Positions 1 to 64,000 of a stretch of DNA of 64,000 nt are shown piece after piece. The DNA is from Allorhizobium paknamense. GTDB lineage: Bacteria; Pseudomonadota; Alphaproteobacteria; Rhizobiales; Rhizobiaceae. Position 1 is the stretch's first letter. Every line of letters starts with the position of its first letter. Made by a program: the position numbers and the translations under genes. Below the pieces are notes generated by a model that saw only the letters and a program-made list of their open reading frames with translations, did not search any database and had not been told where the DNA came from. The DNA lies in assembly GCF_030815125.1 (NCBI RefSeq), contig NZ_JAUSWH010000010.1:62001-126000 (forward strand). The letters run 5' to 3'.

Positions 1-74
1 ATAAGGTCGAACACGCCGGGCGCGAGGATGAATTGCTTTTGCGCAAGCGCCTGTTTCAGCCTGGGATCGGCCAT
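1..74 (-). CDS. Isocitrate lyase/PEP mutase family protein, N-terminal 24 residues only
   Basis: The reading frame starts at ATG 74-72 on the minus strand and runs off the left edge. A strong ribosome-binding site (CAGGAGGAAA) lies just upstream. The visible peptide contains LAPGVFDL, which matches the conserved N-terminal strand of the PEP mutase/isocitrate lyase superfamily (TIM-barrel C-C or C-P lyases such as oxaloacetate decarboxylases and methylisocitrate or dimethylmalate lyases). It is co-directional with the amidase and rutA upstream, so it may be the distal gene of the rutA operon, although a repeat element lies in the 175-bp gap. The catalytic motif lies outside the window, so the substrate cannot be inferred. 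Confidence 0.6.
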   Translation of the reverse strand, partial: MADPRLKQALAQKQFILAPGVFDL

Positions 75-114
75 GGTTTCCTCCTGTTTTTATAGAGTCT
101 TGAGTACAGGCAGC

Positions 115-216
115 ATACAGCGCCGTGCGTTTATCAAACGCACAAAGGACGCTGTAACACTTTAAATCTACTGCATAATTCCTTAAATCCATTCCGATTT
201 AAGGAATTATGCAGTA
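115..216. repeat. Composite two-hairpin intergenic repeat (copy 1)
   Basis: The first stem-loop has arms TACAGCG/CGCTGTA with an inner GTGCG/CGCAC stem. The second, at 171-214, has perfect 19-bp arms (CTGCATAATTCCTTAAATC and its complement) with a 6-nt loop. The same two hairpins in the same relative order occur in the opposite orientation at 38421-38522, and a diverged copy of the second hairpin is at 61770-61815. It fills the gap between the amidase and the PEP-mutase-family gene. Confidence 0.85.
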
Positions 217-249
217 AGGGGGGCGCCGACCCTTGCAAGCCGACAGGCT

Positions 250-1758
250 TCATCGGCGCGAAAGTGTAGGCCTGTTCCGGTGATGGCTGGTGAGGGATTG
301 ATAGAACATGCCGAGTGAAAGGCACAGATGATCCGCCCCCGGCGGCCCGGCGATCTGTAGACCTGTCGGCAGGCCCTGCGTCCCAAGGCCCGAAGGCAGC
401 ATCAGGGCGGGAAAACCCAGATAGTCGAAGATCATGGTGTTGCGCGAAATGATCTCCTGAAAGGGTAGCGCCGCGCCATTCACATCGACCGTCAGTGTTT
501 CCAGTGATCCGGCCTCGCCGCCCACCCCAGGCGTGACGATCAGATCCACCGTCTCGAACACGGCCAGAAATTGCTGTTGCGCGGCCAGGCGCTGTTGCAG
601 CGCCGTGCCGTAATCGGCAGCCGAAAGGCCCATGCCCTGTTTGAGGCGGATGAGAAGCCCGGCGTCGAAATGCTCTGCCTGATCGACATGGCGCGCCTGC
701 AAGCTTGCCAGTTCCGAAAGCAGGATCGTCCATCCGGCAGAATGCATGCTGGCGATATCGAGCGGCGGCAGGGCGATGAGCTCGCAGCCCTCCGCTTCCA
801 GCAGGGACAGTGCGGCCTGCCAGTTTTCCAGCACGCACGCATCGACCTTTTCGATAAACCAGTTGGACGGGATGCCGAGGCGCAAAGGTCTGCGCGGCAT
901 TTCCGGTGGCGCAGGCCTGCCTCTTGCCGTCATGAAGGGCAGGACATGGGCGAGGTCACCGACACTGCGCGCCATCGGCCCCACATGGTCCAGCGTCCAG
1001 GAAAGCGGTGCTACGCCTTTTCGGGAAACGAGGTCGCGGGTGGGTTTGAGGCCCGACGTGCCGCACCAGCAGGAGGGCACGCGAATGGAGCCGCCCGTAT
1101 CGGTGCCAAGCGCCAGCGGCAGTAACCGGGCGGCGAGCGCCGCACCCGAGCCGGTGGAGGAACCGCCGGTCCAGCGCGTGTCATCCCAGGGATTGGAGAC
1201 GGCGCCAAAGCGCGGATTATGCGGCCCGCCGCAGGCAAATTCCGTGGTGGCGAGCATGGCCAGCGGAATGGCCCCCGCCGCCCTCAGGCGCGCCACCACC
1301 TCTGCATCGGCAGGGGCAATGCGGTTGCCGGTCAAAAGCGACCCGCAGGTTGTTGGGGTATCGGCAACATCGATGATGTCCTTGACGCCGAAAAACACGC
1401 CCTCCAGGGGCCGTGCCGTACCATCCGCCCAGCGCCGGTCACTTTCGGCAAGGCTTTCCTCCAGCCCTGCGGTCAGGCGCAGCACCGCTTCCGTGCCTGC
1501 GCGGCTGCCGTCTATTGCTGTCTTCAGGGCGTGGAACGCGGCGGACGGGGTCAGGCCGCCGTCTGCATAGGCTGCGAGAAGATCGGTGGCGCCTGCTTCG
1601 CCAACGCTGCCTGCCAAAGCAGAGGCAGCGGGCGCGCTGGGCTGAGGGAGGCTGGCCGCTGCAAGGCCAGCCTCCAGAAGATCGAGCGATTGGCCCGGGT
1701 CGATCATCGCCAGCGGATCGATCAAGGCCATTGCCTGGGTGGTGCTGGAACCGTCCAC
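250..1758 (-). CDS. Amidase-signature (AS) family amidase next to RutA
   Basis: The 502-aa product is an AS-superfamily amidohydrolase. The Ser-cisSer-Lys triad is visible: Lys126 in GVKDIID, cis-Ser200 in TGGSSTGSG, and nucleophile Ser224 in GTDTGGSIR. Cis-Ser and nucleophile are 24 residues apart, as in characterised members. No signal peptide is seen, so it is probably cytoplasmic. The chosen start is GTG at 1758, only 5 bp after the rutA stop, with a weak AGGG upstream; an in-frame ATG at 1731 is an alternative. Tight coupling to rutA suggests that it hydrolyses the amide or ureide left after RutA opens the ring, the job done by the unrelated RutB in the E. coli pathway. That assignment is inference; AS amidases also act on many acyclic amides. 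Confidence 0.88.
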   Translation of the reverse strand: MDGSSTTQAMALIDPLAMIDPGQSLDLLEAGLAAASLPQPSAPAASALAGSVGEAGATDLLAAYADGGLTPSAAFHALKTAIDGSRAGTEAVLRLTAGLEESLAESDRRWADGTARPLEGVFFGVKDIIDVADTPTTCGSLLTGNRIAPADAEVVARLRAAGAIPLAMLATTEFACGGPHNPRFGAVSNPWDDTRWTGGSSTGSGAALAARLLPLALGTDTGGSIRVPSCWCGTSGLKPTRDLVSRKGVAPLSWTLDHVGPMARSVGDLAHVLPFMTARGRPAPPEMPRRPLRLGIPSNWFIEKVDACVLENWQAALSLLEAEGCELIALPPLDIASMHSAGWTILLSELASLQARHVDQAEHFDAGLLIRLKQGMGLSAADYGTALQQRLAAQQQFLAVFETVDLIVTPGVGGEAGSLETLTVDVNGAALPFQEIISRNTMIFDYLGFPALMLPSGLGTQGLPTGLQIAGPPGADHLCLSLGMFYQSLTSHHRNRPTLSRR

Positions 1759-1763
1759 GGGCC

Positions 1764-2849
1764 CTATTCCGCGGCCACCGCGCTGATCTGGCTGCGGCAG
1801 GCCATGAGCGGCTGAATATGCTGGCCGAAATGGTCGAGGCCAGCCAGGAAGTCATCGAAGGTCAGCATGATGCCCTTGGTGCCCGGTACGGACGCGGCTT
1901 CATCCAGCATACGGGCAACCTTGGCATAGGAGCCGACCAGCGTGCCCATGTTGAAATTCACAGCACCTTCGGGAAGATTGATATGGCGACCGGTGGATGT
2001 TGCATCTGCCGTCACATCCTTGCTGCCCTGATCGGCCATCCAGGCAAGCGCCTCCACATCCTGACCGGCGCGGTATGCCTCCCACTTCGCCTCCGCCTTT
2101 TCGTTGGTTTCATCGGCGATGACCATGAACAGCACGTAGGAACCGACATCGCGGCCGCTTTTGGCGGTGGCTTCCAAAAGCCGTTCATTGCCCGGAGCAT
2201 AGGCGGTGGGGGTATTGATGCCTGATCCCATGACAAAGTTGTAATCGGCATAATCGGCGGCGAAGACCATGCCGCGCGGGCTCTGCCCGGCAGCCACGAT
2301 TTCGATCTTGTGCTCGGGCATGGGCTTCATATGGCAATCCTTCATGGTGAAGTGCTTGCCTTCAAAGGTGCAGGCGCCAGTTTCCCAGAGCGATTTCATC
2401 ACCTGCACATATTCGGTGGAATAATCATAGCGATAGCCGAAATAATCATCGCCCGGCCATAGGCCCATCTGGTCATATTCGGCCATCTGCCAGCCGGAAA
2501 CGATGTTGACGCCGAACCGGCCCGGCGCAACGGAATCAATCGTGGTGGCCATGCGTGCGACGATGGCGGGCGGCAGGGTCAGCACCGCCGTGGAGGCAAA
2601 GAGTTTGATGCGCTTTGTAACGGCGGCAAGGCTCGCCATCAGCGTGAAGGATTCGAGATTGTAATCCCAGAATTCCGTCTGGCCGCCAAAACCGCGCAGC
2701 TTGATCATCGACAGCGCGAAATCGAGCCCATAGGCCTCTGCCTTCTGCACGATCTCCTTGTTCAACTCGAAGCTTGGCTTGTATTGCGGCGCAGCCGTCG
2801 AAATCAGCCAGCCATTGTTACCGATGGGAATGAAGACTCCGATATCCAT
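1764..2849 (-). CDS. rutA: Pyrimidine oxygenase RutA (flavin-dependent, luciferase-like)
   Basis: The 361-aa product is a bacterial-luciferase-like flavin monooxygenase. It matches remembered E. coli RutA closely along its length: [10 protein letters not shown] near residue 9, [12 protein letters not shown] at 45-56, [10 protein letters not shown] at 91-100, and later [17 protein letters not shown] and the LTFDDFL motif near the C-terminus. RutA uses FMNH2 and O2 to cleave the N3-C4 amide bond of uracil or thymine; reduced flavin comes from RutF. Here rutA is the first gene of a minus-strand unit followed immediately by an AS amidase, and a RutF homologue lies at 10966-11502, but RutB, RutC, RutD, RutE and RutG are absent from the window. 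A GntR-type operator-like site lies 40-60 bp upstream of the start. The natural substrate may be a pyrimidine or a related cyclic amide. Confidence 0.92.
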
Positions 2850-2888
2850 TGCGGTTCCCCTTGTTGTCGGTTTCGGACCTGCTCGAAG

Positions 2889-2908
2889 TTTGTATGTACG
2901 AACTAATG
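2889..2908. promoter_or_regulatory. Putative GntR operator upstream of rutA
   Basis: The sequence TTTGTATGTACGAACTAATG contains ATGT-N4-ACTA, a one-sided match to the ATGT-N4-ACAT palindrome found perfectly at 5479-5490 and 5262-5273. It lies 40-60 bp upstream of the rutA start, in the gap between rutA and the gntR gene. Confidence 0.5.
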
Positions 2909-3073
2909 CAAAATTTGCTCCGGCTGTCCAGAGTGAAATTGTTACAAATTTAGGCTTGATTATTTTTTAGTCATATCGCTGAAAACCATGCCAAACCCAT
3001 GGCGCGAATCCTGCGCAAATGCGCAAAGCAGCGGCGATCAGGGATTGAGTTCAGAATGGGGAGGGCGTGGCCG

Positions 3074-3880
3074 TCAGGTTTCGGCGCGCAACGTCGTGGT
3101 GTAGGTAAACCGGTCCGCCGGCAGAATCTGGAAGGCGTATTCGATCAGCCGCCGCCCGCTGGCATAATAGCGGCGGGTCACCTGCAAGGCGAGGTCGCCT
3201 TGCTTGCAGCCGATTCGTTCGGCGATGTCTGCGGTCAGTGCCACGGGCTTGATGTCCTGCTGGATCTCATGGATCATCTCGCCGGTATATTCCTCGATCA
3301 GGTGGAAGATGGCTGACTTCGCCACTTCGACATCCTTGACGGCAGGCGCAAGCCTTGCATCGACATAGACCTCGTTCCAGGAAAACGTCTTCTGTCGCCC
3401 GGCGGTATAGCGCACGCCGGTCATGTGCAGGAAGCGGCGGCCTGCCCGGCAACCCAGTTCCACCGCAAGCCGCCCCTGGGCGGAAATTTCCTGTCGGGTG
3501 GAGATGACGAATTCCGTATTGCTGGCCACTTCGAACAGTTCGGAGCGGGAATGGGCGATAAAGTGGCGGCGGGCAACATCCATGCCCGCCTCGACCCGGG
3601 TGCCAACGCCCTTTCGCGCGGAAAGCCTGCCGCCGGAGCGCAGGGTCGCAATGGCCTGGCGCACGGTCTGACGGCTGACGCCAAGGGTCGCGGCAAGGTC
3701 GTTCTCGGTCGGCAGAAGCGAGCCCACGGGAAATTCGCCGCTGCGGATGCGCGCCTCCAGATGGTGGGCCACCTGCAGGTAGAGCGGCGCAGTGGTCAGC
3801 TCCGGCCGCCACTCCATGTCGCTGGTTTCTGCCTCGTCCGCTTGCGCCTGCCTGTCGATTGCTGTCATGCCCAGATCCAT
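3074..3880 (-). CDS. GntR-family regulator, HutC/UTRA subfamily
   Basis: The 268-aa product has an N-terminal GntR winged helix-turn-helix (about residues 31-96; LPTENDLAATLGVSRQTVR is the recognition region) and a C-terminal UTRA ligand-binding domain (about 118-262). The start at 3880 is supported by AGGAG 7 bp upstream; it has an unusually long acidic N-terminal tail. It sits between the rutA unit (same strand) and the MFS/ABC unit (divergent). Four similar short palindromes around these promoters suggest that it represses the whole cluster and releases on binding a pathway metabolite, as HutC-type proteins do. Ligand and operator assignment are inferred. Confidence 0.9.
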   Translation of the reverse strand: MDLGMTAIDRQAQADEAETSDMEWRPELTTAPLYLQVAHHLEARIRSGEFPVGSLLPTENDLAATLGVSRQTVRQAIATLRSGGRLSARKGVGTRVEAGMDVARRHFIAHSRSELFEVASNTEFVISTRQEISAQGRLAVELGCRAGRRFLHMTGVRYTAGRQKTFSWNEVYVDARLAPAVKDVEVAKSAIFHLIEEYTGEMIHEIQQDIKPVALTADIAERIGCKQGDLALQVTRRYYASGRRLIEYAFQILPADRFTYTTTLRAET

Positions 3881-3956
3881 TCGATTGCTCCTATGAACAG
3901 GTTTTCAGCAAGAGAATCAAACAGTTTCCGGCAGGCCTGCTTCTGCGGCCCAGATG

Positions 3957-3998
3957 TTGCGCTGCATGCCGAAATCAGTTAGTACGGACAAATACCAG
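3957..3998 (+). promoter_or_regulatory. Promoter/operator of the MFS transporter gene
   Basis: A possible -35 (TTGCGC, 3957-3962) and -10 (TAGTAC, 3980-3985) with 17-bp spacing overlap the operator-like TTAGTACGGACAAATA. The core is the reverse complement of the palindrome half at 5479-5490 with one degenerate arm. It lies between the divergent gntR and MFS genes. Confidence 0.45.
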
Positions 3999-4027
3999 TT
4001 TTTCCCGATCAATCCAAGGCTCCCACC

Positions 4028-5245
4028 ATGTCGGACATCCTTGCCGGAGAGCGGCGTCTTGCGCCGGTATCCTCGCTTTTCCAGACGCTGGCCGTCGCCA
4101 CGCTCATCCAGGTGGTGGCCACGGCCAGCGTGCTGGCGCTGACGGCAATTGCGCCAACCGTGGCGGGCGACATGCAGATTGGCGCGCATTGGATCGGCTA
4201 TCAGATCAGCCTGATCTATACCTCCGGCATGCTGTCTTCGGCGGTCGCGGGAAGCCTTGTGCAGCGCTATGGCCCGGTGAAAGTGGAGCAGGTGGCGCTG
4301 GCCTCAGTGGCGCTGGGCTTTGCTGGAATTGCCACCGGCTGGGTGCCGGTCATGGTGCTGGCCTCGCTGTCCATCGGACTCGGTTATGGCCTGAACAATC
4401 CGGCCTCCTCGGAAATGCTGAGCCGTGTAACGCCGCAGCATCGGCGCAATATCGTCTTTTCGCTCAAGCAGGCGGGCGTGCCGCTGGGTGGGCTTTGCGC
4501 CAGTTTTGTCTTTCCGTTTCTCACCGCGCATGTCGGCTGGCACGAGGCCTTGCTGCTCGGAGCCTTGGCGCCCATCGTCACCATGGGCCTTCTGGCCTTC
4601 ATTCACGCGGCGGAGCCGAAGCAGGCGGCAAAGCCCGCCTCCTTCGGGCGCGGCTTTCTTGAGGAGCAATCAATCATCTGGAAAAGCAGGCCGCTTCGCA
4701 CCTTGAGCGGGCTGGGCTTTGCCTATTCCGCCATGCAGCTTTCCGTCTCCGCCTTTGCCGTCGTCACCCTGGTGCATGATGCCGGCTGGTCGCTGCTGGC
4801 GGCAGGAGCAGTGGCGGCCGCCATGCAAAGCGCTGGCGCCTTCGGGCGGGTGTTCTGGGGCGCTGTCGCCGATCGCCTCGGCGGCGGCTTGCTGACACTG
4901 GCCCTGCTTGGCCTGCTCGGCGGCACGGGCTTTGCCTGCCTCTATTGGCTGAGTGTTCTCCCTCCTGCCGTGCAGGCAGGCCTTTTCGTGCTGATCGGCG
5001 CGGTGACCATCGGCTGGAACGGGGTTTTGCTGGCGGAAGTGGCCCATCACGCACCTGAAGCGCGGGTGGGTGCCATTACCGGTGGTGCGCTGGTCTATAC
5101 CTTCATCGGCGTGATCGTCGGGCCGTCCAGCTTCGCCGCTCTTTACGCACTGACCGGGCATTACGGCGCGAGCTTCCTGGTCTTCTCCCTGTTCGGGTTT
5201 ACCGGAATGGTGGCCGCCTGGCGGGCGCATTGCCTGCGGGATTGA
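4028..5245 (+). CDS. MFS transporter
   Basis: The 405-aa hydrophobic protein has about twelve membrane segments, the length and spacing of a major facilitator. The charged cytoplasmic region near residues 200-215 separates the two six-helix halves. It is the first gene right of the gntR promoter and is followed by the RbsABC-type importer, so the cluster has two unrelated transport routes. It may import the substrate or export an intermediate; the sequence does not decide the direction. The start ATG has a weak AAGG 8 bp upstream. No specific subfamily is recognised with confidence. Confidence 0.85.
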   Translation: MSDILAGERRLAPVSSLFQTLAVATLIQVVATASVLALTAIAPTVAGDMQIGAHWIGYQISLIYTSGMLSSAVAGSLVQRYGPVKVEQVALASVALGFAGIATGWVPVMVLASLSIGLGYGLNNPASSEMLSRVTPQHRRNIVFSLKQAGVPLGGLCASFVFPFLTAHVGWHEALLLGALAPIVTMGLLAFIHAAEPKQAAKPASFGRGFLEEQSIIWKSRPLRTLSGLGFAYSAMQLSVSAFAVVTLVHDAGWSLLAAGAVAAAMQSAGAFGRVFWGAVADRLGGGLLTLALLGLLGGTGFACLYWLSVLPPAVQAGLFVLIGAVTIGWNGVLLAEVAHHAPEARVGAITGGALVYTFIGVIVGPSSFAALYALTGHYGASFLVFSLFGFTGMVAAWRAHCLRD

Positions 5246-5260
5246 GGCTTTCCGCGTCTT

Positions 5261-5277
5261 GCATGTACAGACATATG
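5261..5277. promoter_or_regulatory. ATGT-N4-ACAT operator-like palindrome
   Basis: The sequence GCATGTACAGACATATG contains perfect ATGT and ACAT arms separated by 4 bp. It begins 16 bp after the MFS stop, in the 297-bp gap before the binding-protein gene, about 200 bp upstream of the second perfect site. The pair could allow looping repression. Confidence 0.55.
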
Positions 5278-5459
5278 GATAGGGTCTCTGCGATTGCAGA
5301 AAGGTCTGCATGCCAGATTATGGCCTGTTTTCATTGCGAATTCCTTGTTTTTCTTGTTGTGGCCGTGAGGCGGACTGACCAGCCTTTGCGCATTTTTTGA
5401 GGGGTGAAAGCGGCAATTGCCCGCCGAATAGGCAATGTAAAAAAATAGGCAGAATCCCG

Positions 5460-5490
5460 TTGACGGACTTTCGTTTATGTCCGTACATTA
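5460..5490 (+). promoter_or_regulatory. Promoter with embedded operator upstream of the ABC importer operon
   Basis: A -35-like TTGACG (5460-5465) and a -10-like TACATT (5484-5489) are separated by 18 bp. The perfect palindrome ATGTCCGTACAT (5479-5490) covers the -10, the classic place for a repressor site. The remainder of the 297-bp gap contains no other recognisable element. Confidence 0.55.
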
Positions 5491-5542
5491 TCTTCCAACA
5501 AGGCTGAGGGATAGCCCGTGGCAACAAGGAAGGGGACTGTCG

Positions 5543-6646
5543 ATGATGCGCCGATTTCTGCTGACATCCATGCTGGCCGGTGCGGCCATGCTGTCTTTGA
5601 CGGCGCAGGGAAAGGCTGGTCCGATGGAGGATGCCAAGGCCATCGTGGCGGCGCATGAGGCCATGCCGGTCTTTACGCCGCCGGGCGAAGCCTTCGATGC
5701 CAAGGCCTGCATGGCGGGGAAAAAGGTGCTCTCCATCCCGATTTCGATGACCATTCCCTTCAGCGTCGAATTGCAGAAGGGCATGGCGGCAGCAGCCAAG
5801 GAAGTGGGCTTTACCTACACCACCTGGGACAATCAGCTGAAGGTCGACCAGTGGATCCAGGGCGTTTCTCAGGCCATTAGCCAGAAATATGACGTGCTGG
5901 ACGTGGCGGGCGGCCTCAATCCGGAAGTTCTCGGCCCGCAACTGGCCGAAGCGCGGGCCGCGGGGCTGAAGATCAGCACCACCCACCTTTATGACGTGAC
6001 GCAGGAGCAGTTCAAAGGCGTCGATTACACCACCAAGGTGGATTTTACCGAGGCAGGCCGGCTGCTGGCCGCCTGGGCTTATGTGAAGACCGGTGGCAAG
6101 CCGAATGTGCTGATCATCGGCTCATCCGACGTGCTGCCCTCCACGCCGTTCGTTCAATCCATCCAGTCCGAATTGAAGACGCTTTGCCCTGAATGCAAGC
6201 AGAAGCATCTGGATGTGCCGGTTTCCGAATGGGCAACGAAGATCCAGCCCGGGGTGCAATCGGCCCTGCTGGCCGATTCCTCGATCAACTTCATCCTGCC
6301 GATCTATGATTCCATGTCGCAATTCGTGGTGCCGGCGCTGCGCATCACCGGGTCGGAAGGCGCGGTGAAGATCGCAAGCTTCAATGGCACCCCCTTCGTG
6401 CTGGATATGGTGCGGGAAGGCCATGTGCAGATGGATATTGGCGAAAGCCTGGGCTGGGCAGGCTATGCGGCGGTGGACAATATCATGCGGATGATGTGCG
6501 GCCTGCCGTCTGCTTCCAAGCTGAACGTGCCGCTCCTGATCTTCGATGAGCGCAATATCAAGACCGCGGGCATTCCGGCCAATTTCAACGATGGCTATGG
6601 CGATGCCCATCTCGAAGGTTTTCGCAAACTGTGGAAGCTCAAATAA
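5543..6646 (+). CDS. Periplasmic sugar-type substrate-binding protein (RbsB-like) of ABC importer
   Basis: The 367-aa product belongs to the type-1 periplasmic binding proteins (Peripla_BP_4-like). The start at 5543 gives a classic Sec signal peptide (MMRRF, then hydrophobic to about residue 25) and has AAGGAAGGGG upstream; an in-frame ATG at 5477 would add 22 residues that spoil the signal. The following genes encode the ATPase and permease of the same importer class. This class carries ribose, xylose, polyols, AI-2 and some nucleosides, so uptake of a riboside or heterocycle would fit the rutA context, but the ligand cannot be read from the sequence. Two operator-like palindromes precede it. 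Confidence 0.9.
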   Translation: MMRRFLLTSMLAGAAMLSLTAQGKAGPMEDAKAIVAAHEAMPVFTPPGEAFDAKACMAGKKVLSIPISMTIPFSVELQKGMAAAAKEVGFTYTTWDNQLKVDQWIQGVSQAISQKYDVLDVAGGLNPEVLGPQLAEARAAGLKISTTHLYDVTQEQFKGVDYTTKVDFTEAGRLLAAWAYVKTGGKPNVLIIGSSDVLPSTPFVQSIQSELKTLCPECKQKHLDVPVSEWATKIQPGVQSALLADSSINFILPIYDSMSQFVVPALRITGSEGAVKIASFNGTPFVLDMVREGHVQMDIGESLGWAGYAAVDNIMRMMCGLPSASKLNVPLLIFDERNIKTAGIPANFNDGYGDAHLEGFRKLWKLK

Positions 6647-6675
6647 GCCGCCGCAGGATGGCAAAGGAGCCCGCC

Positions 6676-8226
6676 ATGACTGAGAATGCCGTGCTTCACA
6701 TGCGAAATATCCGAATGCGTTTCGGCAGCCATCAGGCGCTGAAGGGGGTGTCGCTCTCGGTGCGGCGCGGTGAGGTCTTCGGCCTGCTCGGCCAGAACGG
6801 TTCCGGCAAATCGACGCTGATCAAGGTGCTGGCGGGTTTTTACCAGCCGGAGCAGGGCAGCGACGTGGTGCTGTGGGGCCAGGTGATGCCGTTGCCGCTG
6901 AACCAGATGGACATCAAAAAGCGCGGCGTGGCCTTCGTGCACCAGCATCTTGGGCTGATCGCCTCGCTGACGGTGGTGGAAAACATGCGGGTTACGGCCC
7001 TGCAAACCCGCACACCCTGGTTCGTCAACTGGCGGCGCGAGGCAAGGCGGGTGGCGGCGCTGTTTGCCGATTTTGGTCTCAGCATCGATCCCTTCGCCAC
7101 CATTGCCTCGCTCTCGCCGGTGGAACGGGCTTTCGTGGCGATCATTCGCGCCTTCGAGGATCTCAAAGCCTCGGATGCCGGTCATGGCGGCGAGGGGATT
7201 CTGGTGCTCGACGAGCCGACACCCTTTTTGCCCGCCGAGGATGTTGGCCGTCTTTTCACGCTGATCCGCTCTATCGTCGCCCGTGGAGCATCTGTCATCA
7301 TCGTCACCCATGATATTGATGAGGTGCGCGACATCACCGACCGCGTGGCGGTACTGCGGGATGGCGAACTCGTCGATATTCTCGACACGCGGGCCAGCGA
7401 ACGGCAGGCCATTCTCGACACAATCGTCGGCAGCCGGATCGAAGCCTTCAGCAAGAGCCGGGAGACGGCCTCGCGCGCGGCGGCCGTGACGGTTCGCGAC
7501 CTGACGACAGGGCATGCCGCCCCCTTCGATTTCAGCATCTCCGAAGGTGAGGTGCTCGGCGTGACAGGGTTGATCGGCTCCGGTTTTGCCAGCCTTCCCT
7601 ATGCGCTCTTCGGCGCGGCCCGCGCCTCCGGCACGATGACGTTGGCAGACAAGACCATCGATCTTGCCCGGCTGACGCCCGGCAAGGCGCAGGCGCTCGG
7701 TCTTGCGCTCTTGCCGGGGGACAGGCTGGGCGCGGCAGGGATCGGCAGCTTGTCGATCACCGATAACATCACCCTGCCGGTGCTTGATGAGCATCGGCGG
7801 CTTTACGGCCTGGATCGGCCCGGCATGGTGCGGCAGGCGGGCCTTTTGTCCGAGCTGCACGATGTGCGCCCGAGACGCCCGGCGCTGCCGCTTGCAGCCC
7901 TGTCCGGCGGTAACCAGCAAAAGGTGCTTCTGGCCAAATGGCTGCAAACCAGGCCCCGGCTGCTTTTGCTGGACGAACCCACCCAGGGTGTCGATTTCGG
8001 CGCGCGCCAGCAGATTTTCACGGCTCTGGATCAGGCTGCCCGCGCCGGAACCGCCATTCTCTGCGCCTCCACCGATAATGAGCAGCTCGAACAGATCGCC
8101 GACCGTATCCTCGTTTTCGCACGCGGGCGTCCGGTCGTGGAGCTGAAAGGGGCGGAGATCAACCGCCGGGCCATCACCGAAGCCTGTTTCTACAGCGAAA
8201 GCCAAACCGCGGAGGCCGCAGAATGA
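6676..8226 (+). CDS. Sugar-type ABC importer ATPase with two ABC domains (RbsA-like)
   Basis: The 516-aa protein contains two tandem nucleotide-binding domains. Domain 1 has Walker A GQNGSGKST (residues 39-47), a degenerate signature (LSPVERA in place of LSGGQ) and Walker B VLDEPTPF. Domain 2 has the usual degenerate Walker A of RbsA-type proteins, an intact LSGGNQQK signature and LLLDEPTQGVD. The start at 6676 follows AAAGGAG; the upstream in-frame ATG at 6631 lies inside the binding-protein gene. Its stop overlaps the permease start (ATGA). The unorthodox first signature motif is worth noting because domain 1 usually carries LSIGQ or LSGGQ. Confidence 0.92.
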   Translation: MTENAVLHMRNIRMRFGSHQALKGVSLSVRRGEVFGLLGQNGSGKSTLIKVLAGFYQPEQGSDVVLWGQVMPLPLNQMDIKKRGVAFVHQHLGLIASLTVVENMRVTALQTRTPWFVNWRREARRVAALFADFGLSIDPFATIASLSPVERAFVAIIRAFEDLKASDAGHGGEGILVLDEPTPFLPAEDVGRLFTLIRSIVARGASVIIVTHDIDEVRDITDRVAVLRDGELVDILDTRASERQAILDTIVGSRIEAFSKSRETASRAAAVTVRDLTTGHAAPFDFSISEGEVLGVTGLIGSGFASLPYALFGAARASGTMTLADKTIDLARLTPGKAQALGLALLPGDRLGAAGIGSLSITDNITLPVLDEHRRLYGLDRPGMVRQAGLLSELHDVRPRRPALPLAALSGGNQQKVLLAKWLQTRPRLLLLDEPTQGVDFGARQQIFTALDQAARAGTAILCASTDNEQLEQIADRILVFARGRPVVELKGAEINRRAITEACFYSESQTAEAAE

Positions 8227-9233
8227 CCACGATGGATGTGTCTGCCAAACCCCTCAAGCCCAGGAGCCTGCCGCGCCTTGCGCTGAAGCAGGAAGGCGAG
8301 CGCTTTGCGCTGGTCGGCGCCTGGCTGCTGCTGATCGTGATTTTCGGCGTGTTGATGCCGGAGTCCTTTCTGAGCTGGCGCAATTTCTCCACCATGTTCG
8401 GCTCGCAGGCTGTGCTGGTGGTGCTGACGCTCGGCATCATCATTCCGCTGACCTCGGGAGATTTCGATCTGTCGGGCGCCTCGACGCTCACGATGAGCGC
8501 CATGCTGATCGGCGTCCTCAATGCCCGGGAGGGCTGGCCGCTGGCGCCGACGCTGGCAATCGCGCTGGCGAGCGGCGTGATCATCGGCGCGGTCAATGCC
8601 TTCTTCGTTCTCTATTTCCGCATCCATTCGCTGATCGTGACGCTGGGTGTCGGCACCTTCGTCAACGGGCTCATCCTGTGGATCAGCAAGTCCCAGACCA
8701 TTTCGGGCGTGTCGATGTCGCTGGTGGAATGGGTGATCATCAATCGGCTCTTCGGTATCCCGCTTGCCTTCTTCTATGCGCTGATCCTGGCCGCACTGCT
8801 CTGGTATGTGCTGGAATACACAATTGCCGGGCGCAGGCTGCTGTTTGTCGGGCGCGGGCGTGAAGTCTCAAGGCTGAACGGGATTGCGGTGGATCGGGTC
8901 CGGGCCATATCCTTCATCCTCTCCGGTCTGATCGCCGCCCTCGCCGGGGTCTTCTATGCCGGCATGACGGGATCTGCCGATCCGCTTTCCGGCCTCAACC
9001 TGCTTCTGCCTGCCTTCGCTGCCGCCTTTCTCGGGGCAACGACCATTTCGCCGGGGCGGTTCAATGCCTTTGGCGCGGTCATCAGTGTCTACTTCCTCGT
9101 GACCGGCATTACGGGGCTGACCATGTTGGGGGCGGATGCCTATGTGCAGAACCTGTTTTATGGCGGTGCACTGGTCATTGCGGTGGCGCTGAGCCAGTTG
9201 GTCCGCAATCGCCAGCCGCAGGAATTCAGCTGA
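8223..9233 (+). CDS. Sugar-type ABC importer permease (RbsC-like)
   Basis: The 336-aa integral membrane protein has roughly ten hydrophobic segments and the BPD_transp_2 hallmark GDFDLSGASTLTMSAML near residues 78-95. The gene is translationally coupled to the ATPase through an ATGA overlap and to the next small ORF through a TGATG overlap. It presumably forms a homodimeric channel for the substrate bound by the 5543 product. Confidence 0.92.
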   Translation: MTTMDVSAKPLKPRSLPRLALKQEGERFALVGAWLLLIVIFGVLMPESFLSWRNFSTMFGSQAVLVVLTLGIIIPLTSGDFDLSGASTLTMSAMLIGVLNAREGWPLAPTLAIALASGVIIGAVNAFFVLYFRIHSLIVTLGVGTFVNGLILWISKSQTISGVSMSLVEWVIINRLFGIPLAFFYALILAALLWYVLEYTIAGRRLLFVGRGREVSRLNGIAVDRVRAISFILSGLIAALAGVFYAGMTGSADPLSGLNLLLPAFAAAFLGATTISPGRFNAFGAVISVYFLVTGITGLTMLGADAYVQNLFYGGALVIAVALSQLVRNRQPQEFS

Positions 9234-9442
9234 TGGAAGGCTGCAACGACAACTTGCCCGACCTGTTGGCACAGGCCTTTTGGGACCGTCCCGCCACGCC
9301 ATCCGAAAGGATCGCCATGCTGGGGGAGGTGGCGCGGGATGCCGGGGCGATCGGCAGGCATTCCAGCGGCGACGGGCTGTTTTCCGTCGAGCCCGCGCAT
9401 TTTCTGGCGCTGATGCTCAAGGAGATCACCCATGACCCTTGA
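9233..9442 (+). CDS. Small 69-aa protein coupled to the permease and amidase genes
   Basis: The ORF starts inside the permease stop (TGATG) and overlaps the amidase start by 11 bp, so it is locked into the operon on both sides. The acidic, helical-looking 69-aa product has no membrane segment and no family I can name. Its size and place directly before an AS amidase recall GatC-like and AtzG-like small subunits that pair with GatA and AtzE amidases, but I see no convincing sequence match to those families. Being sandwiched by two overlaps argues for a real translated gene. Confidence 0.6.
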   Translation: MEGCNDNLPDLLAQAFWDRPATPSERIAMLGEVARDAGAIGRHSSGDGLFSVEPAHFLALMLKEITHDP

Positions 9443-10835
9443 TCATCCGGCAAGCCTGAAGCAGGCGGCGGAGGCGATCCGCAGCGGTGCGATTTCCTCA
9501 GAGGAGATGACGAGAGCGGCGCTGTCCCGCGCCAAGGCCAGCCAGCGCCGCCTTAATGCCTTTATCGAGATCGATGAGGACCATGCGCTGAGCTCAGCGC
9601 GACAGGCCGATGCGGCACGGGCGACGGGCCGCAACACCGGCCTGCTGCATGGCTTACCGCTGGCGCACAAGGATATGTTCGATGAGGCGGGACGCATCAC
9701 CGGCTGCGGATCGCTCATCCGTGCCGGTCATGTCGCCATGGGAACATCCACCGTGCTGGCCCGGCTTGGACAGGCGGGCAGCTTTTCCATCGGGCGGCTC
9801 AACATGTCCGAATTCGCCATGGGACCGACGGGGCATAACCATCACCATGGAAGGGCCATCAACCCCATCGATCCGGAGAGGATCACTGGCGGCTCGTCCA
9901 GCGGCTCGGGTGCGGCGGTGGGGGCAGGGGTGGTGCTGGCGGCGCTGGGCTCCGATACCGGCGGCTCCATCCGCCTGCCAGCGGCCTGTTGCGGCACGGT
10001 GGGCATCAAGCCCACGCAAGGCCGCGTCAGCCGTCACGGGGCCATGCCGCTCTCCTTCTCCCAGGATTGTATCGGACCTCTGGCGACGGGTGTCGAGGAT
10101 GCCTGGCTGATCCTGTCGCTGATCAGCGGTCCGGATGGTCACGATCCCACCTGTCTCGATGCGCCGCTGCGCCCGCTGCTGGATGGGGTGAAAGGTCTGC
10201 GGATCGGACTTGCCAAAGGCCCTCTCCTGCAATCGCTGTCCGACGAGGTGGGAGAAGCGGTTCAATCCGCCGCCCGGGTCCTCGAAGGCGAGGGGGCGGA
10301 ACTGGCCGATGCGCCGTTCTCTCATCTGGAAGCAGTGACGGAGCTTGCCAATGCCGTGGCGATGACCGAGGCGGCTGCCGTGCATTTCGACGGGATGCGC
10401 AAAGAGCCGGAACGCTTCGGACCGCAGGTGCGGATGCGGCTGTCGCAAGGGCTTGCCATTCCAGGTCCTCTTTATGTGCGGGCCTTGCAGATCCGGTCCG
10501 TCATGCTGGCGCGCTTTCTCGAACAAAGTTTTGCCGCCTCAGATGTGCTGATCCTGCCCGCCATGCCCTTTGTCGCGCCGCTGGATCGGGATGTGGATGT
10601 CGGCGCTGGCAGCCGGATGAATGAGGTGATCAGCGCCATGACCTCGCTGACCCGGCCCTTTTCCTATCTCGGCCTGCCGGTCGTGACGCTGCCGGTGGCC
10701 TCCAGCCGCGAGCGCCTGCCGATTGCGCTTCAGGTGGTGGCGCGGCCCTGGCGGGAAGATCTCGCGGTTTCGGTGGCCCGTCATCTGGAGCGGGTTTTGG
10801 CGCTTTCGCCCTTCACGTTGAAAGCCGCCGCCTGA
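9432..10835 (+). CDS. Amidase-signature family amidase (AtzE/GatA-like)
   Basis: The 467-aa AS amidase has Lys80 (PLAHKDMF), cis-Ser155 (TGGSSSGSG) and nucleophile Ser179 (GSDTGGSIR) at canonical spacing. The C-terminal half ends with the usual PVVTLP and LPIALQVV strands of the AS fold. It is clearly different from the amidase at 250-1758 (467 versus 502 aa, different substrate-side segments), so the cluster encodes two separate AS hydrolases. It lies in the importer operon behind the 69-aa ORF and before rutF. A role in hydrolysing a ring-opened ureide or amide is inferred from context. Confidence 0.9.
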   Translation: MTLDHPASLKQAAEAIRSGAISSEEMTRAALSRAKASQRRLNAFIEIDEDHALSSARQADAARATGRNTGLLHGLPLAHKDMFDEAGRITGCGSLIRAGHVAMGTSTVLARLGQAGSFSIGRLNMSEFAMGPTGHNHHHGRAINPIDPERITGGSSSGSGAAVGAGVVLAALGSDTGGSIRLPAACCGTVGIKPTQGRVSRHGAMPLSFSQDCIGPLATGVEDAWLILSLISGPDGHDPTCLDAPLRPLLDGVKGLRIGLAKGPLLQSLSDEVGEAVQSAARVLEGEGAELADAPFSHLEAVTELANAVAMTEAAAVHFDGMRKEPERFGPQVRMRLSQGLAIPGPLYVRALQIRSVMLARFLEQSFAASDVLILPAMPFVAPLDRDVDVGAGSRMNEVISAMTSLTRPFSYLGLPVVTLPVASSRERLPIALQVVARPWREDLAVSVARHLERVLALSPFTLKAAA

Positions 10836-10847
10836 GGAAATCCTCAT

Positions 10848-10951
10848 TAGGCGCTTTTCGATCTGATTGAATCAGATCAGCGCTCTAACGGTTTATTTTT
10901 GAAGCATAATCTTGTCGACCCTCGTTTCACTCCGGTCGGATTATGCTCTAA
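10848..10951. repeat. Intergenic mosaic repeat upstream of rutF (two-hairpin type)
   Basis: Two hairpins are present: one around the inner GATCTGATTGAATCAGATC palindrome with GCGCT ends, and one with arms GAAGCATAAT/ATTATGCTC. Nearly the same roughly 105-bp sequence occurs reversed at 29833-29940. It occupies almost the whole amidase-rutF gap and ends at the rutF Shine-Dalgarno. Confidence 0.85.
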
Positions 10952-10965
10952 AAAGGAAGTGTTCG

Positions 10966-11502
10966 ATGAATACAATCCAGCCCCATTTCTCACCCGGTGA
11001 CCAGATGGTTGACCGTGACCTGTTTCGCAGCGCCATGGCGAGCGTCGGTGCTGCCGTCCATATCGTGACGACGGATGGCGCGGCGGGCCGGGCGGGCTTT
11101 GCCGCCACGGCCATATGCAGTGTCAGCGATACGCCGCCGACGCTGCTCGTCTGCCTCAATCGCTCCAGCTCGGTCTATCAGGCCTTCAAGGAGAATGGCG
11201 TGCTGACGGTCAATACGCTGACGCCTTCGCATACCGTCCTTTCCGGCCTGTTCGGCGGCAAGACGCCGATGGAGGAACGTTTTGCCGCTGCCCGTTGGCT
11301 GAAAGGCGAGACCGGCGCGCCGGTTCTGGCCGATGCCGCCGTCTCCTTCGATTGCATCATCGATACGCGCGTCCCATCCGGAACCCATGATGTGCTGTTC
11401 TGCCGTGTCGTCATGGTGCGGGAGGGGCAGACAGATGACGTGCTGGCCTATCACCAGCGCCGTTACCATCGGCTTGGTCAGCCCTCCCTGCTGGAGGGCT
11501 GA
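10966..11502 (+). CDS. rutF: Flavin reductase RutF (supplies reduced flavin to RutA)
   Basis: The 178-aa product is a short-chain flavin reductase of the HpaC/RutF type. It closely resembles remembered E. coli RutF: GAAVHIVTTDG near residue 31, PPTLLVCLNRSSSV, the VNTL motif, GGKTPMEERFAAARW, and the GTHDVLFC strand. RutF reduces FMN with NADH for RutA. The start at 10966 has AAGGAAG 6 bp upstream; an in-frame ATG-less extension to 10912 lies in the repeat and is rejected. It is the last gene of the plus-strand unit. Its presence together with rutA strongly supports a working two-component monooxygenase. Confidence 0.92.
   Translation: MNTIQPHFSPGDQMVDRDLFRSAMASVGAAVHIVTTDGAAGRAGFAATAICSVSDTPPTLLVCLNRSSSVYQAFKENGVLTVNTLTPSHTVLSGLFGGKTPMEERFAAARWLKGETGAPVLADAAVSFDCIIDTRVPSGTHDVLFCRVVMVREGQTDDVLAYHQRRYHRLGQPSLLEG
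11480..11500 (+). terminator. Weak hairpin at the rutF 3' end
   Basis: The stem AGCCCTCC/GGAGGGCT (8 bp, 5-nt loop) ends at the rutF stop codon. No T-run follows, so termination is uncertain. The convergent MetA-like gene ends 42 bp further on. Confidence 0.3.
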
Positions 11503-11543
11503 TAGATTTCTGCCCGGAGTTGGTTAAGCACAAAGGTGCCGCG

Positions 11544-12563
11544 CTACCAGATCTTGCGAATGAAGCTGAGCTGCAGATAGTTCCCCTCAAAGGCGTTGCG
11601 GGAATAGACATCGGTGAGAAATTTCAGCGAGATGGTGCTGCGCGATTCCGGAAAGTCCACCGCGAGGATCGGCCCGATCCGGATGGATTTGTGCCGTTGG
11701 CCGTCGGTTGCGGGAACGGCGGGTGAGCCGTCATCGTCCTGCACCTGCCATTTGATGTTTCCAGCCAGGCCGAACTGGTAGCGATTGTAACGTTCCGTCA
11801 CCGCGAAATCGGCAGAAAGATAATCGCCGTCACGATAGGTGAAGCCACCGGTGGAATCGTCCCGGTCGAAATTATGATTGTAGAAGAGGCGGGCCGAAAA
11901 TTCCGTGGCGTCCAGCAGAATGGGCCTTGTGCGGTAGGTGACGGCAATATTGGGAGAGAGAACCCAGTTGTTGAAGCCCGGATTGCCCACGGCGCCATTG
12001 TCGAACTTGCCGATGGGGGCGGTCACACCCACGCCGAGGCCCAGGGTGAAACCGACCGGCATGGGTGGCACGAAATCGGCGCTGGGTTGTGGCTGTCCGG
12101 GCGCCGTGGCCGGGGGGCCCTCATACCAGCTCTTCGACCAGAAGAAGAGGTCGGAATAGGCATCGAAAAAGCCGGTATTCCTGTTGGTCAGCGTCACGGG
12201 CAGGGTCTTGGTGATGGTGAGGTCGTGCTTGCCGTAAACGAAGATCAGCGAGGAGGCCACCCGGCCGCCCAACACCTCCTCCGGATAGATGAACATGCCA
12301 CCCAGTTGTCCCTGGAAGAGGTGTTCATTGGTATCGGGATACATTTCATGCCCGCTGCCGTCATTGAGCCGATCCCGCCAATTGCCCCAAAGGCCGCCAA
12401 TGGCGTAGAAGCCGGGCTCCGGTGGCAGCTCTGCCGCACGGATGTCGCTGGTCGCGCCCGGTGTCGAGGTCTGGTAGAATTCCGCAGCACCTGCCGGGCC
12501 AAAGGCCAGGCACAGCATCAGGCCGGATAGGCCAAGCTGAAAGCTCCATTTTCTGTTTTTCAC
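11544..12563 (-). CDS. MetA-like outer-membrane beta-barrel (SphA/phenol-degradation transporter family)
   Basis: The 339-aa product begins with a signal peptide (cleavage near AGAAEF, about residue 27), and the rest alternates polar and aromatic residues as in outer-membrane barrels. It ends in an aromatic residue (IRKIW), typical of Omp85-assembled barrels. The pattern fits the family called MetA-pathway of phenol degradation, putative channels found with aromatic catabolism genes. The start is GTG at 12563 behind GGGGGA. It lies 72 bp downstream of the MFS gene and co-directional with it and the aldehyde dehydrogenase, suggesting uptake of a hydrophobic aromatic. Confidence 0.7.
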   Translation of the reverse strand: MKNRKWSFQLGLSGLMLCLAFGPAGAAEFYQTSTPGATSDIRAAELPPEPGFYAIGGLWGNWRDRLNDGSGHEMYPDTNEHLFQGQLGGMFIYPEEVLGGRVASSLIFVYGKHDLTITKTLPVTLTNRNTGFFDAYSDLFFWSKSWYEGPPATAPGQPQPSADFVPPMPVGFTLGLGVGVTAPIGKFDNGAVGNPGFNNWVLSPNIAVTYRTRPILLDATEFSARLFYNHNFDRDDSTGGFTYRDGDYLSADFAVTERYNRYQFGLAGNIKWQVQDDDGSPAVPATDGQRHKSIRIGPILAVDFPESRSTISLKFLTDVYSRNAFEGNYLQLSFIRKIW

Positions 12564-12635
12564 TCTCGGGTCCCCCTTTTTTCAGCAGTTCCGGGAAAAG
12601 TGTGGTCGCGGTGTTTCCCCCGGATCGTCTCTTGA

Positions 12636-13850
12636 TCAATGCATCGGTATTGCTGCGGTCCCCGTGGTGGCGGGTTCGCGCAGCGACCGGCCAAACATCA
12701 GGCCGATGAGCAGCAGGGCTGCGGCCAATCCTGTTGCGATGGTGAAGGACGCCATGGCCTCCACCATGCCGCCGGCGGCGGTCGAAACACCCCCCACAAG
12801 GAAGGGGCAGAGGAACTGACCGATGAAGAACATCGAGGTCCAGATGCCGGAAGCGCGGCCCCGATAGTCTTCCGGCAGCCTGCTCATGGTGAAGGCCAGC
12901 ACCAGCGGCAGAGAGATGCCGCAGCCGATATTGTTGATAAACATGCCGGTGATGGCGCCGGGCAGCGAGGGTTGGGTATGGAGAAGCCAATAGCCCAGCG
13001 CCTGCAGGGCCATGGCGCCTGCCAGCAACGCACCGATGGACCTTTGCGACATGAAGCGGAAGAGAGCGGCCCCTGCCACCACCCCGAGCGAACCCATGGC
13101 GCTGGCCAGACCCAGTATGGCGGGATCGGAAAAGCCGCGCTCCGTCAGCACCAGCGAAATATGGACGGGCGTGACGTAGAAGAGGGCGCCGCAGATCAGG
13201 GTGATAAACAGACAGCCGATGAAACGAAGTGTCATCAATCGCTCCGAACTGGAAGCAGATTTCCCTTCCGGTGTGGTGTTTCGCGCGGGTTCGAAGATCA
13301 GGGCAAGGATGAGCGGCAGAAACAGGACGGTACCGCCATAGACCAGAAATGGGGCCCGCCATGTGTAGGAGCCGAGGGCGCCTGCCAGCACGAAGCATAC
13401 CGTCGCCACCAAGGCTGCCGAACCGAACTGTACGGACAGCCAGTGCGCCCGTCTTTCCCCGGTGAAGTAATCGCAGATCAGCGCCGTACTCGCTGTCATC
13501 ACTCCGGCCTCTGCAACGCCGACGACGATGCGCGTCAGGATGATGCCGTAGAGATTGTCGATCCAGAAGGGTGCGATGCCAGCCAGGGCATAGACCGTCA
13601 AGGCGGCCATCAGCAGCCGCCGTCGCCCGAAACGGTCGGCCAGCAGGCCAGCAACCGGCGCCAGCAGCGCCACCAGCAGAGCAGGCGTGACCAGGGCCAC
13701 CGGCGCCAGCAGCGCGGCATGGGGAACTGCCGAAAAATGCTCGATCATATGGGGCAGAACCGGCGCGAACAGGGTTGAGCCGATCGGTGCCAGCCAGGCT
13801 ACGGCCACCAGAAGCAGCCCCTGACGATATCCTGCATTGCGATGCTGCAT
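12636..13850 (-). CDS. MFS transporter (AraJ/drug-efflux-like)
   Basis: The 404-aa protein has about twelve hydrophobic segments, with the MFS motif LLADRFGRRRLLM between helices 2 and 3. The start at 13850 is chosen because GGAGGA lies 8 bp upstream; the frame extends 18 codons further without support. It is co-transcribed in direction with the upstream aldehyde dehydrogenase (257-bp gap holding a repeat) and the downstream MetA-like porin, so it may move an aromatic acid or aldehyde across the inner membrane. Direction and substrate are not readable. Confidence 0.82.
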   Translation of the reverse strand: MQHRNAGYRQGLLLVAVAWLAPIGSTLFAPVLPHMIEHFSAVPHAALLAPVALVTPALLVALLAPVAGLLADRFGRRRLLMAALTVYALAGIAPFWIDNLYGIILTRIVVGVAEAGVMTASTALICDYFTGERRAHWLSVQFGSAALVATVCFVLAGALGSYTWRAPFLVYGGTVLFLPLILALIFEPARNTTPEGKSASSSERLMTLRFIGCLFITLICGALFYVTPVHISLVLTERGFSDPAILGLASAMGSLGVVAGAALFRFMSQRSIGALLAGAMALQALGYWLLHTQPSLPGAITGMFINNIGCGISLPLVLAFTMSRLPEDYRGRASGIWTSMFFIGQFLCPFLVGGVSTAAGGMVEAMASFTIATGLAAALLLIGLMFGRSLREPATTGTAAIPMH

Positions 13851-13912
13851 GGTTTCCTCCTCCCGGGCAGCCGTCCCCGTTTGCGGGGCGCGGGCGTGCC
13901 GCACTCCTCATG

Positions 13913-13965
13913 AGAGCATCGGACCGAAAAGCGGGAACCGGTTTTCGGAGACATCCGACGCAAGA
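13913..13965. repeat. Short palindromic intergenic repeat (GAGCATCGGACCG type)
   Basis: The edges GAGCATCGGA and TCCGACGC flank an inner GCGGGAACCGGTTTTCGG core. A near-identical copy is at 58473-58525. It lies in the 257-bp gap between the aldehyde dehydrogenase and MFS genes, which otherwise shows nothing recognisable. Confidence 0.75.
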
Positions 13966-14107
13966 ATGTTGATCTCGCCTGCTGAGGCTTTTCTGCTCGG
14001 CCAGCGCCCCCCTCTGGAACAAGGAGCGGGTGCCTGGCTCGATCGTGCCCGGATGATGTGACAGGGCGCTTCCTCCGCCGCCCTGCACTGCCGTGGCGCT
14101 GCAACCC

Positions 14108-15583
14108 TTACCGCTGGACGGTGATCAGGTGATCGGTCGTGAATTCCTCAATGATCCACTTGCCGTTGAAGCGGCCAAGGCCGGAGTTCTTCTCGCCGCC
14201 GAACATCACATGCGGATAGTCATGAATGGTGATGTCGTTGATATGCGTCATGCCCGCTTCGATGCGCTGGGCAAAGGCAAGGCCCCGGGCTTCATTGCCG
14301 GTGAACACGGCGCTCGACAGGCCGAATTCGGTGTCGTTGGCGAAAGCGAGGGCCTCCGCCTCGTCCCGTGCCCGGATGATGGGTGCGACCGGGCCGAAAA
14401 TCTCGTTGCGGGCAAACTTGCTGTCATTGGTGACCTCGGCAAAGACATGGGGAGCCACCACACGTCCCTCGATCGGTCCTGAAAGGCATTCGCGGAAGCC
14501 GCTGGCCCGGGCAAGAGCAATGGCCGCGCGGACATTGCGAAGCTGATTATCATTGCAGAGCGGGCCGACCAGCGTATCCGGGGCGTTGGGGTCACCGAAC
14601 TTTACCGCTTTCGCCGCCTCCGTATAGGCTTCGACAAAGCGGTCGTGGAGCGACGCATCGACGATGATGCGATTGGTGCTCATGCAGATCTGCCCCTGGT
14701 GCAGGAAACGGCCCATCAGGGCGGCATGGACCGCTTTCTCCAGATCGGCATCATCCAGCACGACCAAGGGCGCATTGCCGCCCAGCTCAAGGCCGATCCG
14801 CTTCAGCAGGGGGGACTCGCCCGCGACCCTGGCAATATGCCTTCCGACCGGGGTTGATCCGGTAAAGGTCAGCACGCGGGGAACCGGGTGACGGGCAAAG
14901 GCATCGCCGATGACGGAGGAGCTGCCGACCACGACGTTGAGCACGCCAGGTGGCAAACCGGCCTCTTCATAGATCTTCGCCAGAAGGAGACCGCCGGTGA
15001 CCGGCGTATCGTTCGAGGGCTTGAGCACCACGGCGTTGCCCAGCGCCAGTGCCGGGGCGACCGAGCGGTTGGAGAGATGAAAGGGGAAATTCCACGGGCT
15101 GATCACGCCGACGACCCCGACGGGCTTCTTGTAGACGCGCGCCTCCTTGCCGGGCCTGTCCACCGGCATCAGATATCCATGGGCGGCGGCTGGCATGGTC
15201 GCGGCTTCCAGCATGCCGGCGCGGACGGCACCCCATTCTATCCCGGCCTTGATCCGGGTGCTGCCTGCTTCCTGGATCAGCCAGTCGATGATTTCATCGC
15301 GGCGGCTGTCGAGGATGGCGACGGCGCGGAGAAAGACGGATGCGCGTTCCGAAGGCGCCGTTGCCGCCCATTGGCCTTGCGCTTGTTGTGCGGCGGCGAA
15401 GGCCCGATCCAGATCGGCAAGGCCCGCCTGCGAAATCTCGGCGAGAACGGCATCGTCATAGGGATTGTGGTCGAGAAGGGCCGTCCCTTCGCTGCCCGCA
15501 ACCCACTGACCGGCAATATATTGGCCTGTAAAGCCCTGATAGGCGGGAAGAAAGCGGGTGGGCATATTGACGTTCTGTTGCAC
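14108..15583 (-). CDS. Aldehyde dehydrogenase (vanillin/benzaldehyde-type)
   Basis: The 491-aa NAD(P)-dependent aldehyde dehydrogenase has the conserved Asn in SPWNFP, the general base Glu in LELGGN (about residue 266) and the nucleophilic Cys in GQICMS (about 300). GTG at 15583 is chosen because GAGGAGG sits 5 bp upstream; an ATG at 15565 lacks a good site. Members with the HQGQICMS context often oxidise vanillin or benzaldehydes. That fits the neighbouring lignostilbene-type oxygenase, whose products would be benzaldehydes. A 22-bp operator-like palindrome about 140 bp upstream is shared with the extradiol dioxygenase gene. The exact substrate is inferred from context. Confidence 0.9.
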   Translation of the reverse strand: MQQNVNMPTRFLPAYQGFTGQYIAGQWVAGSEGTALLDHNPYDDAVLAEISQAGLADLDRAFAAAQQAQGQWAATAPSERASVFLRAVAILDSRRDEIIDWLIQEAGSTRIKAGIEWGAVRAGMLEAATMPAAAHGYLMPVDRPGKEARVYKKPVGVVGVISPWNFPFHLSNRSVAPALALGNAVVLKPSNDTPVTGGLLLAKIYEEAGLPPGVLNVVVGSSSVIGDAFARHPVPRVLTFTGSTPVGRHIARVAGESPLLKRIGLELGGNAPLVVLDDADLEKAVHAALMGRFLHQGQICMSTNRIIVDASLHDRFVEAYTEAAKAVKFGDPNAPDTLVGPLCNDNQLRNVRAAIALARASGFRECLSGPIEGRVVAPHVFAEVTNDSKFARNEIFGPVAPIIRARDEAEALAFANDTEFGLSSAVFTGNEARGLAFAQRIEAGMTHINDITIHDYPHVMFGGEKNSGLGRFNGKWIIEEFTTDHLITVQR

Positions 15584-15720
15584 GCGAGCCTCCTCATGCA
15601 AGGCTTCAGACACAGGTTCGCAGCCGCCCGGAAAGACCGGCGCCGTGGGCAACCCAATCGTGATGAAGCAATCTCCTCTGGAAAGGACCATACAGCAGGA
15701 ATTTGTAGAACGTCAATATA

Positions 15721-15742
15721 AATTATTAGATTTTGATAATTT
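15721..15742. promoter_or_regulatory. Palindromic operator upstream of the aldehyde dehydrogenase (copy 1)
   Basis: The site is an AT-rich inverted repeat with ATTATTAGA and TTTGATAAT halves. It matches 19 of 22 positions of the site at 21506-21527 upstream of the extradiol dioxygenase. The local IclR protein is the most likely binder, by proximity only. Confidence 0.55.
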
Positions 15743-15788
15743 CGGACTTTTATATGGGCCGAATTTTTACGAAAATGCATTTCATCCA

Positions 15789-15826
15789 AAAGCCTGCCAG
15801 GGTCGGAGTGAGACTGGCAGGCCTTT
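15789..15826 (-). terminator. Rho-independent terminator after the carotenoid oxygenase gene
   Basis: The stem GCCTGCCAG (15792-15800)/CTGGCAGGC (15814-15822) is followed on the minus strand by a TTTT run. It lies about 43 bp beyond the stop of the 15869-17335 gene, so the aldehyde dehydrogenase is probably a separate transcript. Confidence 0.7.
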
Positions 15827-15868
15827 AATCGCAATACAGGTTATCTCACATTGGTCCGCTGCCTGGTT

Positions 15869-17335
15869 TCAGGCAGCGCTCAGCACGTTGCCGGGTACCC
15901 AGTTGCCGTGCAGCGACATGCGAAGCCGCATGGGAAGCTTGATGGTCGCGATCGGGCCTTCATCGATATGCTGGGCATCGAGCACCAGCAGGTCGGTGCT
16001 GCGCTCGGCCAACTGGTTGCACAGGCCGATGACGTAGCCTTCGCCTTCCGGGGCATCGGCACTCTTTGGCACGAAGATCGGCTCCTGGAAACAGGACTGG
16101 TCGTCGGCAAACCAGGTCTTCGTCTTGCCGGTCACCACATTGAGATGGGCCAGTTGATTGAAGAACTGGAAGGGGCGGGGGCCGATCCGTGCCTCGTCAT
16201 AGGGCTTGGTCGGATCCATGGCGAGCATGAAGCCGTGATTGTACGGCTGGCCCATGTAGCGGTCGTCGCTGCGGGGAAACTCGCAGGCAAAGCGGGTCAG
16301 GGCTGTCATCTCCAGCCCGCTGGAGCTGGATGTCATGTCGATGGTGACCCGCATCATGTTGGACGACAGCGTCTCCGGCGGCGGGACGGTGCCGTCTGCC
16401 TGCGGGAAGAAGTAGAAAATGTTGCCGCTGGTCACCGGCATGTCAATGTAGATGCGGTCCCTGTCGTCGAAGGCGTTCAAGGTATGGCCCTGGAAACCGT
16501 TGGGGGCGGTGAACCAGCGCACGTCGCGACCGTCGCCGTCCCGGCGCATCACGCCAAACAACTGGTCGAGGCCCGGCTGCCACTGAAAATGCTTGCCGCC
16601 CTGCTTCATCCGCTCCACGTCGATGGTCAGCGGCATCAGCGGGAAAACCACGTAATGTTCCGTGACGGCAAAGTCGTGGATCATTGCGGCATAGGGTGCG
16701 ACGATCCAGGTTTCGCGCTTCTTGCGGCCATGCGCATCGATCTCGTAATAGACGATATCCGGCGTTGCCTCGCCCTTGGCCTCATAGCCGAAGCAGAGGA
16801 GGTCGCCGGTTGCGGGATCGATCTTCGGATGCGCCGTGAAGGTGGCGCTGGTCAACTGGCCGTTGAAATCCCAAAGACCGATGGTTTCCAGTGAGACCGG
16901 ATCAAGCGCATAGGGGGCGCTGTCTTCCTTGAGTGCCAGAAGCTTTCCGGCATGGACGATGACATTGGTGTTGGCGGTGCTGTTGTTCAGATCCTGCACG
17001 CTTGGATCATTGGTATAGGGATTGCGGTAGACGCCATGCAGCGAGGCACGGGCGGCACGCTGCGCCTTCAGGCGCTCCGTCATCACATAGCGGCGCTGAA
17101 AATCCACATGACCCTTCTTGAAACGGAAGGCGCTGATGGCGCCGTCGCCGTTGAAGAACATGTCCGTGCCCAGCATGGGCGGATATTGCGGATCGGGTGC
17201 AACCTGGAAAAACGTGCCGTCGATCTCCTCCGGAACCTTTCCTTCCACCTCAAGATCGAACACCTCACCCTCGAAGCGGGCGGGGGTGTAAAGGGCGCCG
17301 GTGAATTCTGGAATGCGGGGAAACGGTGTGGTCAT
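15869..17335 (-). CDS. Carotenoid/lignostilbene cleavage oxygenase
   Basis: The 488-aa member of the retinal pigment epithelial/carotenoid oxygenase family shows the four iron-binding histidines: His169 (TAHPK), His220 (MIHDF), His284 (FQGHT) and His476 (SLHGNW). The start at 17335 is backed by GAGGAGG. Bacterial enzymes of this length and context cleave the central double bond of stilbenes such as lignostilbene, isoeugenol or resveratrol, giving vanillin-like aldehydes. The aldehyde dehydrogenase downstream fits that. It is divergent from a TetR regulator, and the 93-bp gap holds two inverted copies of one motif. A true carotenoid substrate is less likely without other carotenoid genes nearby. 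Confidence 0.88.
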   Translation of the reverse strand: MTTPFPRIPEFTGALYTPARFEGEVFDLEVEGKVPEEIDGTFFQVAPDPQYPPMLGTDMFFNGDGAISAFRFKKGHVDFQRRYVMTERLKAQRAARASLHGVYRNPYTNDPSVQDLNNSTANTNVIVHAGKLLALKEDSAPYALDPVSLETIGLWDFNGQLTSATFTAHPKIDPATGDLLCFGYEAKGEATPDIVYYEIDAHGRKKRETWIVAPYAAMIHDFAVTEHYVVFPLMPLTIDVERMKQGGKHFQWQPGLDQLFGVMRRDGDGRDVRWFTAPNGFQGHTLNAFDDRDRIYIDMPVTSGNIFYFFPQADGTVPPPETLSSNMMRVTIDMTSSSSGLEMTALTRFACEFPRSDDRYMGQPYNHGFMLAMDPTKPYDEARIGPRPFQFFNQLAHLNVVTGKTKTWFADDQSCFQEPIFVPKSADAPEGEGYVIGLCNQLAERSTDLLVLDAQHIDEGPIATIKLPMRLRMSLHGNWVPGNVLSAA

Positions 17336-17347
17336 TTGAACCTCCTC

Positions 17348-17419
17348 ATAACCGTACAGATAAGTACTATTATAGAGAATGATCTTTGTCAACTTAACAA
17401 TACGGATCATTACGGTTAT
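17348..17419. promoter_or_regulatory. Twin inverted operator copies between the carotenoid oxygenase and tetR
   Basis: ATAACCGTA (17348-17356) and its exact complement TACGGTTAT (17411-17419) sit at the two ends of the divergent promoter region. Extending each inward over 24 bp gives 18 matching positions, suggesting two binding sites of one regulator in opposite orientation, one next to each start codon. Confidence 0.55.
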
Positions 17420-17428
17420 AAGGAGGTC

Positions 17429-18031
17429 ATGCGAGTCAAGACAGACAAGAAAAGAAATGAAATCATTGCGATAGCCGGTGCCCTCTTTCTGGAGCACGGT
17501 TACGGTGCCGTTTCCATGGCCACCATCGCAGCGGCGGTGGGTGGCTCGAAGGGCACGCTTTATGGCTATTTCGCCTCGAAGGAGGACCTGTTTGCCGCCT
17601 TTGTCATCAAGGCGGGAGAACAGCGGTGGGAGGAGTTCATTGCTCTGCCGGAAGGCCCGGCGAGCCTTGAGCAAAAGCTGAAAATCCTGGGCCAGCACTA
17701 TCTGCGTTTTCTGCTATCGGCCGAAATCCAGGCCGTGAACCGGCTGGTCATCGGGGAGGCGGGCCGATTTCCGGAACTGGGCGGCATCTTCTACGAAAAC
17801 GGTCCCCGCACGGTGATCGGTACCTTGGCCAAGGCCCTGCAAACCTCGGCGGATGCGGGGGAACTTGCGCTGGAGGATCCGATGGATGCGGCCTGGCAAT
17901 TCAAGAGCCTCTGCGAATACCGGCTCTTCGAGGAAAGCCTCTGGGGCTTCCGCACCGCAACGGGCGAGGCGGAAATCGCACGCAATGTCGATCATGCTTG
18001 CCGGATATTTCTGAAGATCTATGCTGCATGA
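17429..18031 (+). CDS. TetR/AcrR-family repressor of the carotenoid oxygenase
   Basis: The 200-aa product has an N-terminal TetR helix-turn-helix (about residues 8-55; AAVGGSKGTLYGYFASKEDLF is the recognition stretch) and a C-terminal helical ligand-binding domain with an AefR-like C-terminal region. The start at 17429 is fixed by AAGGAGG; the open frame reaches back into the oxygenase gene without a signal. It is divergent from the oxygenase and presumably autoregulated through the twin sites in the shared gap. The inducer is unknown, perhaps the stilbene or its aldehyde product. Confidence 0.9.
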   Translation: MRVKTDKKRNEIIAIAGALFLEHGYGAVSMATIAAAVGGSKGTLYGYFASKEDLFAAFVIKAGEQRWEEFIALPEGPASLEQKLKILGQHYLRFLLSAEIQAVNRLVIGEAGRFPELGGIFYENGPRTVIGTLAKALQTSADAGELALEDPMDAAWQFKSLCEYRLFEESLWGFRTATGEAEIARNVDHACRIFLKIYAA

Positions 18032-18039
18032 TCTCCCGA

Positions 18040-18792
18040 TCAGCCCGCTGCGGCACGATCCTTGCCGCTGAGAGCACGCGACAGCAGGTCGGCGGCGGGC
18101 ATCAGGGTCATCAGCAGCCGCCGTTCCACGCCGTCATTGCTGTCATCGGAACGGATGATCAGGCTCATGCTGGCGTGGATGGCGGCCTCGGGGCAGGACA
18201 CGGCAACGGAAATGCCGACGAGACCCTTATCCACCTCGCCGCGTGTGATGGCATAACCCTGGCGACGAATAGCGGTCAGTTTCGAAACCATGTCCTGTTG
18301 CAGATCGCCGTCCTGTCCCGCAGCCTTGAGGATCTTGCCAAGCCGGGCGCGCGGCAGTTGCGCCAGAATGGCCTTGGAGGTTGCACCCTTCAGCAGCGGC
18401 ATGGGCCTTCCGCGTTCATAGCTGGTGTCGATGGTGTTATTGGGCGTGCGGTGATCCACCACGCAGATCACCTCTTCGCGATAGAGCCGGGCGATGACGG
18501 CCACACACGGCACCTGTGCCGCAGCCAGCACATCCAGAAGCATCGGCTCTCCCTCACGGATCAGCGGATCGCAGAGGCGCAATCTCCGGTCGAACTCAAT
18601 GAATGCGGCTCCCAGGCGGTAATGGGCCTCGATGGAGGGATCGAGAAAGCCCTGGCTCACCAGTTCCCGCACGGTGCGATAGACAGTGCTGGCCGGAACA
18701 TCGACGGCGACGGCCATGTCCTGAATGGTCCAGTCCGGCTTTTCTGAGTCGAAAAGCCTCAGGATTTCGACAAACCGATCCAGTCCCGCCAT
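18040..18792 (-). CDS. IclR-family regulator
   Basis: The 250-aa product has an IclR winged helix-turn-helix at about residues 3-60 (VDVPASTVYRTVRELVSQGF) and the IclR effector domain (LKGATSKAILAQLP near the centre). Start 18792 is preferred because the homology starts there; an ATG 15 codons upstream is possible. It lies 148 bp downstream of the MhpA-like hydroxylase on the same strand and 8 bp from the convergent TetR gene. IclR proteins of aromatic pathways usually bind AT-rich palindromes upstream of their operons, which fits the shared 22-bp site at 21506 and 15721. Confidence 0.88.
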   Translation of the reverse strand: MAGLDRFVEILRLFDSEKPDWTIQDMAVAVDVPASTVYRTVRELVSQGFLDPSIEAHYRLGAAFIEFDRRLRLCDPLIREGEPMLLDVLAAAQVPCVAVIARLYREEVICVVDHRTPNNTIDTSYERGRPMPLLKGATSKAILAQLPRARLGKILKAAGQDGDLQQDMVSKLTAIRRQGYAITRGEVDKGLVGISVAVSCPEAAIHASMSLIIRSDDSNDGVERRLLMTLMPAADLLSRALSGKDRAAAG

Positions 18793-18940
18793 GACGATGC
18801 TCTGCCTTTTTCTGCAAAAAGTCTTGCAGGTTGGCATTAAACGAAAAATCGGGCCGCTTCTATCCCCTCATTTCTCAAAGTCATGGGTGTGAGGTGCTGT
18901 CGTCGAGTCCGCTGTTGCGAGCTGGAATGCTCCAAAGCCA

Positions 18941-20575
18941 TCAGGAGGCATTGGCAAGCGGTTGAATCCGGACCGGCGCGGGGGCGAGAGACCTCACCTT
19001 GTCGGCAAGGCTGGCGGCATCCGCAACCGGAACGGCGGCGGCGATATAACGGTCGCGCCTCAAAAGCAGGGCATGTCCCAGATAGGCCTGCATGTCCCGC
19101 CTGCTGAAAAGGCGGCTGCACTCCCGGTACACTGGAAAGCCATTTTCCACCGGGTTCATCCATTCCGGGGTAATGCCTGCCACATGAGCACCTGCGGCTT
19201 GCAGCGCTGCGACGGCGTCCTTCCCGAGAAGGCGGTCCGGATAGGGGGCGAAGACAAGCACGACCGGCCTGTCCGGCAGAACCCGATCCAGCAGCATGCG
19301 GCGGCGCGTGACATCTTCTACCTCAGGCTGGGGCACCAGCCGCCCGACCATGGTGGTTTTTTCAGGACGGCCGTCGGGCCAGAGCAGGCCCGCGCGGAAG
19401 CGTGGCTTCGGCTTGTAGCGCATCTGGGCGAAGTAATCGCGTGCAGGCGGGTAAAGGCCCAGTGCGCGAAAGGCCATGCGGGTGAGGAAGGCTTTGCGGC
19501 CATTGGTCGGCATCATTACCTGCCCCATGCGCAAGGCAAGTTCGATCATGTCCCAGGCATGGGGACGGCGTTCAATTTCGTAGCTGTCGAGAAGCTCTGC
19601 CGGCAGATCTTGAGCCCCCACGGCTTCCGCCAGTTTCCAGGCGAGATTGTGTGCATCCCGCAGGCCGCTGTTCATGCCCTGGCCGGCAAAGGGCGGTGTC
19701 AGATGCGCCGCATCTCCGGCGAGGAAGATGCGCCCCTCACGCCAGCGCTCGGCCAGCCGGGCATGAAAGGTGTAAACGCGCACGCGCCGGAATTCGCAAT
19801 CCCGGTCGGGCCCGACCCGAGCGAGCATATCGCGCACAAAGGCTTCGTCGGTCACGGCACGCTCGTCCTCACCGGCATGCAGCATGAATTCATAGCGGCG
19901 AATATTGTCAGGCCCGGGCAGGGAAATGCAGGGACGCGCCGGATCGCAATGCACTTCGGTGTGCCGGAAGCGGTTTTCCGTTCTGACAAGGTCGATGATC
20001 AGCCATCGCTCGGTAAAGGTGGAGCCGACCAGCGAAATACCGAGTTTGCTGCGCGTGGGCGAACGCCCGCCATCGCAGGCCACCATATAGCGGGCCTGGA
20101 TTTTCTTCTGGGAGCCCGGCCCCCTTGCGATCTCCACCTGGACGGATCGCTCGGTCTGGTGGAAGGCTTGCATTTCCCAGCCGAAAAGCTGGGTGACATT
20201 GGCAAATCGGGAGAGACCGTCGCGCAGAAGGGCTTCCAGTTCCGGCTGCTGGAAGGCATTCCGCTTGTCGAAGCCATAGTCGCGCGAGGTCGGCTCTACC
20301 GTCAGGAAAAGGCGTCCGCCTGGCGACAGATAGCGCGAGCCGTAGCCGCGCGCCACGATGGCTTCAACCGCACCGTCCAGGCCCATGGCCTGCATGGTGC
20401 GCATGGATTCGTCATCGATGGAGACGGCGCGCGGCTCCTGAACCGTCGTCAGGTTTCGCTCGATAAGCGCCACGGTCAGCCCCATGCCGCCCAGAAGATT
20501 GGCAAGGGTCAACCCGGTTGGTCCGGCGCCGACAATGGCGATATCGACCGTCAGAACAGGCTCGGCGGCAGTCAT
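18941..20575 (-). CDS. FAD-dependent aromatic monooxygenase (MhpA-like)
   Basis: The 544-aa class-A flavoprotein hydroxylase has the N-terminal Rossmann motif GAGPTGLTLANLLGG, the central DG/GD motifs, and the FAD-ribityl motif FLAGDAAHLTPPFAGQGMN. A C-terminal thioredoxin-like domain (about 400-544) is as in phenol hydroxylase and MhpA. Start 20575 follows GGAGAGGAGA. MhpA hydroxylates 3-(3-hydroxyphenyl)propionate to the catechol; relatives act on resorcinols, orcinol and chlorophenols. It follows the extradiol dioxygenase by 61 bp, making hydroxylation followed by ring cleavage likely. No matching ring-fission hydrolase is in the window. Confidence 0.9.
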   Translation of the reverse strand: MTAAEPVLTVDIAIVGAGPTGLTLANLLGGMGLTVALIERNLTTVQEPRAVSIDDESMRTMQAMGLDGAVEAIVARGYGSRYLSPGGRLFLTVEPTSRDYGFDKRNAFQQPELEALLRDGLSRFANVTQLFGWEMQAFHQTERSVQVEIARGPGSQKKIQARYMVACDGGRSPTRSKLGISLVGSTFTERWLIIDLVRTENRFRHTEVHCDPARPCISLPGPDNIRRYEFMLHAGEDERAVTDEAFVRDMLARVGPDRDCEFRRVRVYTFHARLAERWREGRIFLAGDAAHLTPPFAGQGMNSGLRDAHNLAWKLAEAVGAQDLPAELLDSYEIERRPHAWDMIELALRMGQVMMPTNGRKAFLTRMAFRALGLYPPARDYFAQMRYKPKPRFRAGLLWPDGRPEKTTMVGRLVPQPEVEDVTRRRMLLDRVLPDRPVVLVFAPYPDRLLGKDAVAALQAAGAHVAGITPEWMNPVENGFPVYRECSRLFSRRDMQAYLGHALLLRRDRYIAAAVPVADAASLADKVRSLAPAPVRIQPLANAS

Positions 20576-20636
20576 TGGCGTCTCCTCTCCGCAATTTTGC
20601 AAGTCACTTTCGCCGGTCAGCATAATATGACCGGTT

Positions 20637-21476
20637 TCAGGAGCGCAGGATCGCCTCGCCCCACTTGTTCAGCGTGCGGGGATGCTGGGGCCAGTCCACG
20701 GTGTCGCGGTCGTAGATCACTTCCAGTTCGGCGGAAATCTCGATCCAGTTGCCATCCGGGTCGGTGATGAAGATGAAGAGGTTGTTGCCCGGACCGTGGC
20801 GACCGGGCCCCCAGGACAGCTGGATATCGCGGGCGGCAAGGTGGTCGCACCAGTCACGAATGTAGATCCATTCGCCTGCCTCGTAGGAGTGATGGTCCAC
20901 GCCCACACGGCCCGGCGTATAGAAGCAGGCAATGGTGTGATGTTCGTGATTGGAGGTGGTGAAGGCGGTGGCCATGCGTCCGTCTTCGTGCAGCACCCGG
21001 TCGGTCAGCTGAAAGCCGAGCTTGCCGACATAGAAGGCGACGAAGGCTTCGAGATCTTCCGAGGCATAGGTGAGATGCTGCGTCGGGCCCTGGATGCCTT
21101 TCAGGCCGGGCCTGTCGGGTTTGGCAACGCCGAAGCAGACGAGACGGCCATCAGGGTCGCGAACAGCAAAGGCCCCTTCCTCGAAATAGGGCGAGGGGCT
21201 GGCCAGCACCGGAATACCCTCTGCCTCCACGCGTGCCCGCAACAATGCCAGCCCCTCGGCATTGCGGCAGGCAAGACCGGAATAGGCAAGTTTCTTGTCC
21301 GCGCCGGAAACGGCGATGAAGCGGCGCTTCGGCCCTTCGCAGCGCCATTCCGCGCCGACCTGCGACACTTCCATATCCATGGCATCGGCATAAAACCGAG
21401 CCAGACGCTCGGGATCGGAGCTTTCGAAGGCAACGTGATGAAGATAGGCGCCAGCGTTAACGGCAGTAAAGGCCAT
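20637..21476 (-). CDS. VOC-family extradiol dioxygenase
   Basis: The 279-aa protein has two vicinal-oxygen-chelate modules (about 9-117 and 129-250). Predicted metal ligands are His134 (TQHLTYAS), His195 (VDHHSYE) and Glu246 (NWIEIS). The second-sphere His180 (EHHTIAC) is kept, but the residue where catechol dioxygenases carry the active-site Tyr, ten before the Glu, is Phe236. It leads a minus-strand unit with the MhpA-like hydroxylase and probably the IclR gene. The substrate is a catechol produced by that hydroxylase, by inference. A 22-bp palindrome lies 30 bp upstream. Confidence 0.85.
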   Translation of the reverse strand: MAFTAVNAGAYLHHVAFESSDPERLARFYADAMDMEVSQVGAEWRCEGPKRRFIAVSGADKKLAYSGLACRNAEGLALLRARVEAEGIPVLASPSPYFEEGAFAVRDPDGRLVCFGVAKPDRPGLKGIQGPTQHLTYASEDLEAFVAFYVGKLGFQLTDRVLHEDGRMATAFTTSNHEHHTIACFYTPGRVGVDHHSYEAGEWIYIRDWCDHLAARDIQLSWGPGRHGPGNNLFIFITDPDGNWIEISAELEVIYDRDTVDWPQHPRTLNKWGEAILRS

Positions 21477-21505
21477 AAAATCCTCCCTTGGTGGTTATGG
21501 CCATT

Positions 21506-21527
21506 AATTATCAAAATTTGATAATTT
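21506..21527. promoter_or_regulatory. Palindromic operator upstream of the extradiol dioxygenase (copy 2)
   Basis: The inverted repeat ATTATCAAA-A-TTTGATAAT has perfect 9-bp arms around one base. It matches the aldehyde dehydrogenase upstream site at 15721-15742 in 19 of 22 positions. Confidence 0.6.
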
Positions 21528-21567
21528 TACAAATGAAAAATCGCTGGCGATAGAAAAAATGAAAGAA

Positions 21568-21596
21568 GCGCCGATCTGGTGGGTTCAGATCGGCGC
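21568..21596 (-). terminator. Rho-independent terminator of the RND efflux operon
   Basis: The arms GCGCCGATCTG and CAGATCGGCGC are perfect over 11 bp with a 7-nt loop, followed on the minus strand by a T-rich stretch (TTCTTTCATTTTTTC). It lies about 165 bp past the pump gene. Confidence 0.75.
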
Positions 21597-21613
21597 CTAC
21601 ATTGCTTTTGGCA

Positions 21614-21763
21614 TTTACAGGAAAGTGCGTTGCGGTTTTGTGTTCGGAACCACTTTTAGAGCGTTTCATTGTTTCATGGAAACATTGAAACGCTCTAACT
21701 TTTTGTTTTTACGCATTTCCGGACGGAAAACCGGTTCCCACTTTTCTCGGGACAATGCTCTAA
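21614..21763. repeat. RIME-like intergenic mosaic element
   Basis: The module GAGCGTTTCA...TGAAACGCTCTAAC is followed by TTTTTGTTTTTACGCATTTC and the CGGACGGAAAACCGGTTCC hairpin, ending in AATGCTCTA. A partial module precedes it. It resembles the RIME elements described in rhizobia. The CTA at its right edge is the TAG stop codon of the RND pump gene. Confidence 0.8.
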
Positions 21764-24700
21764 TGGGCCGGATGGGCGTTGGCGTCCGGCGAGGGTTCTG
21801 ATGTATGCGCCTGCTCGGCGGATCCTGCCTTGGCGATCAGCACATAGGCCACCGGCACCACGAAGAGGGTGAACAGCGTACCGATGGAGAGCCCGGAGGC
21901 AATCACCAGACCCATGTTGAAGCGGGAGGCCGCACCCGCGCCGCTGGCGGTGATCAGCGGAATGACGCCGAGCACCATGGCGGCGGTGGTCATCAGAATG
22001 GGCCGCAGGCGGATTTCGGCGGCTTCGACAATGGCCTGCCGCTTGGTCTTGCCGGCATTGCGGTGTTCGTTTGCCACTTCCACCATCAGGATGCCGTGCT
22101 TGCTCACAAGGCCCATCAGCGTCACCAGACCCACCTGGGTGTAGATGTTGATGCTGGCGCCGCCGAGGCCGAGGCTGATAAAGATCAGCGCGCCAGCGAG
22201 CGACATGGGAACCGAAACCAGGATCACGATCGGATCGCGGAAGCTGTTGAACAGGGCCGACAGCGCCAGGAAGATGATGATCAGCGCGAAGGCGAAGGTC
22301 TGTACGAAGCCGCCGGATTCCTGCTCCAGCTGCCGCGATTGGCCGCCGTAGTCGACCGAGTAACCCGGCGGCAGCGTGTCTGCCGCCAGTTGCTTCAGGG
22401 TTGCAACAGCATCGCCCATGGCCACGCCCGGCATGGCGACGCCGGAAATGGTGGCGGCGTTGACCTGCTGGAAGTGGTTATAGGACTGCGGCCCGACGGC
22501 GGTCTCGATATGGGCGATGGTCGAGATCGGAATGCTCGTGCCGTCGCTGGTCTTGATATAATAGTTCAGCACATCCTGGGCATTGAGGCGCGACATCTGC
22601 TGGACCTGCGGAATGACCTTGTAGGAGCGGCCATCGAGGCTGAAATAGCCGGTGTAGTTGCCGCCCAGCATGGTGGCCAGTGCGCTGCCGACATCCGACA
22701 TGCTCAGGCCCATCTGGGCTGCCTTCTCACGGTCGAACACGATCCGCGCCTGTGGCTGGTCCATCTTCAGGTCATTGTCGAGGAAGATGAATTTGCCCGT
22801 CTTTAGAGCCTTGGCCATGAAGTCCTTGGAGACATCGTTGAGCTGGCCGAAGTCATTGGTGGTGGTCAGCACGAACTGGATCGGCAGACCGTTACTGCCC
22901 GGCAGCGGCGAGGTCTGGAAGGCAACCGTCTTGACGCCGGCAATGCTGTTCAGCTGCTGCTGGATCACCGGTTGCAGGGTCTTGGTCGTCTTGTCGCGCT
23001 GGTCCCAGGGTTTCAGCACCCAACCGGCAATGGCCTGACCGGGGGCGTCGATCTGGAAGACGATGTTCGTCTCCGGATGGCTGGCATAGATATTATAGGC
23101 CTGGTTGGCATAGAACTGCCGCTGTTTGAGCGTCGAGGTCGGCGAGGCGGTGGTCTGGGCCAGGATAATGCCCTGGTCCTCCTCCGGCGCCAATTCGCTG
23201 GTGGAGACGCTGTAGAGCCAGTAGATACTGCCCAGCACGATCACGGCGAAGACCACGACGACGGACATGGTGTTCAGCGTGCCTTCCAGCGCGCGGCGAT
23301 AGCCGCGGCTCAGCCGCTCCATGAAGCGGTCGATGCCATGCACCAGCCGCGCCTCCAGCGACTTGCCATCCTTGGCGATGGGCTTCAGCAGATAGGCGCA
23401 GTTCATCGGTGACAGCGTCAGCGCAATGATGGCGGACACCGTCACCGCACCGGCCAGGGTGAAGGCGAATTCGGTAAAGAGGGCGCCGGTCAGGCCGCCC
23501 TGGAAACCGACGGGCACATAGACGGCGATCAGCACCACCGTCATGGCGACAATCGGGCTTGCCAGATCGCGGGCGGCCTGAAGGGCTGCATCCAGCGGCT
23601 TCATGCCCTCTTCCATATGGCGGTTGACGCCTTCCACGACGATAATGGCGTCATCCACCACAAGGCCGATGGCCAGAACCAGCGCCAGAAGGGTGAGGAG
23701 GTTGATGGAAAAGCCCATGAAGAGCATCAGAGCGAAGGTGCCGATCAACGACAGCGGAATGGCGACGATCGGGATGAGCACCGAGCGCCAGGAGCCGAGA
23801 AAGGCAAAAACCACCACGGTGACGATGATACCTGCCTCAAAAAGCGTATGGATCACCTCATCGATGGAACTGTTGACGAAGTCGGTGGAGTCGTAGATCA
23901 CCTCGCCCGTCAGACCGGCCGGAAGCTGGGCCTTGATCTCCGGCAGCACGGCCTTGACGCCGTTGATCACGTCGAGAAGATTGGCGCTCGGCGCAACCTG
24001 GATACCGATATAGACGGCAGACTGGCCGTTGAAGCTCGTTGCGGAATCATAGTCGTCGCTGCCAAGGGTGACATTGGCCACATCCTTGAGCCGGATGATG
24101 GCGCTGTTGGTCTGCTTGACGACGAGGTTGCGGTATTCGTCCAGCGAATGAAGATTGGTCGAGGAAGACAGGTTGACCTGCACGAGCTGGCCCTTGGTGG
24201 TGCCAAGCCCCGAGATGTAGTCGTTGGTGGTGAGCGCCGTCTTGACGTCCGAGGCGCTGAGCCCATAGGCCGCCAGCTTGATCGGGTCGAGCCAGGCCCG
24301 CAGCGCGAATTTCTTCGCACCCAGCAGTTCCGCCGTCTGCACACCCTGGACCGCCTGCAATTTCGGCTGAACGACGCGGGTCAGGTAATCGGTCACCTGA
24401 TTGGGGGCGAGGACGTCGCTCTTGAAGCCGAGATACATCGAGTCGATGGTCTGGCCCACCTTCAGCGTCAGCACCGGCTGCTCCGCACTGGAGGGCAACT
24501 GGTTGATGACGGAATTGACCTTGGTGTTGATTTCCGTCAGCGCCTTGCCGGAATCATAGTTCAGGCGAAGGTTGACGGTAATCGTGCTCGTGCCCGTCTT
24601 GCTGGTCGAGGTCATGTAGTCGATGCCGTTCGCCTGGGCGATGGCGTTTTCCAGCGGCGTGGTGATGAAACCGGCAATGATGTCGGAATCGGCCCCGGCA

Positions 24701-24855
24701 TAGGTGGTGGTGACGGTAACGATGGCATTCTGCGTCCGCGGATATTGCAGGATCGGCAGCGTCGTCATCGATTTCAGGCCGAGCACGAGAATGAGGGCGC
24801 TGACCACCAGCGCCAGCACGGGCCGGCGCACGAAGATATCGGTGAAGCTTTTCAT
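21760..24855 (-). CDS. RND efflux pump inner-membrane subunit (AcrB/MdtB-like)
   Basis: The 1031-aa hydrophobe-amphiphile efflux protein (HAE-1 type) has an N-terminal helix (DIFVRRPVLALVVS), two large periplasmic loops and two six-helix blocks. The proton-relay motif GLVVDDAIIVVE in TM4 has the paired Asp residues expected in drug-proton antiporters. The length is normal (about 1030-1050). It is the third gene of the outer membrane factor-adaptor-pump operon and likely exports hydrophobic toxicants, fitting the aromatic catabolism next door. It ends at the TAG supplied by a repeat element. Confidence 0.95.
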   Translation of the reverse strand: MKSFTDIFVRRPVLALVVSALILVLGLKSMTTLPILQYPRTQNAIVTVTTTYAGADSDIIAGFITTPLENAIAQANGIDYMTSTSKTGTSTITVNLRLNYDSGKALTEINTKVNSVINQLPSSAEQPVLTLKVGQTIDSMYLGFKSDVLAPNQVTDYLTRVVQPKLQAVQGVQTAELLGAKKFALRAWLDPIKLAAYGLSASDVKTALTTNDYISGLGTTKGQLVQVNLSSSTNLHSLDEYRNLVVKQTNSAIIRLKDVANVTLGSDDYDSATSFNGQSAVYIGIQVAPSANLLDVINGVKAVLPEIKAQLPAGLTGEVIYDSTDFVNSSIDEVIHTLFEAGIIVTVVVFAFLGSWRSVLIPIVAIPLSLIGTFALMLFMGFSINLLTLLALVLAIGLVVDDAIIVVEGVNRHMEEGMKPLDAALQAARDLASPIVAMTVVLIAVYVPVGFQGGLTGALFTEFAFTLAGAVTVSAIIALTLSPMNCAYLLKPIAKDGKSLEARLVHGIDRFMERLSRGYRRALEGTLNTMSVVVVFAVIVLGSIYWLYSVSTSELAPEEDQGIILAQTTASPTSTLKQRQFYANQAYNIYASHPETNIVFQIDAPGQAIAGWVLKPWDQRDKTTKTLQPVIQQQLNSIAGVKTVAFQTSPLPGSNGLPIQFVLTTTNDFGQLNDVSKDFMAKALKTGKFIFLDNDLKMDQPQARIVFDREKAAQMGLSMSDVGSALATMLGGNYTGYFSLDGRSYKVIPQVQQMSRLNAQDVLNYYIKTSDGTSIPISTIAHIETAVGPQSYNHFQQVNAATISGVAMPGVAMGDAVATLKQLAADTLPPGYSVDYGGQSRQLEQESGGFVQTFAFALIIIFLALSALFNSFRDPIVILVSVPMSLAGALIFISLGLGGASINIYTQVGLVTLMGLVSKHGILMVEVANEHRNAGKTKRQAIVEAAEIRLRPILMTTAAMVLGVIPLITASGAGAASRFNMGLVIASGLSIGTLFTLFVVPVAYVLIAKAGSAEQAHTSEPSPDANAHPAH

Positions 24856-24864
24856 GGCGAGATC

Positions 24865-25989
24865 CTATTGATCCGTAACCGCGGGTGCGTCTTCGGCGGG
24901 CGGCACCTTGCTGTTGTCGACGATAACCGGCGAGCCGTTGCGCAGCTTGAGTGCGCCTGCAATCACCACCTGATCGCCGGCTTTGACACCGCTAGTGATG
25001 GCGACATTGTCGCCGCGCACGCCGCCGGTTTTCACGAAGACCTGACGCACCGCATCATGCTGCGGATCGCCCTGAGCCTTTCCATCCACCACAAAGACGC
25101 TGTCACCATAGGGATTGTAGATGATCGCGGTCTGCGGCAGCGTCACGAGCTGCTGGACCGTGCCGACGGAGATGTTGACGCGGGCAAACATGCCCGGCAG
25201 CAGCGCTTCGTCGGCATTCTTGACAGTGGCTCGAACCTGCACGTTGCGGGAGGTCGAATCCACCTTCGGATTGATGGCGGAGATCTGGCCGGTAAAGGTT
25301 CTGCCGGGATAGACATCGACGGTGGCGGTGATGTCCTGGCCAACCTTCAGGCGGCTCAGCGCCTGCTGCGGCAGGTAGAAATCGACATAGAGCGGATCGA
25401 GCGCCTGCAAGGTCACCACCGAGGTGCCCGCCGTCAGATATTCGCCGAGATTGGCGGAGCGAATGCCGAGCCTGCCGTCGAAGGGGGCTTTCAGCGTCTT
25501 CTGGCCGACCACGGCTTTCTGCTGGTCCACCAGCGCCTGGGCGTTCTTGACATTGGCAATGTCGGTATCGACCGTTGCCTGGCTGACGGCCTTGATGGCG
25601 GCCTGTGCCTTATCGCGCTCCAGGGTGATGTGATAATTGTCGAGCGTGGCCTGCAACGAGGCGAGCTTGGCGATATCTTCCTGGGCGTCGAGTTCCAGCA
25701 GCGTCTGGCCGGTGGTGACGGTATCGCCGGAGTTGAAGCTGATCTTCTGGACGATCCCTGAAACTTCCAGTGCCAGATCCGCGCCATTGACGGCGGTAAA
25801 GGAGCCGACGGCTTCCAGCTTGTCCTGCCAGTCGGTCTGGGCGGCCACGGCCGTGGACACGGTCTGGGCAGGATTGCTCATGCTTGCCATCACCTTCTGG
25901 ATGATGCCGGCCTTGAAGTTCTGGAACCAGTAGAGCCCGCCAAAGACAGCGCCGGTGGCGAGCAACATGATCACCATTCGCTTGATCAT
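24865..25989 (-). CDS. RND periplasmic adaptor (membrane fusion protein)
   Basis: The 374-aa protein has an uncleaved N-terminal anchor (about residues 4-20), then barrel-sandwich lipoyl halves, a short alpha-hairpin (about 100-150) and a beta-barrel domain with the PFDGRLGIRSANLGEYL lipoyl-half motif. Start 25989 overlaps the outer membrane factor stop as ATGA, implying translational coupling. The short hairpin is typical of MexA/MdtA-like adaptors. It links the pump to the outer membrane channel. Confidence 0.93.
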   Translation of the reverse strand: MIKRMVIMLLATGAVFGGLYWFQNFKAGIIQKVMASMSNPAQTVSTAVAAQTDWQDKLEAVGSFTAVNGADLALEVSGIVQKISFNSGDTVTTGQTLLELDAQEDIAKLASLQATLDNYHITLERDKAQAAIKAVSQATVDTDIANVKNAQALVDQQKAVVGQKTLKAPFDGRLGIRSANLGEYLTAGTSVVTLQALDPLYVDFYLPQQALSRLKVGQDITATVDVYPGRTFTGQISAINPKVDSTSRNVQVRATVKNADEALLPGMFARVNISVGTVQQLVTLPQTAIIYNPYGDSVFVVDGKAQGDPQHDAVRQVFVKTGGVRGDNVAITSGVKAGDQVVIAGALKLRNGSPVIVDNSKVPPAEDAPAVTDQ

Positions 25990-27575
25990 TGCGTTTGGAC
26001 CTTCTTGTTCTGAGAGAGTGTGGAGGATGAAAGTGCGGCAGACTGGGCAGGTCCTGCGAAATGCCCCGGCTTGATCCGCGGATAGGCTTGTTCCGTCTGG
26101 TCGTCCCGGTTCCACCAGCCGCCGCCGAGCGACTGGTAGAGCGCCACCGTGTCCGTGTAGCGGGTGGCCTGCGCCTTGACGCGGGTAATGACGGCATTCT
26201 GATAGGTCTGCTGGGCCGTGGAGACGGTGGGGTAATCCACCGCTCCGGTCTTGTACTGTTCCTGCGCCATGATCAGGCTGTCATGCGAGGCCTTTTCAGC
26301 CGTCATGTCCGCCTGCAGCGCCTTGGCGTCGTACTGGATGGCGCGCAGACTGTCGGCCACGTTCTGGAAGGCGGAGATGACCGTGCTCTTGTAGGTGGCC
26401 AGATCCTGCTCGAAGGTCGCCACACTGGCTTCCTTCGTATGGTAGAGGGTACCACCATCGACGAGCTTCTGGCTGACGGAGGCCGCCACCGTCCAGGCAA
26501 TGGTCTCGGCTGAGAACAGCTTGCCGGGCGAACCGGCATTGCTGCCATAGCTGGCGCTGAGGCTGACCTGCGGCAGCATGTTGGCGATGGCGACGCCGAC
26601 ACTGGCGGTTGCCTCGTGCAGGGTGGCTTCGGCGGCGCGGATATCCGGCCGCTGGCGCACCAGGCTGGAGGGAAGGCTGACCGGCAGGGTGCGGGGCAGG
26701 CTGAGGCTGGCGAGGTTGACGCTTTCGCCCCTGTCCTGGTTCGGCAGACGGCCGAGATAGGCCATCAGCGCATTGCGCTGCTGGGCGCGCTGCTTCTGGA
26801 GCGAGGGCAGGGTAGCTTGCGTCTGCGCCAGCGTCGATTGCTGCGAGAGCACGTCCGAGGCAGGCACCGCGCCGAGCGCGAACTGCCGCTGGATGCGGGT
26901 CAGTTGATCCTGCTGCAGACGGACGATGTCTTCCGTCGCCGCGATCTGGGCCTGAAGCGAGGCATCGGTCAGGGCGGCGGTCACGACATTGGCCGTCAGC
27001 GACAGATAGGTCGCTTCCAGCTGGAAGCGCTGGTAATCCGCCGCCGCCCATTTCGCCTCGATCTGCCGCCGGGTGCCGCCGAACAGGTCGAGACTGTAGG
27101 ACACATCCACCGAGGCATTGTGCAGCGTGTAGATGGAGGCGGGCGTACCGCCACTGGCGGAGGACCGTTCGCGGGTGGAGGTGCCGCTGGCGCTGACCTG
27201 CGGAAAGAGGCCGCCCTGTTCGGCCAGCGCCGTTTCCCGCGCGGCGCGCAGCGCATATTGTGCCGATGCCACATCCGGATGGTTGCGCACCGCCTCTTCC
27301 ACGAAGGCATTGATCTGCTTGGAGTTGAACAATGTCCACCAGGCCGGATTGACATCGCTTCCCACTGCAAACCGCTGCGATTGCCCCCCGGTAATGCCCT
27401 GGGCGGCGGCCGTCTGGCCAAGTTTTTCCTTGGTATAGCCTTCCACCTTCGGGGCATCCGGCGGGTTGAAATCAGGCCCGGCGGTGCAGCCGCCAAGAAG
27501 CACGGTCAAAAGACCGAGGGCATGGGCGCCCGGGCGCAGACCGCCGAAAGCGGAACAAGGCTGGCGGACGTTCAT
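25986..27575 (-). CDS. Outer membrane efflux lipoprotein (NodT/OprM type)
   Basis: The 529-aa product has a lipoprotein signal ending in LLGGCTAG (lipobox Cys about residue 29) and two repeats of the OEP helical/barrel domain (about 95-290 and 310-500). Start 27575 is chosen so that the signal is N-terminal; there is no strong Shine-Dalgarno and the frame is open 57 codons further to 27746, so the start is uncertain. It is the promoter-proximal gene of the tripartite efflux operon and is divergent from its TetR regulator. Confidence 0.9.
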   Translation of the reverse strand: MNVRQPCSAFGGLRPGAHALGLLTVLLGGCTAGPDFNPPDAPKVEGYTKEKLGQTAAAQGITGGQSQRFAVGSDVNPAWWTLFNSKQINAFVEEAVRNHPDVASAQYALRAARETALAEQGGLFPQVSASGTSTRERSSASGGTPASIYTLHNASVDVSYSLDLFGGTRRQIEAKWAAADYQRFQLEATYLSLTANVVTAALTDASLQAQIAATEDIVRLQQDQLTRIQRQFALGAVPASDVLSQQSTLAQTQATLPSLQKQRAQQRNALMAYLGRLPNQDRGESVNLASLSLPRTLPVSLPSSLVRQRPDIRAAEATLHEATASVGVAIANMLPQVSLSASYGSNAGSPGKLFSAETIAWTVAASVSQKLVDGGTLYHTKEASVATFEQDLATYKSTVISAFQNVADSLRAIQYDAKALQADMTAEKASHDSLIMAQEQYKTGAVDYPTVSTAQQTYQNAVITRVKAQATRYTDTVALYQSLGGGWWNRDDQTEQAYPRIKPGHFAGPAQSAALSSSTLSQNKKVQTQ

Positions 27576-27761
27576 TGTGCTGCCGAGAGACTGCAACTTT
27601 TGAGGGGAGGGGCCGGATGGCGGCAATACCGCACGGCACCTTTCCCGGAGACTGGTTGTTAAGGGGAATTGAAGCATGGCATTCCGGAAATGTGCACGAT
27701 GCTTTTCCAGGGCCTGCTTGATAAGAACCGCGACACTATCCGTCATGGGCTACTACCGATT

Positions 27762-27840
27762 GAACCGAACCGTTCAGTTTGTTTGACGCAGATTGCAGCC
27801 TATTGTACAAATGTCAAGAGAGAACTGAACTGTTCAGTTT
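27762..27840. promoter_or_regulatory. Two TetR operator palindromes in the efflux/tetR divergent promoter
   Basis: GAACCGAACCGTTCAGTTT (27762-27780) and GAACTGAACTGTTCAGTTT (27822-27840) match at 17 of 19 positions. The second contains the perfect palindrome ACTGAAC-T-GTTCAGT. The centre-to-centre distance is 60 bp. They flank the divergent promoters of the efflux operon and its regulator. Confidence 0.7.
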
Positions 27841-27858
27841 AGGTGCGGGGAGGCGAAA

Positions 27859-28524
27859 ATGAAAGCGAATGTGGAAACGGAGGCCGACGGGCGGGCAGAG
27901 GCCGGTGAAGCGCGGCCTCGTGAAAGCAGAAAGCCCGATCTCATCCTGGAGGCGGCCCGTTCCATTTTTCTGGAGCAGGGCTATGACCGCAGCAGCATGG
28001 ACATGATTGCCCAGCAGGCAGGCGTATCCAAGGCCACGGTCTATGCGCATTTCGAGAGCAAGGAAGCCTTGCTGTCAGCCTTGGTGGAAAATGAGTTCGA
28101 CAATGACGGCCAGACGGATCTTTGGGATCGTAACGAGCCCATCACGGATATCGAGGCTTCGCTGCGGCAGCTCGCGCGAAATTTCACCCGCTTTTTCCTG
28201 ACGGACAAGGGCCTTGCCTTCCACCGGCTCATCATGGCCAATGCCTCGCGCTTTCCAGAAACGGCCGAGATCTTCATGAAGGCAGGCCCGAGACGTCAGC
28301 GCGCCGAGGTCGGTGCTTTTCTGCGACAGGCCTGTTCGGAAGGATTTCTGGAGATTGCGGAGATCGAACTGGCCGTCCAGCAATTCCTGAGCCTCGTGCA
28401 GGGCGATTTGCCGCTGAACTGGGCGCTTTCCATGAAGCCGCCGGAGCAGAGCCAGTATGACGCCCTGATCGAGGGCGGCGTGCGGGTTTTTCTGGCCGCC
28501 TATGGCCACAAGAAGGCGGCATGA
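27859..28524 (+). CDS. TetR/AcrR-family repressor of the RND pump
   Basis: The 221-aa protein has a TetR helix-turn-helix at about residues 26-72 (AQQAGVSKATVYAHFESKEALL) preceded by a charged 22-residue tail, and an AefR-like C-terminal ligand domain. It is divergent from the efflux operon with two palindromes between them, the standard arrangement for AcrR/TtgR-like local repressors that bind the pump's substrates. Confidence 0.92.
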   Translation: MKANVETEADGRAEAGEARPRESRKPDLILEAARSIFLEQGYDRSSMDMIAQQAGVSKATVYAHFESKEALLSALVENEFDNDGQTDLWDRNEPITDIEASLRQLARNFTRFFLTDKGLAFHRLIMANASRFPETAEIFMKAGPRRQRAEVGAFLRQACSEGFLEIAEIELAVQQFLSLVQGDLPLNWALSMKPPEQSQYDALIEGGVRVFLAAYGHKKAA

Positions 28525-28684
28525 CCCCGTTGACGACGTGACGCATTCTCAGATCTTGCCGTTTCGAGAGTTGATTCTCAAAGCGGGGATATGGTCCGCA
28601 TCCTTAAGCCTTGTTATGAACGGCACATCCCAATCGGATCGACCTGCTTCGGGGGATCCGGAATTCCTGAAGAACGAGGCTGTC

Positions 28685-29764
28685 ATGCTCCCTGACCTAT
28701 CCGACCCGAGCGTGATCGAGACACCCGCAGTCCTGGTCGATCTGGATATCGTCAAGCGGAATATTGACCGTTTTCAAAGCTATGCGGACGGACACGGGCT
28801 TCGGGTCCGGCCGCATATCAAGACGCACAAACTGCCCGCCATTGCCGAAATGCAACTTCAGGCGGGTGCCTGCGGCATCACCTGCCAGAAGGTCTCGGAA
28901 GCCGAGGCGATGGTGGCGGGGAGCGAGGCGATTACCGATGTGCTCATCACCTATAATATTCTCGGTGCAGCCAAGCTGAAGCGGCTCAAAGCCCTTTCGG
29001 AAAAGGTTTGCCTGTCGGTGGTGGCAGATAGCAGGGCCGTGGTCGAAGGTCTGGCAGCCGCTTTCAAGGAAGCGGCAAAGCCTCTTGCCGTTCTTGTCGA
29101 ATGCGATACCGGGGCGAACCGGTGCGGTGTCGCGTCACCGGAAGAGGCCGTTGCGCTTGCAGAGTTCATTGCCGCACAGCCGGGCCTCGTCTTTGGCGGG
29201 CTGATGACTTATCCGCCCGCCGGGGCGGAGGCCGCTGTCGAGACCTTCATGACGGCTGCCAAAGCCGGTATCGAGGCGAAAGGGCTTGCCGTACCGGTCG
29301 TCACGTCGGGAGGGACGCCTTCGATGATGCAGGCGGCCAGAGCGCCGGTTGCCACGGAATATCGCCCCGGCACCTATGTCTATAACGACCGCTCGCTCGT
29401 CTCTCGTGGGGCGGCGAGCTGGGGCGATTGCGCCCTGACCGTGCTTGCCACCGTCGTCTCCGTTCCCGCGCCCGATCGTGCGGTGATCGATGCCGGATCG
29501 AAGACCTTGACCTCCGATCTTCTCGGCTTGACCGGCTATGGTCACGTCCTGGGACGCGACGATATCGCCATCGACCAGTTGTCGGAAGAGCATGGGCGGC
29601 TGGTGAGCACCGGGCCAATCGGCCTTTGCGTGGGTGACACGGTGCGCATCGTGCCGAACCATGCCTGCGTGGTGAGCAATATGGTCGATGAGATCCTGGT
29701 GATCGGCGATGGCCGGACCGCGCCGGAGCGCTGGCCGGTGGTAGCGCGGGGCCGCATCCTTTAG
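28685..29764 (+). CDS. D-threonine aldolase/D-serine dehydratase-like PLP enzyme
   Basis: The 359-aa product has an alanine-racemase-like N-terminal PLP barrel with RPHIKTHK (about residues 41-48), whose lysine is the expected Schiff-base residue, and a C-terminal D-serine-dehydratase-like domain with VPNHACVVSN containing the His/Cys metal-binding motif. This is the DSD1/low-specificity D-threonine aldolase family, which acts on D-3-hydroxyamino acids. Start 28685 follows GAGG; the open frame back to 28502 is unsupported. It stands alone between tetR and an intergenic repeat, with no clear pathway partner. Confidence 0.85.
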   Translation: MLPDLSDPSVIETPAVLVDLDIVKRNIDRFQSYADGHGLRVRPHIKTHKLPAIAEMQLQAGACGITCQKVSEAEAMVAGSEAITDVLITYNILGAAKLKRLKALSEKVCLSVVADSRAVVEGLAAAFKEAAKPLAVLVECDTGANRCGVASPEEAVALAEFIAAQPGLVFGGLMTYPPAGAEAAVETFMTAAKAGIEAKGLAVPVVTSGGTPSMMQAARAPVATEYRPGTYVYNDRSLVSRGAASWGDCALTVLATVVSVPAPDRAVIDAGSKTLTSDLLGLTGYGHVLGRDDIAIDQLSEEHGRLVSTGPIGLCVGDTVRIVPNHACVVSNMVDEILVIGDGRTAPERWPVVARGRIL

Positions 29765-29767
29765 TTG

Positions 29768-29808
29768 CGAGCATGTTCGGACGGAAAGCCGGTTCTCACT
29801 TTGCTCTG
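29768..29808. repeat. Truncated RIME-like element
   Basis: TGTTCGGACGGAAAGCCGG followed by TTCTCACTTTGCTCTGA is the CGGACGGAAAACCGG hairpin module seen in the fuller copies at 21614, 38521 and 55205. It starts within a few bases of the preceding stop codon. Confidence 0.6.
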
Positions 29809-29832
29809 ACGTTTATACCAAGGCCGAAGATG

Positions 29833-29940
29833 CTAGAGCATAATTCGACCGGAGTGAAACGAGGATCGATAAAATTATGCTTCAAAAATAAAAGGTTAGA
29901 GCGCCGATCTGATTCAATCAGATCGAAAAGCGCTCTAACG
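29833..29940. repeat. Intergenic mosaic repeat (reverse copy of the element at 10848-10951)
   Basis: The two-hairpin layout is the same as at 10848-10951 but in opposite orientation: TAGAGCATAATTCGACCGG at one end and GATCTGATTCAATCAGATC with GCGCTCTAACG at the other. Confidence 0.85.
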
Positions 29941-29960
29941 CATCCTCGCCTTGAAAGAAT

Positions 29961-30042
29961 TTCGAATATCTCAAATGCATCAAGGGCTTGAGATATTCGA
30001 AAAGGGAATACGAAGAGTCATTTTCCATGACTCTTCGTATTA
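29961..30042. repeat. Double hairpin element at the 3' end of the Gfo/Idh gene
   Basis: TTCGAATATCTCAA/TTGAGATATTCGAA (14-bp perfect arms) is followed by AATACGAAGAGTCA/TGACTCTTCGTATT (14-bp perfect arms, 7-nt loop). The last bases include the stop codon of the dehydrogenase gene. Related hairpins in reverse order lie at 46303-46408, again at a stop codon. It may act as a terminator. Confidence 0.75.
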
Positions 30043-31110
30043 CACCCGCGCGGCGTCGATAATAGCCTTGAAAAGCCTCAGGTCGTCGGCGGAGTCGGCG
30101 GGCGGCGTGCGATTTTCCCCGCCTTCGGTGACCGCTGCGTGGAAAGCGCGCAGTTCCACATCGAACGGATCCTGATGGAAGGGGCCAAGCCTCGTCAGGC
30201 TGTTGCCGTCCTCGCTTGAGGTCTGGAGGTCCAGCGTCATCGGCAGATTCCGGATATAGGGAGTTGGGTAATCGAAGGCGAGCCGCGTCCAGCGGGTGTT
30301 GATTTCAAAACCGGCTTCGAAGCGCACCACATCGCCAATCATGCATTCGTAGAGGGCGGTGAAGGGACCGTAATCGAACATGACCGTGATCTGCGCTCCG
30401 CCCTGCTTGATGCTTGCGGCTCTCACCGCCTTCGGGACCCCGAGCAGGTCCCGCATGGCGGAGAGAGAATGGGAGGAAAGGCCGGTGAGCACCGTATAGG
30501 CGGTGCGAAGTTCCGGTGAAGCATCGGCGCCCAGCACGCTGTCCAGCATTGATGCGCGAAGGGTGCGGCCTTCCTCCAGCAGATCCTGAGGCAAATCGTT
30601 TTGCGGTGTCACGACGTTGTCGGTCTGACGGAAATACCAGGGGCCTTCGCAGATAACGTCCCGCACCCGGACATAGGTAATGTCTTCCGCTACGGGCAGA
30701 TGGGCCTTGGCCGCCAGGAAGGCCGGTGCGAAGCGGCGCATATAGCCGACCATCGCCACCTTGCCGCTGCTTTCGGCGACGGCGGTCAGCGCTTGCAGGT
30801 CGTCGAGGGTCAGGCAGCATGGCTTTTCGATCAGCACATGCTTGCCGGCCATGAGGGCCGCACGCGCGTGGGCGCCATGAAACTGGTCGGGGCTCAGCAC
30901 CATCACGGCATCGATATCGGCAGCCGCAAACATGGCCTCGGGCGTTTCGTAGAGGGTCTCTATCCCCCAGCGCGCGGCAATGGCGCGGCTGACGGAGGCT
31001 GAAGGATCATAAGCGCCAGCCAGTGTGAAGAGGTGGCCCAGCCGTTGCAGAATGGGCAGATGAATGAGCTGGGCAACCTCGCCGAGCCCCAGCAGGCCGA
31101 GCCTGATCAT
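30040..31110 (-). CDS. Gfo/Idh/MocA-family NAD(P)-dependent oxidoreductase
   Basis: The 356-aa product has an N-terminal Rossmann fold (GLLGLGEVAQLIHLP, residues 5-19) and the family's EKPCC motif (the Lys of the EKP catalytic segment), then a C-terminal beta-sheet domain. These enzymes oxidise or reduce sugars and polyols such as inositol. Start 31110 follows AGGAA. It is divergent from an IolE-like TIM-barrel gene, which suggests a shared inositol- or keto-sugar-type pathway; the 295-bp gap between them shows no clear operator. The substrate is not assignable. Confidence 0.87.
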   Translation of the reverse strand: MIRLGLLGLGEVAQLIHLPILQRLGHLFTLAGAYDPSASVSRAIAARWGIETLYETPEAMFAAADIDAVMVLSPDQFHGAHARAALMAGKHVLIEKPCCLTLDDLQALTAVAESSGKVAMVGYMRRFAPAFLAAKAHLPVAEDITYVRVRDVICEGPWYFRQTDNVVTPQNDLPQDLLEEGRTLRASMLDSVLGADASPELRTAYTVLTGLSSHSLSAMRDLLGVPKAVRAASIKQGGAQITVMFDYGPFTALYECMIGDVVRFEAGFEINTRWTRLAFDYPTPYIRNLPMTLDLQTSSEDGNSLTRLGPFHQDPFDVELRAFHAAVTEGGENRTPPADSADDLRLFKAIIDAARV

Positions 31111-31405
31111 GATCGAATTCCTGTTCCTGAACGGCGCTTCACAAGCGTGAAGGCTGTTACTGTCTGCAATGACTGCAAATAAATACATATAAAGGATTTT
31201 ATCAAGGAGTTTTTGAGCGGCGCCTGCGCTTCTAGCCGTTACGGTTTATCTTCCGCTTCCGGTCTAATACCGAAATGATCAGAGATTTCGATGAAAAATC
31301 AGCGAAATCTGGTCGACGCTCTTGGGCTGGCCCTTTTCCAGCTTTTCACCTTTTCGAGAATGGATTAAAGATTGCGTTAGAGAATTAAATAAGCGGAGAC
31401 AAGCG

Positions 31406-32272
31406 ATGAAACTGGCAACGGCGCCTGATGCCTGGGGTGTGTGGTATGCGGAAGACCCGCGGCAGACGCCCTGGGAGCGCTATCTGGACGAGGTGCGCGA
31501 TGCGGGCTTTACCGCCACTGAAACCGGCCCCTGGGGCTATCTGCCGACCGATCCGGCCCGGCTTTCCGATGCGCTTTGCGCCCGCAGTCTCTCGGTCTGC
31601 GGTTCAGCGCTTGTCCATCTTCTGGCGCCCCAAGATGCCATGCAGAGCTTGCGCCCCCGGCTGGAGCAGACCTGCGGGCTTCTCAAGGCCATGGGCGCAG
31701 AATGGGTGGTGCTGATGGACGACAGCGATCTGCCGCCGCCGGGACAGGAGCGGGCTCTGACCCCTGACGCCTGGAAAGGCATGATTGCCAATGTCATCGA
31801 GGCTGCGCGCTATGTCTCGGGCGAGTATGGTCTTTCCTTCGTCTTCCATCCGCATGTAGGCTCCGGCGTCGAAACTGAGGCGGAAGTGGTGCGGCTTCTG
31901 GAGGAAACGCCTGCGGATCTGGTGGGCCTGTGCTTCGATTTCGGCCATCATGCCTATACCGGCGCGGATGCCGTTTCCTTCATGAAGCGCTATGCCGACC
32001 GCATTCCCTATTACCATTTCAAGAATGTCGATCCTGTGCTGCTGGAGAAGATAAAGCGCGAAGACATCGACTTCATCACCGGCTTCCAGTCCGGCGTCAT
32101 GTGCGAACTGGACAAGGGCATGGTGGATTTTCGCGCGGTTGTGGATTTTCTCAACGCGCGTGACTATCAGGGCTATGTGGTATACGAGCAGGATATGTAT
32201 CCTTGTCCGCCGGACAAGCCTTTCCCGATCGCCGTCCGCAATCGGAACGCCTTGAAGGCGCTGGGGCTGTGA
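31406..32272 (+). CDS. Sugar phosphate isomerase/epimerase-like TIM barrel (IolE-like)
   Basis: The 288-aa AP-endonuclease-family-2 TIM barrel has a metal-site pattern with HPHVGSGVETE (about 145-155), CFDFGHHAY (about 177-185) and the C-terminal YVVYEQD Glu. This matches 2-keto-myo-inositol dehydratase/hydroxypyruvate isomerase-like enzymes. Start 31406 follows GCGGAGA. It is followed 18 bp later by the ROK regulator, an operon-like spacing, and is divergent from the Gfo/Idh gene. Dehydratase versus epimerase activity cannot be decided. Confidence 0.83.
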   Translation: MKLATAPDAWGVWYAEDPRQTPWERYLDEVRDAGFTATETGPWGYLPTDPARLSDALCARSLSVCGSALVHLLAPQDAMQSLRPRLEQTCGLLKAMGAEWVVLMDDSDLPPPGQERALTPDAWKGMIANVIEAARYVSGEYGLSFVFHPHVGSGVETEAEVVRLLEETPADLVGLCFDFGHHAYTGADAVSFMKRYADRIPYYHFKNVDPVLLEKIKREDIDFITGFQSGVMCELDKGMVDFRAVVDFLNARDYQGYVVYEQDMYPCPPDKPFPIAVRNRNALKALGL

Positions 32273-32290
32273 TCGGCGGAAGCGGTTGAG

Positions 32291-33592
32291 ATGGCGCGGG
32301 TGATTAAGGCCGACAGCAATACACATCCCGGAGTGGCTGACGAGGGCGAGGACCGTATCGCCGGGAGCCGCATAGAGCACGCCCGCATTCACAACCGCCG
32401 CCTCGTGTTCGAGACGATCTTTCAGCGCGGCCCCATCAGCCGCGTGGAAATTGCCTCGGTCATCGGGCTGAAGCCGCAGACGATCTCCTCCATCACCCGC
32501 GAATTGCTGGAGCAGGGGCTGATCGTCGAGGCGGGGCGGTCGTCCGGTCTGCGCGGCCAGCCGCAGATCTATCTGGAGGCCAATGCCGAAGCCGGATTTT
32601 CCGTCGGCGTGCATCTCGACCAGAACCTGTGCAGCATTCTCGTGCTGGACCTGACGCGCAAGGAGCGGGCGCGGCGCGTGACGCGCCTCGATACTGCCGA
32701 TCCCGCCGAGGCTGTGCGGGCGCTCGCCAGTTTACTGGCGGATTTGCTCGAGGAGCAGGGGCTTCCGGGGGAGCGGGTCTGGGGCATCGGCCTCGTGCTG
32801 CCCACCTTCGGTTCGGCGGATGACGCCTTCGATTTTTCCATGCGCCACTGGCAGGCATGGCGGGATTTTCCCTTTGCGGAAGAGCTGCAAAGGCTGACGG
32901 GTCATGCCATTCTGGTCGAGAATGATGCGACGGCTGCGGCCATCGGCGAGCGCATCCACAGGCCGGATACCCAGGACGCCACTTTCGTCTATTATTATAT
33001 CGGCCACGGCTCCGGCGCCGGCCTGATCATCGATGGGTACCCTTACAAGGGGGCAGGCGGCATGGCCGGTGAAATCGGTCTTCTGCCCTTTGCCGGGCTC
33101 GGCGGTTCGCAAACATGGGCCGAAGCCGCTGAGGAAACGGCAGCGCAGGGGGGGCTGATCTCCATTGGCGGGCTCGGTCTTGCCTGCGGCCTCGGTCTCA
33201 ATCCCGATCCGGCGCAGGTCCTGAATCTGCTGGCCCTGCGCGACCATCGCCTGATGGACTGGCTGGCCTCGGCGGCGCGGCTCTTGCGCGATGTCGTCGC
33301 TGTCATCGAGGTGATGTATGATCCGGGCTTCATCGCCGTGGGCGGCGCCCTGCCGCAGCCGTTGATCGAGCGGCTGGTGGATCGCGCCTATCCGCTGCGG
33401 CCGACCCCAGCGGCCCGGCGCGACCGTGTGCATGCGCGCCTGATCACTGCCCGGCTGAGCGAGGATGCCGCCGTAACAGGTGCGGCGATGCTGCCGATTT
33501 TCGTCAATACCAGCCACAATTTCCGCCATCTCTATATCCGGCAGAATCTGGCGGAGATCCGGCCTTTCGAGATTGCGAGCGGGGCCGTCTGA
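32291..33592 (+). CDS. ROK-family transcriptional regulator
   Basis: The 433-aa NagC/XylR-type protein has an N-terminal winged helix-turn-helix (about 33-90; ASVIGLKPQTISSITRELLEQG) and a C-terminal ROK sugar-binding ATPase-like fold with ILVENDATAAAIGE and GHGSGAGLIIDG. The zinc-binding HxGC/CxCGxxGC segment normally found after GEIG is absent: the sequence continues LLPFAG without cysteines. It probably controls the flanking Gfo/Idh-IolE genes and the ABC importer, whose last gene converges on it at 33611. Confidence 0.88.
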   Translation: MARVIKADSNTHPGVADEGEDRIAGSRIEHARIHNRRLVFETIFQRGPISRVEIASVIGLKPQTISSITRELLEQGLIVEAGRSSGLRGQPQIYLEANAEAGFSVGVHLDQNLCSILVLDLTRKERARRVTRLDTADPAEAVRALASLLADLLEEQGLPGERVWGIGLVLPTFGSADDAFDFSMRHWQAWRDFPFAEELQRLTGHAILVENDATAAAIGERIHRPDTQDATFVYYYIGHGSGAGLIIDGYPYKGAGGMAGEIGLLPFAGLGGSQTWAEAAEETAAQGGLISIGGLGLACGLGLNPDPAQVLNLLALRDHRLMDWLASAARLLRDVVAVIEVMYDPGFIAVGGALPQPLIERLVDRAYPLRPTPAARRDRVHARLITARLSEDAAVTGAAMLPIFVNTSHNFRHLYIRQNLAEIRPFEIASGAV

Positions 33593-33610
33593 ATAGGTTT
33601 TTTGGCGCTG

Positions 33611-34654
33611 TCATGCAGGCTCCGAGCGAAACACCACCTGTTCATCGCGGAAAAGCTGGTAGCGGCCAATCGAGAGCGGCAGTACGGCACCCTCCGGAAT
33701 GCGCGTGGATTTTGGCGCCTGCACCTTCCATTCCATACTTTCGAGCGCAACGGTCACCTTGAAATAGGAGCCGTAATTGACAATGCGCAGCACGGTCGCG
33801 CCGCCCGTTGATGCATCGCTTTCGGCAAAGGCGATGTCTTCAGGCCGCACGGCCAGCATGGCCGGGCCATCCGCCACGGGGGCGGCGAGTTCAATGCCGC
33901 CCATCGTGATGCGGCCATGGGCGACGGTGACCGGAATGAGGTTCATGTCACCGATAAAGCCAGCCACGAAAGGGGTCGCCGGTGACGCATAGATATCGCC
34001 GGGCGTGCCCACCTGCTCGATGCGCCCCATGCTCATCACCACGATACGGTCCGCTACCGAAAGCGCCTCATCCTGTCCATGGGTGACGAAGATGGTGGTG
34101 ATGCCCAGCGTCTTCTGGATCTGGCGCACCTCTTCCCGCAACCGGTCGCGCAGGTGCTGGTCGAGACTGGCAAAGGGCTCGTCCATCAGCAGGATTTTCG
34201 GTTCCAGCACGATGCAGCGGGCAATCGCCACCCGCTGCCGCTGCCCGCCAGACAACTGGCTGGGGCGGCGCTGGCCGTAATCCTGAAGGCCGACAAGGGA
34301 AAGCCCCGCCTCGACCTTGCGCTTGATTTCGGCCTTGCCGAAGCCCCGCAACTTCAGCCCGAAGGCAATGTTTTCGAACACCGTCATGTGCTGCCACAGG
34401 GCGTGGCTTTGAAACACCATGGCGGTCGGGCGCTTCTCCGGCGGATCGAAGGCGACATCGACGCCATCGATCAGCACCTTGCCGGCGGTTGGCGTTTCAA
34501 AGCCGCCTATCATCCGCAGCAGCGTTGATTTGCCGGAGCCGGAAGGGCCGAGCAGGCAGACCAGTTCGCCATTGGCCACCGACAGCGACAGCGGCTCGAT
34601 AGCCGTGACGATGCCATAGGATTTCTGAATGTCGATAAGGTCAAGCGTGGACAT
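33611..34654 (-). CDS. ABC importer ATPase (PotA/FbpC/UgpC-like)
   Basis: The 347-aa protein has Walker [10 protein letters not shown] (36-44), signature LSGGQRQR, Walker [13 protein letters not shown], and a C-terminal TOBE domain (about 270-340). Together with two unequal permeases and a family-1 binding protein, this is the spermidine/putrescine, iron(III) or 2-aminoethylphosphonate importer type. It is the last gene of the minus-strand operon 37871-33611. Confidence 0.93.
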
Positions 34655-34692
34655 GGAGTAAACAGCCTCGAAAGGAAGAAGGAAAACTCAGA

Positions 34693-34757
34693 GTGTTGTC
34701 CCGAGAAAAGTGGAACCCGGTTTCCCGTCCGGAAACACGTACAAACAAAGCGCTCTA
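34693..34757. repeat. RIME-like element between permease and ATPase genes
   Basis: GTTGTCCCGAGAAAAGTGG followed by GGTTTCCCGTCCGG and AAGCGCTCTAG. The terminal CTA is the TAG stop codon of the 34755-35567 permease. Confidence 0.7.
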
Positions 34758-35567
34758 GCCGCCTAGCCCCTTGGCAAAAGCATCGCCGCCGATCACCCGA
34801 CGGGCCAGCAGGATGGCGACCAGGGACGGCATCCAGAGCATGACCGAGAGCACCGCGCCATATTGCACGACGAGCTGGTTATTGATCATCGACATCATCA
34901 GGAGCGGCATGGTGCGAATGCGTGGCGCGCCTACCAGCCAGGCACCTTCCGTTTCATAAAAGGTCCAGACAAAGGTCATCAGCAGGGCAGCCGCAATGCT
35001 AGGGAAAGCCTGGGGCAGGGTGATGTGCCAGAAGACCCGAAGCGGCGAGGCCCCCACATCGCGGGCTGCTTCTTCCGTTTCGCGCGGAATGGCACGGAAG
35101 GCGGCGGTGGGCAGCCAGATCATCAGCAGCAGCGTGTTGAGAAACTGGATGATCACCACGCCCTCGAAGGTGCCAACCAGTTCCAACCGCAGGAAAAGCA
35201 CGGCAATCGCCACGATCAGCGCAAAGCGGGGAAAGGCATTTGCCATGAGAAAGGACATCATGAAGGTGGAGCGGCCCGGAAACTCCATGCGGGCGAAGGC
35301 ATAGGCCGCAGGCAGGCAGATCGCCGCCGAAAGCGCGGTGACCGTCAGCGACAGTTTCACCGAGGTGAGCAGGGCCTGCCACACCTCTGGCCGCGCCAGC
35401 AATTGCTCCCAGAAGCGGAAGCCCCAGCGGGTGGGCAGCACGGCAGGATAGAACCATTGCTCCGCGAAGGCCCAGAGGAAGACGGTCGCCACCGGAAGAA
35501 CGATGAAAAAGATCAGGAAGATCAGGATCAGCAGTCCGAATCCATTCCGTCTCAGCGCACCTGCCAT
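34755..35567 (-). CDS. ABC importer permease, second subunit
   Basis: The 270-aa protein has six predicted membrane segments, and the EAA loop (EEAARDVGASPLRVFWHITLP) near residues 160-180 is as in PotC/FbpB-type permeases. It starts 3 bp after the stop of the first permease. Its stop codon is the edge of a repeat element. Confidence 0.92.
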   Translation of the reverse strand: MAGALRRNGFGLLILIFLIFFIVLPVATVFLWAFAEQWFYPAVLPTRWGFRFWEQLLARPEVWQALLTSVKLSLTVTALSAAICLPAAYAFARMEFPGRSTFMMSFLMANAFPRFALIVAIAVLFLRLELVGTFEGVVIIQFLNTLLLMIWLPTAAFRAIPRETEEAARDVGASPLRVFWHITLPQAFPSIAAALLMTFVWTFYETEGAWLVGAPRIRTMPLLMMSMINNQLVVQYGAVLSVMLWMPSLVAILLARRVIGGDAFAKGLGG

Positions 35568-35570
35568 GGT

Positions 35571-36431
35571 TCAGCGCTCCTCTTTTCGGGCGGCGAGCGA
35601 GCGCACATAGGCAAGGCCCGCCAGCGAGCAGATCAGGAAGGTGATGGTGGCCTGGGTTGCGGCCTGCAAGGGATCGCGAACCGAGACGAAGGTGCGGAGC
35701 ATGAACGGTCCCATCATTTCCGGATTGGTCGGCCCCAGCATGAAGGGCATCAGCACCTGACCGAAAAAGCCGAGAAAATTCAGCGCACAGACGATCAGGA
35801 TGGAATGGGTGATCTGCGGCAGAATGATCGAGCGCAGGATGCGCAGCCGCCCCGCGCCGACATCGCGCGCAGCCTCTATGGAGGCATCCGAAATGGTGCC
35901 GAGACCCGCGATCAGGATCAAAAGCGTCATCGGCATGCCATCCCAGATCAGCCCGATCACCGGCCCCCAGGGCGTGGTGATCGGTGAAGCGTAATGGGTG
36001 AAACCCACGGCAGAGAGCAGGCTTTGCAGCCAGCCATTCGGCCCGAGATAGCGGATCAGCGCATAGCAGATGATGATGCCCGGAACGAACATCGGAAACA
36101 GCGCCAGCCCCTGGATGAGGCCCGCCAGCCAGCCCCGCGTGAAGCGCATATAGAGCGCAATCGGCAGGTTGACGGCGACGATCAGGATCAGCGCCGCCGC
36201 CGTTGTCCAAAGCGTGCGCAGCAGATTGGCGAGACTATAAGGGTCGGTGAAGAAGAAAATATAGGTGGAGAGATCGAAGCCGATGCTGCCTTCGGGACGC
36301 TTGTGAAACAGCGTCCCGAAAATCGCCATCGCGGCGGGATAGAAGAGAAAGACGATGATCGCCATCACCGGGACGGCAATAAAGCCATAAGCCAGAAAAT
36401 CGATCCGTCCTGACTGGTTTCTGGCAGCCAT
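35571..36431 (-). CDS. ABC importer permease, first subunit
   Basis: The 286-aa protein has six predicted membrane segments and the EAA motif (EAARDVGAGRLRILRSIILP) near 190-210, as in PotB-like permeases. It pairs with the 34755 gene. It is separated from the binding-protein gene by 276 bp that contain a RIME-like element and two long hairpins. Confidence 0.92.
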   Translation of the reverse strand: MAARNQSGRIDFLAYGFIAVPVMAIIVFLFYPAAMAIFGTLFHKRPEGSIGFDLSTYIFFFTDPYSLANLLRTLWTTAAALILIVAVNLPIALYMRFTRGWLAGLIQGLALFPMFVPGIIICYALIRYLGPNGWLQSLLSAVGFTHYASPITTPWGPVIGLIWDGMPMTLLILIAGLGTISDASIEAARDVGAGRLRILRSIILPQITHSILIVCALNFLGFFGQVLMPFMLGPTNPEMMGPFMLRTFVSVRDPLQAATQATITFLICSLAGLAYVRSLAARKEER

Positions 36432-36440
36432 GGCCGCTCC

Positions 36441-36545
36441 TAGAGCATGTCCAGCAAAAGTGCGTTAGCGGTTTTGCGTCCGGACTGCGTAAAAACAAAT
36501 AGATAGAGCATTTCAGGTGATCTCGTTTTCACCGGAAATGCTCTA
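36441..36545. repeat. RIME-like intergenic mosaic element
   Basis: AGAGCATGTCCAGCAAAAGTGC, then GCGGTTTTGCGTCCGG, TGCGTAAAAACAAATAG and the small hairpin AGAGCATTTC...GGAAATGCTCTAG. The order is reversed relative to 38521-38625. Confidence 0.75.
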
Positions 36546-36621
36546 GTGGAATGAATTTGACATTTGATACCCATTTGCGGTGATCTCGAGGATCAAATGT
36601 CAAATTCGAAAATTCCACTAG
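36543..36621. repeat. Long intercistronic hairpin 1 (TAGTGGAAT arms)
   Basis: The outer arms TAGTGGAAT/ATTCCACTA and inner arms ATTTGACATTTGAT/ATCAAATGTCAAAT form a long interrupted stem between the binding-protein and permease genes. Confidence 0.75.
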
Positions 36622-36634
36622 AATCATAAAGTTG

Positions 36635-36712
36635 CTAGTGGTTTTCATGATTGTGACATTTGCTCTCGAGGGTGCTGCACAGGGTAGCAAATGTCACAAT
36701 CAAACCACTAGC
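36635..36712. repeat. Long intercistronic hairpin 2 (CTAGTGG arms) at the binding-protein stop
   Basis: The arms CTAGTGGTTT/AAACCACTAG and GATTGTGACATTTGCT/AGCAAATGTCACAATC form a stem of more than 25 bp in total. The CTA of the right arm is the TAG stop codon of the 36708-37871 gene. The design mirrors hairpin 1 (same CTAGTGG outer edge, same TGACATTTG core). Confidence 0.78.
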
Positions 36713-37871
36713 GCTGAATAGTCGAGGCGACGTTCCGATACCAGCCTTCGAAAAGAGCGGGCTCCCAGTTTCCGGGGAAAAGCGGAATGGATTTCGGCGC
36801 GACTTTGGCGAACTTGTCCTGCAATTCCTTCGAAAGATTGTCCCAGCCGATGGACGGGAAACCGCCCAGATCGGTCACCACCTTCTCCTGTATGGCAGGC
36901 GAGATAATGTAATCGGAAAGCTTGAGCGCCGCAGCCTGGTTCAGCGCCACGCTTGGAACGACAACGCCGGAAAAGCCGCCGGTAAAGGCCAGATCCTGCA
37001 ATTGCGCGACCGCCGTCGTGTCCGGCACGATGCCCTGGCTCATGGCCTGCAAGGCCATGTCCGACCAGGCCACCGTCATGGAAATGGCGCCGGAGGCGAG
37101 AAGCTGGATCGAGGCCGTGTTGCCGGAGGTATATTCCCCGCCATTGAACAGCGAAGGCTGGATCTCCTTCAGCATGGGCCAGAGCTTTTCGAACATCGGC
37201 TTGGCATAGGCTTCCGTATAGTTTTCCGGCAGGAAAAGTTCGGGCTTCTGGCCAGTGACTTCCTGCAGCGCGCGCTCGATGAAGCATGCGCCGGAATCGC
37301 CGAGATCGGGGCGGGCATAGGTAAACTGCTTTGGATTGGCCTTGATCCACTCGATCAGCGCCGGGAAGGTGGTCGGCACGCTCTTCACCATGCTGGCATT
37401 ATACATCAGCACGACCTGCGAGCCGCGATAGGGCAGCAGGAAGGGGCTCTGCTGCGTGACCGGATTGATCTTGGCGTAGTTCGATAGCTTCGCGGTCTCG
37501 AAATTGCTCCAGAGACCGGCTTCGATGGAGCCCGCCGGATAAAAGGGCGTGGTCGCTTCCAGCATATCCACCTGTGGATCCTTCTTTGCCTGGAAGGCGG
37601 CCATGGCGCGGTCAGCCAGCGTATTGATGCCTGCTCCGCCGCCACCGGGAACGAGGTTCAGCGTCACACCCTGATTGGCCGCCTCGAAGCCGGGCTTGAT
37701 AACGTTGGTCCAGAAATCGATGATATTGGTATCGGAGTTGAAGAAGATGTCGAGCGTGCCCTGGGCTGCCGCCGCAGGGCGAACGGCAATGCCGCCTGCA
37801 GCGGCAAAGGCGGCGCCGGCTACCGAAAGCTTGAGGAAGTCGCGTCTGTCCATGCTGGAAGGCGTGGTCAT
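36708..37871 (-). CDS. Tat-exported family-1 solute-binding protein of ABC importer
   Basis: The 387-aa product carries a twin-arginine-like signal (MDRRDFLKLSVAG, then Ala-rich to about residue 35), so it is probably exported folded. The mature part fits the family-1 binding proteins of spermidine/iron-type importers (DIFFNSDTNIIDFW near the start). Start 37871 follows GGAGG by 7 bp. It is the first gene of the operon with two permeases and an ATPase. The ligand may be a polyamine, metal chelate or sugar derivative; proximity to the Gfo/Idh-IolE-ROK genes slightly favours a sugar or polyol. Confidence 0.9.
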   Translation of the reverse strand: MTTPSSMDRRDFLKLSVAGAAFAAAGGIAVRPAAAAQGTLDIFFNSDTNIIDFWTNVIKPGFEAANQGVTLNLVPGGGGAGINTLADRAMAAFQAKKDPQVDMLEATTPFYPAGSIEAGLWSNFETAKLSNYAKINPVTQQSPFLLPYRGSQVVLMYNASMVKSVPTTFPALIEWIKANPKQFTYARPDLGDSGACFIERALQEVTGQKPELFLPENYTEAYAKPMFEKLWPMLKEIQPSLFNGGEYTSGNTASIQLLASGAISMTVAWSDMALQAMSQGIVPDTTAVAQLQDLAFTGGFSGVVVPSVALNQAAALKLSDYIISPAIQEKVVTDLGGFPSIGWDNLSKELQDKFAKVAPKSIPLFPGNWEPALFEGWYRNVASTIQR

Positions 37872-38420
37872 CAAAAGTCCTCCATCCTGTTGCGGCCATT
37901 CGGCGGTCGCGATCTGGCCCTTGTTCCCGTCATTTCCGAGGAGCTGTGCAAAGCCAGTCCTCTTTTTTCTTTTTAAATACTTATTGAGAACTATATTAGG
38001 CCTGTCAAGCGCGCTATGGGGGATGTGAAAGGGCGTTTGCTACCGGAAAGGTCTGTGGACCTCTGCGGTGATCTTTCGCAAATGCAGCAAAATTGATGAG
38101 TTCGATCTGGAGCGAGATTACTGGAAGTTCAGGCGTTCACAGCCTGAGATGTCTTAGTATCTTGTTTTAAAAGGATTTTAGCGGAGTGTGCCAGGCCGGT
38201 GTGCGCTGATTTCGGCTCAAGAAGCAATCTGGCCTCAAGGCAATTCTGCCCTTTCAGAGAGGAATCCGATTTTTAATCATCAATATGGATTAAATAGCCC
38301 GCGCTGCCAAAGACAGGCTGAAACGTTTTCCTTTTGCCTGAGGCGACCGGGTGCCGTTGCCTTGACGGTGCGGTTGCGAAACGGGAGGATTGAGCTCCGC
38401 TGATCGGCCTCGGTGCGGCT
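37872..38420. other. Intergenic region without a gene
   Basis: This 549-bp stretch carries the upstream region of the binding-protein operon; a minus-strand TTGACA at 38008-38003 could be its -35 element. I see no convincing ORF, RNA gene or clear regulatory palindrome in the rest. Its base composition is more AT-rich than the coding neighbours. Confidence 0.6.
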
Positions 38421-38522
38421 ACTGCATAATTCCTTAAATCGGAATCGATTTAAGGAATTATGCAGTAGATCTAAAGCACTACAGCGAACCTTTGTGCGCC
38501 ATATATGGCGCACGGCGCTGTA
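38421..38522. repeat. Composite two-hairpin intergenic repeat (copy 2)
   Basis: It is the reverse orientation of 115-216. The perfect 19-bp stem at 38422-38465 (CTGCATAATTCCTTAAATC arms) is followed by TACAGCGAACC...GCGCTGTA with an inner GTGCGCCATATATGGCGCAC palindrome. Confidence 0.85.
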
Positions 38523-38625
38523 GAGCATTTCAGTGGTTCACGGAAACACCGAAATGCTCCAACTCTTTGTTTTTACACATTTCCGGGCGGAAAACCGGTT
38601 TCCACTTTTCCTGGAAATGCTCTAT
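38521..38625. repeat. RIME-like intergenic mosaic element, full copy
   Basis: TAGAGCATTTCAGTGGTTC...CCGAAATGCTCCAAC, then TTTGTTTTTACACATTTC, the CGGGCGGAAAACCGG hairpin and CTTTTCCTGGAAATGCTCTA. It abuts the composite repeat directly, so two element types are stacked upstream of the Rid gene. Confidence 0.82.
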
Positions 38626-38654
38626 GATCACCGGATCACTTCAAAGGACGAACA

Positions 38655-39044
38655 GTGCGCAAAGTTTTTAATCCCGCCTCGGTGCGCAAACCCTTCGGGC
38701 AGTATAATCACGGGTTGATGGTTCCTCCCGGTGCGGCCTTGCTCGTCACCTCCGGTCAGTTGGGCCTCACTGTTGATGATGTCATTCCAGATGATGTAAC
38801 CGCACAGGCCGAGCTATGCTTCGACGCCATCGGCGCCATCCTGACGGAGGCGGGCATGAGTTTTGCCGATGTGATCCGGATTTCCGGCTTCGTGACCCGG
38901 CGCGAGGATTTCGCACCCTATATGGCCGTGCGGGATCGCTACACGCTCGATCCGAAACCGGTTTCAACCTTGATTATCGTCAACGGTTTTACCCGCCCGG
39001 AATTTCTGGTCGAAGTGGAAGTGACTGCTGCCAAGGTGCTGTGA
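38655..39044 (+). CDS. Rid-family (YjgF/YER057c/UK114) protein, non-canonical
   Basis: The 129-aa member of the Rid superfamily has the full fold. It starts at GTG with AAGGAC 6 bp upstream. Archetypal RidA needs an active-site Arg in the PARSC-type segment to deaminate imines; here the aligned stretch reads KPVSTLIIV, with no Arg, so it belongs to one of the Rid subfamilies without that residue and is not RutC-like. It lies beside a flavin oxidase/amidohydrolase cluster on the other strand. Its function is unknown. Confidence 0.85.
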   Translation: MRKVFNPASVRKPFGQYNHGLMVPPGAALLVTSGQLGLTVDDVIPDDVTAQAELCFDAIGAILTEAGMSFADVIRISGFVTRREDFAPYMAVRDRYTLDPKPVSTLIIVNGFTRPEFLVEVEVTAAKVL

Positions 39045-39085
39045 GAGCATTTCCGGGAAAACCGCTTTCCCTGGAAACTTCTCAA
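39045..39085. repeat. Short RIME-type hairpin after the Rid gene
   Basis: GAGCATTTCCGGGAAAACCG/CTTTCCCTGGAAACTTCTC is an imperfect palindrome beginning immediately after the Rid stop codon and ending at the convergent reductase stop. Confidence 0.5.
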
Positions 39086-39663
39086 AACCGCTCCATCGAC
39101 GTCTTGACCTTGTCCATGAACCGCGCCCGGGTTTCCGGCGTGCAATTGTTCATGTCGTAATGGGCAAGAAAGGTGACCGGCCTCAGCGGATTGATCTGTG
39201 CTCTCAGCACGCGCTTGACGATTTTCTTTGGCGGATTGCCGGCCACGAAGGCGCGGAAGGGTGTGGCGCCATAGGTCAGGACCGCTGCAAGCTTGCGGAT
39301 ATGCCGCAGCCGGGATTCGACCTTGCCATCCACAAGATCGAATGAGACGCCCGGAAGCCAGACGCGGTCGAAATAGCCTTTCAGCATGGCCGGAAAACCG
39401 AAATTCCAGACGGGCGTGACGATCACCAGCCCCTCGGCTTGTCTCAGCCGCTCGACATGGGATTTCACCAGTTCCGTATTCTCCGGATAGTCATGGTAGA
39501 TCAGCCGGTCGTGGCGGGAGAGAACGGGATCGAAATGTTCCGCATAGAGATCGCAGCCATCCACGTCATGACCGGCGGTCTTCAGGCTTTCCAGCGTCTG
39601 CCGGTAAAGGGCCGCCCCATAACTCGATTCAACCGGATGCGAATGCAGGACGAGAACTCTCAT
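39082..39663 (-). CDS. NAD(P)H quinone reductase-like flavodoxin-fold protein
   Basis: The 193-aa protein of the NQO1/MdaB/KefF family has the N-terminal LVLHSHPVESSYG (FAD-phosphate loop), TPVWNFGFPAMLKGYFDRV (flavin-ring loop) and a C-terminal LTYGATPFRAF stretch. Such enzymes transfer two electrons from NAD(P)H to quinones or nitro/azo compounds. The start overlaps the FAD oxidase stop (ATGA), so the two are translationally coupled, suggesting electron recycling for the oxidase or detoxification of its quinone product. Confidence 0.87.
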   Translation of the reverse strand: MRVLVLHSHPVESSYGAALYRQTLESLKTAGHDVDGCDLYAEHFDPVLSRHDRLIYHDYPENTELVKSHVERLRQAEGLVIVTPVWNFGFPAMLKGYFDRVWLPGVSFDLVDGKVESRLRHIRKLAAVLTYGATPFRAFVAGNPPKKIVKRVLRAQINPLRPVTFLAHYDMNNCTPETRARFMDKVKTSMERF

Positions 39664-41069
39664 CTCGCCTCCGTGACGCTGGAGAGGCCGGGAAACAGGT
39701 AGTTCTTTCCGGCGGAAAAATCGAAATCGGGATTTTCCCAGGCGATCATCTTGCCCGGGTTGAGCAGACCCTTGGGATCGGTCTCCTGCTTGAAGGCAAG
39801 CTGGATCATGTCGGTCTGCTTCATGCCGCCTTCTTCCAGCGTGTAGCGATGCGGGTTGAAGATCGGGCAGCCATGATCCTCATGGATGCGAATGATTTCC
39901 TCCAGCCGCGCTTCCGTGGTGTAGCGGACGAGCGGCAGGCCGGAGCACTGGATCTGGCCGTCGAACCGCATGAATTCGAGATGGCCGGGCACTTCGTCGC
40001 CAAAGATCTCCACCATTTTCTGCACCTTGGTGACATGATCGGGTCCGGGATACTGCACCTGAAGATAGGTGAAGCTCGGGTCGACCTTCAGGGCGCGCAG
40101 GGTAGTGTGGTTCCAGGCCAGTTCATAGGCATGGGGTATGCCCTTCATGCTCTCCACTTTATCCGAGCGGAACATCACCTCTCCCTTATGGGCGGCGGTG
40201 AAGGCCAGGAAGGCATCCATGGAATGCGGCGCGATCATCAGCACCACGACCGATTGACCCTGCCGGAGAAAAGGCCGGTGCCGGGGAAAGTAATCATAAG
40301 GAATGGGTGCTGCAATCGGCGCGATTTCCTTGACGAGAATGCCATTGCATTTCGCCAGCGCATCGGAAAATCGCACCGAAGCCATGAAATCGTCATAGCC
40401 CACCAGCACATCCACCCAGTCATAGGCAGGCGCCAATGGCATCTCGATTTCCGTGATGATGCCATTGGTGCCATAGGCATGGCTGACCTTTTGCAAATCC
40501 CAGCCGGTCAGGTCGAGCACGCGCGGTTCGGCCTCCATGGTGACGACGCGAAGCCTTAGGATATTGCCGATATCGCGCAGCCCGCCCCAGGTGATCGACC
40601 CGACACCGCCGGAGCCGCCAGCAATGAAGCCGCCAATGGTGGCGGTTTGCGCCGTCGAGGGGTGAAAGCGCAGTTCCTGGCCGGAATGGGCGCGGGTCTG
40701 CTTGTCGAGCTGGGCAATGACGATGCCGGGCTCTGAGATCACCCGGCCGGGATGGATTTCCTTGACCTTGTCCATGCCCGCCATATTGAGGATGATGCCA
40801 CCGGAAAGCGGCATGGCCTGCCCGTAATTGCCGGTGCCCGCCCCGCGCGGCGTGATGGCAACGCCATGCGCATAGGCCACCTTCAGCGTGCGGATCACCT
40901 CTTCCTCGGTCTTCGGCGTCACCACGATGTCGGCGGTGACATGGTCGAGTTGCGCCTTCAGAATCGGTGAATACCAATAGAAATCCCGGCTTTTCTGGCG
41001 CACCAGCGCGGGATTATCCTCGATGGCAATCCCTTCCAGGTCTTTCTTGATCTGCTGGTAATCCGGCAT
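39660..41069 (-). CDS. FAD-linked oxidase/dehydrogenase (GlcD/vanillyl-alcohol-oxidase fold)
   Basis: The 469-aa protein has an N-terminal PCMH-type FAD domain (VTPKTEEEVIRTLKVAYAHG, then the PRGAGTGNYGQ pyrophosphate loop and TIGGFIAGGSGGVGS) and a C-terminal cap domain ending in GLLNPGKM. This resembles GlcD/D-lactate dehydrogenase-like 2-hydroxyacid oxidases. Start 41069 (ATG) follows TGGAG. It lies 38 bp after the amidohydrolase start-side unit on the same strand and is coupled to the quinone reductase gene. Substrate unknown. Confidence 0.87.
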   Translation of the reverse strand: MPDYQQIKKDLEGIAIEDNPALVRQKSRDFYWYSPILKAQLDHVTADIVVTPKTEEEVIRTLKVAYAHGVAITPRGAGTGNYGQAMPLSGGIILNMAGMDKVKEIHPGRVISEPGIVIAQLDKQTRAHSGQELRFHPSTAQTATIGGFIAGGSGGVGSITWGGLRDIGNILRLRVVTMEAEPRVLDLTGWDLQKVSHAYGTNGIITEIEMPLAPAYDWVDVLVGYDDFMASVRFSDALAKCNGILVKEIAPIAAPIPYDYFPRHRPFLRQGQSVVVLMIAPHSMDAFLAFTAAHKGEVMFRSDKVESMKGIPHAYELAWNHTTLRALKVDPSFTYLQVQYPGPDHVTKVQKMVEIFGDEVPGHLEFMRFDGQIQCSGLPLVRYTTEARLEEIIRIHEDHGCPIFNPHRYTLEEGGMKQTDMIQLAFKQETDPKGLLNPGKMIAWENPDFDFSAGKNYLFPGLSSVTEAR

Positions 41070-41107
41070 GTCAGGCTCCAATCATTCCCAGGTGTTTCAG
41101 GGAGGGC

Positions 41108-42433
41108 TCAGTGCGCTTTTCCATCCTGAAGCGCCCTATCCAGTTCACGGTAATCCGGCAGGTTGCGATCGATCATCTTGCCACGGCGCAGCACGACGCG
41201 GTCCGCCTGCGGCCGGGATAGAAACTCGCTCCAGTGGCGGGCGCTGAACAGCACCAGATCGGCTGGCGCACCGGCCGCGATCCGCGACAGGTCAGGCCGC
41301 CCGGCCATGGCTGCGGCAGACCGGGTGACGATGCGGGCGGCATCATCCAGCGGGTGATCGAGATGGAGAATGCGCACTGCCTCGCGAAACACTTCGACGG
41401 GATCGAGATCGCCATAGGCATAGAAGGGGTCGCGGCTATTATCGGAAGCGACCGCCGTCGCAATGCCGGCGGCCGCCAGTTCCTTGAACAGCGTCACACC
41501 GCGCCAGCGCGGTGTCCGCTCCGCATAGCGATCCTGCAGATACATATTGCACATGGGCAGCGAAATGACCTGTAGCCCCGCCTCGGCCACGCGGGCGATG
41601 GTGCGCTTTGCCGTTTCCTCGTCCTGACGGGCCAGCGAGCAGCAATGACCGGCGGTGACCTTTCCGGCAAAGCGATTGCGCAGCACGGCATCGGCAATCG
41701 CCAGCAGCGTCTGCGATGTCGGATCGTCCGTCTCATCGACATGCAGGTCGATATCCAGACCATGCTCGGAGGCGGTCTGGAACAGCCGGTCGAGCTGGCC
41801 GGGCAAGGCCTCGCCCATCTGCATGACGCCGCCGATCAGCCCGCCCTTGTCGCGGATCACCGTGATGAGATCGTTGAAATAGGCGCTGTCCTCCATCGCA
41901 TCCAGCGGAAACAGCGCCACCGCCTGAAGGGCGATTTTTTCCTTCCAGGCATCGCGCAGTTCATCGAACACCTCGAAGGAGATGCGGTGCTGTGGCGCCA
42001 GGGCATCCAGATGGGTGCGGATCAGGCTGGTGCCATGGACATAGGCGGAGCGCAGCGAAAATTCCATGCGCTGCCGCACATCCGCCGCCGACCAATGCGC
42101 TTCCCGGTCCGCATGAACGGCTTGCAGCGCGCCCATGAAGGTGCCATCGGGATTGCTCTGGCGCTCCCAGATATGTCCCTTGTCCAGATGCGTATGAATA
42201 TCGGCAAAGCACGGCCATACCATGCCGTCGCGCAGATCCGCCCGGGCCAGTTCGGGTGGCGCACCGCCCGGCGGCAGAATGGCTTCGATCAGGCCATCGC
42301 TGATGATGAGATCGGCCTTGATCAGGCCCTCTCTTGCAGAGGCTTGAAAGCCTTCCACGGCAATGGCGGGCAGGGTGGCATTGCTCAGGCAGAAGCGGGC
42401 GGCATTCGGGGGCGCGATGAAGGGATTGGGCAT
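41108..42433 (-). CDS. Cytosine-deaminase-like amidohydrolase
   Basis: The 441-aa amidohydrolase-superfamily enzyme resembles CodA. Metal and catalytic residues are all present: His80 and His82 (DIHTHLDKGH), His231 and Glu234 (DLHVDETDD), His263 (TAGHCCSL) and Asp331 (ASDNSRDPFY). CodA-type enzymes deaminate cytosine, isocytosine, creatinine or related rings. Start and stop overlap: its ATG shares bases with the ABC permease stop. Directly upstream is a complete NMT1-type importer, so it probably deaminates the imported heterocycle. A creatininase-family gene lies past the LysR regulator. Confidence 0.87.
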   Translation of the reverse strand: MPNPFIAPPNAARFCLSNATLPAIAVEGFQASAREGLIKADLIISDGLIEAILPPGGAPPELARADLRDGMVWPCFADIHTHLDKGHIWERQSNPDGTFMGALQAVHADREAHWSAADVRQRMEFSLRSAYVHGTSLIRTHLDALAPQHRISFEVFDELRDAWKEKIALQAVALFPLDAMEDSAYFNDLITVIRDKGGLIGGVMQMGEALPGQLDRLFQTASEHGLDIDLHVDETDDPTSQTLLAIADAVLRNRFAGKVTAGHCCSLARQDEETAKRTIARVAEAGLQVISLPMCNMYLQDRYAERTPRWRGVTLFKELAAAGIATAVASDNSRDPFYAYGDLDPVEVFREAVRILHLDHPLDDAARIVTRSAAAMAGRPDLSRIAAGAPADLVLFSARHWSEFLSRPQADRVVLRRGKMIDRNLPDYRELDRALQDGKAH

Positions 42434-43257
42434 CAGTTTTCCCGTTTCAGACTGCTTTCATGCCAGCGATGCAGGCTCGCCCAGGCAATGAAGGAGGTGA
42501 TGGCAAAGATGGCGACGCCCAGCAAGGACAGCATCAGCAGCGCTGCAAACAGCCGCGGAATGTTCAGGCGGTATTGCGCTTCCAGCAGGCGGAAGGCGAG
42601 GCCGGAACCCGCGCCCGCCGAGCCCGCGGCAAATTCCGCCACCACCGCCGCAATCAGCGCCAGCCCGCCGCCAATGCGCAGGCCCGTCATGAAATAGGGC
42701 AGGGCCGCTGGAAGTTTCAGGTAGAGCAGGGTCTGCCAGCGCGAGGCGCCATAGAGTTCGAAGAGGTTGATGAGATTGTGATCCACGCTCTTCAATCCCT
42801 GCACCATGTTCGACAAAATGGGAAAGAAAGCGACGAGAAAGGCGCAGATCAGCAGGGCGGCCTGGGTGGACGGGGCATAGATCAGAATGAGCGGCGAGAT
42901 CGCCACCACCGGCGTTACCTGCAGGATGACGGCGAGCGGATAGAAGGCAAGCTCGATCCAGCGCGACTGGACGAGGAAAATCGCAAAGCCGCAGCCGCCG
43001 ATCAGCGCCAGCAGCAGCGAGATAAGGGTAATTTTGGTGGTGACCCAAAGTGCGGGCGCCAGCGTTCCCCAATCGGTGACGAAAGCCTTGGCGACCGCCA
43101 GCGGGCTCGGGAAAATATAGGCCGGAACGCCGGAAAACCGCACATAGGCATCCCAGATGAACACCAGAATAGCGATCACACAGAAGGGCACGGCAATGCG
43201 AAGGGCAAGTTCCTTGGGCCGTCCGGGCCGTGCCGAGATAACAGGAGCCGAGCTCAT
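42433..43257 (-). CDS. ABC importer permease (SsuC/TauC/ThiX-like)
   Basis: The 274-aa protein has six predicted membrane segments and the EAA loop (LFELYGASRWQTLLYLKLP, about 174-192) of NitT/TauT-type permeases. Start 43257 overlaps the ATPase stop as ATGA. The operon order is binding protein, ATPase, permease, amidohydrolase, oxidase, quinone reductase. Confidence 0.92.
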   Translation of the reverse strand: MSSAPVISARPGRPKELALRIAVPFCVIAILVFIWDAYVRFSGVPAYIFPSPLAVAKAFVTDWGTLAPALWVTTKITLISLLLALIGGCGFAIFLVQSRWIELAFYPLAVILQVTPVVAISPLILIYAPSTQAALLICAFLVAFFPILSNMVQGLKSVDHNLINLFELYGASRWQTLLYLKLPAALPYFMTGLRIGGGLALIAAVVAEFAAGSAGAGSGLAFRLLEAQYRLNIPRLFAALLMLSLLGVAIFAITSFIAWASLHRWHESSLKREN

Positions 43258-44084
43258 CCCTCTTCCTTTGCAGCATTGATGGCGCCGATCAGCGCATGGG
43301 ACACGGTCTCGCAGGCGGCGCGATACTCTTCCGAGGTGCGGTAATCGGCGTCGCGATCCCTGCTGGTGATCAGCGGCAGATCGGCATGGACGCGTCCGGG
43401 ACGGGCCTTCATCAACACGACGCGGTTGGAGAGATAGGCGGATTCGAACACCGAATGCGTGACGAAGATCACCGTAATGCCGGTCGATTTCCAAAGCGCG
43501 AGAACATCGTCATTCAGCTTCTGCCGGGTAATTTCATCGAGCGCTGCAAAGGGTTCGTCCATCAGCAGCAGTTTCGGCCTGGTCACCAGCGCACGGGCAA
43601 TGGACACGCGCATCTTCATGCCGCCCGAAAGCTCTCGCGGATAGGCCGAGGCGAAATCCGCAAGGCCGACGGTGGCAAGCACGGCCATGATCTCCTCGCG
43701 GGCTAATGCCTTTGACGTGCCCCGCAGTTTCAGCGGCAGATGCACATTGTCGAACACCGTCTTCCAGGGCAGCAGTGTCGGCTCCTGAAAGACGAAACCG
43801 ATATCGCCCTCCGGCAAGCCCCTGGAATTAATGCGGGAGCTTGGCCAATCTATCGAGCCGCTGCTGACGCCCCCCAACCCCGCAATGATCCTGAGAGCCG
43901 TGGACTTGCCGCAGCCGGAGGGGCCAAGCAGGCTGACGAATTCGCCGCTCTCCACGGTCATCGACATCTCCGACAGCGCAATCGTGCCGCTGGAAAACGT
44001 CTTCGACACCGACTGCATGACCACCAGGGGCCGTGCTTTCTTCACTTCCGTCGATACTGCCTTGGCGGGCGCGGTTGTGGGCAT
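43254..44084 (-). CDS. ABC importer ATPase (SsuB/TauB/ThiZ-like)
   Basis: The 276-aa ATPase has Walker A GPSGCGKST (about 54-62), signature LSGGMKMRVSIARAL and Walker [14 protein letters not shown]. It has a 25-residue N-terminal extension before the ABC fold. It belongs to the nitrate/sulfonate/taurine/pyrimidine importer class. Confidence 0.93.
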   Translation of the reverse strand: MPTTAPAKAVSTEVKKARPLVVMQSVSKTFSSGTIALSEMSMTVESGEFVSLLGPSGCGKSTALRIIAGLGGVSSGSIDWPSSRINSRGLPEGDIGFVFQEPTLLPWKTVFDNVHLPLKLRGTSKALAREEIMAVLATVGLADFASAYPRELSGGMKMRVSIARALVTRPKLLLMDEPFAALDEITRQKLNDDVLALWKSTGITVIFVTHSVFESAYLSNRVVLMKARPGRVHADLPLITSRDRDADYRTSEEYRAACETVSHALIGAINAAKEEG

Positions 44085-44159
44085 GGGCTCGGGCTCTTCG
44101 TCATGCTGTTCAGGACGTGCGGGTCAGGCCGTGCGGGTCAAGGGCGGAGACCCCGCACA

Positions 44160-45176
44160 CTATTTCTTCAGGGCCATTCCCTTGCCCTTGCAGACAAAGG
44201 CGGTGGTGAAAGCCTTCTTGTAATCGACCTCCGATTTCACGACCTTGATCGCCACCATTTCATCGTAGAATTTCTTGTAATGCGCATCGGTGATGCAGCC
44301 GATGCCCTTGTCCAGCGCTTCACCGGATTCGATGATGCCATATTCCTTCATCTTGGCGATCGAATAGGCGATCTGGCCATCGGTCATTTCCGGATTATCG
44401 GCCTTGATCAGCGCATTGGCCTTGCTGTTGTCGCCGTAGAGATAGTTGTACCAGCCTTCGATCGAAGCGTCGACGAAACGCTGGACGAGATCAGGCTTCT
44501 TGTCCACCATGGTCTGCGATGTGGTGATCATGGTGGAATAAGGCGCATAGCCATGATCGGCGAGCAGAAAGACCTTCGGCGACCATCCGGCCTGCTTCTC
44601 GATCTCATAGGGTTCCGAGGTCAGATAGCCCTGCTGGGCGGATTGCTTGTCGGCAAGGAAGGGGGCCGGGTTGAAGGTATAGGGCTTGTATTGCTCGTCC
44701 CTGAAGCCCTTGAAGTTGGCCTTCATCCATTCAAAATAGCTGAGATAGCCATCCTTGCTGATGAAAATCGTCTTGAGCTTGGCCAGATCTTCGAATTTGT
44801 CCACCCCGGCATCGGGATGGGCCAGCAGAACCTGAGGGTCCTTCTGGAAGATGGCGGCGACGTCGAGGATCGGAATGCCCTGCGCCACCGCAGACAGTTC
44901 TTCCTGCGGTCCACCCATGTAGAAATCGATCTTTCCGGCAATCAGCAGCGCGCTGTTGGCGGCATTCGGGCCGCCCTGGACGATTTTGACGTCCAACCCG
45001 TATTTGGCATAGGTGCCATCGGCCACCGCCTGATAAAAACCGCCATGCTCGGCCTGCGCCAGCCAGTTGGTGCCATAGGTGACATGGTCCAGTGCGTAAC
45101 CGGGGGCGGCCATCGCCAGCGCAGCACCGAGCCCAAGGCTGAACGACAGGGCGGCATTCCTCAACAATTCAAGCAT
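44160..45176 (-). CDS. NMT1/THI5-like periplasmic binding protein
   Basis: The 338-aa protein has a signal peptide (cleaved near residue 30) and the NMT1/THI5-like fold (VTYGTNWLAQAEHGGFYQA, about residues 34-52, typical of family members that bind aromatic or pyrimidine ligands). Relatives include ThiY, which binds a formylated hydroxymethylpyrimidine precursor, and binding proteins for riboflavin precursors. This and the adjacent cytosine-deaminase-like gene suggest uptake of a pyrimidine- or creatinine-like ring; taurine or sulfonate remain alternatives. Confidence 0.88.
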   Translation of the reverse strand: MLELLRNAALSFSLGLGAALAMAAPGYALDHVTYGTNWLAQAEHGGFYQAVADGTYAKYGLDVKIVQGGPNAANSALLIAGKIDFYMGGPQEELSAVAQGIPILDVAAIFQKDPQVLLAHPDAGVDKFEDLAKLKTIFISKDGYLSYFEWMKANFKGFRDEQYKPYTFNPAPFLADKQSAQQGYLTSEPYEIEKQAGWSPKVFLLADHGYAPYSTMITTSQTMVDKKPDLVQRFVDASIEGWYNYLYGDNSKANALIKADNPEMTDGQIAYSIAKMKEYGIIESGEALDKGIGCITDAHYKKFYDEMVAIKVVKSEVDYKKAFTTAFVCKGKGMALKK

Positions 45177-45279
45177 GATAGCATCCCCTCTTTGTCACCG
45201 GCCATGATCGCTGGCCTTTGGTTTTTGACATTTGAGCGATTGCCTTGCGCTTTGAAAAGCATCAAAATTCGCGCGCAAT

Positions 45280-45296
45280 GATGCCTTTTCGGCATC
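45280..45296. promoter_or_regulatory. Inverted repeat in the binding-protein/lysR divergent gap
   Basis: GATGCC-TTTTC-GGCATC is centred between the divergent start codons, a plausible LysR-type contact site. The evidence is only position and symmetry. Confidence 0.35.
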
Positions 45297-45356
45297 TCAA
45301 AACCCGGCTGGCCGGTAATTGTGCGCCATGCTTAAAATTGTTGCAGGGGAGCCCGG

Positions 45357-46304
45357 ATGCTGCACTCCAGAAAGCTGCTTTACATCAATGAAATCGCCCG
45401 CTGCGGATCGATCCGCAAGGCGGCGCAAAGGCTGAATGTCGCCTCTTCCGCCATCAACCGGCAGATTCTGGCGCTGGAGGAGGAAATCGGCGCGCCGCTG
45501 TTCGAGCGGCTACCGCGCGGCTTGCGGCTGACGGCTGCAGGCGAGCTTTGCATCGAACATATCCGCGATGTGCTGAAAAATTACGGGCGGCTTGAAACGC
45601 GCATTCGAAGCCTCAAGGCCCAGCAGGCCGGCAAGATTCGCATGGTCACGACGGTGGGTCTTGCCGCAGGCCCCTTGCCGGAGATTATTGCGCGCTTTCA
45701 GGCGCAGCATCCGAGGATTTACCTGGATTTGCGCCATGATGCCGGAACCACCACGGTCAACCCGGTGCTGACGGGGGAGGCCGATATCGGGCTCGGCTTC
45801 AATATTGCCGCAACGCCGGGTATTCGCACGCTTGCCAGTTTCGATATTCCCATCGGCATCGTCTTTCCGCCGGGCCATCCGCTGATCACGCCCGGACCGG
45901 TCAATCTTACCGATGTCGTGCAGGAACGGCTGTTGCTGGCCCAGCAAGGCACCAGCCTTCGCGAGGTCATCAACCTCATGCTCGGCCGTCTCGATGTTCA
46001 TGTCGAGCCGGTGCTGGAAACCAATGCATCCGAGATGCTGAAGAAACTCGTTCGCTTCGGAGCGGGGCTGACCATGCTCAACCCGCTCGATGTCATCACC
46101 GAATGCCGGTCGGGCGAACTGGTCTTCAGGCCGGTGGCCGAGCCGCATACGCGCCATCAGCCGATGAAGCTGATCGCCCGGGCGCGGGCGCCACTGGATG
46201 CCGCCACCAGCCTCTTTGTGGAATTTCTGCTGTCGGAACTGGCCGGACTGGTGCAGGAGTTGCAGGACAAGGGGCACATCGCCGCCGATCTTTCAACGGT
46301 ATAA
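45357..46304 (+). CDS. LysR-family regulator of the pyrimidine-type importer cluster
   Basis: The 315-aa protein has an N-terminal winged helix-turn-helix (about 4-62; IRKAAQRLNVASSAINRQI) and a LysR substrate-binding domain (about 90-300). The start is ATG 45357 behind GGGGAG. It is divergent from the NMT1 operon, the normal layout for LysR control. The ligand is probably the imported compound or its deaminated product. Its TAA stop abuts a hairpin repeat. Confidence 0.92.
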   Translation: MLHSRKLLYINEIARCGSIRKAAQRLNVASSAINRQILALEEEIGAPLFERLPRGLRLTAAGELCIEHIRDVLKNYGRLETRIRSLKAQQAGKIRMVTTVGLAAGPLPEIIARFQAQHPRIYLDLRHDAGTTTVNPVLTGEADIGLGFNIAATPGIRTLASFDIPIGIVFPPGHPLITPGPVNLTDVVQERLLLAQQGTSLREVINLMLGRLDVHVEPVLETNASEMLKKLVRFGAGLTMLNPLDVITECRSGELVFRPVAEPHTRHQPMKLIARARAPLDAATSLFVEFLLSELAGLVQELQDKGHIAADLSTV

Positions 46305-46408
46305 TACGAACGGTCATTGAAGATGGCAGTTCGTATTCACTTTCCGAATATCTCAAGCCCTTAATGCATTCGAGATATTCGAAATCTCTTCAAGGCGAGG
46401 ATGCGTAA
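46303..46408. repeat. Double hairpin element at the 3' end of the LysR gene
   Basis: AATACGAAC/GTTCGTATT is followed by CGAATATCTC/GAGATATTCG, then CTTCAAGGCGAGGATGCG. These are the same modules as at 29945-30042 but reversed, and both copies begin at a TAA stop. It may serve as a bidirectional terminator with the convergent creatininase gene. Confidence 0.72.
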
Positions 46409-46439
46409 GCATCTTCGAGCCTTGGTATCAGATACGTAA

Positions 46440-47237
46440 TTATTCCGAATAGAGGTTGGCGAGCGGATAGGCCTTCAGGTCCTGCAGCATCTCCACGAAG
46501 CCCTTGACCTGATAGGTGCAGATTGCCGCGCCCTTTTCGGCTGTTCCGAGCGAGGCATTGCCGACGACACCATTGGGGTTAAGGTCATGGGCAATCCAGG
46601 CCAGCGAATGTGGCGGCAGGGGTTGGAGATAGCGCGATTGCTTCTGCATCTCCTCTGCCTTCGAGAGGAAGTTCTGCGCCTTGTCCATCCGCACCAGGTC
46701 CGGGCGGAAATGCAGCATCAGCGAGGTTTCTACCTCGCCGCCATGAATGCCATAGCGCAGTTCATGATCGCCGATCAGCCCTTCGGGATACCCGAACCGG
46801 CCCCATTGCGTCGAAACTACCGCCATCCGGTGACGAACCCGCAACTCCCTGGCGACGATGCTCATGATATCGACATTCCCGCCATGGGAATTGACGATCA
46901 CCATCTTGCGAAGCCCTGCCTCCGCCACCTTTGCTCCGATGGCGGTCCACATGGAAATCAGCAGCTCCGCGCTGAAGGACAGCGTTCCGCGTCCGTAGAC
47001 ATGTTCGTTCGCCTTGCCGATTTCCTGGGTGGGCAGCACGAGAATATCGAGATCGGCTGGCTGTTGCCGGCGTAATTCTTCAAGCATGCCTTCGGCAATC
47101 GCCACGTCGGTGGCGATGGGCAAATGCGGTCCATGCTGTTCGGTGGAGGCAATCGGCAGGATGGCAATCGTCGTTTCGGGGGAGAGGCCGGCGAAGTCAT
47201 AGGTGTTCAATTCATTCCAGTAGAACGGCACTGGCAT
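46440..47237 (-). CDS. Creatininase-family amidohydrolase
   Basis: The 265-aa creatininase-family metalloenzyme has Glu33 and His35 in STEQHG, Asp44 in ATDVA, the NSHGGN motif and HGGEVETS, which together build the binuclear metal site. Creatininase opens the creatinine ring; relatives (MftE, ArfB, MbnE-like) hydrolyse other cyclic or peptide amides. Genomic association with a cytosine-deaminase-like enzyme and an NMT1-type importer suggests a cyclic amide or amidine substrate; not proven. Confidence 0.87.
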   Translation of the reverse strand: MPVPFYWNELNTYDFAGLSPETTIAILPIASTEQHGPHLPIATDVAIAEGMLEELRRQQPADLDILVLPTQEIGKANEHVYGRGTLSFSAELLISMWTAIGAKVAEAGLRKMVIVNSHGGNVDIMSIVARELRVRHRMAVVSTQWGRFGYPEGLIGDHELRYGIHGGEVETSLMLHFRPDLVRMDKAQNFLSKAEEMQKQSRYLQPLPPHSLAWIAHDLNPNGVVGNASLGTAEKGAAICTYQVKGFVEMLQDLKAYPLANLYSE

Positions 47238-47259
47238 CGGACTGTCTCCCGTTTGCTAA

Positions 47260-47365
47260 AGCATTTTCAGGAAAAGTGCAGTTGCCGTTTTCCGTCCGAA
47301 AATGCGTAAAAACAAGGCGTTAGAGCGTTTCAGCGTTTCCGTGAAACATTGAAACGCTTTAAGCA
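47260..47365. repeat. RIME-like intergenic mosaic element
   Basis: AAAGCATTTTCAGGAAAAGTGC, CGTTTTCCGTCCGAAAATGCG, AAAACAAGGCGTTAGAGCG and the TTTCAGCGTTTCCGTGAAACATTGAAA hairpin follow in this order. It is a reversed copy relative to 21614-21763. The rest of the 455-bp gap holds a possible small ORF. Confidence 0.78.
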
Positions 47366-47520
47366 TGGTGTGTGAATTGGTTTGCACATCAAGCTCTAGG
47401 CAAATCCAGTGCGCGCGAAAAGCATCTATTTGCGCCAGCCGTGATGCCTTTTTGCGCGCCCTTGGAGGCCTTGGGGAAACCCTCGGGTCAGAGAACAACC
47501 GGACGCGAGGGCAGCCAGCA

Positions 47521-47652
47521 TCAGTCGCTGCCAAAGGCCGAGGACCAGAACACCATAAGCAGCAGGCCTGTCGCACCGCCAACCGCCGTGCCGGTCAGCA
47601 GGTCGGTGGCTTGGGGCAGGGTAACGGAGATGGCCTCATAGGTCGTGTTCAT
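47521..47652 (-). pseudogene. Possible small membrane protein or gene remnant (43 aa)
   Basis: The minus-strand frame encodes MNTTYEAISVTLPQ... with one hydrophobic stretch (TGTAVGGATGLLLMVFW) and a natural stop. No Shine-Dalgarno is visible, and the frame continues upstream without a stop into the repeat at 47673. It is either an orphan single-pass protein or the C-terminal remnant of a membrane protein whose front was lost; I cannot assign a family. Confidence 0.25.
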
Positions 47653-47672
47653 CACGAACAGCAGTTTCTGCT

Positions 47673-47696
47673 GAGCATTTCCTGGAAATGCTCTAA
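47673..47696. repeat. Short palindrome at the binding-protein stop codon
   Basis: GAGCATTTCCTGGAAATGCTC is a perfect palindrome (with one central base) whose trailing CTA provides the TAG stop of the following minus-strand gene. Confidence 0.7.
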
Positions 47697-48856
47697 TGCG
47701 CCGGATCGTGAACCTTTTCTACGGTTTCGAACTCGGTATTGTAAAGTTCGCCATTCACGCGTTCCACCTTGCGCATGTAGATGTTCTGCACGATGTCACG
47801 GGTGGCCGGATCGATGAAAATCGGGCCGCGGGGACTGTCGATGGTCATGCCCTTGGCGGCAGCCAGGAAAGTGTCGCCGGTGGCGTCTCCCTGTGTTTTG
47901 TCCAGCGTCTTGTAGATCAACTGCAATGCGTCATAGGCGGCCACGGCGACCATATTCGGACGCATCCCGTTGTTTTCCTTTTTGAAGGCATCAACGAAGC
48001 TCTTGTTTTCGGGGGAATCGTGGCTTGTCGAGTAAGGGCCGCCGGTGATTGCGCCGAGTGCCGGATCTCCCATGCTGTTGAGAAGGTCGTCATCGGTCAC
48101 ATCGGCCATGGCGATGACCTTGATCCCGCTCTTGTCCAGCCCGCGCTCGACATATTGTTTCATGAAGCTGGTACCGGCGCCGGTGGGCACGAAAACAAAG
48201 AGTGCATCCGGCTTCTGGTCTGCCGCCTTTTGCAGGAAGGGCGAGAAATCCGGGCTGGCCAAGGGCACCCGGAGCTTTTCAGCCACGGTGCCGCCACTGG
48301 CCGTCAACGCCTTGTCGAACCAGGCTTCAGCATCGACACCCGGACCATAGTCCGACACAATGCTGACGAATTTTTTCGTCCCGTTTTTCGCCGCCCACTG
48401 GCCGATCACATTCGCCATCTGCGGAACGGTCCAGGAAACGCGCAGCATGTAAGGCGAAGCGTCCATGATCGAGGAGGTTGCCGCGACCATGATCACCTGC
48501 GGAATTTTCGCCCGCTTGGAAAGCTGCGCCACGGAAAGGGCTGCTGGCGTATTGCCGAAACCGGTCAGGATGGACACACGGTCCTTGGTGACGAGTTCCT
48601 GCGACAGGCGAAGCGCGTTATCGGCCGCCGAGGCGTCATCCTTCACGATGAATTCCACCTTCTTGCCACCGGCGGTTTCGCCATGGGTGGCAAGGAAAGT
48701 CTTCAAGGCCGCGCTGATCTGACGCCCATTCGACTGGAAGCCGCCGGTCAATGGGATGACCACCCCGACCTTGACCGTGTCCGCTGCCATCGTCGCGGTC
48801 GATGCGGCTGCCATGGCGATCATCGCCAGTCCACCGATTACTGTTCTGCGTTTCAC
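47693..48856 (-). CDS. Branched-chain-amino-acid-type ABC binding protein (LivK-like)
   Basis: The 387-aa protein has a Sec signal (about residues 1-24) and the type-1 Peripla_BP_6 fold (VGVVIPLTGGFQSNGRQI near the mature N-terminus). The start is GTG behind GGGAGGAG. It is the last gene after LivF, unusual only in that the binding protein is distal. Members of this class in aromatic clusters bind benzoates, hydroxybenzoates or phenylpropanoids, which would fit the downstream-pathway genes galB, galC and galD in the same direction. The stop is supplied by a repeat. Confidence 0.9.
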   Translation of the reverse strand: MKRRTVIGGLAMIAMAAASTATMAADTVKVGVVIPLTGGFQSNGRQISAALKTFLATHGETAGGKKVEFIVKDDASAADNALRLSQELVTKDRVSILTGFGNTPAALSVAQLSKRAKIPQVIMVAATSSIMDASPYMLRVSWTVPQMANVIGQWAAKNGTKKFVSIVSDYGPGVDAEAWFDKALTASGGTVAEKLRVPLASPDFSPFLQKAADQKPDALFVFVPTGAGTSFMKQYVERGLDKSGIKVIAMADVTDDDLLNSMGDPALGAITGGPYSTSHDSPENKSFVDAFKKENNGMRPNMVAVAAYDALQLIYKTLDKTQGDATGDTFLAAAKGMTIDSPRGPIFIDPATRDIVQNIYMRKVERVNGELYNTEFETVEKVHDPAH

Positions 48857-48978
48857 TCTAGTCTCCTCCCTGAGTAAAAAATGAAGGGTTTGACAGGTCT
48901 TGTTTTTTTGTCCTGACCTGTTCGCCAGGCAAAGCAGGTGCCACCGGTCGATGACAGCTGCTCCCGGCCTGCCTCGTC

Positions 48979-49683
48979 CTATGTGCCGATCCCAAGGAAA
49001 CGGCCGAGCGTTTCCGTGTCCGCCGCCAATGCCGCGCTGTCGCCTGAATGGGCAACCGCGCCCCTGTCGAGGATCACCGCGCGCTCGGTCATGGCGAGAA
49101 TTTGCTGGGCATGCTGTTCCACGATGATGGCTGCCAGCCCTTCTTCGCGCACGATCCGCCGGATCGAGGCCAGAAGCTCTTCCACGATGATCGGCGCCAG
49201 CCCTTCGGTCGGCTCATCGAGCAGCAGGATTTTCGGATTGAGCGCCAGCGCCCGGCCAATCGAGAGCATCTGCTGCTCGCCGCCAGACAACTGGTTACCG
49301 AAATTGCGACGCCGTTCCTTCAGGCGGGGAAACAGCTCGTAAACCGCCTCCAGCGTCCAGCGGCCCGGACGAGCGGAAGCAGTGATGTTTTCCTCAACGG
49401 TCAGGGAGCGGAAAATACCGCGCTCCTGAGGCACCCAGCCAATCCCTGCCTCAACCCGGCGTTCCGGCGACAGCCGGCTCATATCCTGACCGTTCAGAAG
49501 AACTCTGCCGGAATGAAAGCGCGTCAGGCCGATCAGGCTGTTCAAGGTCGTGGTCTTGCCGACACCATTGCGCCCCAGCAGCGCCATGGCCTGCCCTTGC
49601 GCCAGAGTGAAGCTCACCTTTTGCAGAACAACCGCGCGGCCATAGCCTGCCGACAGGCTTTCGATTTCCAGAAGATCAGTCAT
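48979..49683 (-). CDS. livF: LivF-type ABC ATPase
   Basis: The 234-aa ATPase has Walker A GRNGVGKTT (about 36-44), signature LSGGEQQMLSIGRAL and Walker B LLLDEPTEGLAP, hallmarks of LivF. Start 49683 overlaps LivG by 8 bp. It pairs with LivG to energise the LivH/LivM channel. Confidence 0.93.
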   Translation of the reverse strand: MTDLLEIESLSAGYGRAVVLQKVSFTLAQGQAMALLGRNGVGKTTTLNSLIGLTRFHSGRVLLNGQDMSRLSPERRVEAGIGWVPQERGIFRSLTVEENITASARPGRWTLEAVYELFPRLKERRRNFGNQLSGGEQQMLSIGRALALNPKILLLDEPTEGLAPIIVEELLASIRRIVREEGLAAIIVEQHAQQILAMTERAVILDRGAVAHSGDSAALAADTETLGRFLGIGT

Positions 49684-50428
49684 GATGGCCGCCCCCGAGA
49701 TAAACATCCTTCACCCTGGGATCATGGGCGATCTCCTGGCTGGTACCTTCGGCGAACAGCGCGCCGGAGACGAGCACGGAAATGCGGCTGGCAAAGGTGA
49801 AAACCAGGTCCATGTCATGTTCGATCAGCAGGATCGACACATCGGAGGGCAGCGCCGCCAGACGGGAGAGAACCTCCTGGCGATCTGCTTCCGGCACGCC
49901 GGCGGCAGGCTCGTCCATCAGCAGCACGCGCGGCTTGAGGGCGATCGCCATGGCGATTTCCAATAGCCTCTGCTTGCCATAGGGGAGGTCACAACAGCGG
50001 TCCTCCGCAACCGTATCGAGGCCGAAATCGCTGACCAGATCGGCGATTTCGCGATCCAGGCCCTTCAGGCGGCTCAATCCGCGAAACATGTTCCAGCCAT
50101 GGCCCCGCCGTTCTGCGATCACCAGTGCGAGGCTTTCCACCACGCTGAGCTGTCCGAACAACTGGTTGATCTGGAAGGTGCGTACCAGACCCCGCTGCAC
50201 CCTGCTTTCCCGCTTCAGCCCGGTAATGGGCTTGCCATCCAGCAGAATGTCGCCCGACGATGGCTTGATGAGGCCGGTCAGCAGATTGATGAAGGTGGTT
50301 TTTCCGGCGCCATTCGGGCCGATCAGCGCATGCCGCGCACCCCGTTCCAGCTTGAAACTGACATCCGAGGTGGCCTTTAATCCGCCGAAGGTCTTGTTCA
50401 GGTGGCGGGTTTCGAGAACGGCAGTCAT
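49676..50428 (-). CDS. livG: LivG-type ABC ATPase
   Basis: The 250-aa ATPase has Walker A GPNGAGKTT (about 38-46) and Walker B VLLMDEPAAGVPEADRQEV, the usual LivG layout. In the signature position the sequence reads DLPYGKQRLLEIAMAIAL, the typical LPYGxQR variant of LivG. It overlaps LivM by 4 bp (ATGA). Confidence 0.93.
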   Translation of the reverse strand: MTAVLETRHLNKTFGGLKATSDVSFKLERGARHALIGPNGAGKTTFINLLTGLIKPSSGDILLDGKPITGLKRESRVQRGLVRTFQINQLFGQLSVVESLALVIAERRGHGWNMFRGLSRLKGLDREIADLVSDFGLDTVAEDRCCDLPYGKQRLLEIAMAIALKPRVLLMDEPAAGVPEADRQEVLSRLAALPSDVSILLIEHDMDLVFTFASRISVLVSGALFAEGTSQEIAHDPRVKDVYLGGGHHD

Positions 50429-51441
50429 GCCTGATCCTCCTTTGCCTTGGACCGTTCCGCCTTACCTTTCAGGCGCCGGGTGAGCGCCGCAAGGGCGCGG
50501 TGCGGGCGTTCACGGCCGATCAGAACGAAGGCCACGAGCATGAGGCCGATCCAGAATTGCCAATATTGCGGCGTGAGGTTGGAAAGTTCATCCTGAATGA
50601 GTTTGTAGACAAGCGCGCCGAGCGCGCCGCCGTAAAGATAGCCGGGACCGCCGATCGTCAGGATCATCAAGCCATCCGCCGACTTCTGGAAGGAAAGGGC
50701 GTCGAGCGAAACAAATTGCTGCGTCTGGGCAAAGAGAGCGCCGGCAATGCCCGCATAGGCGCCGCTGACCGTGTAGATGGTCACCAGGCGGGCATGCACG
50801 GGAATGCCGACGGCGGAGGCGCGCAGCGGATTGTCGCGGATGGCGCGCAGGGAGTAGCCGAAGGGCGAGGACAGCAGGACCCGGGCGATGAGCATCAGCG
50901 CGAACAGTACGACAAGGCTGTAGGCGCAGGCAGTTTGACCGAAGATATCGAAGTCGAACACACCGAAAAGCGGCTGGATCTCCATGCCGCGCAAGCCATC
51001 GGCGCCGCCGGTCAGCCAGCTTGCCTGGTTGGCGATTTCCATCACCACGGCGGCAACGCCAAGCGTCACCATCAGGCGGGTGAGATCGCCACCGCGCAGC
51101 AGCAGCGGCCCGGTCAGAAGCGCCAGCAGGGCGCCGCACGCCGCGCCCACCAGCAGGCCGCTGATCGGCTCTCCGGTAACATGGATCGAAAACAGTCCGG
51201 CAGCATAGGCGCCCAGCCCATACATGGCCGCCTGCCCGAGGGACACCATGCCCGCATAGCCAAGGATCAGATCCAGCGACAGCGCGAGAATGGCAAAGCC
51301 AGCGATTTCATTGAGGATCAGATGATAGTCCGGAAGAAAGAACCAGACCGCCACAGCCAGCAGCCAGAAGGAGACTTCAAGGGGGCTCAAACGGCGGGTG
51401 CGGCCAAGGGCGCGGGTGATGCGGTGTTGCGACGGGCCCAT
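50425..51441 (-). CDS. livM: LivM-type ABC permease
   Basis: The 338-aa protein has about nine to ten membrane segments with the LivM signature GYAGMVSLGQAAMYGLGAY (about 63-81). A charged C-terminal tail (RLKGKAERSKAKEDQA) is longer than usual. Its start overlaps the LivH stop (TGATG). Confidence 0.92.
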   Translation of the reverse strand: MGPSQHRITRALGRTRRLSPLEVSFWLLAVAVWFFLPDYHLILNEIAGFAILALSLDLILGYAGMVSLGQAAMYGLGAYAAGLFSIHVTGEPISGLLVGAACGALLALLTGPLLLRGGDLTRLMVTLGVAAVVMEIANQASWLTGGADGLRGMEIQPLFGVFDFDIFGQTACAYSLVVLFALMLIARVLLSSPFGYSLRAIRDNPLRASAVGIPVHARLVTIYTVSGAYAGIAGALFAQTQQFVSLDALSFQKSADGLMILTIGGPGYLYGGALGALVYKLIQDELSNLTPQYWQFWIGLMLVAFVLIGRERPHRALAALTRRLKGKAERSKAKEDQA

Positions 51442-52295
51442 CAGTTACCCCTTGCCAGCAGGCCCTGCGGCCTCAGAACGAGAACAGCCACGAGGACGAT
51501 GTAGATGACGAAGCCGCCGAGCGAGGGCATGTAATATTTGCCGAGCACATCCGCCAGACCAAGCAGTAGCGATGCCAGCAAGGGACCGACGAGGCTGGAG
51601 GTGCCGCCGACGGAAACCACGATCAGAAAATACACCATGAATTTCAGCGGAAAGGTGGGGTCGAGGCTGATGATCTCCGCCCCCAGCGCACCGCCCAGGC
51701 CTGCAAGACCGGAGCCGACGGCAAAGGTGATGGCGAAGAGGCGGTTGACCTGAATGCCAACGCCGCGGGCCACGCGGCGATCGTCCACCGAGGCCCGCAA
51801 CTGGCTGCCGAAACGGCTGCGGCTGTTGATGAGCTGCAACATGGTCGCCAGAAGCCCGCAGACGACGATCAGGAAGGCGCGGTAAATGCCGATGCCGATA
51901 CCGGCGATCTCGATCCGTCCTTTCAGAAAGTCCGGCAGGTTCAGGATCTGCTGCTGCGATCCGACCAGAAAGTCGACCCCGGCCACGGCCATGAAGACAA
52001 TGCCGATGGAAAACAGAACCTGATCCAGGTGGCTCTTTTCATACATCGGCTTGTAAAGCAGCTTTTCCAGAATGCCGCCCGCCGCTGCGGTGGCCAGAAA
52101 CGCCACCGGCAGCGTCGCCAGAAAGGGAATGCCGGTTCTGTTGGTCAGAAGCACCGTGACGTAACCGCCTGCCATGGCGAAGGCGCCATGGGCGAGATTG
52201 ATGAAATTCATCAATCCGAGCGTTACGGCAAGGCCGCAGGAAAGCAGAAACAACAGCATGCCATAGGCAATGCCGTCGAAGATCAAGGTCAGCAT
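51441..52295 (-). CDS. livH: LivH-type ABC permease
   Basis: The 284-aa protein has about eight membrane segments and the LivH motif LGLMNFINLAHGAFAMAGGY (about 26-45). Start 52295 is fixed by GGAGG 5 bp upstream; the frame is open 22 more codons. It is the first gene of the importer part. A motif similar to one upstream of galB lies 110-135 bp upstream. Confidence 0.92.
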   Translation of the reverse strand: MLTLIFDGIAYGMLLFLLSCGLAVTLGLMNFINLAHGAFAMAGGYVTVLLTNRTGIPFLATLPVAFLATAAAGGILEKLLYKPMYEKSHLDQVLFSIGIVFMAVAGVDFLVGSQQQILNLPDFLKGRIEIAGIGIGIYRAFLIVVCGLLATMLQLINSRSRFGSQLRASVDDRRVARGVGIQVNRLFAITFAVGSGLAGLGGALGAEIISLDPTFPLKFMVYFLIVVSVGGTSSLVGPLLASLLLGLADVLGKYYMPSLGGFVIYIVLVAVLVLRPQGLLARGN

Positions 52296-52405
52296 CGATC
52301 CTCCAGAAGGGATGGAATTGCCCAATGGTTCTCCTCCAGCGGGCCGTCTTGCGGCCACCATGTCGTCAAGCGGGGGTCTTTCCCATTCAGAAGTGCCTGC
52401 GCCTT

Positions 52406-52429
52406 CATAAGAAAACGCTATATGGACGG
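52406..52429. promoter_or_regulatory. Putative LysR site upstream of livH
   Basis: CATAAGAAAACGCTATATGG plus ACGG matches the sequence at 56126-56150 in the galB/dehydrogenase divergent promoter (same CATAAGAAA, GCTATA and TGGA blocks, one gap). It is the only strong candidate signal in the 188-bp livH-galD gap. Confidence 0.5.
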
Positions 52430-52483
52430 GAAATAGACCAGCCGGACAGCAGCCGGGTCAGGATGGCCGGTCAGGATGGCCGG

Positions 52484-53551
52484 TCACACTTCGGTTTGAC
52501 GGGCGAACACGACGCCGTCGAACAGTTTGCGGGCGGTGCGGATATTGCCTGCGCCGCGAACGCCGCCATCCTCGGCAATATCCAGAAAAACCTCCATGTC
52601 CCCGGAGGGATGCTCCACATGGAAGCGCCCGTCCGGCGGCTGGACGGCCAGTTCGGCTGCAGGTCCATTATGAAGACGGGTCGCGGTTGCCACGGTAATG
52701 GCGGCAAACACGCCGATGGAGGCGTGAACCCGGTGGGGAATGAAGCTGCGGGTGGCGATGGCCCCGCCTGCGGTGGGAGAGGAGACCAGGATCATCTTCG
52801 GGACCGAAGCCTGGCTGACATCGCCGAGCGCCATCATCGGCCCCGCCTGGAGGCGGATGGCTTCCAGCCGGGCTTTCACGGCCTCGTTTGCCTCCAGTTC
52901 CTCGCGGCTTTCACACCCCGAAAGCCCGACATCGCTGGCGCGCAGAATGACGCAGGGCATGCCGTTGTCGATCAGGGTTGCCTCCACGCCGTCGATGACA
53001 TCCACGTCTCGGCCCGTCGGCAAAAGGCTGCCGCACATGGAGCCGGCGATATTGGCAAAGAGCAGCGGCACCGCCGCATGGCTGCCCGGCACCCCGGCAA
53101 TCACTGCGGTCCCCCGATAGTTCACCCGCCCGCCCGGCGTTGAAATCCGGGCGATGGCGACTTCGCCGGAATTGACCATGTGAATGCGTACCTGCGTTTC
53201 CGAACCGGTCACGGGCACCAGGCCACGCTCGATGGCGGCGGGGCCGACACCGGCCAGAATATTGCCGCAGCCCTGCGCCGTGCTCACCAGCGCCTGATCG
53301 ACGAAGACCTGAAGAAACAGATAGTCGATATCCGCGTCGGGACGGCTGGAGCGCGAGAGGATGGCCACCTTTGAGGTCAGCGGATCGGCGCCGCCGATCC
53401 CGTCGATCTGGCGCGGGTCGGGAGAGCCCATGATCCGGAGCAGCAGATCGTCCCGTTCCGCTGGACTGTCCGGCAGGTCTTCTGCCAGGAAATAGGCGCC
53501 CTTGGAGGTGCCGCCGCGCATCCACAGGCAGCGAATGCCATCGTCAGACAT
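52484..53551 (-). CDS. galD: 4-oxalomesaconate tautomerase (GalD, PrpF family)
   Basis: The 355-aa PrpF-type isomerase has the family N-terminus [19 protein letters not shown], then [20 protein letters not shown] and the Cys in [16 protein letters not shown]. These match GalD, which converts the keto to the enol form of 4-oxalomesaconate in gallate breakdown. The start at 53551 overlaps the GalC stop by 8 bp. PrpF homologues for methylaconitate are an alternative, but adjacency to GalC and GalB supports the gallate-type assignment. Confidence 0.85.
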
Positions 53552-54215
53552 AGCGCAGCCCCTTTGCCGCCAGCGTTTCGCGCATGTTGTAGATGTCGAG
53601 GCCCAGTTCACCCGCAGCGAGACGCTTGCGCTTGGCCTCCTCATTGGCCAGACGCTGCTCGGCGGCGGCAAGAACGGTTTCGGCCTCGCTACGCTTCACC
53701 ACACAGACCCCATCGTCATCGGCAACGATAATGTCTCCCGCTTCGATATGGGCGCTGGCGCAGACGATCGGCACATTCACCGAGCCCAAGGTTTCCTTGA
53801 CGGTGCCTTGTGCGGAGACCGCCTTCGACCAGACCGGAAACTGCATGGCGGTCAAATCCCGGATATCGCGCACCCCGGCATTGATGATCAGCCCACGGCA
53901 GCCCCGCGCCTGTGCCGAGGTGGCCAGAAGATCGCCGAAATAGCCGTTATCGCAAGGGCTGGTGGGCGCGAGAACCAGAATGTCGCCGGGCCTGATCTGC
54001 TCGATGGCTACATGCACCATCCAGTTGTCGCCGGGCGGGGCGGAAATCGTCACCGCGGAACCTGCAATCTGCGCGCCCGCATAGATGGGGCGCAGGTAGC
54101 TGGCCAGCATGCCCTTGCGACCCTGGGCTTCGTGCACGGTGGCGACGCCCGCCTCTGCCAGACGGTCGATGATCTCGGCTGAAGCCCGCTCGATGTTTTG
54201 AACGACGATGGCCAT
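53544..54215 (-). CDS. galC: 4-carboxy-4-hydroxy-2-oxoadipate aldolase (GalC/LigK, RraA fold)
   Basis: The 223-aa RraA-like class-II aldolase contains the D-X20-R-D active-site motif (Asp95, Arg116, Asp117) and [12 protein letters not shown] near residue 62, as in LigK/HMG-CHA aldolases. It splits 4-carboxy-4-hydroxy-2-oxoadipate to pyruvate and oxaloacetate. It overlaps GalD and follows the VOC dioxygenase by one base. Confidence 0.85.
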
Positions 54216-54216
54216 C

Positions 54217-55176
54217 TCAATGCTCCGTGGATTTTACCGGTGGCGTCCCATGGGTATGGAAGGTTTCGATTGTTTTCAGGCCCCAGGCCTGCCCCTTCTT
54301 GCGGTCCGTTTCCGTCCAGCAGATCGGCTTCCAGTCCGGCGCCAGAATGAGGCGGGCCCCGGAATTGGCCAGTTCAATGCGATTTCCGGCAGGCTCCCAG
54401 ACATAGAGAAAGAAGGTGCCCTGAATGGCGTGTTTATGCGGCCCGGTTTCGATATGGACGCCGTGTTGCAGGAAGAGATCGGCGGCGCGCAGAATGTCCT
54501 CCCGCTGGTCCACCGCATAGGTCACATGGTGCAGGCGGGCCGTGCCGCCGCCATGTTCCTCGGTGCAGGCCAGGTCATAGGTCTTGTTGTTGACCGTGAA
54601 CCAGCAACCGCCCAGCCGGCCATTGTCGAGCTGGATATATTCGGTCACGCGCGAGCCCAGGCAGGTTTCCATGAAACGGCGAAATTCGCTGACATCGGAT
54701 GACAGAAGGTTGAGATGGTCGATCCGGCGCGGCGCAGCGCCCGTGAAGGCGGAGGCGGTGTTTTTCAGCGCCGCTTTCTCTGCCTCCTCCTGTGGCGCAT
54801 ACCACTGGGTGTCGTAATAGATCTCGAAGACGTGGCCGAAGGGATCCTCGAAGCGGAAGGCGCGGCCATGGCTTGCGTCGCCCTCCACCCAGCCGATGAC
54901 CTTGTAACCCGAGGCCTCGATGATCGCCACCCGCCGCAACAGCGCCTGTTCGGAGGCTGCGCGATAGCCGATATGCGCGACACCCGTGCTATCGGATTTC
55001 GTCAGCTTCAGCGTGGCATATTCATAATCGTCCCAGGCCCGGAGATAGGCCGAATTTTCATCCTGGCCCGAGAGTTTCAACCCGTAGATACGGGTGAAGA
55101 AATCGAGGCTTTCTTCAAAACGGTCGGTCAGGAGTTCTACGTGCCCGAGATGGGCGATGTCGAAACGTGCTTCCAT
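54217..55176 (-). CDS. VOC-family extradiol dioxygenase in the 4-oxalomesaconate operon
   Basis: The 319-aa two-module type-I extradiol dioxygenase has predicted ligands His154 (RIDHLNLL), His217 (RLHHVTY) and Glu268 (NRIELAN), with Tyr258 and His249 at the usual second-sphere positions. The residue aligned with the second-sphere catalytic His of catechol 2,3-dioxygenases appears to be Tyr200 (KTYDLAC instead of the usual HD). It lies between galB and galC, where gallate operons carry a LigAB-type gallate dioxygenase, so it may supply the ring-cleavage step. The substrate is unproven. Confidence 0.83.
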
Positions 55177-55204
55177 GTCACAATCCTGGAGTTTTTCCGT
55201 GTTT

Positions 55205-55309
55205 TTGGACGGAAAGCTGCTGCACACTTTTGCGCGGCATGCTCTAACTCTTTGTTTCTACGCATTTCCGGACGGAAAACCGGTTTCCACTTTTTCTGGA
55301 AATGCTCTA
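55205..55309. repeat. RIME-like intergenic mosaic element
   Basis: GGACGGAAAGCTGCTGCAC, GGCATGCTCTAAC, TTTGTTTCTACGCATTTCC, the CGGACGGAAAACCGG hairpin and CTGGAAATGCTCTA follow in order. The final CTA is the TAG stop of the galB-like gene. It separates galB from the dioxygenase gene inside an otherwise co-directional block. Confidence 0.8.
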
Positions 55310-56041
55310 AAGCTCGTCCACGGTACGCGGGAAAAAAGACTGGAAGCCTTCGGCATATTTCGCCTTGCGCCCACCGGACTGGCCGCCGGAATTGCGCATG
55401 AAATGGTTGGCGCGGTTCTCGGCGACATTGCGATAATAGGCCCAGAGATGTTCCTGGCCTTCCATGCATTGAATGGCGGCCCATTTCTTCTCCCAGACCG
55501 GGGTAATGTCCAGGAAGGTATCCGGCTTCCACCCCATCTGCTCGGTCTGGTGCGGCTCGAAAAGATAAAGCTGCGGCGCGCCGAGAACCTTCTGGCCGGG
55601 ATGATGCCCCCAGGCCTGGGCGATCATCCGGGTCTCCAGCGCGATCTGCGTGGCATACATGTGGTCCGTGTTATAGGGGTCGAACTGCGAATGGCTCAGC
55701 ATGAAGGCGGGCTGCACGTTACGGATGACATCCACGACCCTGAATTTCTCCTCATCGCTCAAGCGCAGCGGATAATCGCCGAGATCGAAGCAGAGGAGTG
55801 CGTGAACGCCGAGCGCCTCGGCGGCCTTTTCCGCTTCCGCGCGCCGGGCGTCCTTGACGCGCTCCAGCGTCATGCCCGGCTCTTTCCAGAGCTTGGCGGA
55901 TTCGCCGCGCTCGCCGAAGGAAAGGCAAAGCACCGTCACCTCATATCCCTTCTCCGCATGCAGGGCGATGGCCCCGCCGCAGCGCCAAACGAAATCCGCA
56001 GCATGGGCGCTGATGACCAGCGCCGTCTTCTTCTCCGGCAT
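55307..56041 (-). CDS. galB: 4-oxalomesaconate hydratase (GalB, PIG-L fold)
   Basis: The 244-aa PIG-L/LmbE-type metalloprotein has SAHAADF (His13 and Asp16 of the usual AHPDD site) and DPYNTDHMYA (Asp126, His127). GalB of pseudomonads is a PIG-L-type hydratase that turns 4-oxalomesaconate into 4-carboxy-4-hydroxy-2-oxoadipate; this protein fits by fold and by its galC/galD neighbours. PIG-L deacetylases are the alternative. It is first in the minus-strand block and divergent from the dehydrogenase/LysR genes. Confidence 0.8.
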   Translation of the reverse strand: MPEKKTALVISAHAADFVWRCGGAIALHAEKGYEVTVLCLSFGERGESAKLWKEPGMTLERVKDARRAEAEKAAEALGVHALLCFDLGDYPLRLSDEEKFRVVDVIRNVQPAFMLSHSQFDPYNTDHMYATQIALETRMIAQAWGHHPGQKVLGAPQLYLFEPHQTEQMGWKPDTFLDITPVWEKKWAAIQCMEGQEHLWAYYRNVAENRANHFMRNSGGQSGGRKAKYAEGFQSFFPRTVDEL

Positions 56042-56125
56042 GATTGCCTCCGTGGATGGTCTTTTGTGTCCTCACCGTTCTTGCGAAAATCCCGGCGGGC
56101 GGCAATTCGGAAGAGCGGTACTGGC

Positions 56126-56150
56126 CATAAGAAATAGCTATAGTGGATGG
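56126..56150. promoter_or_regulatory. Putative LysR site in the galB/dehydrogenase divergent promoter
   Basis: CATAAGAAATAGCTATAGTG followed by GATGG contains the palindrome ATAGCTAT (56134-56141). It shares its blocks and spacing with 52406-52429 upstream of livH. It sits between the start codons of galB and the dehydrogenase. Confidence 0.5.
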
Positions 56151-56217
56151 CCTTGCGCGGTGTGTCGGGGCTATGAATAAGGAAAGCCAGAAAGATTGGT
56201 TCTCAGGAGGCGAACCC

Positions 56218-57123
56218 ATGAACCCTGAACATTCCACGCCAAGGGCCAAGCGCAAGATTGCCTTCATCGGCTTCGGGGAGGCTGCGCGTGCCTTTGCCTC
56301 CGGCTGGGCGCTCGGGCCGGAGTGGACGCTTGCGGCATTCGATATCAAGCTTGCCATGCCGCAGGCCGCCGACGCGGTGCGGGAGGCAGCGCAAGCCCTG
56401 AAGGTGGTGCCTGTGGACAGCACCGAGCAGGCCCTTCAGGGCGCGGAGGCGGTGTTCAGCCTTGTCACGGCGGATTGCGCCGCCGATGCGGCACGCCAAT
56501 CCGCCGCCGTCATGGCAAAGGGAGCCCTTTATTTCGATTGCAACTCCTGTTCTCCCGTCACCAAGGCTGGCAATGCGAGCGTGATCGAAGCCGCTGGCGG
56601 GCGCTATGTCGATGTGGCGGTGATGGCCCCGGTGCATCCGCTGCGACACCGTACCCCGCTTCTCGTGGCGGGACCGCATGCTGAGGCGGCTCTGGCATTT
56701 TTCTCGGCGCTTGGCATGCAGGCCAGGCCCGCGGGTAGAAAGGTCGGCGAAGCATCGGCTATCAAGATGATGCGTTCGGTGATCATCAAGGGGATGGAGG
56801 CCCTGACGGCGGAATGCCTGCTGGCCGCGCGGCGTGCCGGGGTGGAGGATGCGGTTGTGGCCTCGCTTCAGGCTTCCGACCCAGGCGTGGACTGGCGCAA
56901 GCGGTTTTCCTACAATCTCGAACGCATGATGGTGCATGGCGCGCGCCGCGCCGCCGAAATGCGGGAGGTTGCCAAGACATTGAGCGATTACGGCATATCC
57001 AACCGGCTTGCCGTGGCCGTTGCCGAATGGCAGGATGACATCGCCGCGCTCAATCTGAAGGGCGGTGACGATGATCTCACGGAGCGGCTGGATCGGATAT
57101 TGCACCAGACCGCGCAAAGCTGA
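56218..57123 (+). CDS. DUF1932/6-phosphogluconate-dehydrogenase-like NAD(P) oxidoreductase
   Basis: The 301-aa beta-hydroxyacid-dehydrogenase-like protein has the N-terminal IAFIGFGEAARAFASGW Rossmann motif, DCNSCSPVTK in the middle, and a C-terminal DUF1932-like helical domain (about 190-295). Start 56218 follows AGGAGG. It is divergent from galB and 57 bp before the LysR gene. In aromatic clusters such proteins may oxidise a hydroxyacid side chain; the reaction is unknown. Confidence 0.82.
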   Translation: MNPEHSTPRAKRKIAFIGFGEAARAFASGWALGPEWTLAAFDIKLAMPQAADAVREAAQALKVVPVDSTEQALQGAEAVFSLVTADCAADAARQSAAVMAKGALYFDCNSCSPVTKAGNASVIEAAGGRYVDVAVMAPVHPLRHRTPLLVAGPHAEAALAFFSALGMQARPAGRKVGEASAIKMMRSVIIKGMEALTAECLLAARRAGVEDAVVASLQASDPGVDWRKRFSYNLERMMVHGARRAAEMREVAKTLSDYGISNRLAVAVAEWQDDIAALNLKGGDDDLTERLDRILHQTAQS

Positions 57124-57180
57124 AGGCTGTTTCTTGCGAAAGATCGGCTTTGACATCACTCCGCTCAGGGGAAAAGGCTG

Positions 57181-58353
57181 ATGCGGTTCAATCTCCGGCA
57201 TCTGCGGGTTTTGCTCGCGGTTGTCGAAACCCATTCGGTGACGCGGGCGGCGGAATTGTGCCATGTCTCTCAGCCCGCCGTGACCCAGGCGCTTTCCAAG
57301 ATCGAAGCCGTGACGGGTGAGGTTCTGTTCACCCGCAGCCCCCAGGGCCTGTTTGCCAATGGTGCCTGCGAGGTGCTGGCAAAGCGCGTGCGGCGGGCGC
57401 TGGATTTTCTCGATCGTGCCTTTGAAGAGGTTGCGCCGCGCCTGAAGGTCACGGCGACGCTCTCCCAGCTGGAGGCGCTGATTGCCGTGCGGGAGCAGGA
57501 AAATTACACGCTGGCGGCAAAACGGCTCGGCGTGTCGCAGCCGACGGTACACCGGGCGGTGTCCCAGTTGGAGCGGGAGGCCGGGCGTCCGCTGTTTGAG
57601 CGCACCGCCTATGGAATCATGGCAAGCCGCGCCGCCCAGCTTCTCGCCCAGGCAGCACGTCTGGCGCTGGCGGAACTCTCACAGGCGGAAGCGGACCTCG
57701 CCGAAAGCCGGGCGGAAGAGCGCGGCAGGCTGGTGATCGGCTCCATGCCCTTGTCCCGCTCCTATATTCTGCCCGCAGCGATTGCCCGTTTTCGCCAGCA
57801 GCGTCCCCGCCTGCCGATCCAGGTGGTGGAGGGGGCTTACGGCGAACTTCTTGCGGGGTTGCGGAGGGGCGAGATCGATTTTCTCATCGGCGCCCTGCGC
57901 GACCCGCCGCCGATTGGCGATGTCGAGCAGGAGGTCCTGTTTTACGATACGGTGGTCATCGTGGCCGGGCATCAGCATCCGCTGGCGGGGCGGGATAATA
58001 TTACCGTCGAAGATCTTGCCGCCTTTCCCTGGGTGGTCTCGATGGCCAGCACGCCGATCCGGCAGCATTTCGATCAACTCTTCCTCCATTCTGCGCACGG
58101 TCCCCCCACCAGCATCGTCGAATCCGGATCACTGATCCTGATGCGTGAACTGCTTGGCCGAAGCAATCATCTGGGCTTTGTTTCCGGCGGGCAGGCGCGC
58201 GCCGAAATCGACCGTTCGCTGGTGACGGCGCTCAAGGTGGATCTGGCCCATACCCGCCGCCCCATCGGGCTGACGCGGCGAAAGGACTGGCTGCCCACCG
58301 CCGCGCAACGGCTTTTTCTGGAGCATCTGCGCGTCTTGGAGCCTGTCCGGTAA
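57181..58353 (+). CDS. LysR-type regulator with two tandem DNA-binding domains
   Basis: The 390-aa protein is longer than the usual 300. Residues 3-61 form a LysR winged helix-turn-helix (AAELCHVSQPAVTQALSKIE), and residues 94-151 form a second complete one (AAKRLGVSQPTVHRAVSQLE). The substrate-binding domain follows at about 175-380. It starts behind GGGGAAAAGG, is transcribed with the dehydrogenase and probably controls the gal/liv operon. A perfect terminator covers its stop codon. Confidence 0.9.
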   Translation: MRFNLRHLRVLLAVVETHSVTRAAELCHVSQPAVTQALSKIEAVTGEVLFTRSPQGLFANGACEVLAKRVRRALDFLDRAFEEVAPRLKVTATLSQLEALIAVREQENYTLAAKRLGVSQPTVHRAVSQLEREAGRPLFERTAYGIMASRAAQLLAQAARLALAELSQAEADLAESRAEERGRLVIGSMPLSRSYILPAAIARFRQQRPRLPIQVVEGAYGELLAGLRRGEIDFLIGALRDPPPIGDVEQEVLFYDTVVIVAGHQHPLAGRDNITVEDLAAFPWVVSMASTPIRQHFDQLFLHSAHGPPTSIVESGSLILMRELLGRSNHLGFVSGGQARAEIDRSLVTALKVDLAHTRRPIGLTRRKDWLPTAAQRLFLEHLRVLEPVR

Positions 58354-58390
58354 ACACCTGTTCACCGGACAGGCTCTGACTTTTTGTTTT
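58339..58390 (+). terminator. Rho-independent terminator overlapping the tandem-HTH LysR stop
   Basis: The arms GAGCCTGTCCGGT (58339-58351) and ACCGGACAGGCTC (58364-58376) are perfect over 13 bp and followed by TGACTTTTTGTTTTT. The stem includes the stop codon. Confidence 0.8.
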
Positions 58391-58443
58391 TACGCAATTC
58401 CGGACGGAAAACCGCAAATACACTTTTCCTGGAATTGCTCTAT
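58377..58443. repeat. RIME-like element (partial)
   Basis: TTTTTGTTTTTACGCAATTC, the CGGACGGAAAACCGC hairpin and CTTTTCCTGGAATTGCTCTA. Its T-rich edge serves as the tail of the terminator just before it. Confidence 0.72.
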
Positions 58444-58472
58444 ATGCCCCAGCCGATTGAGATGATCGGGAT

Positions 58473-58525
58473 AGAGCATCGGACCGAAAAGTGGGAACCG
58501 GTTTTCGGAAAAATCCGATGCAAAA
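58473..58525. repeat. Short palindromic intergenic repeat (GAGCATCGGACCG type, copy 2)
   Basis: GAGCATCGGACCGAAAAGTG, then GGAACCGGTTTTCGG and AAATCCGATGC. It is near-identical to 13913-13965. Confidence 0.78.
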
Positions 58526-58540
58526 ACCAAGAACTAGACC

Positions 58541-59551
58541 TCACCAATAGATCAGTGGCAGACCCGCCACCGGGCTGGTGAAATAGGGAATGCGATTGCC
58601 GCGCAGCGAGCCGAGATAAACGGTTTTCAGGTCGGGTCCGCCGAAGGTGAGCGAAGCCATCCACGGGCAGAGCGTACCGGTGGCGGCAGCCATCAGATCG
58701 GGGGTCACGCGGCCTTCTTCCCAGGCCTTGTCAAGGTCTGCGGTCTTTTCCGGGTTGCCGTCATCGAGAAGGGTCAGGAGATCGCCCTCGGGGGTAATCG
58801 CCACCAGCCTGTCGGCCATGATCAGCGTGCTCCAGAGATTGCCATAGGCATCGAAGGCAATACCGTCGCAGAAGCCGCCAATATTGGAGGGACCATAGAT
58901 TTCCCGGTCGGTCAGCGATCCGTCCGGCTGGACGCGCAGGCGCGTGATGTTGCGCGAGGTGGTTTCGGCCACATAGATCCATTCCTCGCGGGCATCGAAG
59001 CGCAATTCATTGGTGCCGCAGAAATTATCGGCGACGATGCGGGCGCCCTTGTCATCGATCAGGGCAATATAGCCGTCCCGGCTGTTGGTTTTCACATGGT
59101 CTGTCCAGGGGATCGTCTGGGTGGTGACCGTCAGCCACAGCCGGCCCTTGCTGTCGCGGGTGACGAAATTGGCCTTGCCGATCGGCCTGCCATCGATGCT
59201 GTCGATGAGGATCGTGCTGTCACCGTTGCGCTTCATCAGTTCCAGCCGGTCGGTGCCGAAATTGGCGATGAGAAAGTCACCCTCGCTGGTGAAGGCAAGC
59301 CCGTTGGGCAGGCTGCCCATGGTGTTGACATAGCGATCCTCGAAGGAGGCGGGCGCGGAATTGTCCAGGCCCTTTTGCAGGATGAGTTCCTGGCTGCCAT
59401 CCGGATCGATCCGCATGATGCCGCCGCGCGCATCTGCGGCCCAGAGCGTGCCGTTCCGTTCGGCGAGAATGCATTCGGGCCGCTCCAGCCCCTCGCCGAT
59501 AAAGCGGATATCCTCACGGCGCACCTGAAAGCCCTTCAATGGATTGGTCAC
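58541..59551 (-). CDS. SMP-30/gluconolactonase-like beta-propeller hydrolase
   Basis: The 336-aa six-bladed beta-propeller has the family N-terminal GLERPECIL Glu (about residue 26) and later the conserved Asn and Asp ligands (ANFVTRDSKGRLWLTV; GGFCDGIAFDAYGNLW). These metal-dependent enzymes hydrolyse sugar lactones; some act on other cyclic esters. It is divergent from the phytoene-dehydrogenase-like gene, and the 231-bp gap holds an operator-like site also found upstream of the SDR at 61849. It may open a lactone made by the neighbouring flavoprotein or SDR, by inference. Confidence 0.85.
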   Translation of the reverse strand: MTNPLKGFQVRREDIRFIGEGLERPECILAERNGTLWAADARGGIMRIDPDGSQELILQKGLDNSAPASFEDRYVNTMGSLPNGLAFTSEGDFLIANFGTDRLELMKRNGDSTILIDSIDGRPIGKANFVTRDSKGRLWLTVTTQTIPWTDHVKTNSRDGYIALIDDKGARIVADNFCGTNELRFDAREEWIYVAETTSRNITRLRVQPDGSLTDREIYGPSNIGGFCDGIAFDAYGNLWSTLIMADRLVAITPEGDLLTLLDDGNPEKTADLDKAWEEGRVTPDLMAAATGTLCPWMASLTFGGPDLKTVYLGSLRGNRIPYFTSPVAGLPLIYW

Positions 59552-59570
59552 CTCGAACGCTCCTCAATAA

Positions 59571-59594
59571 TTAGTTGTTCGACCAACCAAATAA
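59571..59594. promoter_or_regulatory. Putative GntR/FadR-like operator, copy A
   Basis: On the minus strand it reads TTTGGTTGGTCGAACAAC. Eighteen of 24 positions match the site at 62680-62703 upstream of the SDR. The TTGGTCGA core resembles TGGTC-type sites of FadR-subfamily GntR proteins. It starts 20 bp upstream of the SMP-30 start. Confidence 0.5.
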
Positions 59595-59782
59595 TTTTTA
59601 AGGCCAATTGTCAATGCTTTCCCGCTGGAAACACGGTGTTTTTCTCAAGAAGCAAACAGCGGGTGGGGAGGGGAACAAAAATGTACCGTCTTCTCAGCGC
59701 GCTGAAGCTCTCCTAACGTTTTTCAAGAGGAAACTGGTCTGTCCGCCCTCTCGTGGCGGCGGAGAAGCATGGGAGGCGCGTT

Positions 59783-61372
59783 TTGGGCAATCGTTACGAC
59801 ATCATATCCGTGGGGGGCGGCCATAACGGCCTGACGGCTGCCGCCTATATGGCAAAGGCTGGCAAGAAAGTGCTGGTTCTGGAGCGCAAGGGCCATCCCG
59901 GCGGCGGGGTTTCCACGCGCGAACTGACGCTTCCCGGCTTCTGGCATGACGAGCATTCCAACGTGCATATCATGCTGCAGGGCAATCCGCTGATCACCGA
60001 GGACGAACTGGGGCTTCTGTCGAAATTCGGGCTGAAATACCGCTATTCGCCTTTGCCTTCCGCCACGGTTTTCGAAGATGGCAGTGCAATCAAGCTTTAC
60101 AAGGATCTTGACCGGACCTGCGAGGGGATTGCGGAATTTTCGCCACGTGACGCCGAGGCCTATCGCCGGTTCGCGCAGAAATCCATGGCCTTCCTGCCGA
60201 TGTTCATGTCCGGCCTCTACGCGCCGCCCTTTCCGATGGGGGCCTTCATGGCGATGATGGACCAGACGGATGAGGGCCGCGACATTCTCGACTTCATGAG
60301 CCGGTCATCGGTGGACATCGTTGACCAGTTCTTTGAAAGCGAGCGGCTGAAGGTGCATCTCGTGCGCCTGGTGACGGAAAACCTTCAGGCTCCCGATGAT
60401 CTCGGCACCGGCATGGGCGTGTTCCTCATGCCGGGCATCATCCACACCTATGGCGTTTCCCGTCCGATCGGCGGTTCCGGCGAACTGACCAAGGCCATGA
60501 TCAAGGCCATCGAGCATTTCGGCGGCGAGGTTCGCTGCCAGTCGGAGGTGAGCCGCATTCTGACGTCGTCGGGCCGGATTACCGGCGTCGAACTGACGAC
60601 GGGCGAGCGCTTCGAAGCCAAGGATGCGGTGATTGCCGGTATTCATCCCAAGGTTCTCGGACGCTTCGTTGAGGGTATCCCCGAGCGCGTCAACGACCGC
60701 GCCCAGCGGATCACCCAGTCGCATTTCTCGATCATGCTCAGCCATTACGCCTTGAAGAAACAGGCGCGCCTGAAGGCGGGCGGCGATCTGGACGATGCGC
60801 TGATGCTGGAACTGATGACCTCCGACCGCATGAACGACATGCGCACCTCTTTCGACCAGTTGAAGCAGGGCAAAATCCCGACCGTGCCGCTCTGCGCCGG
60901 ATCGGATATCGCCGTGTTCGATTCATCGCGGGCACCCGCCGGGTCCGGCACGTTCTACGGCGTCACCTTCGCGCCCTATGATCTCGAGGGCAATCCCGCC
61001 CTCTGGGACGAGCGCAAGGAAGAGGTGGCAGACCGCAGCCTTGCCTATTATCGCCGTTTCTTTGACGGCATGGAGGATGACAACATCCTGGCCCGGGTGG
61101 TGAAAAGCCCGCTGGACATGGAGCGCGACAGCCCCAACTCCTTCCTGCGCGGCGATATCCATGGCTGCGCGCCGTATATGTACCAGACGGTCGGCCATCG
61201 TCCGACGCCGGATTACGGCAACTACACCGTACCAGGTGTCGCGGGACTTTACCTCGTCGGCCCCTTCATGCATCCGGGCGGCGGCGTCTTCGGCGCCGGG
61301 CGGGGCACGGCCATCCGCATGATGGACGATATGAACATCGATTACGACAAGGTCATGGGGGCACGGGTATGA
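59783..61372 (+). CDS. Phytoene-dehydrogenase-like FAD oxidoreductase
   Basis: The protein (about 529 aa) has the N-terminal FAD motif SVGGGHNGLTAAAYMAKAG and PGGGVSTRE, and the C-terminal GLYLVGPFMHPGGGVFGAGR typical of CrtI-like and PYROXD2-like amine/polyene oxidases. TTG at 59783 is the preferred start because GGGAGG lies 6 bp upstream; GTG at 59753 is possible. There are no carotenoid genes nearby, so the CrtI resemblance gives the fold only. The stop overlaps the next small gene (ATGA). Confidence 0.82.
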   Translation: MGNRYDIISVGGGHNGLTAAAYMAKAGKKVLVLERKGHPGGGVSTRELTLPGFWHDEHSNVHIMLQGNPLITEDELGLLSKFGLKYRYSPLPSATVFEDGSAIKLYKDLDRTCEGIAEFSPRDAEAYRRFAQKSMAFLPMFMSGLYAPPFPMGAFMAMMDQTDEGRDILDFMSRSSVDIVDQFFESERLKVHLVRLVTENLQAPDDLGTGMGVFLMPGIIHTYGVSRPIGGSGELTKAMIKAIEHFGGEVRCQSEVSRILTSSGRITGVELTTGERFEAKDAVIAGIHPKVLGRFVEGIPERVNDRAQRITQSHFSIMLSHYALKKQARLKAGGDLDDALMLELMTSDRMNDMRTSFDQLKQGKIPTVPLCAGSDIAVFDSSRAPAGSGTFYGVTFAPYDLEGNPALWDERKEEVADRSLAYYRRFFDGMEDDNILARVVKSPLDMERDSPNSFLRGDIHGCAPYMYQTVGHRPTPDYGNYTVPGVAGLYLVGPFMHPGGGVFGAGRGTAIRMMDDMNIDYDKVMGARV

Positions 61373-61587
61373 AATTCCTCGATGCACAGAACAAGGAACT
61401 GATGGCGGTCCGCAAGGTGGAACTTGAGAATGGCGAACTGGTCATTCGCGGCAAGATCTTCGGCGCCATGCCGATGGTCGCCAAGCTGACGCCGGAAGAG
61501 GCGCGCGCCGGGCTGAAACTGGTGGGGCTGAAGACCATGATCAGCCTCATTCCCTTCCTGTTCCGGAAAAGCCCGAAGCAGGATTGA
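61369..61587 (+). CDS. Small 72-aa protein coupled to the FAD oxidoreductase
   Basis: It starts in the stop codon of the flavoprotein gene (ATGA), so the two are translationally coupled. The product is mixed alpha/beta in appearance with a hydrophobic C-terminal patch (LKTMISLIPFLF) before a basic tail. I do not recognise a family. Coupling suggests a subunit or membrane tether for the oxidoreductase. A strong terminator follows 28 bp downstream. Confidence 0.7.
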   Translation: MKFLDAQNKELMAVRKVELENGELVIRGKIFGAMPMVAKLTPEEARAGLKLVGLKTMISLIPFLFRKSPKQD

Positions 61588-61615
61588 TCACCGTAAAAGC
61601 CACGCTTTACCGCGA

Positions 61616-61660
61616 TTGAAAACGCCTGCCCCGGCTGACTGCCGGGGCAGGCGTTTTCAA
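61616..61660. terminator. Strong bidirectional terminator
   Basis: Perfect 20-bp arms (TTGAAAACGCCTGCCCCGGC and complement) enclose the loop TGACT. The A/T-rich outer ends give T-runs in both directions. It closes the flavoprotein/small-ORF transcript; the convergent SDR ends 189 bp further on. Confidence 0.85.
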
Positions 61661-61718
61661 TGGGGGCACAAACCAGTTTATGAACTTGCCGCTTCCGCGT
61701 TGAAGCGCAGGGACATAC

Positions 61719-61760
61719 AGCATTTCCGGACGGAAATGAGCAAAAACAAAAAGTTAGGGC
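61719..61760. repeat. RIME-like element (partial)
   Basis: AGCATTTCCGGACGGAAATG, AGCAAAAACAAAAAGTTAG. This is a shortened, reversed form of the CGGACGGAAA module. Confidence 0.6.
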
Positions 61761-61769
61761 TTTCAACTT

Positions 61770-61815
61770 GCTGCCTAATTCCCTAAATCGATTCCGATTT
61801 AGGGAATTAGGCAGT
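61770..61815. repeat. AT-rich 19-bp-arm palindrome (diverged copy)
   Basis: CTGCCTAATTCCCTAAATC (61770-61788) and its perfect complement (61795-61813) form a stem. Three base pairs per arm differ from the copies at 171 and 38422, and both arms changed together, keeping pairing. The companion TACAGCG hairpin is missing here. Confidence 0.8.
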
Positions 61816-61848
61816 AGAGATTTGCGACTGTCGCAAAGATACTATGCT

Positions 61849-62649
61849 TCAGCCGCCTGCGATCATCTCGGTAAACCGGGCAAAGCCCGGCACATGCACG
61901 GAAGTGCCGCCATCGACCACGATCATCTGGCCGGTAATGGAGCGTGCCGCATCCGAGGCGAGGAAGGCGACCGTTTCCGCGATGTCCATGGGATCGCCGA
62001 CATAAGGCGTCAGCGTTTCTTCCTCGACAATCTGGCGCAGGCGCGGCGGCAGATCGGCAAGGGCGGCCTTGGTGCCCGTCAGGCCCGGCAGCACGGAATT
62101 GCAGCGAATGCCGCGCTTGCCGTGCGAAGCGGCAATCGAGCGGGTCATCTGCAGCACGGCGGCCTTCGAGGCGCTATAGGCGGCCTGGATGACATGCCCC
62201 TGCAGCGCGAGGTTGGACGCGGTATTGATGATCGCGCCGGAGCCCTGCTTTTCCATGATTTTCAAGGCATTGCGGCAGCACAGCATGGTGCCGCGGGTGT
62301 TGACGGCAAAGGTGCGATCCCAAAGCTCGGTTGTCATGTTGGCGATATCGTGATCCGCCTGCACCACATCCGCCCCCAGCAGGGCGGCATTGTTGTCGAG
62401 GATGTCGAGGCGGCCATAAGCATCGAGCGTTTTGGAAAAGAGATTTTCAATCTCGGCCTCGCTTGCCAGATCGACCTTCACGGCCAGCGCGTCCGGCAAG
62501 TCCGCCGCCAGCGCCGCCGCCCTTTCGCCATCGAGATCGGCAACCACAACCTTTGCGCCACGTTCCGTCAGCAATCGGCAGGTGGCGGAGCCGATGCCGC
62601 CTGCGCCACCCGTCACGATCGCCACCCGTCCCTTGAGAGACAAGCCCAT
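61849..62649 (-). CDS. Short-chain dehydrogenase/reductase (SDR)
   Basis: The 266-aa classical SDR has TGGAGGIGSATC (NAD(P) loop), Asp after ADLDGE suggesting NAD preference, catalytic Ser in NTASN, and YSASK (Tyr-X3-Lys). The GMIVVDGGTSVHV-like C-terminus is as in beta-ketoacyl/sugar dehydrogenases. Start 62649 is chosen because GAGG then sits at 6 bp; the upstream ATG at 62655 would leave no spacing. It shares an operator-like site with the SMP-30/flavoprotein pair. Confidence 0.9.
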   Translation of the reverse strand: MGLSLKGRVAIVTGGAGGIGSATCRLLTERGAKVVVADLDGERAAALAADLPDALAVKVDLASEAEIENLFSKTLDAYGRLDILDNNAALLGADVVQADHDIANMTTELWDRTFAVNTRGTMLCCRNALKIMEKQGSGAIINTASNLALQGHVIQAAYSASKAAVLQMTRSIAASHGKRGIRCNSVLPGLTGTKAALADLPPRLRQIVEEETLTPYVGDPMDIAETVAFLASDAARSITGQMIVVDGGTSVHVPGFARFTEMIAGG

Positions 62650-62679
62650 ATCCATCCTCGCATTCTCTGAAGTTCACGT

Positions 62680-62703
62680 GTATTTGTTTGGTCGAATGAC
62701 CAG
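62680..62703. promoter_or_regulatory. Putative GntR/FadR-like operator, copy B
   Basis: TATTTGTTTGGTCGAATGAC followed by CAG contains TGGTC-N4-GACCA. It matches 18 of 24 positions of the site at 59571-59594. It lies 31-54 bp upstream of the SDR start. Confidence 0.5.
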
Positions 62704-62725
62704 CAAACTCATGTAGATTCGGATC

Positions 62726-62775
62726 CCTGGAGCCCACAAGACGGTACAAATTTGTTCCGGGCCTTGGGCTCCAGG
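62726..62775 (-). terminator. Hairpin after the LivM-like gene
   Basis: The arms CCTGGAGCCCA (62726-62736) and TGGGCTCCAGG (62765-62775) are perfect, beginning 10 bp past the permease stop. There is no T-run on the minus strand, so termination may be weak or Rho-assisted. Confidence 0.4.
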
Positions 62776-62785
62776 TTTATGGTAA

Positions 62786-63751
62786 TCAAAGCACCCGCCG
62801 CACGCTCAGCCAGTCCAGCTTGAAACGGTCCCTGAGGATCGGCCACAGCCCTTGCGGAGCGGTCAGCATGGTCGCAACGGCGACGACACCCATGGCCACC
62901 AGATACCAAGTGCCCGAGAGCGGAAAGACCACGGTCAGCAACTGACGCAGCGCATAATAGATCAGCGTGCCCAGGATGGGGCCTTCCAGTGTTCCGATGC
63001 CACCGACGACGACCACGAAGGTCATGATGACGCTCCATTCCGGGGAAAAGGCATTGCCCGGCTGCACCACCAGCCCGCCCAGCAGGCTGAGGCTGCCGGC
63101 TGCCGCGCAGCCTGCGGCAGAGAGCACATAGGCCAGCAGGCGGCTCGGCCACACATCGATGCCGATGGCGGCGGCGGCACGCTCGTTGTCACGCGCGCAC
63201 ATGAAGGCAAGGCCGGTGCGGGAGCGCAGCAGCATGAGACTGCCGCCAACCGTGACCAGCAGCATGCCGCCGCCGATCAGAAACAGGGTGCTTTCGAAAC
63301 TGGCGAAATCGATGGCGTCCATATTCATCAGCGACAGGCCGGTAATACCGCCCAGCGCTTCCGTCTTCTGCACCAGGATCGACACGATCTCTGCCAGCAC
63401 CCAGCTGCCGATGGCGAAATAGGCATCGCGTAGCCGAAACAGGATCGGCGCGATGAGACCGCCGAAGACGGCGCCGAACAGGAAGGCCATGGGAATGCCG
63501 GCATAGGGGGAGAGGCCGGTGAGGTTGGCGAAGAGATAGAGCACATAACCGCCCGCCCCGAAATACATCTGGTGGCCGAGCGACATCACCCCGGCATAAC
63601 CCGCCAGAAGGTTCCACATGGAGGAGATGACGATGACAATGAAGATTTCCGTTGCCAGATGCAGGCTTCCGTCATCGATCATGCCCGGTGCCAGGCCGAT
63701 GAAGATGAGAAACAGAAGGAACGGCAGCGTCCTGACGATGGAGTGGATCAT
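62786..63751 (-). CDS. LivM-type ABC permease (second Liv importer)
   Basis: The 321-aa protein has about nine to ten membrane segments and the motif GYAGVMSLGHQMYFGAGGYV (about 52-71) of LivM-type permeases. Its start overlaps the next permease's stop (ATGA). It belongs to a second branched-chain-type importer distinct from the one at 47.7-52.3 kb; its ATPases are probably outside the window. Confidence 0.9.
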   Translation of the reverse strand: MIHSIVRTLPFLLFLIFIGLAPGMIDDGSLHLATEIFIVIVISSMWNLLAGYAGVMSLGHQMYFGAGGYVLYLFANLTGLSPYAGIPMAFLFGAVFGGLIAPILFRLRDAYFAIGSWVLAEIVSILVQKTEALGGITGLSLMNMDAIDFASFESTLFLIGGGMLLVTVGGSLMLLRSRTGLAFMCARDNERAAAAIGIDVWPSRLLAYVLSAAGCAAAGSLSLLGGLVVQPGNAFSPEWSVIMTFVVVVGGIGTLEGPILGTLIYYALRQLLTVVFPLSGTWYLVAMGVVAVATMLTAPQGLWPILRDRFKLDWLSVRRVL

Positions 63752-64000
63752 GATTTGGCTCCCAGCAACCCGCTCGGGCGCATGATCAGGAAGAAGAAAA
63801 ACATGAGGTGGGCGTAGAGCAGGCCGGAATTGGCATCGAACTGGAAGCTCATCAATTGCACCACGCCAAGCAGAATGCCTGCCACCAGTGCGCCCCAGAA
63901 GGAGCCGAGACCGCCGAGCACTACGACTTCGAAGGCAATCAGGATGCGGTCCGTGCCGGAACTGGCCGAAAACGAGGTGCGCATGGCCAGAAGCACGCCA
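63748..64000 (-). CDS. LivH-type ABC permease, C-terminal part (runs off the window)
   Basis: The minus-strand frame is open to the right edge; only about the last 84 residues are visible. They contain EVVVLGGLGSFWGALVAG and the C-terminal IMRPSGLLGAKS, both typical of LivH permease ends. It is coupled to the LivM-like gene by an ATGA overlap. Confidence 0.85.
   Translation of the reverse strand, partial: GVLLAMRTSFSASSGTDRILIAFEVVVLGGLGSFWGALVAGILLGVVQLMSFQFDANSGLLYAHLMFFFFLIMRPSGLLGAKS

Follow-up and report, generated by a model that had tools for sequence, protein, structure and literature searches.

In the genome of Allorhizobium paknamense, a gene encoding a type I extradiol dioxygenase of the VOC fold is found together with galB, galC, and galD homologs, all four intact and on the minus strand, at positions 52484-56041 of the window that we analyzed (the whole stretch of 64,000 nucleotides, positions 62,001 to 126,000 of the forward strand of contig NZ_JAUSWH010000010.1, assembly GCF_030815125.1). 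A sequence-only reading of this DNA had described the same block, and domain and NCBIfam profile searches confirmed that the VOC enzyme is the sole ring-cleaving dioxygenase among the four operon genes. The operon and its neighbors are as follows.

55307-56041, minus strand: GalB-like 4-oxalomesaconate (OMA) hydratase, PIG-L/LmbE fold, 244 aa (PF02585)
54217-55176, minus strand: type I (VOC) extradiol dioxygenase, Tyr200 variant, proposed gallate dioxygenase, 319 aa from ATG (PF00903)
53544-54215, minus strand: GalC, CHA aldolase, 223 aa (TIGR02798, NF006731)
52484-53551, minus strand: GalD, OMA tautomerase, PrpF family, 355 aa (NF033377)
47693-52361, minus strand: Liv-type ABC importer with a binding protein, two ATPases, and two permeases (from the ORFs and their order)
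56218-57123, plus strand: 6PGDH-like NAD(P) dehydrogenase with DUF1932, divergent from the operon (PF09130, PF03446)
57181-58353, plus strand: LysR-family regulator with two HTH_1 stretches (PF03466, and PF00126 in two stretches)

The VOC gene and galC are separated by 1 base, galC and galD overlap by 8 bp, and 130 bp lie between galB and the VOC gene. For the VOC enzyme we adopted the ATG start, the program-made ORF list beginning at a GTG (55227); for GalD, that list uses a TTG farther upstream than the start adopted here. The DUF1932 gene begins with an ATG at 56218 behind AGGAGG.

GalD scored 499.5 bits against the OMA tautomerase model NF033377 (cut-off, 440) and matched the solved 6p3j, "(4E)-oxalomesaconate Delta-isomerase," with an E value of 2.6e-137. 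GalC was identified as a CHA aldolase by TIGR02798 (381.2 bits; cut-off, 304.5) and NF006731 (392.7 bits; cut-off, 179), and it matched the solved 3noj at E 7.2e-93. No curated GalB model matched the operon GalB in the NCBIfam profile search. The top solved relative of this protein is 5cgz, "4-oxalmesaconate hydratase," with an E value of 1.3e-94 over residues 5-243 (runner-up, E 1.8e-9) and a common AH[AS]ADFVWR motif, and by this relationship it belongs to the GalB-type OMA hydratases.

In the domain search the dioxygenase matched PF00903, in two stretches, and not PF02900 of the LigB fold. Its residues H154, H217, and E268 align with H155, H214, and E267 of HPCD, so that the 2-His-1-carboxylate metal triad is kept. 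The second-sphere catalytic histidine is not: HPCD His200, which we take to be equivalent to His194 of BphC, aligns with Tyr200, the residue already named in the sequence-only reading. HPCD R243, R292, and R293 align with T244, K294, and G295. Chloridazon-catechol dioxygenase also has a tyrosine at the position equivalent to His200. The enzyme stayed below the equivalog cut-offs for catechol 2,3-dioxygenase (TIGR03211, 292.6 against 320.2 bits) and HpaD (TIGR02295, 200.3 against 321.4 bits); as a control, the host genome's other VOC gene exceeded the HpaD cut-off, with 418.2 bits.

By sequence only, the nearest solved relative is PDB entry 9wgj, "Catechol 1,2-dioxygenase" (E 1.6e-105), which has Lys-Ser-Tyr where the VOC enzyme has Lys198-Thr-Tyr200, and a serine at 247; it was absent from the 50 matches listed for either structure search. 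A structure predicted from 23 close relatives had a pLDDT of 68.8, with the weakest regions in parts of the C-terminal, catalytic half. The prediction, proposed earlier as a view of the active site, supported the VOC fold, but model quality at this level permits no pocket claim; we therefore make no pocket or docking claim, and the structure search adds the fold only. The best structural match of the predicted model was 3lm4 (Z 30.0, rmsd 3.1, 303 residues). The Foldseek matches shown were 23-35% identical to the VOC enzyme, and H200 variants of HPCD were among the structure-search matches. HPCD (1f1x), AphC (7q2a), and 3lm4 have the same VOC fold and metal triad, whereas the VOC enzyme has Tyr for His200.

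We investigated the neighborhoods of the best 80 of at least 593 VOC relatives, fetching up to 8 kb on each side. These loci are not fully independent, as L016 and L028 share an assembly and L040 and L044 represent two strains under a single species name. GalB, GalC, and GalD were all present at 71 of these 80 nearest loci, and the conserved clusters span Rhizobiales, Rhodobacterales, and one Arenimonas MAG. Tyr200 was found at all 80 loci: the 81 VOC rows of L002-L081 comprise 80 Tyr and one His, the latter in the second VOC gene of L068, and all 64 ORFs parsed in a separate pattern count had Tyr. The Tyr200 clade forms one side of a branch with support 94/95 and shares K198, T244, and H247. 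Six of the 80 loci had none of GalB, GalC, and GalD in the fetched stretch (L010, L021, L043, L051, L065, and L068).

Among 289 genomes of the class, all five with a VOC homolog of at least 70% identity fell among the 14 with GalB (hypergeometric 2.5e-6, with the host genome excluded and relatedness uncorrected). Because of this co-occurrence and the conservation at 71 of 80 loci, we consider the pairing of the VOC gene with the gal genes to exceed chance. Four His200 relatives, 41-43% identical, lack K198, T244, and H247, and none of their genomes belongs to the 14 in which GalB was found. In Halomonas (L049), the gene order is GalD, LigJ, GalC, and VOC, and GalB was not found at this locus; the LigJ matches the solved OMA hydratases 2gwg (E 2.6e-143) and 6dxq (E 2.6e-130). 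Judged by these gene neighborhoods, two unrelated putative OMA hydratases, GalB and LigJ, partner one VOC family. A Thermus relative of 59% identity has GalB- and GalC-type genes nearby, with neither annotation nor match for GalD beside it, and Pantoea At-9b has the VOC gene and no gal genes. Plasmid records name such VOC genes "catechol 2,3-dioxygenase" or "VOC family protein."

We searched the rest of the host genome for a gallate dioxygenase of the LigAB type, which the sequence-only reading had named as a refuting finding, with the gallate dioxygenase (GalA) model NF009904, which also detects LigB proteins in other genomes, and by a LigB-family search, and none was found. NF009904 had no match, and the host's single LigB-family protein is nearest to 4,5-DOPA dioxygenases and encoded beside argC; on these results we rejected a hidden GalA in the host. 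The combination of LigAB and LigI expected for protocatechuate 4,5-cleavage was not found in the host either: a close LigI is absent from its genome (best match 24% identity, E 8e-5), with a query that itself matches the solved LigI 4d8l at E 4.8e-104. PcaH, PcaG, and PcaD were over the cut-off, and therefore protocatechuate has another route in this host. We further searched 49 VOC genomes, drawn from 50 of the 80 loci and the same for LigAB and LigI. GalA was over the cut-off in none of the 49, and 44 had no LigAB-type match at E 1e-40; the other 5 carry a LigAB-type gene, including the genome of Halomonas L049 (G361), which also has LigI. At a threshold of E 1e-40, 16 of the 49 had a LigI-type protein, with 34-100% identity to the query, and 33 had no match. 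VOC and LigAB-type enzymes occur together in 2 of the 14 GalB genomes (G228 and G156).

We propose, with a probability of about two in three, that the operon serves the catabolism of gallate (3,4,5-trihydroxybenzoate), with the ring opened by the VOC enzyme instead of a LigAB-type GalA/DesB. Gallate would be imported, perhaps by the Liv system, after which the VOC enzyme, metal-dependent and carrying Tyr200 instead of the catalytic histidine, would cleave it between C4 and C5 to give OMA. Going by family membership, GalD would interconvert the OMA tautomers, GalB would hydrate OMA to CHA, and GalC would split CHA into pyruvate and oxaloacetate. The LysR protein, by its position and conservation, probably regulates the operon. 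As derived by hand, a tricarboxylate product needs three adjacent hydroxyl groups, and only gallate of the two such trihydroxybenzoates gives OMA, which points to gallate as the substrate. By the same derivation, 2,3,4-trihydroxybenzoate and pyrogallol were rejected as substrates, since their cleavage does not yield OMA. Between a convergent gallate-type dioxygenase and some other aromatic entering at OMA, the two options left by the sequence-only reading, genome context favors the former. Several points count against this reading: the six loci with no gal genes, the VOC gene of Pantoea At-9b, the missing GalD beside the Thermus gene, the LigAB-type and LigI-type genes in some VOC genomes, the DUF1932 gene, and the mediocre structure model. 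In addition, the loss of the catalytic histidine could indicate an unusual substrate, and nothing beside the operon makes gallate. In single-query tblastn against the 80 VOC loci, the host's own tannase and a Rieske oxygenase of unproven substrate had no hit, and 4-hydroxybenzoate hydroxylase had one (L056). The host genome encodes a protein of the tannase/feruloyl-esterase family (362.9 bits); it is weak support, because feruloyl esterases belong to this family too and the gene lies on another contig.

The Liv-type importer and a "side-chain dehydrogenase" had been said in the sequence-only reading to fit an aromatic acid, but both are weak evidence of the substrate. The dehydrogenase is in fact the 6PGDH-like/DUF1932 protein, which none of our results connects with an aromatic side chain; although frequent at VOC loci, it has no place in the gallate route. 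Among the best 80 of at least 593 relatives, a Liv importer was found at 2 loci (L002 and L009) and a TRAP importer at 37, which makes the importer weak evidence of substrate. For the Liv binding protein and for one each of the ATPases and permeases, the matches were to urea/branched-chain ABC families, with scores under the cut-off, and the set also occurs in Agrobacterium vitis (L098), where it is annotated as branched-chain ABC. The LysR protein has TF_pcaQ as its best NCBIfam model (223.2 bits, below the cut-off of 303.8), and LysR is present at 59 of the same 80 loci.

The DUF1932 gene bears on the possibility that the true substrate is a derivative of gallate, such as 3-O-methylgallate or a gallate ester, or some other aromatic whose cleavage product still leads to OMA, with the dehydrogenase oxidizing upstream. 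It occurs at 39 of these best 80 loci by tblastn and 49 by clustering, as well as beside the LigAB-type gal clusters L119, L123, and L125. The varying importers, the carboxylesterase and alpha/beta hydrolase genes adjoining the A. vitis operon, and the genes of LigI and LigJ type close to the L043 VOC gene, which would be expected if 2-pyrone-4,6-dicarboxylate forms, also speak for this alternative. However, DUF1932 was not found at 31 to 41 of the 80 loci, the host has no close LigI, and the gene clusters common to more than 9 of the 80 loci appear, on inspection by eye, to be those of the core operon, LysR, DUF1932, and TRAP components, together with shadow ORFs. We regard this alternative as unlikely.

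We think it very improbable that the VOC enzyme acts on protocatechuate as a 4,5-dioxygenase, with DUF1932 oxidizing the semialdehyde in the manner of LigC and entry through 2-pyrone-4,6-dicarboxylate and LigI. LigI-type genes do occur in 16 of the 49 VOC genomes and near the VOC gene at 3 of the 80 loci (L004, L043, and L054), and in Roseomonas (L095) LigI-like, DUF1932, LigB-type, and VOC genes cluster together; against this stand the 33 genomes with no LigI match at E 1e-40 and the LigI and Pca results in the host. As a substitute for LigC, DUF1932 is weakly rejected, since at L119 it coexists with a Gfo/Idh-type dehydrogenase that on inspection by eye resembles LigC, although that dehydrogenase exceeds the cut-off of no NCBIfam model that would name it. 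We give hardly any credence to mere adjacency, with an unrelated catechol as the substrate of the VOC enzyme and galBCD working downstream of a different dioxygenase. The six loci with no gal genes would fit this, as would the separate contigs of the VOC gene and the LigAB-galBCD cluster in G156, but the 71 conserved clusters, the gal-type genes near the Thermus enzyme, and the 44 genomes with no LigAB-type match argue for a common pathway.

With less assurance, we lean toward a second, unrelated class of gallate dioxygenases, of VOC fold and with Tyr for the catalytic His, in Rhizobiales, Rhodobacterales, some gammaproteobacteria, and Thermus, which may be the main gallate ring-opening route in many seemingly galA-negative bacteria. 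Gallic acid is a building block of plant tannins, and many other bacteria have the same gene arrangement. If the VOC family is the working substitute, rhizobia and marine Rhodobacterales that degrade gallate have been overlooked or mistaken in annotation for degraders of catechol. The family would also be a natural case of tyrosine replacing the catalytic histidine that was mutated in the HPCD H200 variants. In the open-access excerpts that a literature search returned, neither a gallate dioxygenase of the VOC type nor an OMA route that uses such an enzyme is described.

The gal genes of Pseudomonas putida KT2440 include the gallate dioxygenase GalA, and 5cgz is the solved structure of GalB. 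That system and the A. paknamense operon share the GalB, GalC, and GalD families and the OMA route, but the ring is cleaved by a LigB-fold enzyme in the former and, as we propose, by a VOC-fold enzyme in the latter. In the relevant passages of the AromaDeg (PMC4250580) and DesB (PMC3962378) papers, the known gallate dioxygenases GalA and DesB belong to the LigB superfamily, and DesB of Sphingobium SYK-6 is described as a type II gallate dioxygenase. According to a figure legend of the latter paper, the catalytic His192 of DesB positionally matches His194 of the type I enzyme BphC (PMC3962378). DesB would share its reaction, the opening of the gallate ring, with the VOC enzyme, but it keeps His192 where the VOC enzyme has Tyr200.

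At 52484-56041 the sequence-only reading had proposed a galB-galC-galD operon in which a type I extradiol (VOC) dioxygenase may replace the LigAB-type gallate dioxygenase, and the block is indeed there, as four intact genes in one direction:

55307-56041, minus strand, GalB, intact
54217-55176, minus strand, VOC dioxygenase, intact
53544-54215, minus strand, GalC, intact
52484-53551, minus strand, GalD, intact

The VOC gene lies 130 bp downstream of galB and 1 bp from galC, which in turn shares 8 bp with galD. A DUF1932 6PGDH-like dehydrogenase (56218-57123) and a LysR regulator are divergent from the operon, and a Liv-type importer lies downstream. GalC and GalD exceed the curated cut-offs for CHA aldolase and 4-oxalomesaconate (OMA) tautomerase; their closest solved relatives are CHA aldolase 3noj and proteins named (4E)-oxalomesaconate Delta-isomerase, respectively, and that of GalB is OMA hydratase 5cgz (E 1.3e-94), with a second match at only E 1.8e-9. 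From context and homology we infer the putative function of the operon. By eye, an imperfect palindromic repeat occurs twice in the galB-VOC gap (55177-55306). Its core pattern (up to 5 mismatches) recurs at 38591 of the window and at two sites on contig C1 close to the DODA-like gene, a distribution that suggests an interspersed repeat.

Among the best 80 of at least 593 VOC relatives in genome_contigs, the fetched stretches contained GalC in 74 cases, GalD in 73, GalB in 71, all three together in 71, LysR in 59 and DUF1932 in 39; the importer is a TRAP cluster in 37 and Liv in 2. The full set is missing in nine loci. Halomonas L049 has GalD, a LigJ-type OMA hydratase, GalC and VOC, L029 has GalC and GalD, L042 has GalC alone, and none of the three was found in the stretches of L010, L021, L043, L051, L065 and L068, with LigI- and LigJ-type genes near the VOC gene in L043 in their place. 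An Agrobacterium vitis plasmid carries the complete set plus a Liv importer, and the Pantoea At-9b plasmid has a VOC gene without gal genes. On a Thermus oshimai plasmid, the VOC relative (59% identity) occurs with PIG-L/GalB-like, CHA aldolase (NF006731, 193.9 bits versus a cut-off of 179; TIGR02798 under cut-off) and DUF1932 genes and near a 4-hydroxybenzoate hydroxylase-like gene, with no GalD match at the locus. CHA aldolase, LigI-like, DUF1932, LigB-type and VOC genes share one cluster on a Roseomonas plasmid, where the VOC relative is 55% identical. Gallate-making genes were not seen beside the 80 loci (single queries; clusters judged by eye), except for a 4-hydroxybenzoate hydroxylase-like match in L056. 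Far from the operon, contig C1 of the window's genome encodes a Tannase/feruloyl-esterase family protein (PF07519; 9164-10840 of stretch L129) whose start resembles a signal peptide by eye.

The window's genome is 99.99% complete, and the separate GalA whose search the sequence-only reading had advised did not turn up with NF009904, the curated gallate dioxygenase model. Its sole PF02900 protein (295 aa) is closest to solved 4,5-DOPA dioxygenases (8in2, E 5.9e-43), scores 125 bits against NF007914 (cut-off 233) and is encoded next to argC and to a gene resembling heme A synthase. A LigI query, which matches solved LigI 4d8l at E 4.8e-104, found at best 24% identity (E 8e-5). Given the lack of LigAB and of a close LigI, we see no source of OMA in this genome other than the VOC enzyme. 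PcaH, PcaG and PcaD are over cut-off, so protocatechuate has another route.

In 49 VOC genomes, from 50 of the 80 loci, NF009904 was never over cut-off and had no match at E 1e-40 in 44; a LigI-type protein was found in 16 at E 1e-40. The Halomonas L049 genome, one of the five with a LigAB-type gene, has LigI too. Across 289 genomes of the class, GalB occurs in 14, which include all five with VOC (at least 70% identity); LigAB-type matches at E 1e-60 likewise occur in 14 genomes, six of which carry GalB, and two of these six (G228, G156) have VOC as well. Five GalB genomes (G126, G161, G224, G255, G318) have neither match at these thresholds. The galB clusters L115, L118, L120, L122 and L124, with galC and/or galD, are in genomes lacking VOC or LigAB-type matches at the thresholds used; L122 has a different, shorter VOC protein (27%) beside DUF1932. 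The GalB-GalC-GalD backbone occurs with a LigAB-type enzyme in L116, L117, L119 and L125, with VOC in the window, L113 and L114, and with both in L123. In L123 (6939-14431), LigA/LigB-type genes, an alpha/beta hydrolase, GalC, GalB, GalD, DUF1932 and VOC (77-81% identity to the window's) form one cluster, a good site for asking why both classes persist. DUF1932 accompanies OMA-route clusters of either class, among the 80 loci and in L119, L123 and L125.

Worked out by hand, a three-carboxylate extradiol product needs three adjacent hydroxyls, and of the two trihydroxybenzoates that have them, only gallate yields the OMA skeleton. The parsimonious reading of these gene contents would be non-orthologous replacement of gallate dioxygenase by the VOC enzyme; the substrate could also be a gallate derivative.

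The VOC enzyme, a PF00903 protein, scores under the equivalog cut-offs for catechol 2,3-dioxygenase and HpaD. The same genome has a true HpaD (TIGR02295, 418.2 bits versus 321.4), 32% identical, with His where the VOC enzyme has Tyr200. Aligned with homoprotocatechuate 2,3-dioxygenase (HPCD), the VOC enzyme keeps the metal triad H154, H217 and E268 as well as N156, W192, H249 and Y258. HPCD His200 aligns with Tyr200, as the sequence-only reading supposed for the second-sphere His; in place of HPCD Arg 243, 292 and 293, the VOC enzyme has Thr244, Lys294 and Gly295. In an alignment of 96 VOC sequences, K198, Y200, T244 and H247 are common to the 80 near loci and to the relatives from Roseomonas (56% over the alignment) and Thermus (58%); His occupies position 200 in four relatives at 41-43%, which also differ at 198, 244 and 247. 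In a 30-row tree with unsettled bootstrap and some long branches, the 23 Tyr200 sequences lie on one side of one branch (94/95). The predicted structure was too poor for judging the pocket.

We found no report of a VOC gallate dioxygenase in open-access text, mostly titles and abstracts, and in AromaDeg gallate dioxygenases are assigned to the LigB superfamily (PMC4250580). According to a figure legend, type II DesB and type I BphC have a catalytic His at the same position (PMC3962378), whereas the window's VOC family has Tyr there, so Tyr200 might itself take over acid-base catalysis, or gallate's third hydroxyl might render the His dispensable.
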